Shown here: positions 1 to 44,794 of the stretch, piece by piece
How positions within the stretch are numbered: the first letter of the stretch is position 1
Layout of the letters: every line of letters starts with the position of its first letter
Assembly (NCBI GenBank): GCA_028821405.1
Contig: JAPPGK010000020.1
Location: forward strand, 1 to 44,794
Length of the DNA: 44,794 bases
Reading direction: 5' to 3'
From: Gammaproteobacteria bacterium
GTDB lineage: Bacteria > Pseudomonadota > Gammaproteobacteria > Pseudomonadales > Azotimanducaceae
Notes under the pieces: generated by a model
What the model was told of the DNA's origin: nothing
Databases searched by the model: none
What the model saw: the letters and a program-made list of their open reading frames with translations, nothing else
Translations under genes and position numbers: made by a program

Positions 1-47
1 CACTGGGGGTGTGGTGGTCGTCGGTTCAAATCCGGCCGCCCCGACCA
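1..47 (+). tRNA. tRNA-Pro(GGG), 3' part only
   Basis: The window opens inside a tRNA. The T arm is GTCGG-TTCAAAT-CCGGC (20-36), followed by the 3' acceptor strand CGCCCCG (37-43), discriminator A44 and an encoded CCA (45-47). Reading backwards, TGTGG (10-14) is the 3' strand of the anticodon stem and its first bases pair with CA at 1-2. The seven-base loop 3-9 then puts GGG at 5-7 behind U33, which decodes proline CCC. The D arm and 5' acceptor strand lie outside the window, so the isotype rests on the loop alone. Confidence 0.8.
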
Positions 48-149
48 ACGACTCGCAATCCACGACGTCGGGTTCCCGACGAGCGATGGCGAAGGAAGGG
101 TGAGGGGGAGCCGGCCCGTGCATCGTTGCCCATACGGAATGCCCGCCGC

Positions 150-1628
150 GTGGTAGCCGCCGGTTCCAAGGACCGGTTGGTTCCGTTCAGCAGTAAGCTC
201 GCGTTCGGCGTCGGCCAGTTCGCCGAAGGACTCAAGAACACCGCCTTCGGTGCGTTTGTCCTCTTCTACTACAACCAGGTACTGGGCTTACCGGGAACCC
301 TGGCGGGTGCGGCGTTGTTCATCGCGTTGCTGTTCGACGCGATCACGGATCCGATGGCCGGGTCGCTGTCCGACAACTTCAAGTCGAGATTGGGCCGGCG
401 TCATCCGTTCATGTACGCCTCGGCGGTGCCCCTGGGTCTGGCTTTCCTTGGCCTGTTCGCGCCGCCATCGGGTATGGGCGAATGGGGTTTGTTCGCGTGG
501 CTCGTGGTGTTTGCCGTCCTTACGCGAATGGCGATGACGCTCTACCACGTCCCGCATCTCGCGCTCGGGGCGGAGATGACGGAGAACTTCAACGAACGCA
601 CCCGGGTGGTCGCCTATCGTCAGTTCTTCGCCGCGTTGGGTGTCCTGACGGCCTACTACATCGCGTTCGGCTGGTTTTTCTCGGACGAACGCGGGGGGCG
701 GGTCGACGCGGGCAACTACATGCCCTACGCACTGACGTTGGCGATCCTCATGGTCGTGACGATCTGGTATTCCGCCTACGGAACACAGAAGGAGATTCCA
801 TTCCTCTCGGCGCCGGCGCCACGCCCCAAACGCAACCCGCTGGCGCAGATGGTTCTCGATCTGAGCGAAGCGTTCCGGAACCGGTCGTTCCGGTGGCTGT
901 TCTTCGGCGTCCTCGTGGTGTTCATTATGGCTGGCGTCAACAGCGCCCTCGACCTCTACATGTTCCAGTACTTCTGGGATCTGACGAGCGACGAGATGTG
1001 GTACCTGCAACTGGCAAGCGTTGCCGGGCTGATGCTCGGCGTATTCCTGACCGTGGCTCTGCTCCGGTTTACGGAGAAGCGCTTCGGTGTACTGCTCGGC
1101 ACGATCGTGTGGGCGGTGTGCCAAGTGATTCCCGTCGTCCTCAGATTGCTCGAAGTCTTCCCGGCCAATGGCACGATCGCTCTCTTCTACACCCTTGTCG
1201 CGTTCCGGTTTGTGCAGGGTTTCATGGTGCAGCAGGCTCTCACCGCATTCGGGTCGATGATGGCGGACGTGGCAGACGAGCACGACTACCAGACCGGTGC
1301 GCGCCAGGAGGGCATTTTCTTCGGTGCCATCGCGTTCTCGCACAAGGCGACCTCCGGATTCGGTACTTTCATTGGCGGCCTCGGACTCGACATCATCAGG
1401 TGGCCGACGGGTACGGAGATACAGTCGGCTGCGGATGTGCCGGTGGAGACCATCGTCCATCTCGGACTGCTCTACGGCCCGGTCGTCGCGGGGTTTTCGG
1501 TGATTTCCGTGTGGTGCTACCTACACTACGACCTGACGCGGGCGCGACATGCCGAGATCGTGCGTGAACTCAACGCTCGACGGCGGCTTGCACCGGCGCG
1601 GGATCCCACACCCACCGCCCACCCTTGA
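150..1628 (+). CDS. GPH-family (MFS) sugar:cation symporter
   Basis: About 492 residues with some twelve hydrophobic segments. The N-terminal stretch KLAFGVGQFAEGLKN, then DAITDPMAGSLSDNFKSRLG and RRHPFMYASAVPLG, is the hallmark of the glycoside-pentoside-hexuronide:cation symporters (MelB-like fold), including the loop 2-3 motif DPxxGxxSD. It probably imports a sugar or glycoside with Na+ or H+ across the inner membrane; the substrate cannot be read from the sequence. The frame stays open back into the tRNA, so the start is uncertain. I chose GTG 150; TTG 177, four bases after AAGGA, is also possible. It ends seven bases before pyrD. Confidence 0.82.
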   Translation: MVAAGSKDRLVPFSSKLAFGVGQFAEGLKNTAFGAFVLFYYNQVLGLPGTLAGAALFIALLFDAITDPMAGSLSDNFKSRLGRRHPFMYASAVPLGLAFLGLFAPPSGMGEWGLFAWLVVFAVLTRMAMTLYHVPHLALGAEMTENFNERTRVVAYRQFFAALGVLTAYYIAFGWFFSDERGGRVDAGNYMPYALTLAILMVVTIWYSAYGTQKEIPFLSAPAPRPKRNPLAQMVLDLSEAFRNRSFRWLFFGVLVVFIMAGVNSALDLYMFQYFWDLTSDEMWYLQLASVAGLMLGVFLTVALLRFTEKRFGVLLGTIVWAVCQVIPVVLRLLEVFPANGTIALFYTLVAFRFVQGFMVQQALTAFGSMMADVADEHDYQTGARQEGIFFGAIAFSHKATSGFGTFIGGLGLDIIRWPTGTEIQSAADVPVETIVHLGLLYGPVVAGFSVISVWCYLHYDLTRARHAEIVRELNARRRLAPARDPTPTAHP

Positions 1629-1635
1629 TCGGGAC

Positions 1636-2646
1636 ATGTACTCCCCACTGCGACCGCTGCTATTCGCCCTGCCTCCCGAGTTGGCGCACAAACTTGCGCT
1701 TGCGGCGTTGAGGGGATTCGGCATGTGGCCCGGGGCGGCGCCGTCGACGGGATCGAGCACCGAGTTGCTGGGCCTGTCGTTTCCCAACCGGATCGGCTTG
1801 GCTGCCGGACTCGACAAGGACGGCACGGCGGTAGCGGGCCTCGCGAAACTCGGCTTCGGCTTCCTGGAAGTCGGCACGGTCACGCCGCGACCGCAGCCCG
1901 GCAACCCGAAGCCCCGCCTGTTTCGGCTGAAGAACGACTCGGCACTCATCAATCGGATGGGCTTCAACAGTGCCGGTGCCGCCGCGGTGGCGGCGAGCCT
2001 GCGGCGACTTCGGGGCTGCATTCCCGTGCCGGTCGGCGTGAACATCGGCAAAAGCCGCGATACACCGGCGGATGCGGCCGTCGGTGACTACCTTGCCTGC
2101 CTCGCGACGGTCTACACCATCGCCGACTATATCGTGGTCAACCTATCGTCGCCGAACACGCCCGGACTCCGGGATCTACAAGCCGCGGACGCCGCACGCG
2201 CCCTGGTCGGCGAGTTGGTCGCCGAACGGCAACGCCTCTCTGCCGAGTATCCGGAGAAGGCACCCGTGCCGCCGTTGTTCGTGAAGATCGCCCCGGATCT
2301 CGCGCCCGACGACCTCCAGGCGACGGTCCTGGCGGCGTTGGGGGCGGGCGCCGACGGGATCGTGGCCACCAACACCACGGTGTCGCGCCCGGCATCGCTG
2401 CGCTCTGACAAGGCCACGGAGGAGGGAGGGCTATCGGGACGCCCCCTGTTTCCACTTGCCCTCGACGCGGTTCGCCGGACCCGTGACGCGGTGGGCGAGG
2501 GGCCGGTGATTGTCGGTGTCGGGGGAATCGCGAGCGCCGCCGACGCAACGGCGATGTTCGAGGCCGGAGCGGACCTCGTGCAGGTGTATTCGGCACTCGT
2601 ATTCGAAGGTCCGGCGCTGGTGCGACGCATGGCAGGTGGATCATAG
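1636..2646 (+). CDS. pyrD: Dihydroorotate dehydrogenase (quinone), class 2
   Basis: 336 residues, the same length as E. coli PyrD. The enzyme oxidises dihydroorotate to orotate at the inner membrane with FMN and quinone, in pyrimidine synthesis. The N-terminal helices (LRPLLFALPPELAHKLAL) are the membrane-docking extension typical of class 2. Other signatures are GLAAGLDKDG, EVGTVTPRPQPGNPKPR, NRMGFNSAG, and VNLSSPNTPGLR with the class 2 catalytic serine; the FMN phosphate region is VGVGGIASAADA near the C-terminus. ATG 1636 gives the canonical N-terminus; the frame is open further upstream but unrelated. It sits directly behind the symporter gene. Confidence 0.97.
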   Translation: MYSPLRPLLFALPPELAHKLALAALRGFGMWPGAAPSTGSSTELLGLSFPNRIGLAAGLDKDGTAVAGLAKLGFGFLEVGTVTPRPQPGNPKPRLFRLKNDSALINRMGFNSAGAAAVAASLRRLRGCIPVPVGVNIGKSRDTPADAAVGDYLACLATVYTIADYIVVNLSSPNTPGLRDLQAADAARALVGELVAERQRLSAEYPEKAPVPPLFVKIAPDLAPDDLQATVLAALGAGADGIVATNTTVSRPASLRSDKATEEGGLSGRPLFPLALDAVRRTRDAVGEGPVIVGVGGIASAADATAMFEAGADLVQVYSALVFEGPALVRRMAGGS

Positions 2647-2660
2647 CTGCCGTCTTGTGT

Positions 2661-2707
2661 AATTTGGCGTGGCTAGGGGGAGCGAAGGCCAACCCCCGGT
2701 GGGGGAA
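2661..2707. repeat. GC-rich hairpin, possible decayed copy of the GGCGTGGCT element
   Basis: The gap between pyrD and amt (2647-2847) contains GGCGTGGCTAGGGGG followed by AACCCCC-GGT-GGGGG (2691-2705), a small hairpin. Order and wording resemble the GGCGTGGCTGGGCCGG...GAACCCCGGCG block near 5070 and 44550, so it may be a degraded member of that family. The rest of the gap carries the amt leader; I could not assign a convincing promoter there. Confidence 0.35.
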
Positions 2708-2847
2708 TCGGCTGCAGTGTTTTTCTACTTCCGTTGGCGCGTCTCGCGAGTACACGAGCCGTTGGGGAACAGAATCAGGCACTTGCCCATTTGCAGCGTG
2801 AGTGTAAGCATCAAGTGCGCTCAAGGAATCTAGGGGAGGGAATTCGT

Positions 2848-4155
2848 ATGAGAACGCTCATTCAACGGCTGGTTGCCGTCGCGGTGTTGCTTGGGGGCGT
2901 CGCCGCCTACGGCGACACCTTGGACAGCGGCGACAGCGCGTGGATCTTGACTGCCACGGCGCTGGTGCTGTTCATGACCATTCCGGGCCTGTCGCTGTTC
3001 TACGGCGGCCTGGTGCGCTCGAACAGCGTGCTCTCGGTGCTGATGCAGTGCTTTACGATCACCTGCCTGGTGACGATTCTCTGGGTCGTCATCGGCTACA
3101 GCCTGGCGTTCGGTGGCGACGGCAACCTCGTCGGTGGTGTCGGCAAGTTCCTGTTCAACGGCGTCGGCGAGGACTCGATGAGCGGGACGATCCCGGAGTC
3201 GATCTTCGCGGCCTTCCAACTCACCTTCGCAATCATTACGCCGGCGCTGATCGTGGGCGGGTTCGCGGAACGGATGCGGTTTTCCGCGGTGCTGCTGTTC
3301 ACGGCCCTCTGGTCGTTGCTCGTCTACGCACCCATCGCGCATTGGGTCTGGGGCGGGGGCCTCTTGAGTTCCGACGGCTGGTTCGGCGAATGGTTCGGGG
3401 TCGGGGTCATGGACTTCGCGGGCGGCACGGTGGTGCATATCACGGCGGGAACCGCCGCACTGGTCGCGGCTGTGGTGCTTGGCTCCCGGCAAGGGTTCCC
3501 CGACAACGTCCAGCCGCCGCACAACATGACCCTGACGGTGGCGGGTGCGGCGATGCTCTGGGTGGGCTGGTTCGGTTTCAACGGCGGCAGCGCGCTGGCA
3601 GCCAACGGCGACGCGGCCATGGCGTTGACGGTCACCCACATCTCCGCGGCGGCCGGCGCGTTCACCTGGCTCATGATCGAGTGGGTTCGCTACGGCAAGC
3701 CAAGCGCGCTTGGCGCGGTGACCGGGATGGTCGCGGGGCTCGGCACGATCACCCCGGCCTCCGGCTTCGTCGGGCCGGCGGGAGCGCTGGTCATCGGCAT
3801 CTGCGCCGGTACGGTGTGTTTCTACGCCACGAACTTCATGAAGCAGAAGCTCAAGATCGACGATTCGCTCGACGTCTTCCCCGTGCATGCGGTGGGTGGT
3901 GCACTGGGGACGATCCTGACGGGCCTGTTCGCAAGCACGGCGCTCGGGGTGTTCAGCGGCCAAGAGGCTATTTCGATACCCACCCAGTTGGGGGTTCAAG
4001 CGCTCGGCGTTGTGGTGACCCTCGGCTATACGGCGATCGGCACGTTCATCATCCTGAAGATCACCAATGCGCTTGTCGGCAACCGGGTTTCGGGCGAAGA
4101 GGAGACCGAGGGGCTCGACCTCGTCTCGCACAACGAACGCGGCTACAGCCTCTAG
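2848..4155 (+). CDS. amt: Ammonium channel Amt
   Basis: 435 residues with about eleven membrane segments; conducts ammonia/ammonium across the inner membrane. Amt signatures are FMTIPGLSLFYGGLVRSNSV near residue 42, DFAGGTVVHITAGTAALVAA around 190 (first pore histidine), LWVGWFGFNGGSAL, and DDSLDVFPVHAVGGALG around 345 (second pore histidine). The first ~22 residues (LIQRLVAVAVLLGGVAAYG) look like a signal peptide, as in E. coli AmtB. ATG 2848 follows a strong GGGGAGGG at 2833-2840. No glnK/PII gene lies beside it, unlike the usual glnK-amtB pair; a DUF1080 gene begins eight bases after its stop. Confidence 0.96.
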   Translation: MRTLIQRLVAVAVLLGGVAAYGDTLDSGDSAWILTATALVLFMTIPGLSLFYGGLVRSNSVLSVLMQCFTITCLVTILWVVIGYSLAFGGDGNLVGGVGKFLFNGVGEDSMSGTIPESIFAAFQLTFAIITPALIVGGFAERMRFSAVLLFTALWSLLVYAPIAHWVWGGGLLSSDGWFGEWFGVGVMDFAGGTVVHITAGTAALVAAVVLGSRQGFPDNVQPPHNMTLTVAGAAMLWVGWFGFNGGSALAANGDAAMALTVTHISAAAGAFTWLMIEWVRYGKPSALGAVTGMVAGLGTITPASGFVGPAGALVIGICAGTVCFYATNFMKQKLKIDDSLDVFPVHAVGGALGTILTGLFASTALGVFSGQEAISIPTQLGVQALGVVVTLGYTAIGTFIILKITNALVGNRVSGEEETEGLDLVSHNERGYSL

Positions 4156-4163
4156 GGCCGCGC

Positions 4164-4931
4164 GTGGCGAACAAGATCCGGGAGTTGCCGAAGGGCTACA
4201 CGGACACGCCGGTCCTGCCCGGGTCGCCCTGGCGTGTGCATGACATCGCCCGACCGGCGCCCCCGGTGGTCCGTCCACCGTCTTCCTCGACTCAGGAACG
4301 CCCGGGCACGCCGCCATCGGATGCGGTGGTGCTGTTCGACGGGTCGGGATTCGATGCTTGGGTCGGCCGCGACGGCGAGGCGCCGAAGTGGAGACTCGTC
4401 GATGGCGGCGCGATGGAAGTGGAGCCTCGCACGGGCGACATCCACACCCGGGCGTCGTTCGGCAGTTGCCAGTTGCATGTCGAGTGGAGCGCGCCCACAC
4501 AGATCCGTGCCGACAGCCAGGGTCGTGGCAACAGCGGCGTATTCCTGCTCGGCCTCTACGAGATCCAGGTGCTCGACGGCTACCAGAACCCCACCTACGC
4601 GGACGGGACGACCGCGGCGATCTATGGCCAGTACCCGCCGCTCGTCAACGCCTGCGTCCCGCCGGGACAATGGCATGTCTACGACATCGTCTTCGAGGCG
4701 CCCGTGTACCGGGACGGCGAACTGGCGTCACCGGCGTACATGACGGTGTTCCACAACGCCTTGCTGATGCATCACCGTCAGGAGCTGCAGGGGCCGACGC
4801 TGCACCGTCGCTTGGCGAGCTACGCCGATCCCCACGGCCCTCGGGGGCCGCTGACGCTCCAGGACCACGGTGATCGGGTCCGCTTCCGCAACATCTGGAT
4901 CCGACCCCTGCACCGGTTCCAGGCCGAATAA
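4164..4931 (+). CDS. DUF1080 (3-keto-disaccharide hydrolase-like) protein
   Basis: 255 residues. VVLFDGSGFDAWVGRDG (about 50-66) opens a DUF1080 concanavalin-like sandwich. QLHVEWSAP, GNSGVFLLGLYEIQVLD, and the late block FRNIWIRPL are typical of the family, which includes hydrolases of 3-keto-disaccharides and many uncharacterised sugar-binding proteins. No signal peptide is visible, which is unusual because many relatives are exported. GTG 4164 is the first start after the amt stop (4153-4155) and has only a weak ribosome site. The frame is open far upstream through amt, but that part is an overlap artefact. Probably co-transcribed with amt; a functional link is unclear. Confidence 0.85.
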   Translation: MANKIRELPKGYTDTPVLPGSPWRVHDIARPAPPVVRPPSSSTQERPGTPPSDAVVLFDGSGFDAWVGRDGEAPKWRLVDGGAMEVEPRTGDIHTRASFGSCQLHVEWSAPTQIRADSQGRGNSGVFLLGLYEIQVLDGYQNPTYADGTTAAIYGQYPPLVNACVPPGQWHVYDIVFEAPVYRDGELASPAYMTVFHNALLMHHRQELQGPTLHRRLASYADPHGPRGPLTLQDHGDRVRFRNIWIRPLHRFQAE

Positions 4932-4933
4932 CC

Positions 4934-4976
4934 GGGGCGACAACCCGGGCTTGTCCCCGTTGGTCCCGACCTTTTT
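4934..4976 (+). terminator. Possible terminator hairpin after the amt-DUF1080 operon
   Basis: GGG-C-GACAA pairs with TTGTC-CCC (4935-4943 with 4951-4958, one bulged base) around the loop CCCGGGC. A run of five T follows at 4972-4976, but 14 bases after the helix, which is too far for a classic intrinsic terminator. The hairpin also matches the GGGACGGG-type dispersed repeats, so it may simply be one of those. Confidence 0.3.
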
Positions 4977-5013
4977 CGGACTCCCGGCGGGTGGCCGCAA
5001 GGGTCGCCCCTTG

Positions 5014-5130
5014 CATGGAACAAACGCCAAAGGGAGCCTGCGACCGTGGCGATTGTTCCATGGGTAGGTCGGCGTGGCTGGGCCGGAGGCGAACCCCGGC
5101 GCACAGCGAAGCGAAGCGCCGGGGACGGCT
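5014..5130 (+). repeat. Dispersed element B, copy 1
   Basis: A near-perfect 16-base inverted repeat, CATGGAACAAACGCCA (5014-5029) and TGGCGATTGTTCCATG (5047-5062), encloses AAGGGAGCCTGCGACCG. It is followed by GTAGGTCGGCGTGGCTGGG, GGAGGCGAACCCCGGCGC, and ACAGCGAAGCGAAGCGCCG then GGGACGGC. The same modules return at 44545-44628 (same strand) and 44662-44777 (opposite strand). One strand can be read as a short peptide beginning MEQTPKGACDRG, but nothing supports translation. Lies between the DUF1080 gene and the minus-strand gene ending at 5139. Confidence 0.8.
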
Positions 5131-5138
5131 TTGGGGCG

Positions 5139-5573
5139 CTACGGGACAGGGATCAAGGAGTCCGGGTTCGGCCCGTTTTCTTCGTCGCTTGGCGACGGCC
5201 CCAGCACGGGGCGGTAGACCCGGCGTTCGCGCCACCGTTGCCGCCAGGCGGTCGGGATCAGCGCCGCCAGGACAGCAAGCGACATGGCGAGCCCGATCCC
5301 GACCGTATCCGAATATGCCATCCCCAGGCCGACGCCTGCGCCCATCAGCACCGACAATGTGTTGTCCAGCCACGCCGGGATGTTTCCGGGTAACCCACTA
5401 CGTCCCATGATTTGAGCGAAGAACACGATGGCCGTCGCGTAGACGACAACGAAACCGACGATGGCGGCCAGTTGCGCCAACGACGGATCGGCGAAGAAGG
5501 ATCCGCCGAGGGCACCGCCGAGCACCGTGGATGCTTCCTGCCAGGCCTTGGCGATGACCCCTTTCTCCGCCAC
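5139..5573 (-). CDS. Small hypothetical inner-membrane protein
   Basis: 144 residues, not recognised. Two to three hydrophobic segments are visible: LAAIVGFVVVYATAIVFFAQ (about 35-55), NTLSVLMGAGVGLGMAYS (about 71-88) and VGIGLAMSLAVLAALIPTAW (about 91-110). A basic stretch RQRWRERRVYR and an acidic, proline-rich tail follow. The charge pattern suggests a cytoplasmic C-terminus. It starts 25 bases after the 2-hydroxyacid dehydrogenase stop, so it is probably the last gene of that minus-strand operon. No function assigned. Confidence 0.6.
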   Translation of the reverse strand: MAEKGVIAKAWQEASTVLGGALGGSFFADPSLAQLAAIVGFVVVYATAIVFFAQIMGRSGLPGNIPAWLDNTLSVLMGAGVGLGMAYSDTVGIGLAMSLAVLAALIPTAWRQRWRERRVYRPVLGPSPSDEENGPNPDSLIPVP

Positions 5574-5598
5574 GGGAAATGGATCGTCGGTGCCGTTG

Positions 5599-6636
5599 CT
5601 AGAGGGGCTGCCAGCGCCCTAGGTTCGTCTTCGGCAGCACGGCGGGATTGACCGCGCTACGGGGCCACCTGCCCATCAGGCACATGGCGAGTTCCCGACC
5701 GAGACGGCGGCGGGATTCCGGGCCCATGCGAGCGCTGGCGGAGGCCATGTGCGGCGTGCAGATCACGTTGTCCATCTGCAGCAGAGGATTGTCGGTGGAC
5801 ACGGGTTCTTGCTCGAACACGTCGAGCGCCGCCCCCGCGATCTCGCCGCTTTCCAGCGCGCGGATCAGCGCCGCCTCGTCGACGGTCGGGCCGCGGCCGT
5901 TGTTGATGAACAGCGCCGTCTTCTTCATCCGCGCGAAATGCCCGTCGGAGAGCATGTGGTGCGTTTCGGCGTTGAGCGGCGCGTGCATCGACACGAAGTC
6001 CGAGCGCTCGAGCAGTTCGTAGAGGCCCGTCACCGGCTCGACGTTGGCGCTGGTCATCGCGAGTTCGTTCACGAAGGGATCGTAGGCGAGCACCCGCAGG
6101 CCGAACGCGTGGCATCGGCGGGCGACGGCCTTGGCGACGTTGCCGAACGAGATCAGGCCGATCGCGAGCCCCCACAGCCGGGGAATGTCGTTGTGGTAGG
6201 GACGGCCTTCGCCCCAGCGGCCCTCCTGGGTCATCTTGTGCATGAGGAGAACCCGGCGGTAGGCCGCCAGGAACAACATCATGGTGTGGTCGGCCACTTC
6301 GTCGATGAACACGTCGGGAACGTTGGTGACCACGATGCCGTGGTCCGTCGCGGCAGCCACGTCCACGGTGTCCGCGCCGACGCTGCCGAGGCCGATGACG
6401 ACGCAGTTGTCGAGGCCCGCGATGACGTTGCGGGTGATGCGGCGGCCGCGGGCGATCAGCGCGTCGGCGTTCTTGGCCGCAGCGATGAACTCGTCCTCGG
6501 TCTTGGCCGATACCCCGACGATCTTCGCCCCGATGGGATCGAGCGCTTCCCGCTCGAGCGCAAAGCCGGCATCGACCTGGTCCTGGGAGACGCCGGCGGG
6601 CACCTGCACCACCACCGTGTACTTCGTGTCTGTCAT
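5599..6636 (-). CDS. D-isomer-specific 2-hydroxyacid dehydrogenase (CtBP/SerA-like)
   Basis: 345 residues, a typical length. It should reduce or oxidise a 2-keto/2-hydroxy acid with NAD(H) in the cytoplasm; the substrate is unknown. The N-terminal substrate domain surrounds a central Rossmann domain. Catalytic residues are visible: Arg in INNGRGPTVDE, Glu in DVFEQEP and His in TPHMASAS. The dinucleotide loop reads GLISFGNVAKAV, so two glycines of the usual GxGxxG are Ser and Ala, a point worth checking. ATG 6636 follows GAGAAGGA. Downstream of ddl (53-base gap), upstream of the small membrane protein. Confidence 0.88.
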   Translation of the reverse strand: MTDTKYTVVVQVPAGVSQDQVDAGFALEREALDPIGAKIVGVSAKTEDEFIAAAKNADALIARGRRITRNVIAGLDNCVVIGLGSVGADTVDVAAATDHGIVVTNVPDVFIDEVADHTMMLFLAAYRRVLLMHKMTQEGRWGEGRPYHNDIPRLWGLAIGLISFGNVAKAVARRCHAFGLRVLAYDPFVNELAMTSANVEPVTGLYELLERSDFVSMHAPLNAETHHMLSDGHFARMKKTALFINNGRGPTVDEAALIRALESGEIAGAALDVFEQEPVSTDNPLLQMDNVICTPHMASASARMGPESRRRLGRELAMCLMGRWPRSAVNPAVLPKTNLGRWQPL

Positions 6637-6689
6637 TCGTCCTTCTCCAACGAAAAAACGACCAGTATATGACGCGACCGGTCTGCGCG

Positions 6690-7649
6690 TTAGCGCTCGG
6701 TGCGTTCGGGGCCCCTTCGCAGCGCGCTCAGTACCAGGCGTTCGGCCAGTTCGGGGAAGTCGATCCCCGCCGCGCGGCAGGCGTCGGGATAGAGGCTGGT
6801 CGCCGTCATGCCGGGCAGGGCGTTGACCTCAAGCAGGTAGAGTTCGTTGTCGCCGACTACGAAATCCGCCCGCGAAAGGTCGCGCAACCCGAGGCAGCGG
6901 TGCGCCCGTAGCGCCATGTCGGCCATTTCGTCAAGGCGCGTTTGCGGAAACTCGGCGGGCACGATGTGCTCGCTCTTGCCAGGGGTGTAGCGGTTGTCGT
7001 AGTCATACCACTCGCCGTGGGCCACGGTGATCTCGATGACCGGGAGTGCTATCGCCTGCCGGCCGTGTTCGTCGAGGACGGCAACGGTAGCTTCCCGACC
7101 CACCTCGTAGCGCTCTACCAGGGCGCCGCCGCCGAACTCCAGCGCTTCTCGGAGCGGGGCAACGAGATCCCCGCCGTCGGGCAGCAGGGTCACGCCCAGC
7201 GCCGATCCTTGGCGTCGCGGCTTGATGACCACCCGATCGCCTAGCCTGCCCGCAACGTGATCCGCGGCGGACTCGGCGGACATGCCCGGGGCGATGAGCT
7301 CATCGTCTGCCACGTTCAGCCCCTCGCCGCGGAACAGCGCCTTGGCGAGGTACTTGTCCATGGCCGCCGCACAGCCCTGCACGCCGCTTCCTACGAACGG
7401 AAGCTGGAGCATTGCGAGCAGGCCCTGCACGGTTCCATCCTCGCCCGGCGGACCGTGCAGCATCGGCAGGACCACGTCCGGCGCGAAAGCACGGAGTGCG
7501 CTGACCAGTTCGCGGTCCAGTTCGATGACGGCGACCTCGTGGCTCCAGGTCCGAAGCGCTGCGGCGATGCCCCCCGCCGAGGACCTAGAAACCTCCGCTT
7601 CGGCGGAGTTGCCACCCGCAAGAACCGCGATGCGGAGCGCCGTGGCCAC
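6690..7649 (-). CDS. ddl: D-alanine--D-alanine ligase
   Basis: 319 residues. ATP-grasp ligase joining two D-alanines for peptidoglycan precursors in the cytoplasm. Markers are the N-terminal AVLAGGNSAEAEVS, LHGPPGEDGTVQGLL, the ATP-binding IKPRRQGSALGV, YDYDNRYTPGKSEHIVPA (omega loop), and the metal/ATP site YLLEVNALPGMTATS near the end. GTG 7649 gives the canonical N-terminus and follows GGGGAGG; an in-frame extension to 7703 has no family match. It lies outside the mur/fts division cluster, so it corresponds to the free-standing (DdlA-like) arrangement. Confidence 0.95.
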   Translation of the reverse strand: MATALRIAVLAGGNSAEAEVSRSSAGGIAAALRTWSHEVAVIELDRELVSALRAFAPDVVLPMLHGPPGEDGTVQGLLAMLQLPFVGSGVQGCAAAMDKYLAKALFRGEGLNVADDELIAPGMSAESAADHVAGRLGDRVVIKPRRQGSALGVTLLPDGGDLVAPLREALEFGGGALVERYEVGREATVAVLDEHGRQAIALPVIEITVAHGEWYDYDNRYTPGKSEHIVPAEFPQTRLDEMADMALRAHRCLGLRDLSRADFVVGDNELYLLEVNALPGMTATSLYPDACRAAGIDFPELAERLVLSALRRGPERTER

Positions 7650-7725
7650 GCCTATCCGGCCTCCCCGCACGCCCCGGCGCCGAACCGCGGGCGCGCACGG
7701 CACACCACGCCCGAAAGCGCCGTAG

Positions 7726-7800
7726 GGGACGGGCCTGTCCCGTCCCGCGTCCGCCGTCGCCGCGTCGCGAGCCGAGCCGTCCGCGCGCCCTTCGGGCGCG
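7726..7800. repeat. Dispersed hairpin family A, copy 1, plus a second hairpin
   Basis: GGGACGGG (7726-7733), loop CCTGT, CCCGTCCC (7739-7746): a perfect 8-bp stem. A second perfect 7-bp hairpin follows: CGCGCCC-TTC-GGGCGCG (7784-7800). It lies between the S9 peptidase stop (7813) and ddl (7649) on the minus strand, so it could slow or end transcription, but there is no T run. The first hairpin recurs at 14150-14170. Confidence 0.75.
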
Positions 7801-7812
7801 TTGCGGCCGCCG

Positions 7813-9729
7813 CTACGGGTTGTTCCATGGGAGCTCGGGAAGGTCGTCGGCGGGTTCGAAGCCGAACACCTTCGCGAAGAAGGCGTATTCGGCTTCGATC
7901 ACCCGGCGTACGTTCTCGGCGCGACGGAACCCGTGCCCCTCTCCCTCGAAGAGCAACAAGACAACGGGGATCCCCTTGGCGGCCAGTACATCGCGCATGG
8001 ACTCCGCCTGGTTCGGCGGCACCACCTTGTCGTCGGCGCCCTGGAAGAAGATGACCGGGCAGTTCAGCCCCTCGACGTGATTGATCGGAGAACGCTCGAC
8101 GATCGCCTCGGGGCTACCGAGCAGCGTGTCGAGGTAGCGGGACTCGAACTTGTGTGTGTCGCTGGCCAATGCCTTGAGGTCGGCCACGCCGTAGTGGCTG
8201 GCGCCGGCGCGGAAGACGTTGGTGAAGGCCAACGCGGCGAGCGTGGTGAAGCCGCCGGCGCTGCCGCCCTTGATGGCCACCCGAGCCGGATCGACACGAC
8301 CCTGGGCAATGAGATGCCGTACGCAGGCGACGGAGTCTTCGACGTCCGTCTTGCCCCAAGTCCCATCCAACCTTTGCCGGTAGGCTCGCCCGAAGCCCGT
8401 GCTGCCGCCGTAGTTGACATCGACCACCGCCCAGCCCCGGGATGTGTAGTACTGAACCCGCCAGTCGAGGTCCGACCAGGCATTCGACGTTGGACCGCCA
8501 TGCGTGGTGACGAGCAACGGTGGCAATTCGCGTTCCGGAACGCGGTGCTCAACGTTGGTGGGGGGGTAGAAGAACGCGTGGGCGTCGCCTGCCGCCGAGG
8601 GGAAGGTCAGGGGCTCGGGGATTGCGATGAAGCCGGAGTCCACGGCTGGGCCGTCGTGTCGGGCCACGACCGTTCGCGAACGCTTGTCGAGCCCCAAGCC
8701 CACGACTTGACGGGTCTTGTCGGCGTGCCCTGCGATGTAGGCGACGCCGTCGGGCGTTCGCACGACATCGGTATAGGAGGAGCACTCGTCGTCGATTGGA
8801 CTGGCCAAGCCCTGCTCCAGATCGACCAGCACCAGGGACGGCACGCCGTCCTCGACGCGCCGGGCGACAACGTGGTTGGGACCGACCGGCGCATAGTAGG
8901 TGCTCCCGAAAAGCCAGCCGGGACCACCGTACTCCGCGGCGTCGGGCAGCACGGCGTAGACCCCGGACTCGTCGTGGGCGTAGAGGTTCCAATGGCCCTG
9001 TAGATCCGACACGAACAGCAGCCGCTCTCCGTTCCACTCGGGTTGAACGATGGACTCGTTGGCGCCGCCGGCCACGACCGTCGGGTTGCGTAGCCGGTGC
9101 CCACCGTCTTTGGCGATCAGAAGTTGGCAGCCGTCGAAGGGCATGTTGGGGTGGTCCCAGACCAGGAACGCGATGCGTCCGTCGGCGGATGGGCGGGGCG
9201 ACGCGTAGAAGTCGTGGCCCTCATGGAGCACGTTTACGGTGCCGTGGCCGACGTCGATGCGAACGAGATCGTTGACCGGCTCGGGCCCACCGGCGTTGTG
9301 GCGTTCGCGCACGGCAAGCAACGATTGGCCGTCCCACGCGAGATCGGCAAAGCGCTCTGAAGCGTCGCCCTGCGTTACGCGTCGCGGCGCCTGGGTGCCG
9401 CCGATGGCCAGGGCGGCCTCGTAGACGTTCTGATCCGCGAAATTGACGAAGTAGACGCGCTTCTCCGTCGCACCCCCGTCAGCGATGCAATAGGAGCCGC
9501 CGCCATATTCGTGGACGCGGCTTCGTGGATTGAAGGGATGCGGGGTCAGTTCTCCGACGGCGCCGCCGACGCATGCGACCAGCGTCGACCGACCCGATTC
9601 CTCGGGCCGCGATTCCGTCCACAACAAGGCTCCGTCCTTCCCCCGGAGTTCGCCGTAGCCCTTGGAACCGGCGGCAACGGTCCGGGCGTCGATGGGCGAG
9701 CGCCAACCGCCGCATGGCGATGCGATCAT
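7813..9729 (-). CDS. S9-family prolyl oligopeptidase-like serine peptidase
   Basis: 638 residues, no signal peptide, probably cytoplasmic. An N-terminal beta-propeller (about 1-370) is followed by an alpha/beta hydrolase domain. The nucleophile is in KGGSAGGFTTLAAL, the acid in FQGADDKVVPP and the histidine in FEGEGHGFRR, the order expected for dipeptidyl/acylaminoacyl peptidases. THGGPTSNAW and VNYGGSTGFGRAYR are family blocks that precede the nucleophile. It should cleave short peptides. ATG 9729 overlaps the stop of the acetyltransferase gene as ATGA, so translation is probably coupled. Confidence 0.93.
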   Translation of the reverse strand: MIASPCGGWRSPIDARTVAAGSKGYGELRGKDGALLWTESRPEESGRSTLVACVGGAVGELTPHPFNPRSRVHEYGGGSYCIADGGATEKRVYFVNFADQNVYEAALAIGGTQAPRRVTQGDASERFADLAWDGQSLLAVRERHNAGGPEPVNDLVRIDVGHGTVNVLHEGHDFYASPRPSADGRIAFLVWDHPNMPFDGCQLLIAKDGGHRLRNPTVVAGGANESIVQPEWNGERLLFVSDLQGHWNLYAHDESGVYAVLPDAAEYGGPGWLFGSTYYAPVGPNHVVARRVEDGVPSLVLVDLEQGLASPIDDECSSYTDVVRTPDGVAYIAGHADKTRQVVGLGLDKRSRTVVARHDGPAVDSGFIAIPEPLTFPSAAGDAHAFFYPPTNVEHRVPERELPPLLVTTHGGPTSNAWSDLDWRVQYYTSRGWAVVDVNYGGSTGFGRAYRQRLDGTWGKTDVEDSVACVRHLIAQGRVDPARVAIKGGSAGGFTTLAALAFTNVFRAGASHYGVADLKALASDTHKFESRYLDTLLGSPEAIVERSPINHVEGLNCPVIFFQGADDKVVPPNQAESMRDVLAAKGIPVVLLLFEGEGHGFRRAENVRRVIEAEYAFFAKVFGFEPADDLPELPWNNP

Positions 9730-10358
9730 GTCAGTCCCGGGCGCGGGTCGATCGCCGCCCAGCGTTCGTGGTCGCGCCACGCGCCGTTGATGTAGAGGAA
9801 CGCCGGCGACAAGCCTTCATACTGGAAACCGCATCGACGTACCAGGCGAATGGACGCCGCGTTGTCGGGCTGGATGTTGGCTTCGATACGGTGCAGGCCG
9901 AGTTCACGGAAGAGAAACTGCTTGACCTGCATCAGGCCCTCGCGCATGTATCCCTTCCCGACATGCGCCTGCGAGGCGTAGTAGCCGATGGACGCGGAGC
10001 GGAACGCACCCTTGACGACGTTGTTGACGTTGATGACGCCGAGAATTTCGTCGGTCGTGTCCAAGCAGATGACGAATCCTTCGTGGTCGTCGCGCTGGGT
10101 TCGTCGGAGATAGACCTTGAACATGTGGGATGTCAGGGGTGGTGAGATCCACGGATAGTGCAACTCGCGACTGGAACGGGTCAGCGCTAGCAATTCCTTT
10201 CGATCGGAAGCCTTCACACGGCGGAAGTAGGTCTTGGGATGCTCGAGGACACGCTCTTCCGACGCCTTGCGGGGCGTACGGTCTGCCGGAGCGATTCCGA
10301 GCCGGCGTCGCGAAGCCGGGTTCGGCGCCGCGGAACTACTTGCCACCGGAGTCACCAC
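9726..10358 (-). CDS. GNAT-family N-acetyltransferase (RimJ/RimL-like)
   Basis: About 210 residues; the GNAT fold begins near TYFRRVKASDRKELLALTRS. GFVICLDTTDEILGVINVN is the central sheet, AHVGKGYMREGLMQVKQFLF is the acetyl-CoA loop, and GLHRIEANIQPDNAASIRLV then RRCGFQYEGL is the classic RimJ/RimL C-terminal half. It likely transfers acetyl groups to a protein N-terminus or small amine; the target is unknown. The start is uncertain: GTG codons at 10358, 10355 and 10346 all overlap the upstream small gene slightly, and an ATG at 10391 would overlap it more. Its TGA overlaps the S9 peptidase ATG. Confidence 0.9.
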   Translation of the reverse strand: MVTPVASSSAAPNPASRRRLGIAPADRTPRKASEERVLEHPKTYFRRVKASDRKELLALTRSSRELHYPWISPPLTSHMFKVYLRRTQRDDHEGFVICLDTTDEILGVINVNNVVKGAFRSASIGYYASQAHVGKGYMREGLMQVKQFLFRELGLHRIEANIQPDNAASIRLVRRCGFQYEGLSPAFLYINGAWRDHERWAAIDPRPGLT

Positions 10359-10608
10359 CGGAGTGCTCGTCGGCCCGTCGCCCCTCGGCATGTGCGTCCA
10401 ACGTGAAGATGTCCCACATTGCTGGCGGGATCAATCCGATCCCGATGACCAGGAAGTGCACGGGGTGTAAGCGCCAGTCGTTGTCCACGAGCCATACGCC
10501 GACCAGGGAGAACTCCCGGTGCTGCCATGCCAACAAGCCGTATGCGACCGCCGCCGTCGCGCCGGCAAGCACCATGAATCGGATCACGAGTCGCAGTGGC
10601 CGGGGCAT
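10336..10608 (-). CDS. Small two-segment membrane protein, hypothetical
   Basis: 90 residues, not recognised. Two hydrophobic stretches: LVIRFMVLAGATAAVAYGLL (about 7-26) and VHFLVIGIGLIPPAMWDIFT (about 50-69). The C-terminus is hydrophilic, with DAHAEGRRADEHSGGDSGGK. Its 3' end overlaps the acetyltransferase reading frame, so the three genes 10608-7813 form one tightly packed unit. ATG 10608 is the only good start. Confidence 0.6.
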   Translation of the reverse strand: MPRPLRLVIRFMVLAGATAAVAYGLLAWQHREFSLVGVWLVDNDWRLHPVHFLVIGIGLIPPAMWDIFTLDAHAEGRRADEHSGGDSGGK

Positions 10609-10689
10609 CGTTGGGACTCGGCGTCAAATACCGTTTCGGACGTCGTGCGCCGAGTTTAACCCGCATCACTCGTGGACGCCCGCGGCAGT

Positions 10690-10768
10690 TGCCTGGTCGT
10701 CCCTATCGCGGGTGAACGGCGCGCGCGAGGGTCGCCCCTGCGATGCGACGGGAGGGAACAACCGTCCC
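10690..10768 (-). repeat. Dispersed hairpin family A, reversed copy
   Basis: On the minus strand this reads GTAGGGGACGGTTGTTCCCT followed by CGCAGGGGCGACC, matching the GTAGGGGACGGG...CCC wording of the copies at 7721 and 14147 but with an imperfect stem. It fills the gap between tatD (stop 10769) and the small membrane gene (start 10608). Confidence 0.55.
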
Positions 10769-11587
10769 CTACAGGCCGAAGAACCGCGTGGCGTTTCGAT
10801 GGGTCTGTTGCTTGATCTGTTCGAGATCCTCGTTCCGGCATCGTGCCACCTGTCGTGCCACCCAGATCAGGAACGCGGGTTCGTTGCGACGTGAGCGCGG
10901 CTTCGGAACGATGGTGCGCGGTAGAAGGTACGGGGCGTCCGTTTCGATCATCAGCCGGTCGGCGGGGATACGACCAACCAGATCCATGAGCCGACCACCG
11001 CGGCGTTCATCGCAGATCCAACCCGTGATGCCGATGTAGTAGCCATCGTCGAGATAACCCTCGAGGTCATCGGCGTCGCCCGTGAAGCAATGGATGCACG
11101 CCGTCAAGTCGGCGCGATGGTCGGAGAGGATGCGTCGGGTGTCGCCGCCGGAGTCGCGGTCGTGTACGAACAACGGAATCTGCAATTCGACCGCGATTTC
11201 CACCTGGCGGCGAAACACCGCGCGCTGGTTTTCCCCGGGCGAGAAGTTGCGGTAGTAGTCGAGTCCCGTCTCGCCTAACGCCACCACTTCCGCACGGCTG
11301 GCCAGTCGGGCGATTTCGTCCTCCCAACCGACGCCGACCGCAGCCGCGTCATGGGGATGCACGCCCGCCGTTGCATACAGCCGGGGCATGTCCTTGGCGG
11401 GTGACTCGTCGCCTGGGCCCGCAAAGACGCGGTGGCGTTGCGCGTATTCCGCCGCCGCCCGGCTTGACGCGACATTCGTGCCGGTCAGCACGACAGCTTC
11501 GACGCCGGCTGCGCTGGCCCGCCGAAGCACCTCCTCCCGGTCGGTGTCGAACGCCGAATCGAGAAGATTCGCCCCGATGTCGATCAA
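10769..11587 (-). CDS. tatD: TatD-type metal-dependent DNase
   Basis: 272 residues, TIM-barrel hydrolase. The N-terminus MIDIGANLLDSAFD lacks the HxH of the wider YcfH group and matches true TatD of E. coli, as do TAGVHPHDA, VALGETGLDYYRNFS, IHCFTGD, YIGITGWICDERRGG, and IETDAPYLLPRTIVPKPRSR followed by RNEPA. TatD is a 3'-5' exonuclease linked to oxidative DNA damage and DNA turnover, in the cytoplasm. The start is TTG 11587, overlapping the TGA of slt as TTGA, so it depends on slt translation. Confidence 0.94.
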   Translation of the reverse strand: MIDIGANLLDSAFDTDREEVLRRASAAGVEAVVLTGTNVASSRAAAEYAQRHRVFAGPGDESPAKDMPRLYATAGVHPHDAAAVGVGWEDEIARLASRAEVVALGETGLDYYRNFSPGENQRAVFRRQVEIAVELQIPLFVHDRDSGGDTRRILSDHRADLTACIHCFTGDADDLEGYLDDGYYIGITGWICDERRGGRLMDLVGRIPADRLMIETDAPYLLPRTIVPKPRSRRNEPAFLIWVARQVARCRNEDLEQIKQQTHRNATRFFGL

Positions 11588-13569
11588 GGAATCGTCCGTT
11601 CGTGGGTGTCCAGGACCGCACCAGGCTCACCGAACCTGTGGCGGTAGATGTAGTCGTAGAACAGCACGTTCTTGACGTAGTCCCGCGTCTCGCGGAACGG
11701 AATGCGTTCGATCCAGACCGGCGTCGCCATACCGCTTGCCTCCTTTAGCCATTGCGCCACCCGGCCTTCGCCGGCGTTGTAGGCGGCAGCTACCAAGGCC
11801 CGGTTGCGTCCGTAGCGGTCCATCAGCCTGGCAAGATGGTGTGCGCCGAAACGGATATTGGTCTCGGGCCGGTAGAGTTCGTCGGTGTGCGGACGTTTGT
11901 CGCGAATGCGGTCCGCGATCAAGCGGGCCGTGGCGGGCATCAATTGCATCAGGCCCCGTGCCCCGGCGGGCGAGCGGGCCCGGGGGTTGAAGGCGCTTTC
12001 GCGCCTGGACACCGCGAGGAGCAGGCCCGTGGGGAGGTTGGCCTCGAAGGCGTTGCGCTGGTAGAGGTCGAGATAGGGGGTGGGGAAGCGCACCGCAACG
12101 AGATCCTTGAGTTCAGCTTTCCACGCCCCGCTGATGGCCTGGTCGACCCATCCCATGGCGAGTGTTAGTTCGACCAGGTGCTGGTGGAGGTCCGCAGGCA
12201 GGGAAGAGAGCGCGTATTGCCATTCGCGCACGGCGTTGCTCGTGTCCCCCACCGCGAACAGTTCCACCATCCGACGCACCGCGGTTGTGTTCATCAAGGA
12301 GCGCTGGGCACCGCGGTCATTGAATGGCGGGCGGGGTCGGAATGCCGGGTCGAGTGCGAGATCCTGCGCGGCAAGGAGGCCGTAGTAGGTATTCCACCCG
12401 GCGATCGCAGCCAAGTGATCGCGGCCTGCCTCCTCCCCCTCGGCGCTGTTGATGAGGGCACGGCCAAGCCAGTATCGCCACCGGCCCTGGGAGGCCAGAT
12501 CCGTGGGCAACGCCGTGATCCACAGGACTGCCTCGGACCAGTTGGCGTGGCGCACCAGTCCCTCGGCGATCCTTTCGAGGACCGCCGGGGCATAGCCGAT
12601 GGGTCCGTCTTGCGGGATCAAACCCGCATTGGCGACCTCGGCCATGACCCGGCTCTGTATGTATTCGCGCTTGCTCGGCTGGAAGTCGTATGACTCGCGC
12701 GCCTTTTGCCACACCACAAGCGCCCTTTCCGCGTCACGCTTGGCGTAGCGGACGATCGCATGGGCCAGTGCCCGTCGGCCGAGTTCGTCGTTGGCGAACC
12801 GGGAAAGCGAGCGCACCAGTTGAGGTCGGACGTGGGCATCGTAGGTCAGCCGGGCGGCGCTGGCGTTGGCGCGATTGAAGAACCGGAGCAGGTAGCGGGC
12901 GAGTGTCACCTCGTTCTCGCCCAGCGCCAGCAAGAGCCGCGTCCAGGCGGTTTCCTGATCAAGTCGACCGGCGTTGATCCAGGACTGGAACGCGGGGTCG
13001 CATTCGTCCGGCTGGGATCGTGGCGAGACCCAGAGGCCCGGTATCTGCTTGTAGGCTTCCTCTCGTCTTCCCGTGATGATCAGTGCGCGCAGGTAGTGGC
13101 ACCGGGCGACGACGTCGGGGGTCGGTTCGTAGTTCTCGGCATAGGTCTTCCAACGACCGTGTCGTGCTTGGGTGTTCAGCCAATGCCGGTAGAACCTGTC
13201 CTCGAGGGGCGTGCCGGAGAATTCCGTGCGCAACTCATGTGCGCGCTTGGCGCTTAGGCCGGACGCCCGGCGACGGGCGTCGTAGAACACGAGGTAAGGG
13301 CGAAGCGGGTAGTCGGCGAGATCGACAAGCGCTTGCGTGTATTCGCTCCTGCGCCCGGTTCGGGCCGCGAACGAAGCGCGCCGGTACGCCATGCGTTGCT
13401 CATAGAGATCGGCATCGTCCAGCACGGTAGCAACGGCTTCGTTGCTGGCGTGCCCGTCGGCCATTGCCGCCGTGCAAAGCACGGCGATGCCGATGAGACG
13501 CAGGAACGCGATGCACCCGTGAACAGATGCCCCGGTCCTTGGGGGGCTCGAAATCCCGATGGCTGTCAC
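11584..13569 (-). CDS. slt: Soluble lytic murein transglycosylase Slt70-like
   Basis: 661 residues. It cleaves the MurNAc-GlcNAc bond in periplasmic peptidoglycan, leaving 1,6-anhydroMurNAc. A signal peptide is visible (FLRLIGIAVLCTAAMADGHA, about 22-41). A long helical superhelix domain follows (about 50-480). The C-terminal catalytic domain contains SRRESAFNPRARSPAGARG with the catalytic Glu, then LMQLMPATA, AYNAGEGRV and ETRDYVKNVLFYDYIYR. GTG 13569 is 15 bases after the uspA stop. Its stop overlaps tatD. Confidence 0.95.
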   Translation of the reverse strand: MTAIGISSPPRTGASVHGCIAFLRLIGIAVLCTAAMADGHASNEAVATVLDDADLYEQRMAYRRASFAARTGRRSEYTQALVDLADYPLRPYLVFYDARRRASGLSAKRAHELRTEFSGTPLEDRFYRHWLNTQARHGRWKTYAENYEPTPDVVARCHYLRALIITGRREEAYKQIPGLWVSPRSQPDECDPAFQSWINAGRLDQETAWTRLLLALGENEVTLARYLLRFFNRANASAARLTYDAHVRPQLVRSLSRFANDELGRRALAHAIVRYAKRDAERALVVWQKARESYDFQPSKREYIQSRVMAEVANAGLIPQDGPIGYAPAVLERIAEGLVRHANWSEAVLWITALPTDLASQGRWRYWLGRALINSAEGEEAGRDHLAAIAGWNTYYGLLAAQDLALDPAFRPRPPFNDRGAQRSLMNTTAVRRMVELFAVGDTSNAVREWQYALSSLPADLHQHLVELTLAMGWVDQAISGAWKAELKDLVAVRFPTPYLDLYQRNAFEANLPTGLLLAVSRRESAFNPRARSPAGARGLMQLMPATARLIADRIRDKRPHTDELYRPETNIRFGAHHLARLMDRYGRNRALVAAAYNAGEGRVAQWLKEASGMATPVWIERIPFRETRDYVKNVLFYDYIYRHRFGEPGAVLDTHERTIP

Positions 13570-13584
13570 GAAGCGACGCGGCCT

Positions 13585-14037
13585 TCAGTCATCTGGGGCT
13601 ATATCGCGTCCCACACGAACTGCAAGTACGTCGCACGATGCACCATGGAGTACGCCGTTCGCGGTGGAGCCCAGCAGCAGGGCCAGGCCGTGCCGACCGT
13701 GGCTTCCGACGACGATCAAGTCCATCGCCTCGGTCTCGGCGATGCGATGGATCTCGCTCTCCGGACGTCCGAAGACGAGGTGCCGCCGCGTTTCCGGCAC
13801 GTCAAAGTCCTCCGAGAACTCCGCTAGGTGTGCGCACGCCTGCTCGTGGATCTGGTCTTGGACGGAGGACAGGTCCATGGGTACGTCGCCGCCATAGGCG
13901 AGGCTCAAGGGTTCGATGACGTGGACGATGTGCAACTCGGCATCCGAGGCGATGGCCAAGGCCTGGGCGCGGCGTGCCACGCGACGGCATTCCTCGGTCA
14001 GGTCGACAGCTAGAAGAACGCGTTGATAGTCGGCCAT
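13585..14037 (-). CDS. uspA: Universal stress protein A family
   Basis: 150 residues, single Usp domain. QRVLLAVDLTEECRRVARRA opens the fold. The C-terminal block LIVVGSHGRHGLALLLGSTA and NGVLHGASCDVLAVRV is the gammaproteobacterial UspA type with a GxxG...GST phosphate-binding-like loop. UspA proteins accumulate in the cytoplasm during growth arrest and stress. ATG 14037 gives the normal N-terminus; the frame is open to 14076 without further homology. First gene of the minus-strand run uspA-slt-tatD; divergent from the gene at 14317. Confidence 0.92.
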   Translation of the reverse strand: MADYQRVLLAVDLTEECRRVARRAQALAIASDAELHIVHVIEPLSLAYGGDVPMDLSSVQDQIHEQACAHLAEFSEDFDVPETRRHLVFGRPESEIHRIAETEAMDLIVVGSHGRHGLALLLGSTANGVLHGASCDVLAVRVGRDIAPDD

Positions 14038-14149
14038 TTGGCCCGTGTTGCCCCCGGTCGAAATCGGCGCGACCATACACAGTCATGGATTTCGCCACAA
14101 CAACAAGCCGCATCTCCCTGCCGACACGCAGGGAACAACGGCACCCTAG

Positions 14150-14170
14150 GGGACGGGTTTGTCCCGTCCC
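14150..14170. repeat. Dispersed hairpin family A, copy in the uspA / 14317 divergent gap
   Basis: GGGACGGG (14150-14157), loop TTTGT, CCCGTCCC (14163-14170), identical in stem to the 7726-7746 copy. It lies in the 279-base divergent gap 14038-14316, which otherwise holds the two promoters I could not place. Downstream GC-rich sequence (GTCGACGGTCGCGTC, GCGGTCGCAGGGCCG) resembles the flank of the 7.7 kb copy. Confidence 0.8.
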
Positions 14171-14316
14171 GCGTCGACGGTCGCGTCAACCGCCGGTGCG
14201 TCGCGAGTCCGTGCGGTCGCAGGGCCGCCCCGGGTTTCATGTAAGCGGTCGGCAGGGGATGGGGCAACTTCGCTGACCAGACGGTTGGCGGTCGATCTCA
14301 ACCCACAACGCATCGG

Positions 14317-14892
14317 TTGTCCCCCTTGGTCTGGCTCGTCATCGGCATCGTCCTCGTGGCGGCGATAGGGCCCGTGTTCTGGCTTCTACCCTCCAAACGC
14401 GACCGGGCGCAGGGCGAAATGCGGGCCGCGGCGAGACAGGCGGGACTGGTCGTCGAACTCGCGACCGTGCCCAAGGTCGACGCCCGCCCGGAGGAACGGG
14501 TTTCCGCCGGCGGCAAGGCGAGGGACGCGAAGGAAGATTGCGCCGCCTATCGATTGGCATTGCCACGCCGGCTGGAATACGCGCCGAGGTGGCTTCTCGT
14601 CAAGTCGGATCGGGAGAACCGTTACCTCGACGGCTGGACGACCCCGTCGCCACCCCGTCGACTTCCGGCCCGACAGGAGCCCTACTGGCGGGCTGTGGGG
14701 GCAATCATCGACCACCTTCCCGGCGGATGCCGCGCCGTCGAGTCCGATGTCCGCCACGTCACCTGGTACGGCCGTGAACGGTTGCGGGAATCCAGCCCGG
14801 AAGCCGTTGTGGCCGGCATTCGGGACGGCCTCGTGGCCATCGGCGAACTCCACGAAAAACTCGACGGCGGGGACCGGGACGCACCGAAGTAG
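14317..14892 (+). CDS. Membrane-anchored hypothetical protein upstream of topA
   Basis: 191 residues. One N-terminal membrane segment (LVWLVIGIVLVAAIGPVFWL, about 4-23) is followed by a basic, soluble domain with the blocks AARQAGLVVELATVPKV, YRLALPRR, WYGRERLRESSPEAV and GIRDGLVAIGELHEKL. I do not recognise a catalytic motif. It resembles in layout the small anchored protein often found next to topA in pseudomonads, but this is a recollection of context, not an alignment. TTG 14317 is used; TTG 14326 would also keep the anchor. It ends 135 bases before topA. Confidence 0.75.
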   Translation: MSPLVWLVIGIVLVAAIGPVFWLLPSKRDRAQGEMRAAARQAGLVVELATVPKVDARPEERVSAGGKARDAKEDCAAYRLALPRRLEYAPRWLLVKSDRENRYLDGWTTPSPPRRLPARQEPYWRAVGAIIDHLPGGCRAVESDVRHVTWYGRERLRESSPEAVVAGIRDGLVAIGELHEKLDGGDRDAPK

Positions 14893-15027
14893 CCAAGTCG
14901 CGAATTCGTTACAACGGTTGACAGCGCCGGAAACGGGCGTATATATGCGCCGCCAAACCACAGCCGACGGGCCGCTCGGTGGTTGCAGCAGGCCGTGCCC
15001 GTCCCCACAACGAGAATAAGGAGCCTC

Positions 15028-17754
15028 ATGGCCCGATCCCTGGTGATTGTCGAATCGGCCACCAAGGCCCCCACGATCAACCGCTACTTGGGACGCGACT
15101 ACGTCGTTCGATCCAGCGCAGGGCATGTCCGCGATCTGCCAACGCGCCGCGCCGTCGGCGACCCCAAGGAACGCGCCCAACAGCGCGCAAAGGAGGCGGC
15201 CAAGACGCGCAAGCTCTCACCCAAGCGCCGGGAGGAATACCGCAAGCAACGCGCCCGCTCGCAGCTTGTTCGGAACATGGGGGTCGATCCCGACAATGGT
15301 TGGGCGGCGTCCTACGAGGTCATTCCGGGCAAGGAAAAGGTGGTTCGGGACCTCAGGGCCCTGGCCAGTCGATCCGAACGCGTCTATCTCGCCACGGACC
15401 TCGACCGCGAGGGCGAAGCGATCGCGTGGCACCTCACCGAAGTCCTCGGCGGTTCGCCCGACCGGTACCGGCGGGTGGTGTTCAACCAGATCACCAAGGG
15501 TGCCATCGAGGAGGCCTTTGCGAATCCCGGGCGGATCGACGAAGACCGCGTCAATGCCCAGCAGGCGCGGCGCTTCCTGGATCGGGTCGTCGGCTTCGAG
15601 CTGTCGCCGTTGCTCTGGTCGAAGGTTGCGCGTGGCTTGTCGGCGGGCCGCGTCCAGTCGGTTGCGGTGCGCGTGGTGGTCGAGCGGGAACGGGAAATCC
15701 GAGCCTTCACGCCGGAGGAGTATTGGGAGGCCTTCGCGGATCTCCGGCGCGACCATCGGCAGGCGCGAACGGAATCGCCGGTGCGCTTCCAAGTGGTGAG
15801 AGAGAACGGCAAGGACTTCCGGCCCCCGAACCAGGCTGCGGCGGAAGACGCGGTCGCGCGCCTTCAAGAACGCCCATTCTCGGTCAAGGACCGAGCCGAC
15901 CGGAAGACCACAGCCCGACCCGGACCGCCGTTCATCACGTCGACCCTGCAGCAGGCGGCGTCCACGCGCTTGGGATTCAGCGTCCGAAAGACCATGACCA
16001 TTGCCCAGCGCCTTTACGAGGCCGGCTACATCACCTACATGCGTACGGACTCGACGAATCTGGCACCCGAGGCGGTGGCGGCCGTCCGGGCCCACGTCGC
16101 CGATCAATACGGCAAGCGCTACCTGCCGGCGTCGCCCAGGGTGTTCGCCAGCAAGTCCACGGCCCAGGAAGCGCACGAGGCGATCCGTCCCACGGACCTC
16201 AACGGCATCCCTGGGTCCGCCGCAGTCGATGGCGACGCCCGACGCCTCTACGACCTGATCTGGCGGCAGTTCGTTGCATGCCAGATGGCCCAGGCCGAAT
16301 ACCTCTCAACCACCGTCACCGTGGCGGCGGGGGAGTTCGAGCTTGTTCGCCGTGGCCGCATCGTGCAGTTCGATGGCTTCACCCGAGTGCTGGCGCCGGT
16401 CTCGCGTTCCGACGACGAGTCGCCGGTTCCGGATTTCGCCATCGGCGATGCCCTTGATCTCGCCGACACCGAGGCCGTGCAGCATTTCACGCGGCCACCC
16501 CCGCGCTACGGCGAGGCGAGCCTAGTGCGAGAACTCGAGAAGCGCGGCATCGGCAGGCCATCGACCTACGTTCCCATCATCTCGACGATCCAGGAGCGCG
16601 GCTACGTGACGTTGAGGAATCGCCGCTTCCACGCGGAACGGATTGGCGAACTGGTCACCGACCGCCTGATCGAGAACTTTCCGGACTTGCTCGACTTCTC
16701 CTTCACCGCGGACATGGAGGCGAGTCTCGACGAGGTGGCCGAGGGCAAACGCGCGTGGCTCGGCGTTCTGGACTCCTTCTACGACGGCTTCTCCGGCAAG
16801 CTCGAGAAGGCCAAGGGCGAGAACGGGATGCGCGCCAACACCCCGACGTCCACGGATGTCCCCTGCACGAAGTGCGATCGCCCGATGCAGATCCGCACGG
16901 CCGGAACCGGCGTATTCCTCGGCTGTTCCGGCTATGCCTTGCCCCCCAAGGAACGATGCACGAATACCTTGAACCTCGTCCCCGGGGACGACGCGGTAGA
17001 CGTCGACAAGGATGCGGAAGGCGAGTCGCGGCTGCTGCGCGCCAAGCGCAAATGCGGCAAGTGCGGGACGCCCATGGACAGCTACCTGATCGACGAGAAA
17101 CGCAAGCTACACATCTGCGGGAACAACCCCGACTGCCCGGGATTCGAGGTCGAGACCGGCGAATTCCGCATCAAGGGCTACGAAGGGCCCGTCATCGAAT
17201 GCGACAAGTGCGGCGCCGACATGCAATTGCGGTCGGGACGATTCGGCAAGTATTTCGGCTGCACCGCCGAAGATTGCACGAATACGCGGAAACTGCTCCG
17301 CAGTGGCCAGCCGGCACCGCCAAAGGCCGATCCGGTCCCGATGCCGGAGTTGCGTTGCGCAAACGTCGACGACCACTACGTGCTACGCGACGGCGCCGCG
17401 GGCATCTTTCTCGCCGCCAGTCAGTTCCCCAAGCACAGGGAGACCCGGGCACCCCTCGTCGCCGAACTGAAGGCGCACAGCAACGAACTCGATCCCAAGT
17501 TCGCCTTTCTATTGACGGCACCGGAGCAGGATCCGGATGGCAATCCTACTGTCGTGCGGTTTTCCAGGAAGAACCGGTCGCAATACGTTGTTTCTGAAAA
17601 GGATGGGAAGGCGACCAAATACAGCTTGTTCTATCGCGACGGTCGTTGGATCGCCGCATCGCCGACATCGAAGACACGGGTCGAGAAGAAGACGGCGCGG
17701 AAGAGACGCCCGGCCGGCAAGCGAGGCAGTTCGACGCGACCGCGGCCCCGATAG
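15028..17754 (+). CDS. topA: DNA topoisomerase I
   Basis: 908 residues, type IA topoisomerase that relaxes negative supercoils. Toprim domain: [19 protein letters not shown] and [16 protein letters not shown] (metal-binding DxDxE region). The active-site tyrosine is in [36 protein letters not shown] is the fold-closing block. Three Cys4 zinc ribbons follow (about 610-750: CTKC...C, CGKC...C, CDKC...C), then a basic tail rich in Lys/Arg. The linker after HVRDLP with GVDPDNGW is the gammaproteobacterial form. ATG 15028 is preceded by AAGGAG at 15018-15023; an in-frame extension to 14983 is unlikely. Confidence 0.97.
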
Positions 17755-17781
17755 GTCAATCGAAACGGTTACGGGACTCCC

Positions 17782-18813
17782 TTGGACCCCTTCAGCCAGG
17801 GCGCGCTCGGGGCGGCGGCGTCCACGACCGTGGCCGGCACCCAGAGGTTGCGCGCATTTGCCGTGCTCGGCTGTATCGCGGGCATGGCGCCCGACCTCGA
17901 CATCCTGATTGGATCCTCGACCGACCCGTTGCTGTTCCTCGAATACCACCGGCAATTCACGCATGCACTGGTGTTCATTCCCGTCGGCGCGGGGTTCGTC
18001 GCCTTGGCATTGCACTGGCCGGTGCGCCATGTGCTTCGACCAGTTGAGACCTACCTCGCGTGCGCCGTGGGCTACACCACCCACGGCCTCTTGGACGCCT
18101 GCACCTCCTACGGCACGCAGTTGATGTGGCCGTTCTCGGACGTTCGGGTTGCCTGGAACAACGTCTCGGTGGTCGATCCGTTGTTCACCTTGCCGCTCGT
18201 CGCCTTCGTTGTCGTGGCGGTCGTGAAACGCCGCCGTGGGTTTGCGGCGATCGGATTGGCATGGGCGGCGGGCTACCTGCTCCTCGGCGTCGTTCAAACC
18301 CAGCGTGTGGAGGCGGCGGGTGCCGCCATGGCCGCGGTTCGAGGACACGAGGCTGAACGTCTGACCGTCAAGGCGGGCTTCGGCAATCTACTGGTCTGGA
18401 AGGTGATCTACGAGTCGGGTGGGCACTACTACGTGGATGCCGTTCGGGCTGGGCTCGAGATCGCGGTCTGTCCGGGCGCCAGCGTCCCGGCATTGGCGCT
18501 TCGCCGGGACCTTCCCTGGCTCGACGCCAACAGTGTGCAGGCCCGAGACGTCGAGCGATTCCGATGGTTTTCGGACAACTACCTGGCGCTGGATCCCGCC
18601 AATCCAGCGCGGGTCATCGATATGCGCTACTCGGTGGTGCCGAACGAGATCGAGCCGCTTTGGGGAATCGAGCTCGACCCGAATGCCGATCCGGATCAGC
18701 ACGCCGGCTTTGTCGCCACCCGGCGGACAAGCACGGACCAACGCGATGCCTACTGGCGATTGCTGACAGGGGCCGACTGCCCCGGTACGATCAAGATGCG
18801 CAGTCCACCGTAG
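17782..18813 (+). CDS. YdjM/DUF457-family membrane-bound putative metal-dependent hydrolase
   Basis: 343 residues. The family block MDPFSQGALGAA, GMAPDLDIL, YHRQFTHALVF (HRxxTH) and GYTTHGLLDACTSYGTQLMW identify the YdjM (LexA-regulated in E. coli) membrane hydrolase family. Five or so membrane segments lie in the first ~180 residues; a soluble C-terminal part (about 190-343) follows. The reaction is not established; the conserved His/Asp set suggests a metal site facing the membrane. The start is TTG 17782, 27 bases after topA; the frame upstream has no family match. Confidence 0.88.
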   Translation: MDPFSQGALGAAASTTVAGTQRLRAFAVLGCIAGMAPDLDILIGSSTDPLLFLEYHRQFTHALVFIPVGAGFVALALHWPVRHVLRPVETYLACAVGYTTHGLLDACTSYGTQLMWPFSDVRVAWNNVSVVDPLFTLPLVAFVVVAVVKRRRGFAAIGLAWAAGYLLLGVVQTQRVEAAGAAMAAVRGHEAERLTVKAGFGNLLVWKVIYESGGHYYVDAVRAGLEIAVCPGASVPALALRRDLPWLDANSVQARDVERFRWFSDNYLALDPANPARVIDMRYSVVPNEIEPLWGIELDPNADPDQHAGFVATRRTSTDQRDAYWRLLTGADCPGTIKMRSPP

Positions 18814-18831
18814 AAGGAGGGTCGGGTTCGA

Positions 18832-19665
18832 GTGAAAGTCGGGATATCCCTTCCAATCCGCGAATTGCGGGACGATCTCGGCGCCGTCAAGGCGTTTGCC
18901 CAGATGGCCGACGGCTTGGGCTACACGCACCTACGGGTTCCCGACCAGGTGCTACGCCCTGGGAGCGGCCACTTGCACGAGCCCCTGATGGTGCTGGCCT
19001 ACGTCGCGGCGGTGACCGAACGCATCGAACTTGTGCCCTCCGTGGTCGTCACGCCGGCACGCCAGACCGTGCTGCTGGCCAAGCAGTTGGCCAGCCTCGA
19101 CGTGATGTCCGGTGGCCGCGTGCGGCTCGGCGTCGGCGTGGGCGGCAGTGCTGCCGAGTACGACGCACTTGGTGCGGACTTCCACACCCGGGGTGCGCGG
19201 TGCGAAGAACAGATCGAGCTTCTGCGCCGTCTATGGACCGAGCGGGAGGTGTCGTTTGCCGGCCGGTGGGACAAGGTGGAGGAGGGTGGTCTGGACCCAC
19301 GTCCGGAACGGCCCATACCCATCTGGATCGGTGCCAGCGGTGTTCCCGTACCTCGGATCCTGCGTCGCATAGGGCAACAAGCGGACGGTTGGTTCGTGCT
19401 GTGTTCGCCGGACCAATACGATCCGATCAAGGCGGAAATCGACGCCGCCGCGCAAGCCGCGGACCGTGACCCAACAGACATCGGTACCGAAGCCGGCGTG
19501 GCGTTGGTGGGTGCCCGTGAGGCTGAGTGGCGCGACCGAGTTGCCGGTTGGCGCGCCAAGGGCTTGAGCCACCTTTGCCTACGAACACTGGGCGGCGGCT
19601 TGGACGCTGGCGGACACATGTTGGTCGCCCGACGGGCGATCGAGGAACTTGCGCCCGCGGATTGA
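18832..19665 (+). CDS. LLM-class (luciferase-like) flavin/F420-dependent oxidoreductase
   Basis: 277 residues, TIM-barrel luciferase-like fold. MKVGISLPIRELRDDL, GYTHLRVPDQVL, TERIELVPSVVVTPARQTVL, LAKQLASLDVMSGGRVRLGV with GVGGSAAEYDALGADF, and PIPIWIGASGVPVPRILRRI are family blocks. The subgroup resembles proteins annotated as F420-dependent. Whether this cell makes F420 cannot be seen here, and FMN is equally possible. GTG 18832 is eleven bases after AAGGAGG, which itself directly follows the previous stop. Confidence 0.88.
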   Translation: MKVGISLPIRELRDDLGAVKAFAQMADGLGYTHLRVPDQVLRPGSGHLHEPLMVLAYVAAVTERIELVPSVVVTPARQTVLLAKQLASLDVMSGGRVRLGVGVGGSAAEYDALGADFHTRGARCEEQIELLRRLWTEREVSFAGRWDKVEEGGLDPRPERPIPIWIGASGVPVPRILRRIGQQADGWFVLCSPDQYDPIKAEIDAAAQAADRDPTDIGTEAGVALVGAREAEWRDRVAGWRAKGLSHLCLRTLGGGLDAGGHMLVARRAIEELAPAD

Positions 19666-19675
19666 GTGTTCCTGT

Positions 19676-20845
19676 ATGAGCGGGTCTGGCAATTTCGGCA
19701 CGGTTGGCACGCTTCTCCTGGCGCTTTCCGCCTGTCAGACCCCCGTGGGGTTGCACGATGGTCTTCCGCCGGAGTCCGAACTGTTGTCGGGCAAGGCCAT
19801 CTTCGGCGAGGAGGTGTCGAGTTCGGAGCTTCCAGATCTCGACATCGTAGCCACCAGCGACGCCATGCGCGCCTTCGTCGCCGACGTTCGCGATGTGCCC
19901 AACGAGGCGATCCGGTTCGACCGGTTGCTCGACAGGATGCGGGCGGGCGGCTACGTACCGAGCGGCTACGATCCGTACGTGAATCTGACGGCCCGGGAAG
20001 CCTTCGCCGAGAAGCGCGGGAACTGCCTGTCCTACACGAACCTGTTCATCGCGCTGGCCCGGGAGACAGGTCTGGATGCGAGATACCAAGTCGTCGACGT
20101 ACCGCCCGATTACGACAGCATCAATGACATGGTCGTGCTCATAAGGCATGTCAACGCCCGGGTGGAGCACATACCCGGGCGCGGGGCGGTCAGCGTGGAG
20201 TTCAGCGGCGAGTACGCCAGCGGCATCCATGACCGACGCGTTGTGGATGACCGGTTCGCCCTAGGGCTGCACTACAACAATCTGGCCTTTTCCGGCGACA
20301 GGGCCGCGAACGACCGCTCGGCGTTTGTCTACCTTCGCAAGGCGATCGAGCAGGCACCCGAACACCCTGACTTCTGGACCAATCTAGGTGTGCTCTACGC
20401 CCGGGGCGGGCACTTCGAACAGGCAATCGCGAGTTACCGTCGGGCGTTGGGCCGCGACAGCAACCACCGCGGCGCGATCCGTGGGCTGGCGAACGCCTAC
20501 GGGGCGCTCGGAAAGGCGGCAACGGCGCAGTTTTATCAACGGCGCATGGCGCACTCGCGGACCCGGGATGCCTACGCCTACTACACCCTGGCACGACGTG
20601 CCTACCTGGCCGAAGCGCCTGGCGAGTCTCTGGAACTGGTGTCGCGCGCGATTCGCCTGCATCGTAGGGACCACCGCTTCCACCTACTTGCGGGTGAACT
20701 CCACACCCGACTTGGCGATACGGTGGCAGCCAACGAGAGCTTCAAGCGGGCTGGCCAAGTCGCGCGGTCCAACGCGAGCCGGACGCGCCACCGATTGGAG
20801 CGACACTATCCGCGCGCGACGGTGTATTCGCTCCACCACCTGTAG
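19676..20845 (+). CDS. Lipoprotein with transglutaminase-like and TPR domains
   Basis: 389 residues. The N-terminus VGTLLLALSAC is a lipobox with Cys20 as the acylation site. A transglutaminase-like core lies at about 110-175: KRGNCLSYTNLFIALARETG with the nucleophile Cys, then RHVNARVE with a candidate His. From about 205 onward there are tetratricopeptide repeats (AFVYLRKAIEQAPEHPDFWT, LGVLYARGGHFEQAIASYRR, LANAYGALGKAATAQFYQRR). It probably sits on the periplasmic face of a membrane and handles a peptide or protein partner. ATG 19676 is 10 bases after the LLM gene stop. Confidence 0.88.
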   Translation: MSGSGNFGTVGTLLLALSACQTPVGLHDGLPPESELLSGKAIFGEEVSSSELPDLDIVATSDAMRAFVADVRDVPNEAIRFDRLLDRMRAGGYVPSGYDPYVNLTAREAFAEKRGNCLSYTNLFIALARETGLDARYQVVDVPPDYDSINDMVVLIRHVNARVEHIPGRGAVSVEFSGEYASGIHDRRVVDDRFALGLHYNNLAFSGDRAANDRSAFVYLRKAIEQAPEHPDFWTNLGVLYARGGHFEQAIASYRRALGRDSNHRGAIRGLANAYGALGKAATAQFYQRRMAHSRTRDAYAYYTLARRAYLAEAPGESLELVSRAIRLHRRDHRFHLLAGELHTRLGDTVAANESFKRAGQVARSNASRTRHRLERHYPRATVYSLHHL

Positions 20846-20960
20846 GGGCGGACCTGAACGCCCGTGGGCGCCGGTCTCAACGCGCCCTTGGGGGGCAGTC
20901 GCCAGGACCAACGGGCTGCCGGCACGGGAGAGGAGCCTGTCCCCAACGCGCCCGTGTTCC
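20846..20960. repeat. GC-rich dispersed repeat between convergent genes
   Basis: The sequence begins TGTAGGGGCGGACC at the lipoprotein stop and contains AACGCCCGTGGGCGCCGG, CAACGCGCCC (twice) and GAGGAGCCTGTCCCC, all wording shared with the other GTAGGGG-type repeats. It separates two convergent genes and may act as a bidirectional transcription barrier; no T-rich tract is present. Confidence 0.5.
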
Positions 20961-20972
20961 GGCGACAACGCG

Positions 20973-22013
20973 TTACGCCAACCACTTCTCCGTCGGCGCG
21001 AAGTCATCGATGCCGACCTGTGCGCGCAGTTCGACGGAAGCGTTTGCGGTGCGCGTGTCCAGCCGGATGCCGATGGCATCGGCGACCCGTGTAATGCCGT
21101 TGAAGCCGGAGGCGACCAAGATCGCATCGCGTGTCGCGTCAGGGCCCATCGAATCGATGCCTTGCTGGCGTAGCACCTTCACTTCCTCCCAGCGCCAGCC
21201 GGCGACCGCCTCGGCCAAGCCAACGAGCAATGCGCCGTGGGCAACCCCGGTGTCCCCGTCCGAACGCCCCGTGACGACGCCCAGGTCAGGCTCCGTACTA
21301 CTGCGCTTGCTGTTCCCGACACTCTCCCGGAGCGCCACCGTATGGGAGGTCGTTCAGTAGAAGCACTCGTTGACCGCGGACACCCGTGCCGCCACCAGTT
21401 CGACCTGCGCCCGGTCCAGCGCGAAATGGGAATCGGGTGCCATGTAGTAGGAGCGTCCGAACGTCCCGAAAAACAGCTTGAGAGCGCTCGGCACCAGTCC
21501 GAGCGAGCGGAGGATGTTGGCGCGGCCTTGGCGAGCCAGCGGCAACCAGGCGTCGGCGTCCTCAAGGTCGTCCGAGCGCTCCAGGGTCGGCTCGCCGCCC
21601 ACGGGTTCGGGCAGGTCGGGCATGTCGAGACCGATACCCTGGGCGAAGGTGTCGACGATCACCGAACTGGCCGTGACCGCAACGAGTTCCACGTACGCCT
21701 CGGGCAGGAGCCCCAAGTCGATCACGTCGTCGAACCATCGTCGGGTAAGGCGCCCGGAGTCGTTGCGGATGGCGTGGATCGCCTCCACTGCAATGGGAGG
21801 CAGTTCGCCGTCGTCGTCGTGTTCGGCGCTGATGGGGAGCGTTGGTCCATCCCGTTCGGCGCAGAAGGCACATGTCGGTGCGGAGCGGGCAGCGCGAACG
21901 ATGGCCAGGCGATCTGCGCCGTTCCACCACGCGCCGGGTGCCGCCACGGCTTCGAGCGTCGCGTTGTGGGCGGCGGCGGTCGCCGGGTCGACGGGCAGTG
22001 CCGCTTCTGTCAC
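20973..22013 (-). CDS. Probable selenoprotein: AhpD/CMD-like peroxidase with in-frame UGA (Sec220)
   Basis: Two open frames in the same phase are separated only by TGA at 21356-21354. Reading it as Sec gives 346 residues with Cys217-Phe-Tyr-Sec220-Thr-Thr-Ser-His224, exactly the CxxCxxxH active site of the AhpD/carboxymuconolactone decarboxylase fold. Homology continues across the UGA: ELVAARVSAVNECFY before, TTSHTVALRES and FNGITRVADAIGIRLD after. The N-terminal half looks like a second, diverged copy of the fold with its own CAFC (48-51) but no following His. Such proteins reduce peroxides with a thiol/selenol pair. A SECIS-like hairpin follows the UGA at once. GTG 22013 overlaps the GST stop as GTGA. 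The alternative is a nonsense mutation of a Cys codon. Confidence 0.82.
21317..21352 (-). promoter_or_regulatory. bSECIS-like hairpin directly after the in-frame UGA
   Basis: Counting from the base after UGA on the minus strand, CGAC (2-5) pairs with GTCG (34-37), CTCCC (6-10) with GGGAG (26-30), and GG (15-16) with CC (24-25). The apical loop is UGGCGCU (17-23), with an ATAC bulge on the 5' side and AGU on the 3' side. Known bacterial SECIS elements lie immediately downstream of UGA, with a small loop about 16-37 bases away that carries a G in its first two positions; this one fits. It lies within the coding sequence. Confidence 0.65.
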
Positions 22014-22783
22014 GACGCTGCCTGTGCAGCGGCTTCCCGCGCTGCCCTGAACTTCTTGTTGGACTCGGTGGTCTGGTGGAACAGCAACTCGCGTCGGGCC
22101 TTGTCTTCCGCCTCGGTGAGTTTGCGTTGGCCGAAGTCACGCCCCACGCGACGCCCGGTTTCCACCGCGGGTCGTGAATGTATGAGGTCGATCCAGCGTT
22201 GGACGTTGGGGAACGTCTTCGCCAGGTCCTCGTCGAGCGTGCGACCGACCAGGAACGCCCAGGGGTAGCTGATGATGTCGGCGATGGTGTATTCGGGCCC
22301 GGCTAGGTACTCGTTGACGGACAACTGGGCATCCATGACCGCGGCCAGCCGGTCGACCTCGCCGACGAAGCGTTTGACGCCGTATTCCAGTTGCTTGGGG
22401 TCGTCGGCCAGGTTCCTGCCGTAGTTCTTGAAGTGGTTGGCGTTGCCCATCATGGGCCCGAGATTGGCCATCTGCCAGTGAACCCACTGCAAGGTCCTGT
22501 ATCTGCCGCGCGGGTCGGCGGGCAGGAACTTGCCGGTTTTTTCGGCGAGGTACTCAAGTATCGCGCCGGACTCGAAGATCGCTAGGGGCTCGCCCCCGCC
22601 CAAGGGGTCGTGATCGACGATCGCCGGCATCCGGTTGTTCGGCGAGATGCGCAGGAACTCGGTCTTGAACTGGTCTCCTCCGCCGATGTCGACCGGAAAG
22701 ACGTTGTATTCGAGCCCGCACTCCTCGAGCATGATGGTGATTTTCCATCCGTTGGGCGTCGGCCAGAAATGGACGTCGATCAT
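22010..22783 (-). CDS. Glutathione S-transferase family protein (YghU/YfcG-like)
   Basis: 257 residues. Thioredoxin-fold N-domain: MIDVHFWPTPNGWKITIMLE, then SPNNRMPAIVDHDP (cis-Pro region) and IFESGAILEYLAEKTGKFLP (glutathione gamma-Glu contact ES). The helical C-domain includes GPEYTIADIISYPW (N-capping box). The TPNGWK motif points to the nu-class YghU/YfcG type, which has disulfide-bond reductase and peroxidase activity. ATG 22783 follows AAGGAG; an in-frame extension to 22870 has no homology. Its TGA overlaps the selenoprotein GTG as GTGA, so the two products are probably made together. Confidence 0.93.
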   Translation of the reverse strand: MIDVHFWPTPNGWKITIMLEECGLEYNVFPVDIGGGDQFKTEFLRISPNNRMPAIVDHDPLGGGEPLAIFESGAILEYLAEKTGKFLPADPRGRYRTLQWVHWQMANLGPMMGNANHFKNYGRNLADDPKQLEYGVKRFVGEVDRLAAVMDAQLSVNEYLAGPEYTIADIISYPWAFLVGRTLDEDLAKTFPNVQRWIDLIHSRPAVETGRRVGRDFGQRKLTEAEDKARRELLFHQTTESNKKFRAAREAAAQAAS

Positions 22784-22875
22784 GTTGTCTCCTTGTTGAT
22801 CTCGGAAACGGCTGCCTGCCGAACCAGCACGAATCCCGCGTTGGCTTCGCGACATTGTAGACGGACGCACAGACT

Positions 22876-22943
22876 GTAGGGACGGGCTTGTCCCGGGTCG
22901 GCGAAATGGCTTTCCCCGGCCCGGGCGACCACGTCGCCCCTAC
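22876..22943. repeat. 68-bp imperfect palindrome with GTAGGG ends
   Basis: The element starts GTAGGGACGGGCTTGTCCCG and ends with GACCACGTCGCCCCTAC; its reverse complement begins GTAGGGGCGACGTGGTCGCC. The two arms agree at the GTAGGG ends and again at CCCGGG(T/C)CGG around a short AT-containing centre (CGAAATGGCTTT). A MITE- or REP-like unit of the family A wording. It lies between the DUF1592 gene stop (22984) and the GST start (22783), upstream of the selenoprotein operon. Confidence 0.7.
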
Positions 22944-22983
22944 GCGACTCGCTCCCTGAAGGCGCCGCGGATCCGGGAACGGG

Positions 22984-25458
22984 TCAATCGGCGGCTCGGC
23001 TATCGTATGCCGTGTCCCGCTTGCCGTCGCCCGGCGTGGCGGGGCGGCGCGTCACGAACGGATAGCTCTGGGCAACCCCGATGATGAGCGACTGGATGCG
23101 GTAGCCCTCTTCGGCAGCCGCCGAGACGATCTTGCGCACCGCCGGTGCGTCGTAGGGCTCGAGCCCCCGACCCAGCGCGTAGGTGAGAAGTTGCTCCGTG
23201 ATCGTCGTCGCGAACCGCTCCGGCTGTCGGACCAGCGCCTGCTTCAAGTCCCGGACGCCGTGGACCATCGTGCCGTCCGGCAGTAGCGCGCTGGCGTCGA
23301 TCGGATTCCATGAGTCGTCCCGTTCCCGCCAACGGCCGATGGCATCGAAGTTCTCCAATGCGAAGCCCGCCGGATCGATGAGGTTGTGACAGCTCGCGCA
23401 CGCCGGGTGGTCGCGATGTCGCTTGAGTTGCTCGCGCAGGGTCGGTGCCTTCGTGCCCGGTTTGCCGCCTTCGAGGTCGGGTACGTCGGGCGGCGGTGGG
23501 GGAGGCGGGGTGCCGAGAAGATTGGCAAGTATCCATTTCCCGCGCAGCACCGGTGAGGTTCGGTCGGCGTGGGAGGTGATCGCAAGCAGGCTGCCGTGCC
23601 CCAGGAGTCCGCCCCGGGCGCTTTGCGCCGGCAGATCGACCCGACGCAGGTCGGCGTGCTGCACGCCGGGGATACCGTAGTGATCGGCCAAACGTTTGTT
23701 GAGGAACGAGTAACGGGCGGTGAGGAGTTCCTGAACGGGACGGTCGTTGCGCAGAATGTGGTCGAAGAATCGTTCCGTTTCGGCTTGGAAGGCGTCGCGC
23801 AGCGACTCGTCATAGTGGAAACTCAGCGGCGCCGTGGGTCGATAGAACGCGAGGCTGCGCAGGTCCAGCCATTGGCTCGCGAAACTCGTCGTGAGTGCCC
23901 ACGCCTTGGGGTCCGCTAGCATGCGACGAACCTGGGCCTCGATTTGCTGCGCCGATTGCAGGCGTCCCTGTTCGGCCGCCGCGAGCAGTGCCTCGTCGGG
24001 AATGCTGCTCCACAGGTAGAACGACAACCTCGAAGCCAACTCGATGGCGTTGACCGGCCGTGGGCTTGCATCGGCGTATTGGTCGTCGGTTTCCATCCTG
24101 AACAGGAAGTGGGGGCTGACGAGGAGCCGGCGGACGGCGTAGCCGATGCCGTCGTCGAAGTCGCCGCCGCGATCCCGCGCCTCCTGGTAGGACGCCATCA
24201 GCGAGTGCAATTCGTCCCCGGCGTCGGTGCCGCGAAAGGCATGCCGGGCGAGTCGGGCAAGAATGGTCCGGGCGCACGCGGACTCCTCGGCGGCGGTCTG
24301 CGGGCGACACACGAAAAGCGACCGACGACTGGGCGTCTGGCCTGGGCCCCCCGCCTCGAAGGGTCCTTCCACGGTGATCGATTTCAGCCGCGGCACGGAA
24401 CCGCTGGCACCGGCGATTTCCCCTTCCCCGCGTTCGTTGACAAGAGGTTCCAAGAGGCCATCGACAAGGTTCAACGGCGCCTTGTAGAACCGCGCGGCCA
24501 CATCGCGTGCGCCGGCGTCGACCGGGGCTCTCACCCGCAACTTGGGCGGTTCGCGGATCTCCCGGTCGGGTTTGGCAACGGTGAAGGTTCCGATCTGGCG
24601 GCTGTCGACAGCGAGCTCGAGCCGCCGGTCCACGAGCACGGGCGTCGTTCGCCGGGCGCCGGGTCTGTTGACGGGTTCGAGGGACACGGTGAACTCGTAG
24701 ATTCCAGCGCGCGGGAAGTAGTGCCGGATCTGGGTGCCCCCCTCGGTGCCTGGAGCCGGGTCGCCTGATCGGACCCGGCGCTCCGCCTCGGTGCCGATCT
24801 GGTAGGTTCGACTGTCGAACGCCGCCGCGCTGCCCACGACCAAGCGGCTCACCGCCTTGGCGGCCGCGAGGTAGCGTTCCATCAGGAGCGGCGAGACGCG
24901 CAGGGTGCCGGCCATATTGTCGAAGCCGTGGCTCGAGTCGTCGGCGGGCAGGTAGTGGGCCGCGTCGATGTCGACATGGAGGAGATCGCGGACCGCGTTT
25001 TGGTACTCGTTGCGATTCAGACGCCGGAACACGGGCGACGGACCGGGGTCCGGGTCCGCGTCGGCTGCGCTGTCCAACTCCGTCGAGAGCCAGCGTCGAA
25101 AGCTGTCGGCGATGGGGGCTTCCGGTTGTTTCGCGTCCAGCGGCGGCATCAGCCCCGCGCGAAGCTTCACGACGACCTTCTCCCAGGTCTCGCGATGGCT
25201 GGCGACTTCCCCGAGGTCGAGATCGGCGAAAGTCGAATCCCCGTGTTCGGTGTGGCAGCGCTGGCACCGGACGTGCTGGGTCCGCTCGGTGTGACAGCTC
25301 GCGCAGTAGGTGCGGACGAAGGCCGCGGCGTTGGCAACCGGCTTGGGCGCCTCCGCCGACGGCGTGGCGAACGCGAAGTTGCCGGTCGCGGTCGCCCCGG
25401 CAAGACCGACGCAAATCGCCAACAAGCTTCGACCCCTCGTCGACAAGGTGCAGGCCAT
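22984..25458 (-). CDS. DUF1587/1592/1588/1585 c-heme protein (planctomycete-type)
   Basis: 824 residues, exported (signal-like [20 protein letters not shown]). Heme c motifs are CASCH (52-56) and CQRCH (65-69) near the N-terminus and CASCH again in [20 protein letters not shown] (DUF1588). Other family blocks are [16 protein letters not shown] (DUF1587), [20 protein letters not shown] (DUF1595), [17 protein letters not shown] (DUF1592), and [17 protein letters not shown] (DUF1585). These proteins are abundant in Planctomycetes and some marine Proteobacteria and are thought to be periplasmic redox proteins of polymer breakdown. The usual DUF1552 partner is absent here. ATG 25458 follows GAGGGAA. 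Divergent from leuC. Confidence 0.93.
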
Positions 25459-25574
25459 TCGTCCATTCCCTCGACCCTCGATACTGCGCAAACGGGGGAA
25501 CCGTTGCAACGCGTCAGCGCTCTACACACCGGCGATACGACGCCGCCGCCGAGGCTGTGGGGAATGACCCGTTG

Positions 25575-25603
25575 TTGTCTTGGGCAGGCCGCCCCCCTAA
25601 CAT
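25575..25603 (+). promoter_or_regulatory. Predicted sigma70 promoter of leuCDB
   Basis: TTGTCT (25575-25580) and TAACAT (25598-25603) are separated by exactly 17 bases, each four of six matches to consensus. A start near 25610 would leave a ~28-base leader before GTG 25638. No leader peptide rich in leucine codons was found in the 179-base divergent gap. Confidence 0.45.
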
Positions 25604-25637
25604 TCGCGCTCCTTCTAATGAGCCCACCGAGCCGACT

Positions 25638-27053
25638 GTGGCCGGACAGACCGTCTACGACAAGATCTGGGACGCCCATGTCGTCGCCGAGCGCGACGAC
25701 GGCATGACGATCCTCTACGTTGATCGACACCTGCTGCACGAGGTCACCTCGCCGCAGGCGTTCGAGGGGCTGGCGATGGCGGGGCGGGCGCCGTGGCGGG
25801 CGGACGCGAACCTGGCGACGCCCGACCACAACGTGCCGACCACGAACCGCGCCCGGGGCATCGACGGCATCGAGGATCCGGTGGCCAGGGAGCAGGTAGT
25901 CGTACTCGACGACAACTGCAAGCGGTTCGGCATCGAGCAGTTCGAGATGACAGACCGGCGCCAGGGCATCGTCCATGTCATCGGCCCGGAGCAAGGCGCG
26001 ACCCTGCCCGGCATGACCATCGTGTGCGGTGATTCGCACACGTCCACCCACGGTGCGTTCGCCGCCCTGGCCCACGGCATCGGCACATCGGAAGTGGAGC
26101 ATGTGCTCGCCACGCAGTGCCTGGTGCAGCGCAAGAGCCGCAACATGCGCATCGTCGTGGACGGCGAACTGCCGCCGGGCACGAGCGCCAAGGACATGAT
26201 CCTCTCCATCATCCGTGCCATCGGCACCGCCGGTGCCACCGGACACGCCATCGAATACGCGGGCGACGCGGTACGGTCGCTGTCCATGGAGGCGCGGATG
26301 ACCCTGTGCAACATGTCCATCGAGGCGGGCGCCCGGGCCGGACTCGTGGCCGTGGACGATACGACGCTGGACTACGTGCATGGTCGTCCGTTCGCGCCCG
26401 TGGGCTCGATGTGGAACCGGGCCGAGGACTACTGGCGAACCCTGGTATCGGACCCGGACGCACACTTCGATTCGGAACTCGGGCTGGACGCGAACGGCAT
26501 CGTCCCGCAAGTCACGTGGGGCACTTCACCGGAACTCGTGCTCGGCATCGACGAGGAAGTCCCAGCCCCGGATGATTTTGCCGACCCCGCCAAACGCGAG
26601 CTCTGCCAGCGCGCACTCGAATACATGGACTTGGATCCCGGGACACCCATCGCGTCGGTGCCCGTCGACCGGGTGTTCATCGGCTCGTGCACCAACGGCC
26701 GCATCGAGGATCTGCGTGCCGCCGCCCGGATCCTCACCGGTCGTCGCGTCTCGCCGAGCGTCACCCAGGCAATGGCCGTACCTGGCTCGGGGTTGGTCAA
26801 GCACCAGGCCGAACAAGAGGGCCTCGATGCGATCTTCCGTGCCGCCGGCTTCGAGTGGCGCGACCCCGGCTGCTCGATGTGCCTCGCCATGAACGATGAT
26901 CGCCTCTACCCGGGGGAGCGGTCCGCCGCGACCTCCAACCGGAACTTCGAAGGTCGGCAGGGACATTTGGGTCGTACGCACCTGGTGAGCCCTGCGATGG
27001 CCGCCGCCGCCGCCGTCGAAGGCCACTTCGTCGACGTGCGGGAGTTGCTCTGA
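25638..27053 (+). CDS. leuC: 3-isopropylmalate dehydratase large subunit
   Basis: 471 residues, aconitase superfamily, leucine biosynthesis; isomerises 2- to 3-isopropylmalate with Leu[46 protein letters not shown] and [12 protein letters not shown] are canonical. The [4Fe-4S] ligands are Cys in [12 protein letters not shown] and the pair in [14 protein letters not shown] 25638 gives the standard N-terminus; the frame continues upstream without homology. The stop overlaps leuD by one base (TGATG). Confidence 0.97.
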
Positions 27054-27706
27054 TGGAGGCATTCGTCCGGCACCAAGGCACGGTGGCCCCCCTCGACCGC
27101 GCCAACGTGGACACCGATCAGATCATTCCCAAGCAGTTCCTGAAGTCGATACGGCGCACCGGGTTTGGCGACAACCTGTTCGACGCCTGGCGCTATCTGG
27201 ACGAAGGCGAGATCGGCAAGAACGCCAACGAGCGTCGCATCAACCACGACTTCGTCCTCAACGAGCCGCGCTACGCCGGTGCCAGCATCCTGCTGGCGCG
27301 GGACAACTTCGGTTGCGGATCGAGCCGGGAGCATGCCGTCTGGGCCCTCCAGGAATATGGCTTCCGATGTGTGATCGCCCCCAGCTTCGCGGACATCTTT
27401 TTCAATAATTCATTGAAGAACAGACTGCTTCTTGTTGTTTTTTCAAAGGAAGATGTCGACGAACTGTTCAGATTTGTCGATCGCGAAGCGGGCTACGCGC
27501 TCGACGTCGATCTCGGGATGCAGACCGTACGGGGACCGGGGTTCGAAGCGCGCTTCGACATCGAACCCCAACGCAAGCGTCTGCTCATGCAGGGACTCGA
27601 CGACATCGGCGCGACCCTTGCGTATGCCGATACCATCCGCGAGTTCGAGTCGCGCCATCGCCGAGCCGTGCCTTGGGTGTTCGCCCGCGACGGCAACGCC
27701 GCATGA
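27053..27706 (+). CDS. leuD: 3-isopropylmalate dehydratase small subunit
   Basis: 217 residues, the swivel domain partner of Leu[41 protein letters not shown], and IIxxS-like [14 protein letters not shown] are family blocks. Base composition dips around 27400-27460 (AATAATTCATTGAAG), where the protein follows the conserved FFNNSLKN motif. ATG 27053 shares its first base with the leuC stop; the TGA overlaps leuB as ATGA. Confidence 0.97.
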
Positions 27707-28773
27707 CGCACCGCATCCTGGTCATTCCCGGTGACGGTATCGGGGCGGAGGTGATGCCCCACGTGCTTCGGGTTCTCGGTGCGCTCGACGTGGCACTGTC
27801 GATCGAGGAGGCCGACCTCGGGGGCGTAGCGATCGACGGGCACGGTACGCCGCTGCCACCCCAAACGCTCACCGCGGCGCAGGCGTCCGATGCGGTGCTG
27901 CTTGGCGCGGTTGGCGGGCCGAGATGGGACGCCCTGCCCATGGATCAGCGCCCGGAGAAGGGTCTGCTGGGACTGCGCGCCGGGCTCGACGCGTTCGCGA
28001 ACCTGCGTCCGGCCCTGCTGTTCGCCCCATTGGCCGACGCCTCGTCGCTGCGCCCCGAACTCGTCGCGGGACTCGACATCCTCATCGTTAGGGAGCTCAC
28101 CGGCGGCATCTACTTCGGCGAACCACGCGGCGTTGAGAACGCGAGCGGCCGACGGCGAGGTTTCAACACCGACGTCTACACGGAGGACGAGATCGAGCGG
28201 ATCGCCCGGGTGGCGTTCGATCTCGCCGGCAAACGCAACGGGCGGCTCACATCCGTGGACAAGGCGAACGTGCTCGAGGTAACCCAGCTTTGGCGCACCG
28301 TCGTCACCGAGGTCCACGCCGACTTTCCGCACATCGAACTGGATCACCTCTACGTCGACAACGCGGCAATGCAGCTCGTAAGGGCACCGAAGCAGTTCGA
28401 CGTGATGGTCACGGGCAACCTGTTCGGCGACATCCTGTCCGACGCGGCGGCCATGCTCACCGGTTCGCTGGGGATGCTGCCCTCGGCGTCTCTCAACGCC
28501 AGAGGCCAAGGTATCTACGAGCCGGTGCATGGCAGCGCGCCGGACATCGCTGGCCGGGATGTCGCCAATCCCCTGGCGACGATCCTGTCCGCCGCGATGA
28601 TGCTGCGCTACAGCCTCGGCGAGGTGGAAGCCGCCGACCGCGTCGAATCGGCCGTGGATCGGGTGTTGGAGGAGGGGATTCGCACCGCGGACATCGTGCC
28701 GGTTGAAGACGCGGATGGGGTAAGGAAGGTCGGCACACAAGCGATGGCCGAGGCGGTCATCGGGGCGCTGTAG
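27703..28773 (+). CDS. leuB: 3-isopropylmalate dehydrogenase
   Basis: 356 residues, beta-decarboxylating dehydrogenase. It oxidises 3-isopropylmalate with NAD+ in leucine synthesis. [87 protein letters not shown] and [20 protein letters not shown] mark it clearly. ATG 27703 overlaps leuD; an in-frame extension to 27673 is not needed. A Uma2 nuclease gene follows after about 100 bases instead of asd. Confidence 0.97.
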
Positions 28774-28873
28774 CAAGCGCGGGACCGAATCCTTGCCCTG
28801 CCGGGCGACAACGCGGCAATGTCGCACATAGTCCCGGGGCGATCTCGCTAGCGCAGCCAGCGCGCGATAGCCG

Positions 28874-29794
28874 ATGCTGAATGCTTCGCCACCGAACGAG
28901 AGACACCTGTGGTACTTTCGGACGATGCGCAACCGACCGCTGCCCGTGCAGTCGCGGGTCGACACTAAGAAGGGAGATTCCGGCGCCGCCCGGACACAAC
29001 CCCCTGTGTCGCTTGCCCGTGTGCATGCGCGGGCGCTCTACCGGCCGGTGCCGCCGGTCGGTTTTGACGACCACGGCTATCCCTGCGAGGACAACAAGCC
29101 GGTGGAGAGCACTGTCCACGATGAGCTGTGCGCTTACGCGAAGACGGCGTTGCGGGTGCGCTATGCGGCACGACGGGAAGTGCTCGTGGCGTCGAACCTG
29201 GGCGTGTTCTTCGAGCGCGGCAACCGGTCGGCGCTGCTGGTGCCGGACGTGTTCGTGTCGTTCGCTGCGGGACGCGGGTACCGATCGTGCTACAAGGCCT
29301 GGGAGGAAGGCGGCGTTCCGGACTTCGTGCTGGAGCTGCTGTCGGCGAATACGTGGCGGCGCGACGTTGAGGTGAAGCCCCCGCTCTACGAGGCGCTCGG
29401 CGTGCGCGAGTTTTGGATCTTCGACCCCTTAGGCAGGCTGTCGGACCCGATGATCGGCCGGCGTCTCGACGCGTCGGGGACGTACCGGCCCGTGCCGGCG
29501 GTGCGCGGCGGCGGCTGGAGGAGCGACGTGCTCGGTTTGGACCTGATCCTCCACCCCGGCGGCTTCCGATTCCGCGATCCCGCGACTGGTGAGACCCTGC
29601 CGGATGCAGTGGAAGCGGCGGCGCAGCGCGACGAAGCGGCGGCGCAGCGCGACGAAGCGGCGGCGCAGCGCGACGAAGTGGCGGCGCAGCGCGACGAAGC
29701 GGCGGCCCAGCGCGACAACGAGGCAGCGGCCCGCCACGCGGCGGAAGCGCGCGTCGCGGAACTGGAAGCGCTGCTGCGCCAATCCCGGCAGTAG
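28874..29794 (+). CDS. Uma2-family (DUF820) putative PD-(D/E)xK nuclease with coiled-coil tail
   Basis: 306 residues, or 289 if ATG 28925 is the start. The Uma2 core runs about 55-235: STVHDELCAYAKTALRV, LLVPDVFVSF (motif Asp), DFVLELLSANTWRRDVEVKP then LYEALGVREFWIFDPLG (E-x-K-type site). The C-terminus carries five identical-length heptads EAAAQRD (one with Val), then AARHAAEARVAELEALLRQS, predicting a coiled coil. Uma2 genes are very abundant in cyanobacteria and symbionts, function mostly unknown. It is inserted between leuB and asd, five bases before asd, so it is probably expressed with them. Confidence 0.85.
   Translation: MLNASPPNERHLWYFRTMRNRPLPVQSRVDTKKGDSGAARTQPPVSLARVHARALYRPVPPVGFDDHGYPCEDNKPVESTVHDELCAYAKTALRVRYAARREVLVASNLGVFFERGNRSALLVPDVFVSFAAGRGYRSCYKAWEEGGVPDFVLELLSANTWRRDVEVKPPLYEALGVREFWIFDPLGRLSDPMIGRRLDASGTYRPVPAVRGGGWRSDVLGLDLILHPGGFRFRDPATGETLPDAVEAAAQRDEAAAQRDEAAAQRDEVAAQRDEAAAQRDNEAAARHAAEARVAELEALLRQSRQ
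29612..29716 (+). repeat. Five 21-bp tandem repeats inside the Uma2 gene
   Basis: The unit GAAGCGGCGGCGCAGCGCGA plus C is repeated five times in frame, nearly without change (one GTG for GCG, one GCC for GCG). Each encodes the heptad EAAAQRD. The near-identity at DNA level suggests recent expansion by slippage and possible length variation between strains. Confidence 0.9.
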
Positions 29795-29799
29795 CAGGC

Positions 29800-30813
29800 A
29801 TGGACAAACTCAACGTCGCGATCGTGGGCGCCACCGGCGCCGTGGGTACGGCCATGCGGCGGATCATCGACGAGCGTCGCTTTCCGGCGGGGGACATCCG
29901 CCTGTTGGCGAGTGCGCGTTCCGCCGGCCGGCGGTTCACCGTGGGTGGACGTTCGCGGACTGTCGAGGTGCTTGACGACTTCGATTTCAGCGATTCGCAG
30001 ATCGCGTTGTTTTCCACGGGCAGCGGCATTTCCCTTGAACACGCACCACGGGCCGCGGCGGCGGGGGCCATCGTCATCGACAACACGTCGGCGTTCCGGC
30101 AGAAGCCGGACGTTCCGCTGGTCGTGCCCGAGGTCAACGGACACCGGATCCCGGACGGAATCGGGGGAAACATCATTGCCAATCCGAACTGCGTGGCGAT
30201 CCCGCTGACGGTGGCCTGCAAGCCCATCTACGACGCGGTCGGTATCGAGCGAATCAACGTCGCGACTTACCAGTCCGTCTCGGGGGCCGGCGCCTCGGGG
30301 GTTCGGGAACTCGACGACCAAACCCACCGGGCCCTACGCGGCGATCCAATCGACGAGTTTCCGGTGCATCCGTCGCAGATGGCCTTCAATGTCGTCTCCC
30401 ATGCGTGGACGATGGGCGAGGATGGCTTCAGCGACGAGGAGACCAAGGTCGTCAACGAGACCCGGAAGATCATGGAGGACGACGGGCTCCGCGTGAATCC
30501 GACGTGCGTGCGCGTACCCGTCTACTACGGGCATTCGATGGCGTTGCATCTCGAGACGCGCGAATCGATCTCGCCGGGGGCTGCTCGGGACCTTCTGCGC
30601 GCCGCGCCCGGCGTCGTCCTTGTGGAAGGAACCAGCGCGCCCACCCCGGTCGTGGATGCGGCTGGTACCGACGGCGTGTTCGTGGGACGCGTCCGGCGGG
30701 ATCCGAGCCACGAACGCGGCCTCGACCTGTGGGTCGTTTCGGACAATGTCCGCAAGGGCGCGGCACTCAACAGCATCCAGATCGCGGAAGAGGTGCGCGA
30801 GCTGATCGGCTGA
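29800..30813 (+). CDS. asd: Aspartate-semialdehyde dehydrogenase
   Basis: 337 residues. It reduces aspartyl phosphate to the semialdehyde for lysine/diaminopimelate, threonine and methionine synthesis. NADP site: VAIVGATGAVGTAMRRII. Catalytic Cys in IANPNCVAIPLTVACKPIYD. QSVSGAGASGVRELDDQT, NVVSHAWTMGEDGFSDEETK, RVPVYYGHSMALHLET and DNVRKGAALNSIQIAE follow the family. ATG 29800 is five bases after the Uma2 stop; truA starts ten bases later. fimV, often between asd and truA in this gene order, is missing. Confidence 0.96.
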   Translation: MDKLNVAIVGATGAVGTAMRRIIDERRFPAGDIRLLASARSAGRRFTVGGRSRTVEVLDDFDFSDSQIALFSTGSGISLEHAPRAAAAGAIVIDNTSAFRQKPDVPLVVPEVNGHRIPDGIGGNIIANPNCVAIPLTVACKPIYDAVGIERINVATYQSVSGAGASGVRELDDQTHRALRGDPIDEFPVHPSQMAFNVVSHAWTMGEDGFSDEETKVVNETRKIMEDDGLRVNPTCVRVPVYYGHSMALHLETRESISPGAARDLLRAAPGVVLVEGTSAPTPVVDAAGTDGVFVGRVRRDPSHERGLDLWVVSDNVRKGAALNSIQIAEEVRELIG

Positions 30814-30823
30814 CGCCGTTGCC

Positions 30824-31609
30824 GTGGAACCGGGCCAACGCACCATCGTACTCGGCGTCGAATACGACGGCGGCGCGTTTCACGGTTTTCAGAGCCAAGC
30901 CCACGCCGAAAGCGTTCAGGACGCGCTGGAGGATGCCATCGGCCAGGTTGCCGACGAGCGCGTGCGGATCGTCGCTGCCGGAAGAACCGACGCGGGCGTT
31001 CATGCCACCGGACAGGTGGTGAGCTTTCGCACCGCCGCCGAACGACCCCTCGATGCGTGGCGCCGGGGCGTTTCGAGTCTGACGCCGGACACCGTCGGGA
31101 TCGTGTGGGCACGCGCCACCGAATCGTTCCACGCCCGTTTCGATGCGGTTTGGCGGCGATATGTGTATGTGTACAGCGACGCACCCGAACGGCCCGTTAT
31201 TCACCGCGGTCTGGTCGCGTGGTGCCAGGCGCCGCTGGAACCGGAGCGAATGCACGCGGCGGCGCAGTGTCTCTTCGGCGAACAGGATTTCTCCGCGTTC
31301 CGGGCTGCCCGCTGCCAATCGAAGACGCCGTATCGGAACGTACACTCCATCCGGGTAGCCCGCAAGAATCGCTACGTGGCGATCGAAATCACGGCCAACG
31401 CCTTCCTGCTCCACATGGTGCGCAACATCGCCGGCGCGCTGCGCGCGGTGGGTGTCGGCGAACTCGGCTCGACGGATTTTCGGAAACTGCTGCGCGAACG
31501 GGACCGACGCCGTGCACCGCCAACGGCACCACCGCAGGGGCTATACCTCGTCGGCGTCGGCTATCCGGGCATGGACACGCCGGTCCGCCCGCCACCGGTG
31601 ATCGCCTAA
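30824..31609 (+). CDS. truA: tRNA pseudouridine(38-40) synthase
   Basis: 261 residues. Isomerises U38-U40 of the tRNA anticodon stem-loop. GVEYDGGAFHGFQSQAHAES, VAAGRTDAGVHATGQVVSF (catalytic Asp), FHARFDAVWRRYVYVYSD, DFSAFRAARCQSKTPYRNVH, EITANAFLLHMVRNIAGALR are signature blocks. GTG 30824 is the first start after asd and is closely spaced to it. It converges on the minus-strand permease gene (stop 31621), with only 11 bases between. Confidence 0.97.
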   Translation: MEPGQRTIVLGVEYDGGAFHGFQSQAHAESVQDALEDAIGQVADERVRIVAAGRTDAGVHATGQVVSFRTAAERPLDAWRRGVSSLTPDTVGIVWARATESFHARFDAVWRRYVYVYSDAPERPVIHRGLVAWCQAPLEPERMHAAAQCLFGEQDFSAFRAARCQSKTPYRNVHSIRVARKNRYVAIEITANAFLLHMVRNIAGALRAVGVGELGSTDFRKLLRERDRRRAPPTAPPQGLYLVGVGYPGMDTPVRPPPVIA

Positions 31610-31620
31610 CCCGAATCGGG

Positions 31621-34600
31621 TCAGTCGTCGGTGTCGCGAACCCACCGCACGGCGTCGGCAACGACCGTGCGCCCGTCGGTCCGGTTGGTCACGACCAGGC
31701 TGACGTCGCCGGCATCCAGATCGAATCGACCGAGTGTCGTCCAACCCGGTTCCGCAGCCGAGGCGTCGAACTCCACGGCGTGAACCGATCCGCCGCTCGA
31801 AATCCTCATGTCGTAGTTGCCTAGTTGCGGGCCCCGGTTGCCGGGGGACGTGAACTCAAGGTTGGCCGTAAGCTGAAACAGGGACGGCGGTCGCGTCGTG
31901 TAGCCAACGTTGAGATCGGGCAGGAAGTAGTCGACGCGCCAACGCCCGGCCTCGGGGAGCACTGCGGAGAACGTCGCCTCGCGGTCGCCTTCGCCCGGTG
32001 TCACCCGGGCGATGGTGTGGCGGTACCGGCCCCAACTCGTGGGTTGCTCCTGGCGCGACCAGTGCGCCTCGAGGACGGGGTCGACGTGCTGGTAGACGGG
32101 CAGACCCTCGTCGGTGTCGTACCCGTGACCGGACGCTGACGAATCCCCGCGCGGCGGCACGGTGGCGGCGAATCCGGGATCGAGATCGTCGACCACGATG
32201 CCGCGGCCGCGTACAGGGCGCCAGTCGCTCGGAAGCGCTCCCGCAAGCGGCGCTGCGTCCGAGATCGTGTTCGCATCCGTCTCGGGAACCCGCAACGGGA
32301 ACTCGTGGCGATTCAGGGCTAGGTAGGGGGCCACCCAGAGCTCGTGAACGGGCGCTTGCGTCACTAGGCCGGTTTCCATCGCTGCGTGTCCGGGTACGCG
32401 GATCGGGTCGCTCTGGTGGACGGTCGAATCGTCCCCCGACCGGTATCGCAACCGAAAGAGACCAGGCACATCCTCGCCGTTGAAGACGTCGACGCGAAGT
32501 TGATAACGCGGTGTGCCCTCGTCACTGTCCGCAAGCCGTTCGGTCCTGACGGCGGACGCCATGAAACCGGGCAGCGAGGCGTCGTGCAGCCAGTCTCCTA
32601 GGAGGCCGGGCAAGTCGACCCCGGCTTCCTCGGCCACGCGCTCAAAGTCACGGGCGGTGAAGGATGCGCCGCGATACTGCTTGCGCAATTCGGCGAGAAG
32701 CCGGGCGACGGTTTCGCGGCCGAGGCCATCGAACAGGATGCGGGCCACCGCGTCGACCTTCATCGTCAGGATGTTGATCGCTTGGGTGGGTTCGAGGCCA
32801 TCTAGATCATTGAGCGGGGTTCCCAAGGCCCGTTCCCAGACCATCGGCGGTCGAACCGGCGCGAAGACGTCCCCCGAAACGCTGCCCGAGCCACCGGTGA
32901 CGAAGCTGGTGATCGAACCCGTCAGCAGGGATCGAACCGACGGACTCGACGCAAAGATGTGCGCGGAGAAGTACCCGTCGGCGTCCTCGAGCAGGCGGCT
33001 TGCCAACGCCTGGCACAGGTATTCGATGGCGACTGCGGCACTTCCTCGGGCGCCGGTCTGGTGCAGGAACAGATTGCGTGCAAGTCCCGCGAACGGGTCG
33101 GCCCCGTGGCGGTCTTCCCGGAAGAAGCTCTTGAGGAGTTCCAGCTTTTCCGTGGTGGGAGGCGCGTCAGTCGAAAGCCTGGTCGCGCCGAAGTAGGCCG
33201 TGGGGAATCCGCGTTCGCGGAGCAGCAGCATGCCTGGCAACGCCAGGGTACTCTCCATCCGCCAGCCGCCGCCGTAGCCGCGCAGCCGCGCGGGCACCTC
33301 GACCATGCGCAAGGCGTCGTAGGGGTAGGGGAGGCCAAGAGCATCCGCATCCCGGAAGACGCCCGCCAAGGCTTCGCTGATATTCTCTGCCGACTCCTCG
33401 AAGTAGCGGATCGGCGCGGTATGGCGCCCGCTGAGCAGCAGTTCCAATTCGATGCCGTCGATCGTCGTCGCGAACCGTTCGAAGTTGGCGGCCAGCAGGG
33501 CGATCCGCGTCACGGGTGACCTGGGCGTGAAGCGGTACCGACCTCCGCCGAGGGATTCGCGACGGCCGGGACCCGCAACCAGCCAGTCTTCCGGTACCTG
33601 CACCACCAGATCGACGGTGGCGAAGTCGCGCGTCGCTGACACGTTGGTTGCCGTGCCGGGTAGCCAATGCACCCCGGGCATCAACGCGACGTAGCCGCGT
33701 TCGAAGAGTGAGGCCTCGGTGCCGAGGCTTTTGAGGGGATTCGCGCCGGCGATCGTGCGGTAGTCGATGGCGCTGTCGAGGTAGGCGAACTCTGGATCGG
33801 GAATCCCGTCCGCGCGCACCGTCACGGTTGCTTGGTCGTGTGAATCTCGGGGCAGGTCGGTGCGCAACAGTCCGTCGCGATGCTCGAATGCCACCGGCAT
33901 GCCGTCGATCAGGACTTCCCGGGTCGCCATGCCGGGATTGAACCGAAACCACAGGGCTGGCACGGCATCGTCTGCCAAGGCAACGGTCAGCGAAACATCG
34001 ATGTTCAATGCGCGCCCGGGGTCGATTTCGACTTGGCCAGCGACCGAAGTGATGTCGGGCGCCCCGCCAACTACCGACTGGTGCACGGTTCGCCAATGCG
34101 CGCGCGCGTCCAGCTCGGCGTGCGCTTGGTCGACGACCGCGGCGATGCCGGCTGCACCGCCGGCAAGGAGCACCGCTGCGGCAACCAGTTGCGCAACGCG
34201 CGATCCCGTGTCGGGCCGCGGCAGACAGAGCGCGGCGGTGACGAGTGCGCCAGCCGCTATCGCGACAACCGCAAGGCGTTGCACGAACGTCGCGACGTCG
34301 GGCACTGCGGCGACAAGGTCCGAGGCCAGCCGGTCGGGGGCGAACGCGACGTACTCGACTAGCCAGTGGGGTGCTCGGGACAAGCTCCAGAGCGCGAGGG
34401 TGACGAGGGAGAACGCCGCAACGGCGACGGCGAGTCGGTTGCCGAGCACCGCAGCCAGGAGAAATACGATTGCGACCCACAGGACGAGCGTGGGCAAGGC
34501 GTCAACCAGGAGGAAAACCCCGACCGAGGCCGGTTCGAATATCGCCCTGATGGGCCAGTCGAACGCGTGGCCAAGCGCACCGACGCCTTGGCTGATGACG

Positions 34601-34980
34601 AGGAAGGCGACAACAGGTACGGCAAGCGTTGTGACGACGCCGGCCAGCCGACCGGCGAGCAACCCGAGGTTGGACACCGGTCGGGTGTGGAACGCATCGG
34701 CGATGCGTTCGCGTTGCTCGCGGATGCCGATATCGAAACCCAGGAACACGGCAGCCGCCATGAGAAACCAGAGCAGGTAGCCGCCGAACGAGTCCACAAG
34801 GAACCGGGGAGACGTGACCACAGACGGCATGATGTTGGACATCGTCGCGTGCAGGGTGGTGAAGTAGAGGTACCCGATGCAGGCTGTGACCACGGCGAGT
34901 ATTCCGAACACCCATGTCCGGGCTAGGCGCCGTGCCGTACGCACCTCGGCGAGGAAGACGGCCGCGAACGTCTTCGTCAT
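31621..34980 (-). CDS. ABC-2 type permease fused to degenerate M1-peptidase-like domain and golvesin-like tail
   Basis: 1,119 residues. About seven membrane segments lie in residues 20-285, with FDIGIREQRERIADAFHTRP and SNLGLLAGRLAGV typical of ABC-2 permeases. Residues ~290-850 resemble the M1 aminopeptidase half of ABC-2/M1 fusions (YPYDALRMVEVPARLRGYGG, WRMESTLALPG). However, no HExxH occurs anywhere; the matching place reads LFLHQTGARGSAAVAIEYLC, so zinc catalysis is probably lost. The last ~130 residues (EAGRWRVDYFLPD, PGWTTLGRFDLDAG, VVADAVRWVRDTDD) look like a golvesin-type beta-sandwich. ATG 34980 overlaps the SHOCT-like gene as ATGA. No ATPase gene is adjacent. Likely inner membrane with a large periplasmic part. 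Confidence 0.82.
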   Translation of the reverse strand: MTKTFAAVFLAEVRTARRLARTWVFGILAVVTACIGYLYFTTLHATMSNIMPSVVTSPRFLVDSFGGYLLWFLMAAAVFLGFDIGIREQRERIADAFHTRPVSNLGLLAGRLAGVVTTLAVPVVAFLVISQGVGALGHAFDWPIRAIFEPASVGVFLLVDALPTLVLWVAIVFLLAAVLGNRLAVAVAAFSLVTLALWSLSRAPHWLVEYVAFAPDRLASDLVAAVPDVATFVQRLAVVAIAAGALVTAALCLPRPDTGSRVAQLVAAAVLLAGGAAGIAAVVDQAHAELDARAHWRTVHQSVVGGAPDITSVAGQVEIDPGRALNIDVSLTVALADDAVPALWFRFNPGMATREVLIDGMPVAFEHRDGLLRTDLPRDSHDQATVTVRADGIPDPEFAYLDSAIDYRTIAGANPLKSLGTEASLFERGYVALMPGVHWLPGTATNVSATRDFATVDLVVQVPEDWLVAGPGRRESLGGGRYRFTPRSPVTRIALLAANFERFATTIDGIELELLLSGRHTAPIRYFEESAENISEALAGVFRDADALGLPYPYDALRMVEVPARLRGYGGGWRMESTLALPGMLLLRERGFPTAYFGATRLSTDAPPTTEKLELLKSFFREDRHGADPFAGLARNLFLHQTGARGSAAVAIEYLCQALASRLLEDADGYFSAHIFASSPSVRSLLTGSITSFVTGGSGSVSGDVFAPVRPPMVWERALGTPLNDLDGLEPTQAINILTMKVDAVARILFDGLGRETVARLLAELRKQYRGASFTARDFERVAEEAGVDLPGLLGDWLHDASLPGFMASAVRTERLADSDEGTPRYQLRVDVFNGEDVPGLFRLRYRSGDDSTVHQSDPIRVPGHAAMETGLVTQAPVHELWVAPYLALNRHEFPLRVPETDANTISDAAPLAGALPSDWRPVRGRGIVVDDLDPGFAATVPPRGDSSASGHGYDTDEGLPVYQHVDPVLEAHWSRQEQPTSWGRYRHTIARVTPGEGDREATFSAVLPEAGRWRVDYFLPDLNVGYTTRPPSLFQLTANLEFTSPGNRGPQLGNYDMRISSGGSVHAVEFDASAAEPGWTTLGRFDLDAGDVSLVVTNRTDGRTVVADAVRWVRDTDD

Positions 34981-35366
34981 TCGCAATACACCTGGATTTG
35001 CTCGCCCTTGTCGCCCTCGACGTTCACCTTGAGTTCGCCCAAGGCTTCCACCAGCTCGTCGGCGGCCATGCCCGCGAACTGGCCGAGGTCGATGCCATGC
35101 CCCTTGAGATCCTCCGCCGTGTCGCTGGGAAGCATCGCTTCGAGCTTGATGCCGGTCCTGATGAGCGCCAACGGAATGCGCGCATCGAACTGCGCACCGT
35201 CGGCGTGACCCCGAACACGGAGGTATCGCGGCGATGTGGGCATGAGTTCAGTTCGTTCGGCAACGGTGTGTGCGTCGGCCAGCTTGTCGAGCAAACGTTC
35301 GGCGGCATGGGCATCGATCCTTCCCTCGGCCAGCATGTCGAGAATCTTGCGGCGCTCTTCGTTCAT
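34977..35366 (-). CDS. SHOCT-like / DUF2089-associated small protein
   Basis: 129 residues. The N-terminus MNEERRKILDMLAEGRIDAH and AERLLDKLA is the short helical motif (SHOCT-like, Lx-x-GRI-A-x-x-A-x-x-LL) seen in proteins next to DUF2089 regulators. The rest includes YLRVRGHADGAQFDARIPLA and LGQFAGMAADELVEALG, ending in a charged beta-like segment. Function unknown; in related clusters such proteins are membrane-stress or assembly accessories. ATG 35366 follows GGAGG. Translationally coupled to the giant permease downstream. Confidence 0.78.
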   Translation of the reverse strand: MNEERRKILDMLAEGRIDAHAAERLLDKLADAHTVAERTELMPTSPRYLRVRGHADGAQFDARIPLALIRTGIKLEAMLPSDTAEDLKGHGIDLGQFAGMAADELVEALGELKVNVEGDKGEQIQVYCE

Positions 35367-35392
35367 CGGTTTCCTCCGGTTGGAATTGAAGT

Positions 35393-35617
35393 TCAAAGAA
35401 CGCGCAGCAGCCGCTCGCCCCCGGGACACGTGACGGCGATCCGCAATCCCCGCATCGCCACGGCCATGCGAGCCAGCCGCATGGCGGCCGAGTTGCGAAC
35501 GAACAGCCGATGCACGATGGCCGCGACGAGCAGCGGCCACAGCACGAATACGGGCAGCGGGACCGGAACGAACCATCGCCCCCGCCCGACACCGATCAGG
35601 ACAACGGCAGGCGGCAT
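35393..35617 (-). CDS. Small membrane protein of the DUF2089 cluster
   Basis: 74 residues. One or two hydrophobic stretches (VVLIGVGRGRWFVPVPLPVF then VLWPLLVAAIVHRLFV) are followed by a basic amphipathic segment (RLARMAVAMRGLRIAV). Not recognised. ATG 35617 shares its first base with the TGA of the DUF2089 gene (TGATG), and the SHOCT-like gene follows after 26 bases, so it is a real part of the operon rather than chance. Confidence 0.65.
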   Translation of the reverse strand: MPPAVVLIGVGRGRWFVPVPLPVFVLWPLLVAAIVHRLFVRNSAAMRLARMAVAMRGLRIAVTCPGGERLLRVL

Positions 35618-35970
35618 CAAGACATCGCCGCGAGGGCTTCGTCCACGGTGATCTCTCCGCTCGCCAACCGGTCGAGTACCTCGGCGTTGTCGGTCGTTGG
35701 CGGCACGATTGAAGCATCCAGTTGCTGGACGATCCGGCTAAGGCGGTTCTTAACAGTGGGATAGCTGATCCCGAACAGCGACTCCATGCGCTTGAGGGAG
35801 CCGTGGCTGCGCAGGAAGGCGGTGACGAACACCTGGTCTTCGAGGTCGAGCTGACCGAGCGCAGCAACTTCGACCTCGCCCTCGACGGCCAGCCCGCAAC
35901 CTCGGCAGACCATGCGTTCGATGCTGAGCGGACGATGGCAATCGAGGCACTTGGCCTTTGAAATATCCAT
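35617..35970 (-). CDS. DUF2089-family zinc-ribbon/HTH regulator
   Basis: 117 residues. An N-terminal zinc ribbon (CLDCHRPL...CRGCGLAVEG: two CxxC pairs) is followed by a helix-turn-helix part, LDLEDQVFVTAFLRSHGSLK then RMESLFGISYPTVKNRLSRI. A C-terminal short motif DRLASGEITVDEALAAM resembles the SHOCT-like element of the next gene. DUF2089 proteins are predicted transcription regulators that control their own operon. ATG 35970 gives the standard start; the frame is open to 36033. First gene of the minus-strand cluster 35970-31621. Confidence 0.88.
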   Translation of the reverse strand: MDISKAKCLDCHRPLSIERMVCRGCGLAVEGEVEVAALGQLDLEDQVFVTAFLRSHGSLKRMESLFGISYPTVKNRLSRIVQQLDASIVPPTTDNAEVLDRLASGEITVDEALAAMS

Positions 35971-36145
35971 CGCTTTACCTAACATAAATGGATTCAATCG
36001 CATCATACTGCTTAACGATATCAATGACCACATTCACATAATCCCGTCAACCACAACTAGATGAGAGATGCTATTTTCGGACGATTGAACGATGTAGCGC
36101 CCCGTCGGGCGCGGCGAATCCGGCAAACGAACAGGGGTGTACGAG
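35971..36145. promoter_or_regulatory. AT-rich divergent control region, DUF2089 operon / Uma2-2
   Basis: Bases 35975-36090 are clearly more AT-rich than the rest of the window (CATAAATGGATTCAATCG, TTAACGATATCAATG, CACATAATCC), as expected for a shared promoter zone. Several half-matches exist (minus strand TATGAT, TATGTT; TTGATA), but none has a good 16-18 base spacing, so I name no specific boxes. If the DUF2089 protein is autoregulatory, its operator should be here. Confidence 0.4.
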
Positions 36146-37144
36146 ATGAGTGAACCGGACCCAATGCCGCAGCTCGAGGACCTTCTCGACGCGGACCGCA
36201 AAGAAGACGACCCGGGCTTTCCGGTGTTCGATGGCCTGGAGTTCCCGGGCTGCGTGGCGGTGCCCATGACGAGCGCCCAGTACGAGGCCTGCGAGGAGCG
36301 TTTGGAGTTCTGGGACGAGGCCGCCGGGATCGCCATGATCGCCGACTCGCTGCCGGGCGTTGGTCACGAGCAGCCGATCGGTCTGCTGGCGGGCATCGTG
36401 GAACGGATCGCCCAGGAGCGGGGCTCGCGAATCGCCCGGTTCCGCGAACTCGGCCTCACGCGCTACGGCGCAGGGGGGAACCGCCGGGCCATGCAGCCCG
36501 ACGAGTGCCTGTACCTCTATCCGGAGCGCGCGGATCTGCCGACGGCCGGGTCGCTCACTGTCGGCGAGAACGATCCGCCGGATGTCGTCGTCGAGGTCGA
36601 CTACACCACGGATGTACGGCGCGGCAAGCTCAGGGTGTACGAATCCTGGGCATTTCCGGAACTATGGGTGGAGGTGGGGGACCACGAACCGCCACGACGC
36701 CGCCGGTCCCAACTGTCGGGTTTGACCGTCTACCTGCTGAACCGCGACGGCCGCTACGAGATCGCGCCCGAGAGCCGCGCCTTTCCGGGCTGGCGGGCCG
36801 AAGAGATCCACTTGGCCATAAACGAACCGGCGATTACGCCGGCCATCAATGCGACCCTGCGCCGTGTCGGTGCCGAGCTGGGTTCGCGCGACGGCACGGG
36901 ACCGGACGATGACCTGCTGCTGGCTGCGCACCGGCGGGAGAGTCGAGCGGAAGGCGGTGCCGAAGGCCGAATACGCGAGCGCGTGGAGCTCGTCCGCCAG
37001 ACTCTGCGGGCCCGGGGCATGGCCCTGTCGTCGGAGTTTCCGACGGCGTCCTGCCGGGCGGCCCTGGCGCGGGCGTCTGCGGCGGCGATCGCGACGGCGA
37101 GCCTGGCCTGCCGTTCGGAACAGGACTTCGAACGGCTTATCTGA
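36146..37144 (+). CDS. Second Uma2-family (DUF820) putative nuclease
   Basis: 332 residues. The Uma2 core lies at about 60-185: RRAMQPDECLYLYPERADLP, DPPDVVVEVDYTTDVRRGKL and RVYESWAFPELWVEVGD, where Asp and the V-E-V/xK set form the PD-(D/E)xK-like site. The C-terminal tail is rich in RAEGGAEGRIRERVELVRQT, a form common to other Uma2 proteins in which helical EGR repeats vary. ATG 36146 is preceded by AGGGG; a GTG at 36137 is also in frame. Located immediately upstream of the trp promoter; 69 bases separate it from trpF. Confidence 0.82.
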   Translation: MSEPDPMPQLEDLLDADRKEDDPGFPVFDGLEFPGCVAVPMTSAQYEACEERLEFWDEAAGIAMIADSLPGVGHEQPIGLLAGIVERIAQERGSRIARFRELGLTRYGAGGNRRAMQPDECLYLYPERADLPTAGSLTVGENDPPDVVVEVDYTTDVRRGKLRVYESWAFPELWVEVGDHEPPRRRRSQLSGLTVYLLNRDGRYEIAPESRAFPGWRAEEIHLAINEPAITPAINATLRRVGAELGSRDGTGPDDDLLLAAHRRESRAEGGAEGRIRERVELVRQTLRARGMALSSEFPTASCRAALARASAAAIATASLACRSEQDFERLI

Positions 37145-37178
37145 CTCGGCCGTGTTTGACGGCCCGGCGTATGGCCGC

Positions 37179-37187
37179 TGGTAGAAT
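37179..37187 (+). promoter_or_regulatory. Extended -10 promoter of the trpF-purF operon
   Basis: TG-G-TAGAAT is an extended -10 with five of six consensus bases. TTGACG lies at 37156-37161, 20 bases upstream of the hexamer, too far for an ideal -35, but extended -10 promoters tolerate this. A start near 37194 leaves a ~20-base leader with AGGGGG before GTG 37214. Confidence 0.55.
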
Positions 37188-37213
37188 GCCCGTTTTTCAC
37201 AGGGGGCTGATCG

Positions 37214-37846
37214 GTGGCGGCAGCGCGGACGCGCGTCAAGATCTGCGGAGTGACGGCGCCCACCGATGCGCGGGTGGCGGCAGATGCGGGGGCGGACGCG
37301 GTGGGAATCAATTTCCATCCCCCGAGCCCCCGCTCGGTGGGTCCCCTGATGGCGGCCGAGATTGCCGCCGCACTCCCGCCCTTCGTGACGGCTGTCGGGG
37401 TGTTCGTCGACCCGGATGGCGACCGCGTGCGGCGCATCCTTGACCGAGTACGGCTTGACGCGCTGCAGTTCAGCGGCGACGAGAGTGCGGAGTTCTGCCG
37501 TGCCTTCGGGCTTCCCTATATCAAGGTGGCGGGAGTGGCGCCGGATTTCGATTTCGCCGGATTCGAGGCCCGCTATCCCGACGCGCAGGCGTTGCTCCTG
37601 GACACCCACGACGAAAACCTGGCGGGCGGTACCGGGCGTCCGTTCGACTGGTCCAACTGGCCAGCCTCGGATCGACGCCTGATCCTCGCCGGCGGACTGG
37701 GCCCGGACAACGTCGCCGCGGCCATCGCCGCGACGCAACCCTACGCCGTGGATGTCGCAAGCGGCGTGGAGGGAAGCGTCAAGGGCCGCAAGAATGCAGA
37801 GCTTGTGCGACGGTTTGTGGCGGAGGCGGGACGTGCCCGGTTCTAA
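37214..37846 (+). CDS. trpF: Phosphoribosylanthranilate isomerase
   Basis: 210 residues, TIM barrel, tryptophan synthesis; converts N-(5-phosphoribosyl)anthranilate to Cd[22 protein letters not shown] has the catalytic Cys, with [20 protein letters not shown] and the catalytic Asp in [20 protein letters not shown] 37214 follows AGGGGG. It overlaps trpB by 14 bases. Confidence 0.96.
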
Positions 37847-39047
37847 CCTTCCACCCTACGGGGCCCCCTCCGAGGACGGGCGGTTCGGGGACTACGGCGG
37901 GCGTTTCGTCGCGGAGACCCTGATCCACGCGCTAACCGAACTCACCCGGTTGTACGCGGCGGTGTCCCGTGATCCCGACTTCCAGGCGGCTCTGGCGGCC
38001 GAGCTCGCGGACTACGTCGGGCGTCCGACGCCGCTCTATCGGGCCGACCGGTTGACCGAGCACGCGGGCGGGGCGCGGATCTACCTGAAGCGCGAAGACC
38101 TGAACCACACGGGGGCGCACAAGATCAACAACACGGTCGGACAAGCCATGTTGGCGTCGCGCATGGGAAAGACCCGTCTCATTGCCGAGACCGGCGCGGG
38201 TCAGCACGGGGTGGCGACCGCCACGGTCGCGGCCCGCCTGGGCCTCGAATGCCGGGTCTACATGGGTTCGGAGGATATCGCGCGCCAGAGCATCAACGTC
38301 TATCGAATGAAACTGCTGGGTGCCGAGGTGACACCGGTGACGGCCGGCTCGCGCACGTTGAAAGACGCCATGAACGAGGCGATGCGGGACTGGGTCACGA
38401 ACGTCGACGACACCCACTACATCATCGGCAGCGTGGCGGGGCCGCATCCGTACCCCATGCTGGTGCGGGACTTCCAGGCCGTGATCGGCCGGGAGGCGAG
38501 GGAGCAGTGCCTTGCCGCCGAAGGTCGGCTGCCGGATCTGCTGGTGGCGTGTGTCGGCGGCGGGTCCAACGCGATGGGGCTCTTCCATCCCTTCGTCGAC
38601 GACGACGGCGTGGATATCGTCGGCGTCGAGGCGGGCGGCGAGGGCCTGGCAACGGGCCGACATGCCGCGCCCCTCAATGCCGGCGTCCCGGGGGTGCTGC
38701 ACGGTAGCCGCACCTACCTGATGGACGACGCCAACGGCCAGATCATGGAAACGCATTCGGTCTCCGCGGGACTCGACTATCCCGGGGTCGGCCCGGAGCA
38801 CGCCTACTGGAAGGACATCGGACGGGCGACGTACGCCAGCGTGACCGACGAGGAAGCGCTGGCGGCGTTTCGCATAATGAACCGAACCGAGGGCATCATG
38901 CCGGCCTTGGAGTCGAGCCACGCGGTCGCCTGGGCTTTGGCGGAAGCTGCCCGGCGCCCTGTGGAGGACGTGGTGATCGTCAACCTCTCCGGGCGGGGCG
39001 ACAAGGACATCCACACGGTCGCGGGCATCGACGGCATCGAGGTCTAG
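37833..39047 (+). CDS. trpB: Tryptophan synthase beta subunit
   Basis: 404 residues, PLP enzyme condensing indole with serine. The PLP lysine is in [69 protein letters not shown] (phosphate-binding glycine loop), [17 protein letters not shown] and [14 protein letters not shown] are all present. GTG 37833 lies within the end of trpF, giving translational coupling. The unrelated upstream extension of the frame is not used. Confidence 0.97.
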
Positions 39048-39050
39048 CTT

Positions 39051-39848
39051 ATGTCCCGACTCGGTAGTCGACTCGCCGCGCTCGCCAGCGAGGGGCGGAA
39101 GGCCCTGAACGCCTACATTGTCGCCGGCGACCCCGATCCGGCCGTGACGGTCGGCGCCATGCACGCGCTGGCGCGCGGCGGTGCGGACCTGATCGAGCTG
39201 GGCGTGCCCTTCTCCGACCCGGAAGCCGAGGGTCCCACGATCCAGGCCGGCATCGAACGGGCCTTGGCACACGATGTGACCCTCGCCGACGTGCTGGACA
39301 TGATGGCGGTCTTTCGCGGGGAGGATGAGGACACGCCAGTCGTATTGATGGGCTACCTGAACCCGTTTCTCAGGATGGGCTACGAGGGCTTCTGCGTCCG
39401 CGCCGCCGAGGCGGGTGTGGACGGGGTCATCGTCGTCAACCTGCCGCCGGAGGAGGCGCATGCCTTCCGGGGTGCGTTGTACGCGCACGGCATGGACCTG
39501 GTCCTGCTCGTGGCACCCACTACGACCGCCGAACGGGCGGCCTACATCGCGTCCCAGGGATCGGGATTTCTCTACTACGTGAGCTACAAGGGTGTCACCG
39601 GTGCCCGCCGTGCCGACGCGGCGGCGGTGGGGGAGCGTCTGAACCTCGTCCGGGCGGCGGCCAACGCCCTCCCGGTGCTGGTCGGCTTCGGCATCCGGGA
39701 TGGCGCGTCCGCAGCTCGGGTCGCGGCCCACGCCGATGGCGTCGTCGTGGGCAGCGCCCTGGTGGAGACCATGGGGTCGACGCCGGTGCCCGACGTAGCC
39801 GCCCGCCTCGAAGCCCAGGTCCGCGAGATTCGCGACGCCTTGGACTAA
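39051..39848 (+). CDS. trpA: Tryptophan synthase alpha subunit
   Basis: 265 residues; cleaves indole-3-glycerol phosphate to indole for TrpB. The catalytic Glu is in LIELGVPFSDP. Just after it the usual catalytic Asp of ADGP is replaced: the sequence reads PEAEGPTIQAGIERAL. VSYKGVTGAR, LVGFGIRDG and ADGVVVGSALV are the phosphate-binding blocks. It begins three bases after trpB and shares one base with folC (TAATG). The Asp-to-Glu change may be tolerated in some lineages. Confidence 0.95.
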   Translation: MSRLGSRLAALASEGRKALNAYIVAGDPDPAVTVGAMHALARGGADLIELGVPFSDPEAEGPTIQAGIERALAHDVTLADVLDMMAVFRGEDEDTPVVLMGYLNPFLRMGYEGFCVRAAEAGVDGVIVVNLPPEEAHAFRGALYAHGMDLVLLVAPTTTAERAAYIASQGSGFLYYVSYKGVTGARRADAAAVGERLNLVRAAANALPVLVGFGIRDGASAARVAAHADGVVVGSALVETMGSTPVPDVAARLEAQVREIRDALD

Positions 39849-41086
39849 TGGCCGACGCCCCCTCCGCCTGGCTCGATAGGGTCGGCGCCGAACACCCGCG
39901 GGGCGTCGAGCGCGGTTTGGACCACGTACGCATCGTGGCCGATCGGCTGGGTGTGCTGCCTCCCGCCGGCAAGAGCATCGTGGTCGCGGGAACGAACGGC
40001 AAGGGCTCGACGGCGGCGTTTGCGGAACACCTTCTTTTGGCGGCTGGGCAATCGGTCGGTACCACCACGTCGCCCCACCTGCACCGGTTCAACGAACGCA
40101 TTCGGCTGGACGGCGCCGAAGTGGACGACGGCGCGATCGTCGGAGCGTTCGAGTCGATCGCCGCGGGCCGCGGTGAGATCGACCTGTCGTATTTCGAATA
40201 CGCGACACTGGCCGCGTTGCTCGTGATGTCGCGAAGATCACTCGACAGCGCGGTTCTGGAGGTCGGGCTCGGCGGCCGTCTCGACGCGGTGAATGTCGTC
40301 GACGCGGACGTCGCGGTGATCACCACCATCGCTCTCGAGCATCAGGAGTACCTGGGCGACACCCGCGAACTGATCGGCGCCGAGAAGGCGGGCGTGATGC
40401 GCGTTGGCAAGCCGGTCGTGTGCGGGGATCCGGATCCCCCGGGGTCGATCGTCGACCGGGTGCGCGAACTGGGGGCGCCGCTCCTGATGGCCGGGCGTGA
40501 CTTCGGCCACGAAGGCGGGGAGGTCTGGTTCCGTTCGCCGGGTGGACAGCAACGGCATGTTCGGCTCGCGTCCTCGGCGGTCGATTCCATCAACGCGGCC
40601 ACAGCCGTTCAGGCCGTCGCCAGCGCTGGATTCGAGTTGACCCAGCGGGCGGTTGTCGAGGCCTGCCGGTCGGTTCGGAATCCGGGTCGGCTGGAGATCC
40701 TCAAACGCGGCGGCCTGACTTGGATCCTCGATGTCGCCCACAACCCGCACGGCGCGAACTTCCTGCGCGACCGGCTGCGTGCGCGCTTCGCGGGCCGCAC
40801 GATCCGCGCGGTCGTGGGATGCCTGGCGGACAAGGACGTTCGCGGCATCGTCGGACCGCTCCGACCCCTGGTTGCCGAGTTTGCCTACGCGGACACCCGC
40901 TCGGCACGGGGCCGGTCGGGTTCGGAGCTTCGGGCCGCCGTCGACGATCTGCCCGCCTTTGCAGGTGCCCTGGACGATGCTGTCGACCATCTCCGAACCC
41001 GGTGCGACAACGACCGCGACGTGATACTGGTGTTCGGGTCCTTCGATGTCGTGGAGCGTGTTCGCGACATGCTCGATTGCGCGTGA
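39848..41086 (+). CDS. folC: Bifunctional folylpolyglutamate/dihydrofolate synthase
   Basis: 412 residues, Mur-ligase fold. It adds glutamate to dihydropteroate and folates. ATP loop VVAGTNGKGSTAAFAEHLL, TTTSPHLHRFNERIRLDG, FEYATLAALLVM, LEVGLGGRLDAVNVVDADVA, TIALEHQEYLG, NPGRLEI, and LDVAHNPHGANFL identify FolC. ATG 39848 overlaps the trpA stop. accD, which usually precedes folC in this gene order, is absent. Confidence 0.96.
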   Translation: MADAPSAWLDRVGAEHPRGVERGLDHVRIVADRLGVLPPAGKSIVVAGTNGKGSTAAFAEHLLLAAGQSVGTTTSPHLHRFNERIRLDGAEVDDGAIVGAFESIAAGRGEIDLSYFEYATLAALLVMSRRSLDSAVLEVGLGGRLDAVNVVDADVAVITTIALEHQEYLGDTRELIGAEKAGVMRVGKPVVCGDPDPPGSIVDRVRELGAPLLMAGRDFGHEGGEVWFRSPGGQQRHVRLASSAVDSINAATAVQAVASAGFELTQRAVVEACRSVRNPGRLEILKRGGLTWILDVAHNPHGANFLRDRLRARFAGRTIRAVVGCLADKDVRGIVGPLRPLVAEFAYADTRSARGRSGSELRAAVDDLPAFAGALDDAVDHLRTRCDNDRDVILVFGSFDVVERVRDMLDCA

Positions 41087-41330
41087 CCGTCCTCGACGGC
41101 CGAGCGAACAACCCGTAGGGGACCCTCCCGGTCGCCCGCACTCGCGCCTATTGCGGCTGGTTCGTCCATGCGCCGGGTCCGTTTTCGCGGACCGTCGAGG
41201 CGGTGCGGAAGCCTTGGCGGGACAATGGTCGCGGCGTGATTTTCGCGATAACGGGGGTACAAGGTGGTATCCTCGCGGTCGTTGAGGTCGTGGACACGAG
41301 CCCGGGTCCTTTGAAGCCGCGTCGTTCAAC
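41087..41330. repeat. Gap with a GTAGGGGACC repeat fragment and a weak promoter
   Basis: This 244-base gap contains GTAGGGGACCCTCCCGG (about 41116), a fragment of the family A wording, and a possible extended -10, TG-G-TATCCT (41265-41273), without a convincing -35. It interrupts an otherwise overlapping operon, so dedD-cvpA-purF may have its own promoter. No gene is seen here. Confidence 0.4.
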
Positions 41331-41867
41331 GTGTTGACAGACCAGACTCGCTATCGACTCACGGGGTTGGTGTTCCTACTCGCCGTCGCCGCCGTGGTTC
41401 TGCCGATGCTCTTCGATGGCGAGGGCGTCGAACCGATGCAACTCGATCCGTTGCCCCGTGGGGATTTCGAGGTGGAACGGGATGTCGACCCGCCGCCCGA
41501 CATGACCACCGTGGTGGCGGCACGTGAGCAACTCGAGTCGGCCGTTGACGACTACGGCTACGCCACGGACACCGGTACGCGCATCGGCGACACCGTCCTG
41601 CTCGATGACGATGACGACAACGCGGCCGACCTGAAATGGGCCGTGCAGGTGGCAAGCTTCAGTCAGGACGAGAATGCGGATCGTTTGATCGAACGTTTGC
41701 GGGGCGACGGCTATGCCGCGTTCGTCTCCCGCGTCAAGCAAGCCGGCGAACGGGCTACCCGCGTGGCGGTGGGGCCGGTCATCGAAAGGGAATCCGCTTC
41801 AAGGCTCAAGGCCGAGCTTGACCGGCGCTACGACTTCGAAGCCGTCCTCGTGAGGTTCAGCCCCTGA
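41331..41867 (+). CDS. dedD: SPOR-domain protein DedD
   Basis: 178 residues. One N-terminal membrane segment (YRLTGLVFLLAVAAVVLPML, about 7-26), an acidic linker with a DDDDD run, then a C-terminal SPOR domain (about 101-178: LKWAVQVASFSQDENADRLI, ERLRGDGYAAFVSRV, TRVAVGPVIERESASRL). SPOR domains bind denuded peptidoglycan at the septum. It starts at GTG 41331 and shares one base with cvpA (TGATG). Its position between folC and cvpA is the classic one. Confidence 0.92.
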   Translation: MLTDQTRYRLTGLVFLLAVAAVVLPMLFDGEGVEPMQLDPLPRGDFEVERDVDPPPDMTTVVAAREQLESAVDDYGYATDTGTRIGDTVLLDDDDDNAADLKWAVQVASFSQDENADRLIERLRGDGYAAFVSRVKQAGERATRVAVGPVIERESASRLKAELDRRYDFEAVLVRFSP

Positions 41868-42481
41868 TGCCGGTAGGTGACTTCGCCGTTGCCGATGTGG
41901 TCATCGTCATCGTCATCGGTGTTTCGGCCGTGTTCGGATTGATGCGTGGTCTCGTCCGCGAGGTGCTGTCGCTGGTCGTGTGGGGGGCGGCATTGCTTCT
42001 CGGCATGGCATTCGCGGCACCCGTGGCCGGGCTGCTCGGGCTGGCCGTGAGCCCCGGTTTGCAGACCGCGATCGGTTTCGCCATCGTATTTGTGGCGGTG
42101 CTCGTGGTCGGGGCTCTGATGCAGCGGCTGTTCGGGGGACTGGTGGAATCCACGGGCTTGACCGGTACCGACCGAACGCTTGGGCTGGTATTCGGGGCCG
42201 TGCGGGGCGCGGCCGTAGTTCTCGTGGCCCTCATCCTGCTGCGCCCCTTCGCCGAGTCCCGGGATTGGTGGCGGGAGTCCAGGATCGCACCGCCCCTGCT
42301 GACCTTCGAAAACGAGGTGGTGGAACTATTCCAACTCGTCATGGACGCCGTTGCGGGTCCGGCGAAACTCAACGGATCGGTTGAGTCGGCGCCGTTCAAT
42401 TCGGCGAAGCAATCCCGACCCTTCGACGTCGCTCGTGCCACGGGATCGGCGTATCCGGGAGGCGAGCCATGTGCGGCGTAG
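41867..42481 (+). CDS. cvpA: CvpA family inner-membrane protein
   Basis: 204 residues, four membrane segments in the first ~125 residues: VVIVIVIGVSAVFGLMRGLV, LVVWGAALLLGMAFAAPVAG, IGFAIVFVAVLVVGALMQRL, LGLVFGAVRGAAVVLVALIL. The motif GLMRGLVREVLSLVVW is typical. CvpA is needed for colicin V production in E. coli and for envelope stress tolerance. Overlaps dedD by one base and purF by 13 bases. Confidence 0.93.
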   Translation: MPVGDFAVADVVIVIVIGVSAVFGLMRGLVREVLSLVVWGAALLLGMAFAAPVAGLLGLAVSPGLQTAIGFAIVFVAVLVVGALMQRLFGGLVESTGLTGTDRTLGLVFGAVRGAAVVLVALILLRPFAESRDWWRESRIAPPLLTFENEVVELFQLVMDAVAGPAKLNGSVESAPFNSAKQSRPFDVARATGSAYPGGEPCAA

Positions 42482-44010
42482 TCGGCATTGTCAGTAGTTC
42501 GCCGGTCAACCAGCAACTCTACGACGCGCTGTTGGCCCTGCAACACCGGGGCCAGGACTCGGCCGGAATGGTGACCTGGGACGACTCCAACCGGTTGAAC
42601 CTGCGCAAGGGCAACGGTTTGGTTCGCGACGTGTTCGAGGAACGCCACATGAATCGCCTGCGCGGCAACATGGGCGTGGGTCATGTGCGCTACCCGACGG
42701 CGGGCACATCGAGCGCCGCGGAAGCGCAACCCATGTACGTCAATGCCCCGTACGGCATCAGCCTGGCTCACAACGGCAACTTGACCAATGCCGATCGGTT
42801 GGAGACGGACGTGTTTCGCGCCGGTCTGCGTCACGTGAACACCACATCCGATTCGGAGATATTGCTCAACGTCTTCGCCCACGAACTCCACAAGGTCGGT
42901 GTGTTCGACCCGGGGCCCGAGCACGTGTTCGCCGCGATCGCGGGCGTCAATCGGCGTTGTCGGGGGGCATACGCGGCGGTCGCGATGATCAACGGGCACG
43001 GCATCGCCGCGTTCCGGGACCCGCACGGCATCAGGCCCTTGGCGTTCGGAATGCGGATGGTGGACGACGGCAACGGCGGGCGGCGCCGGGAAGTGATGAT
43101 CGCCTCGGAGAGCAGCGCCATCAATATCCTGGGTTTCGAGTTCGTCCGCGACATCCGGCCGGGAGAGGGAGTCTTCGTCGACTGCAAGGGCGAGTACGTG
43201 ACCCAGCGGTGCGCCGCGCCGGCTGCCCATACGCCGTGCATCTTCGAGCATGTCTACCTCGCGCGCGAGGACTCGATCATGGACGACGTCTCGGTCTACA
43301 AGGCGCGCCTCCGGATGGGCGAGAAACTCGCCAAGCGGATTCTCGCGCGTTTCGGCCACGACCACGGCATCGACGTGGTGATTCCCATTCCCGAATCGAG
43401 CCGCACCTGTGCCATTCCCTTGGCCTACGCCCTCGGCGTGAAGTTTCGGGAAGGCTTCGTCAAGAACCGCTATATCGGCAGAACCTTCATCATGCCGGGA
43501 CAGAGCCAACGCACAAAATCGGTGCAGCAGAAGCTGAACGCCATCGAGTTGGAGTTCCAGGGCAAGAACGTGCTCTTGGTGGAAGACTCCATCGTCCGCG
43601 GCACGACCACCGGCGAGATCGTGCGCCAGGCACGAAAGGCAGGGGCTCGCAAGGTGTACATGGCCGTGGCGGCGCCACCGGTTCGCTATCCGAACGTCTA
43701 CGGAATCGACATGCCGGCCGCCCGGGAGTTCCTGGCGTACGACCGGACGGAGGACGAGATCGCGGAAGCCATCGGCGTCGATTGGCTCGTCTACCAGTCC
43801 ATCGAAGATCTAGTGGCCGCCGCCGCCGAAGGCAATTCCAAGCTCAGGCGTTTCGAATGTTCGGTGTTCGACGGCGAATACGTCACCGGCGACATCGACG
43901 GTGAGTACCTAAACCACCTGTCGCGCACCCGCAGCGACACGGTCAAGCGGCGTCGCGACGACGAGCACGTCGGCGATGCCACCGTGATCGAATTGCACAA
44001 CCATGCCTGA
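42469..44010 (+). CDS. purF: Amidophosphoribosyltransferase
   Basis: 513 residues, first committed step of purine synthesis. Cys2 is the N-terminal nucleophile of the glutaminase domain (MCGVVGIVSSSPVNQQL, ALLALQHRGQDSAGMV, GNMGVGHVRYPTAG). The phosphoribosyltransferase part has the PRPP loop VLLVEDSIVRGTTTGE and RNRYIGRTF-type blocks (VKNRYIGRTFIMPGQSQR). The length and form match the E. coli enzyme, without a long propeptide or the Fe-S cluster cysteines of Bacillus PurF. Overlaps the DUF1289 gene by eight bases. Confidence 0.97.
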   Translation: MCGVVGIVSSSPVNQQLYDALLALQHRGQDSAGMVTWDDSNRLNLRKGNGLVRDVFEERHMNRLRGNMGVGHVRYPTAGTSSAAEAQPMYVNAPYGISLAHNGNLTNADRLETDVFRAGLRHVNTTSDSEILLNVFAHELHKVGVFDPGPEHVFAAIAGVNRRCRGAYAAVAMINGHGIAAFRDPHGIRPLAFGMRMVDDGNGGRRREVMIASESSAINILGFEFVRDIRPGEGVFVDCKGEYVTQRCAAPAAHTPCIFEHVYLAREDSIMDDVSVYKARLRMGEKLAKRILARFGHDHGIDVVIPIPESSRTCAIPLAYALGVKFREGFVKNRYIGRTFIMPGQSQRTKSVQQKLNAIELEFQGKNVLLVEDSIVRGTTTGEIVRQARKAGARKVYMAVAAPPVRYPNVYGIDMPAAREFLAYDRTEDEIAEAIGVDWLVYQSIEDLVAAAAEGNSKLRRFECSVFDGEYVTGDIDGEYLNHLSRTRSDTVKRRRDDEHVGDATVIELHNHA

Positions 44011-44512
44011 CCCCGGTGGCGACGCGGAGACCCCTGCACCGAACTCGCGCCCCCTCCGCCGAACGCCCTGCGTGGGCGTGTGCTCGACGACCTATGGCGA
44101 CCTCGTCTGCCGCGGCTGCAAGCGCTACGCCCACGAGATCGTGGAATGGAACGGCTACAGCGACGATCAACGCGAACGGGTGTGGCACCGGCTGAACAGC
44201 CTCTTGACGGCCAGCGTCCGAGCACATCTGAAGGTGGTTGACGAAGGCAAGCTGCGTGCCGTGGCCACGCGGCTCAAGGTCCTGAACGCCGACGCGTTGC
44301 CTGCGGAGGTGCTGGCATTCCGGACCTTGCGGGCCCGTTCCATCCCCCTTGAGTCTCTCGGCCTGCAACCGCGCGAGGGCGCGCTGAAGCGCGAGGGCGC
44401 GCTGAAGCGCGTGGATGCCCTGTCTGCACTCGATGCGGCACGCGCCGTGGACGCCGAGTTCTACGTGCGCTCGCGCGCCCACTACGAAGCGAGCTTCAAG
44501 ACCTTGACGTAG
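44003..44512 (+). CDS. DUF1289-family cysteine-rich protein
   Basis: 169 residues. The DUF1289 signature TPCVGVCSTTYGDLVCRGCK then RYAHEIVEWNGYSDDQRERV carries four cysteines, likely binding Zn or Fe-S. The remainder (about 65-169) is a helical extension with the repeat REGALK-REGALK. ATG 44003 overlaps the purF end. Function of the family is unknown; many members are short (60-80 residues), so this one is extended. Confidence 0.85.
   Translation: MPDPGGDAETPAPNSRPLRRTPCVGVCSTTYGDLVCRGCKRYAHEIVEWNGYSDDQRERVWHRLNSLLTASVRAHLKVVDEGKLRAVATRLKVLNADALPAEVLAFRTLRARSIPLESLGLQPREGALKREGALKRVDALSALDAARAVDAEFYVRSRAHYEASFKTLT
44371..44411 (+). repeat. 18-bp tandem repeat inside the DUF1289 gene
   Basis: GCGCGAGGGCGCGCTGAA occurs at 44371-44388 and again without change at 44389-44406, followed by GCGCG. 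In frame it encodes REGALK twice. Exact identity suggests a recent duplication. Confidence 0.9.
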
Positions 44513-44544
44513 GGGCGATGTCCCCCTCGATGTGCGCCATGGGG

Positions 44545-44777
44545 GTCGGTGTGGCTGGGCCGTTGGCGGAGGCGGCGCGCCGCAAGCGGGGCGTTAGTTA
44601 GGGCGCACAGCGAAGCGCCGGGGACGGCCTTGGGCTGCTACGGGGATGGAAGCGCCCCATAGCCGTCCCCGGCGCTTAGCTTGCGCTATGCGCCGACTCC
44701 GCCTCCGGCCCAGCCACGCCGACCTGCCCATCAAACAAACGCCACGGTCGCAGGCTCCCTTTGGCGTTTGTTCCATG
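44545..44777. repeat. Large inverted repeat made of two copies of dispersed element B
   Basis: GTCGGTGTGGCTGGGCCG (44545-44562) is the near-perfect reverse complement of CGGCCCAGCCACGCCGAC (44706-44723), and AGCGCCGGGGACGGC (44614-44628) of GCCGTCCCCGGCGCT (44662-44676), a perfect 15-base match. The right copy continues into ACAAACGCCA / TGGCGTTTGT (44735-44744, 44762-44771), the same small inverted repeat as at 5014-5062. So element B is present here once in each orientation. The whole post-DUF1289 gap (44513 to the window end) holds only this structure. Confidence 0.85.
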
Positions 44778-44794
44778 CGAGTTTCCATCCCGGG

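Follow-up and report, generated by a model that had tools for sequence, protein, structure and literature searches.

A catalogued AhpD-related CxxU selenoprotein family: a gammaproteobacterial member, its SECIS-type hairpin and a branch linked to a glutathione S-transferase

The window (the whole stretch of 44,794 nucleotides that was analysed) contains on its minus strand a reading frame of 346 codons interrupted by a single TGA. A sequence-only reading of this DNA had proposed that the frame encodes an undeclared selenoprotein of AhpD/CMD type, coupled to a glutathione S-transferase (GST). The locus thus raises the question of whether the TGA ends a protein or specifies selenocysteine (Sec), and of what such an enzyme would do next to a GST. 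The features on which the first part of the answer depends are the following:

20973..22013, minus strand: selenoprotein gene of the NF041238 family (AhpD_rel_CFYUT), 346 codons with Sec at codon 220; GTG at 22013 is the presumed start
21354..21356, minus strand: in-frame TGA, almost certainly read as selenocysteine (Sec220); TGA in 104 of the 104 family loci read
21342..21365, minus strand: active-site motif CxxUxxxH, C217 to H224 (CFYUTTSH); all 84 rows share C217, Y219 and H224, of which C217 and H224 belonged to the search motif, one that no locus failed
21861..21872, minus strand: N-terminal CxxC (C48, C51), nearly invariant (81 of 84 rows)

The interrupted frame and its family

When TGA was translated as Sec, positions 20973-22013 gave 346 residues up to the final stop, the only TGA inside the frame being codon 220 (21356-21354), in the context VNECFYUTTSHTVALRE, as the sequence-only reading had it. 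Translation table 11 yields exactly the two products announced by that reading, an ORF of 219 residues (21354-22013) and another of 121 residues (20973-21338), and a standard-code gene caller would be expected to split this gene.

The read-through protein matched the NCBIfam profile NF041238, "alkylhydroperoxidase-related (seleno)protein", with 355.3 bits for a curated cut-off of 175 (E = 4e-106). The alignment covers residues 10-339 of the protein and positions 3-356 of the 357 of the profile, and the protein carries the CFYUT motif of the family with UGA at the U; the gene is therefore a member of NF041238. Since this alignment crosses the TGA, the family likeness claimed for the sequence past the stop was borne out. 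The Pfam CMD domain also spanned the TGA (residues 198-230, 31.5 bits for a cut-off of 23), whereas the N-terminal piece alone fell below threshold (19.5 bits) and the C-terminal piece alone gave no Pfam match at E 1. The nearest solved relatives by sequence were AhpD-like proteins that are 191-197 residues long and have Cys at the active site (best E 7.4e-06), the alignments being mostly confined to the surroundings of this site, with 6k40 covering residues 192-316. These peroxidase-related proteins (TIGR01926; PDB 2oyo, 6k40 and 2pfx) share the CxxC...H core with the C-terminal half of the window protein, but the latter has an additional N-terminal region of about 160 residues and scored 33.2 bits against TIGR01926, below the cut-off of 81.8. 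Classical AhpD of the Mycobacterium type has a CxxCxxxH proton-relay site. The window protein resembles it in this site but is no member of TIGR00777 by score (16.4 bits for a cut-off of 191.95).

The sequence-only reading was mistaken in finding no described counterpart. In the accessible part of a 2026 review (PMC13188914), NF041238 is listed as a CxxU selenoprotein family under the name "AhpD-related protein (hypothetical protein 1, Sargasso Sea metagenome)", and is identified with the "hypothetical protein 1" reported in 2005 from the Sargasso Sea selenoproteome (PMC1088965). As far as the accessible text of that study goes, this protein was represented by four sequences in which CXXU is conserved, and no functional evidence came with it. 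Further AhpD-like CxxU families are listed in PMC2398784, and AhpD-like CxxU families together with hypothetical protein 1 in PMC9312934. A full-text literature search for NF041238 or CFYUT returned PMC13188914 alone. The window protein agrees with this family in matching the profile over nearly its whole length with twice the cut-off score, in its CFYUT motif and in its CxxU; it differs in that its branch adjoins a GST gene, of which the accessible portions of the published accounts make no mention. The selenoprotein family is already catalogued and the window gene is one more member of it.

The N-terminal region had no Pfam match. Its CxxC was absent from two genes of the GST-linked clade described below (L019 and L087), and a third row (L062) lost it to sequence trimming. 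Also conserved were H65 (81 of 84 rows), H80 (83) and D121 (83); the His65 codon lies at 21819-21821 on the minus strand and, like the CxxC, outside any Pfam domain. The protein had been called "two-halved", and if this meant a duplicated domain it found no support at the sequence level: a tandem-duplicated AhpD was rejected when a profile of residues 20-160 was compared with residues 163-345 (hhalign probability 0.1%). The N-terminal region could possibly bind a metal or act as a redox relay.

Evidence for selenocysteine at codon 220

The genome (4,771,550 bases in 122 contigs, 97.56% complete) encodes the machinery for Sec insertion. Each component passed its curated score: selA at C60:5467-6780 (517 bits; 1 of 14 control genomes passing), selB at C60:3587-5422 (383 bits; 2 of 14), the tRNA-Sec (selC) at C60:3437-3526 (71.6 bits; 5 of 14) and selD on another contig, C28 (252 bits; 2 of 14). 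The tRNA-Sec, selB and selA genes are consecutive within C60:3437-6780, and ARAGORN annotated the tRNA as tRNA-SeC with anticodon tca. All four genes that the sequence-only reading wished to see are therefore present, as expected of a bacterium with selenoproteins, among them selB, selC and selD, whose absence it regarded as fatal. More widely, a selA match at E 1e-40 was found in 115 of the 132 genomes with the gene versus 52 of the 68 others (Fisher P 0.07), a weak association, selA also serving other selenoproteins. Among the 17 gene-bearing genomes with no such match, six were listed as at least 90% complete and 11 as less than 90%; selA-negative genomes with family members include G663 and G746 (both 96% complete) and G646 (93%).

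We then compared the codon at the U position across relatives. The 104 loci read (103 fetched plus the window, collapsing to 84 distinct genes) were searched with a motif that required the C, the aromatic pair and the H but left the Sec position open; no locus failed it, and every one has TGA. Within the taxonomic family of the window, 132 of 200 genomes have an NF041238 match above cut-off, with a TGA inside each match listed, one match having a second TGA and another an additional TAG. In the order nine of 194 genomes have one, that of the window included, while 74 of the 194 gave a match of some kind, many below cut-off. In the genus, a relative was present in 15 of 16 genomes and 24 of 25 matches contained one TGA; the 25th is partial and stops before the Sec site, and its locus (L102) has TGA as well. 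The related-locus search yielded a single relative, L019. In samples of the phylum (398 genomes) and of the class (369 genomes), which are thin, NF041238 was found only in the genome of the window and no Cys form of it was seen. One genome, G729, has five family members (L065, L089, L095, L101 and L102) scattered over the tree, and its estimated contamination is 8%.

The weaker AhpD-like matches from the order search (L029-L049, 21 loci) behaved differently: 20 read CxxC, a TGC or TGT codon standing where the family has TGA, and the remaining one (L047) gave no motif. Shorter AhpD-like relatives thus use Cys where NF041238 uses Sec, and, as judged by sequence comparison, the TGA of NF041238 and the Cys codon of these relatives form a classic Sec/Cys pair. 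Homologues with Sec at position 220, one of the two kinds called for by the sequence-only reading, therefore exist, Cys occurring at the matching place in the weaker matches, and none whose alignment ends at the UGA was encountered.

Downstream of the UGA, comparison of the 84 genes brought out one further feature:

21319..21335, minus strand: SECIS-type hairpin, nucleotides 22-38 counted from the T of the UGA, with core pairs 24-36, 25-35, 26-34 and 27-33

In the window its apical loop is CGGGA (21329-21325) and pair 24-36 is G-U. With G-U allowed, the four core pairs form in 82 of the 84 genes (Watson-Crick throughout in 70) against 11.5±3.1 genes, and at most 20, over 500 redraws of synonymous codons; the core pairs were picked by eye from these same 84 sequences and related genes are not independent samples, but the contrast with the redraws is still large. 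The outer pairs 23-37 and 22-38 were found in 79 and 41 of the 84 genes. The loop has five bases and reads CGKNN (CGTNN or CGGNN) in 82 genes, the other two being AGTTT and GGTAC, and its second position is G in all 84. A hairpin just past the UGA with a small, G-containing apical loop is thus found in 82 of the 84 genes, the fold of the window sequence alone giving it no support.

Pair 27-33 connects two third-codon positions and is C-G in 75 genes, U-A in eight and U-G in one. The U-A rows fall into two separate sets of the tree, one four-row set containing L057, L059, L073 and L127 and another containing L111, L118, L125 and L126, and there were therefore at least two separate double changes. 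At pair 24-36 the association was weaker (Fisher P 0.05), with 70 G-C, 10 G-U, two A-U and two unpaired. Codon choice follows the pairing: the Leu codon in the hairpin is CTC or CTT in 84 of 84 genes, versus 36% of Leu codons elsewhere in the same genes, and the Ser codon is AGC or AGT in 83 of 83 (the 84th gene has Gly), versus 40% elsewhere. When the 3' partners were slid by one to three nucleotides either way, or by +4, no gene paired, and 18 did at -4. Among other four-pair hairpins within 60 nucleotides, the runner-up (77 of 84 genes) is this hairpin displaced outwards by one pair; outside its stem the highest count was 38.

The hairpin rests on comparison because the single-sequence fold is no more stable than shuffles: the 51 nucleotides from the UGA, folded alone, gave z = 0.23, with 115 of 200 shuffles as good. 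The mean synonymous-shuffle z over the 84 genes was lowest of 42 offsets at the UGA (-0.66 at offset 0, -0.60 at offset 3), a modest value, for which reason the test on named pairs was adopted. Rfam at a lax threshold returned no SECIS match in 20900-22100, its only two hits being far under their gathering scores. On these comparative grounds, we consider that the hairpin is a conserved, covarying SECIS-type element.

The fact that table 11 reads two pieces, and that the hairpin is not unusually stable when folded alone, would be compatible with a nonsense mutation in a decaying Cys-type AhpD pseudogene or with a sequencing error in the assembly. We give this a negligible probability, since all 84 distinct genes, which come from many genomes and separate assemblies, have TGA at this codon, the sequence past it is conserved towards the C-terminus and the pairing at synonymous sites persists there. 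It is also very improbable that the UGA terminates and that both pieces function as separate proteins, the second from GTG 21338, with which the 121-residue ORF begins: the stop would sit within the CMD active-site motif, which the NF041238 and Pfam CMD alignments cross, and by itself the C-terminal piece has no Pfam match. We are thus very confident, from the comparison of sequences, that the in-frame UGA encodes selenocysteine and that the gene is a selenoprotein gene. The CxxUxxxH site of AhpD/CMD type postulated by the sequence-only reading is backed by the family profile, the invariant TGA, the Sec machinery and the covarying hairpin taken together.

The neighbouring glutathione S-transferase gene

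Upstream of the selenoprotein gene, the window contains two further features of interest:

22010..22783, minus strand: glutathione S-transferase related to YfcG/YghU; ATG 22783 was chosen by comparison with homologues, the ORF being open from GTG 22870
22010..22013, minus strand: GTGA overlap between the GST stop (TGA) and the selenoprotein start (GTG); GTGA or ATGA in 10 of the 12 loci with GST upstream on the same strand

The GST is a separate gene that overlaps the selenoprotein gene and is not fused to it. Its relatives of solved structure include the disulfide-bond oxidoreductases YfcG (5hfk, phmmer E 8.5e-61) and YghU (3c8e, 1.5e-43), but it scored under the cut-offs of the two nearest NCBIfam models, with 212.3 bits for 332 against the YfcG equivalog NF010579 and 178.6 for 325 against NF008731. 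By these scores it is counted as a relative of YfcG/YghU. Further upstream on the minus strand (22984-25509) lies a DUF1587/1592/1588/1585/1595 protein in which CxxCH motifs were seen by reading; its relatives occupy the same place in four loci of the genus (L079-L082).

GST was detected by tblastn in 14 of the 84 loci, of which L135 was set aside as unrelated, its match (E 4e-14) lying on the opposite strand at a distance of nearly 3 kb. The 13 other genes, out of 83 tree rows, formed a single clade (support 99/88; 98% of 200 bootstrap trees), so that the coupling claimed by the sequence-only reading is real and kept in one branch. In 12 of these loci GST is upstream on the same strand, and in L106 it is about 0.9 kb away on the opposite strand. 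The in-frame overlap of four nucleotides (GTGA or ATGA) occurs in 10 of the 12, the remaining two having gaps of about 0.15 kb (L086) and 0.8 kb (L089), which suggests, as far as gene layout can tell, translational coupling. For 70 of the 83 rows no linked GST was found, a count in which some GSTs were possibly missed given that the flanks were mostly 1.5 or 2.5 kb and that seven of the 71 other loci had less than 0.9 kb upstream; the enzyme thus does not need this linkage in general. Outside the GST clade, among the first 22 gene clusters listed, no partner recurred in more than eight of the 84 loci except the gene itself and apparent shadow frames. We found no description of GST coupling for an AhpD-type selenoprotein in the literature searched, which leaves out most subscription journals, and the accessible operon section of PMC13188914 names no GST together with AhpD.

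Elsewhere in the window, a Uma2-type putative endonuclease domain (28874-29794, plus strand) directly follows leuCD/leuB-like genes, named from ORF reading and an aconitase match, and a frame of 1121 residues (31621-34986, minus strand) has a C-terminal Golvesin domain as the only one recognised.

A possible mechanism and its meaning

From sequence comparison, SelB and the tRNA-Sec would decode UGA codon 220 as Sec, directed by the short in-frame hairpin about 20 nucleotides downstream. The product would present the CxxC...H site of the AhpD/CMD fold with Sec replacing the second Cys. By analogy with the AhpD mechanism, the Sec selenolate would attack a peroxide or a disulfide, C217 would resolve the selenenic acid so formed into a selenenyl-sulfide, and the site would be tuned by His224; the product is most likely a peroxidase or a thiol oxidoreductase. 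The YfcG/YghU-like GST upstream probably shares the message through the four-nucleotide overlap. Its linkage to the selenoprotein gene suggests that it probably regenerates the oxidised site by means of glutathione or else provides a glutathionylated substrate, a glutathione-fed mechanism to which we give slightly less than an even chance. Taken as a whole, the explanation of the locus as a member of NF041238, with Sec at codon 220 directed by the hairpin, most likely acting as a peroxidase or thiol oxidoreductase and belonging to a GST-linked branch, appears highly probable.

The role of GST is less clear-cut. The selenoprotein could be chemically unrelated to it, the two genes being transcribed together for general stress while a thioredoxin or a lipoyl/AhpC-like partner reduces the Sec site. 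Classical AhpD is indeed reduced through a lipoyl protein, and the linkage is confined to one clade (13 of 83 rows); this must be weighed against the four-nucleotide overlap in 10 of 12 same-strand loci and the kinship of this GST with YfcG/YghU, named for disulfide-bond oxidoreduction, and the probability of such independence comes close to one half without reaching it. More speculatively, GST and selenoprotein may form a co-translated two-component enzyme, in which the YfcG-like transferase feeds electrons from glutathione to the Sec AhpD site and the N-terminal CxxC possibly serves as the electron route in most family members. We consider this rather unlikely; if true, the pair would constitute a seleno-peroxidase that depends on glutathione but is no relative of glutathione peroxidase, in a lineage that showed no Cys form of the enzyme.

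Under the preferred reading, the window gene encodes a Sec-containing member of NF041238. A catalogued selenoprotein family for which we found no biochemistry thereby gains a well-supported gene, with Sec in all 84 distinct genes read. What is added to the family is modest: a GST-coupled branch and a comparative SECIS model for NF041238 that includes two separate sets of compensatory synonymous changes. The linked glutathione transferase provides, from gene context, a lead to the function of the family.
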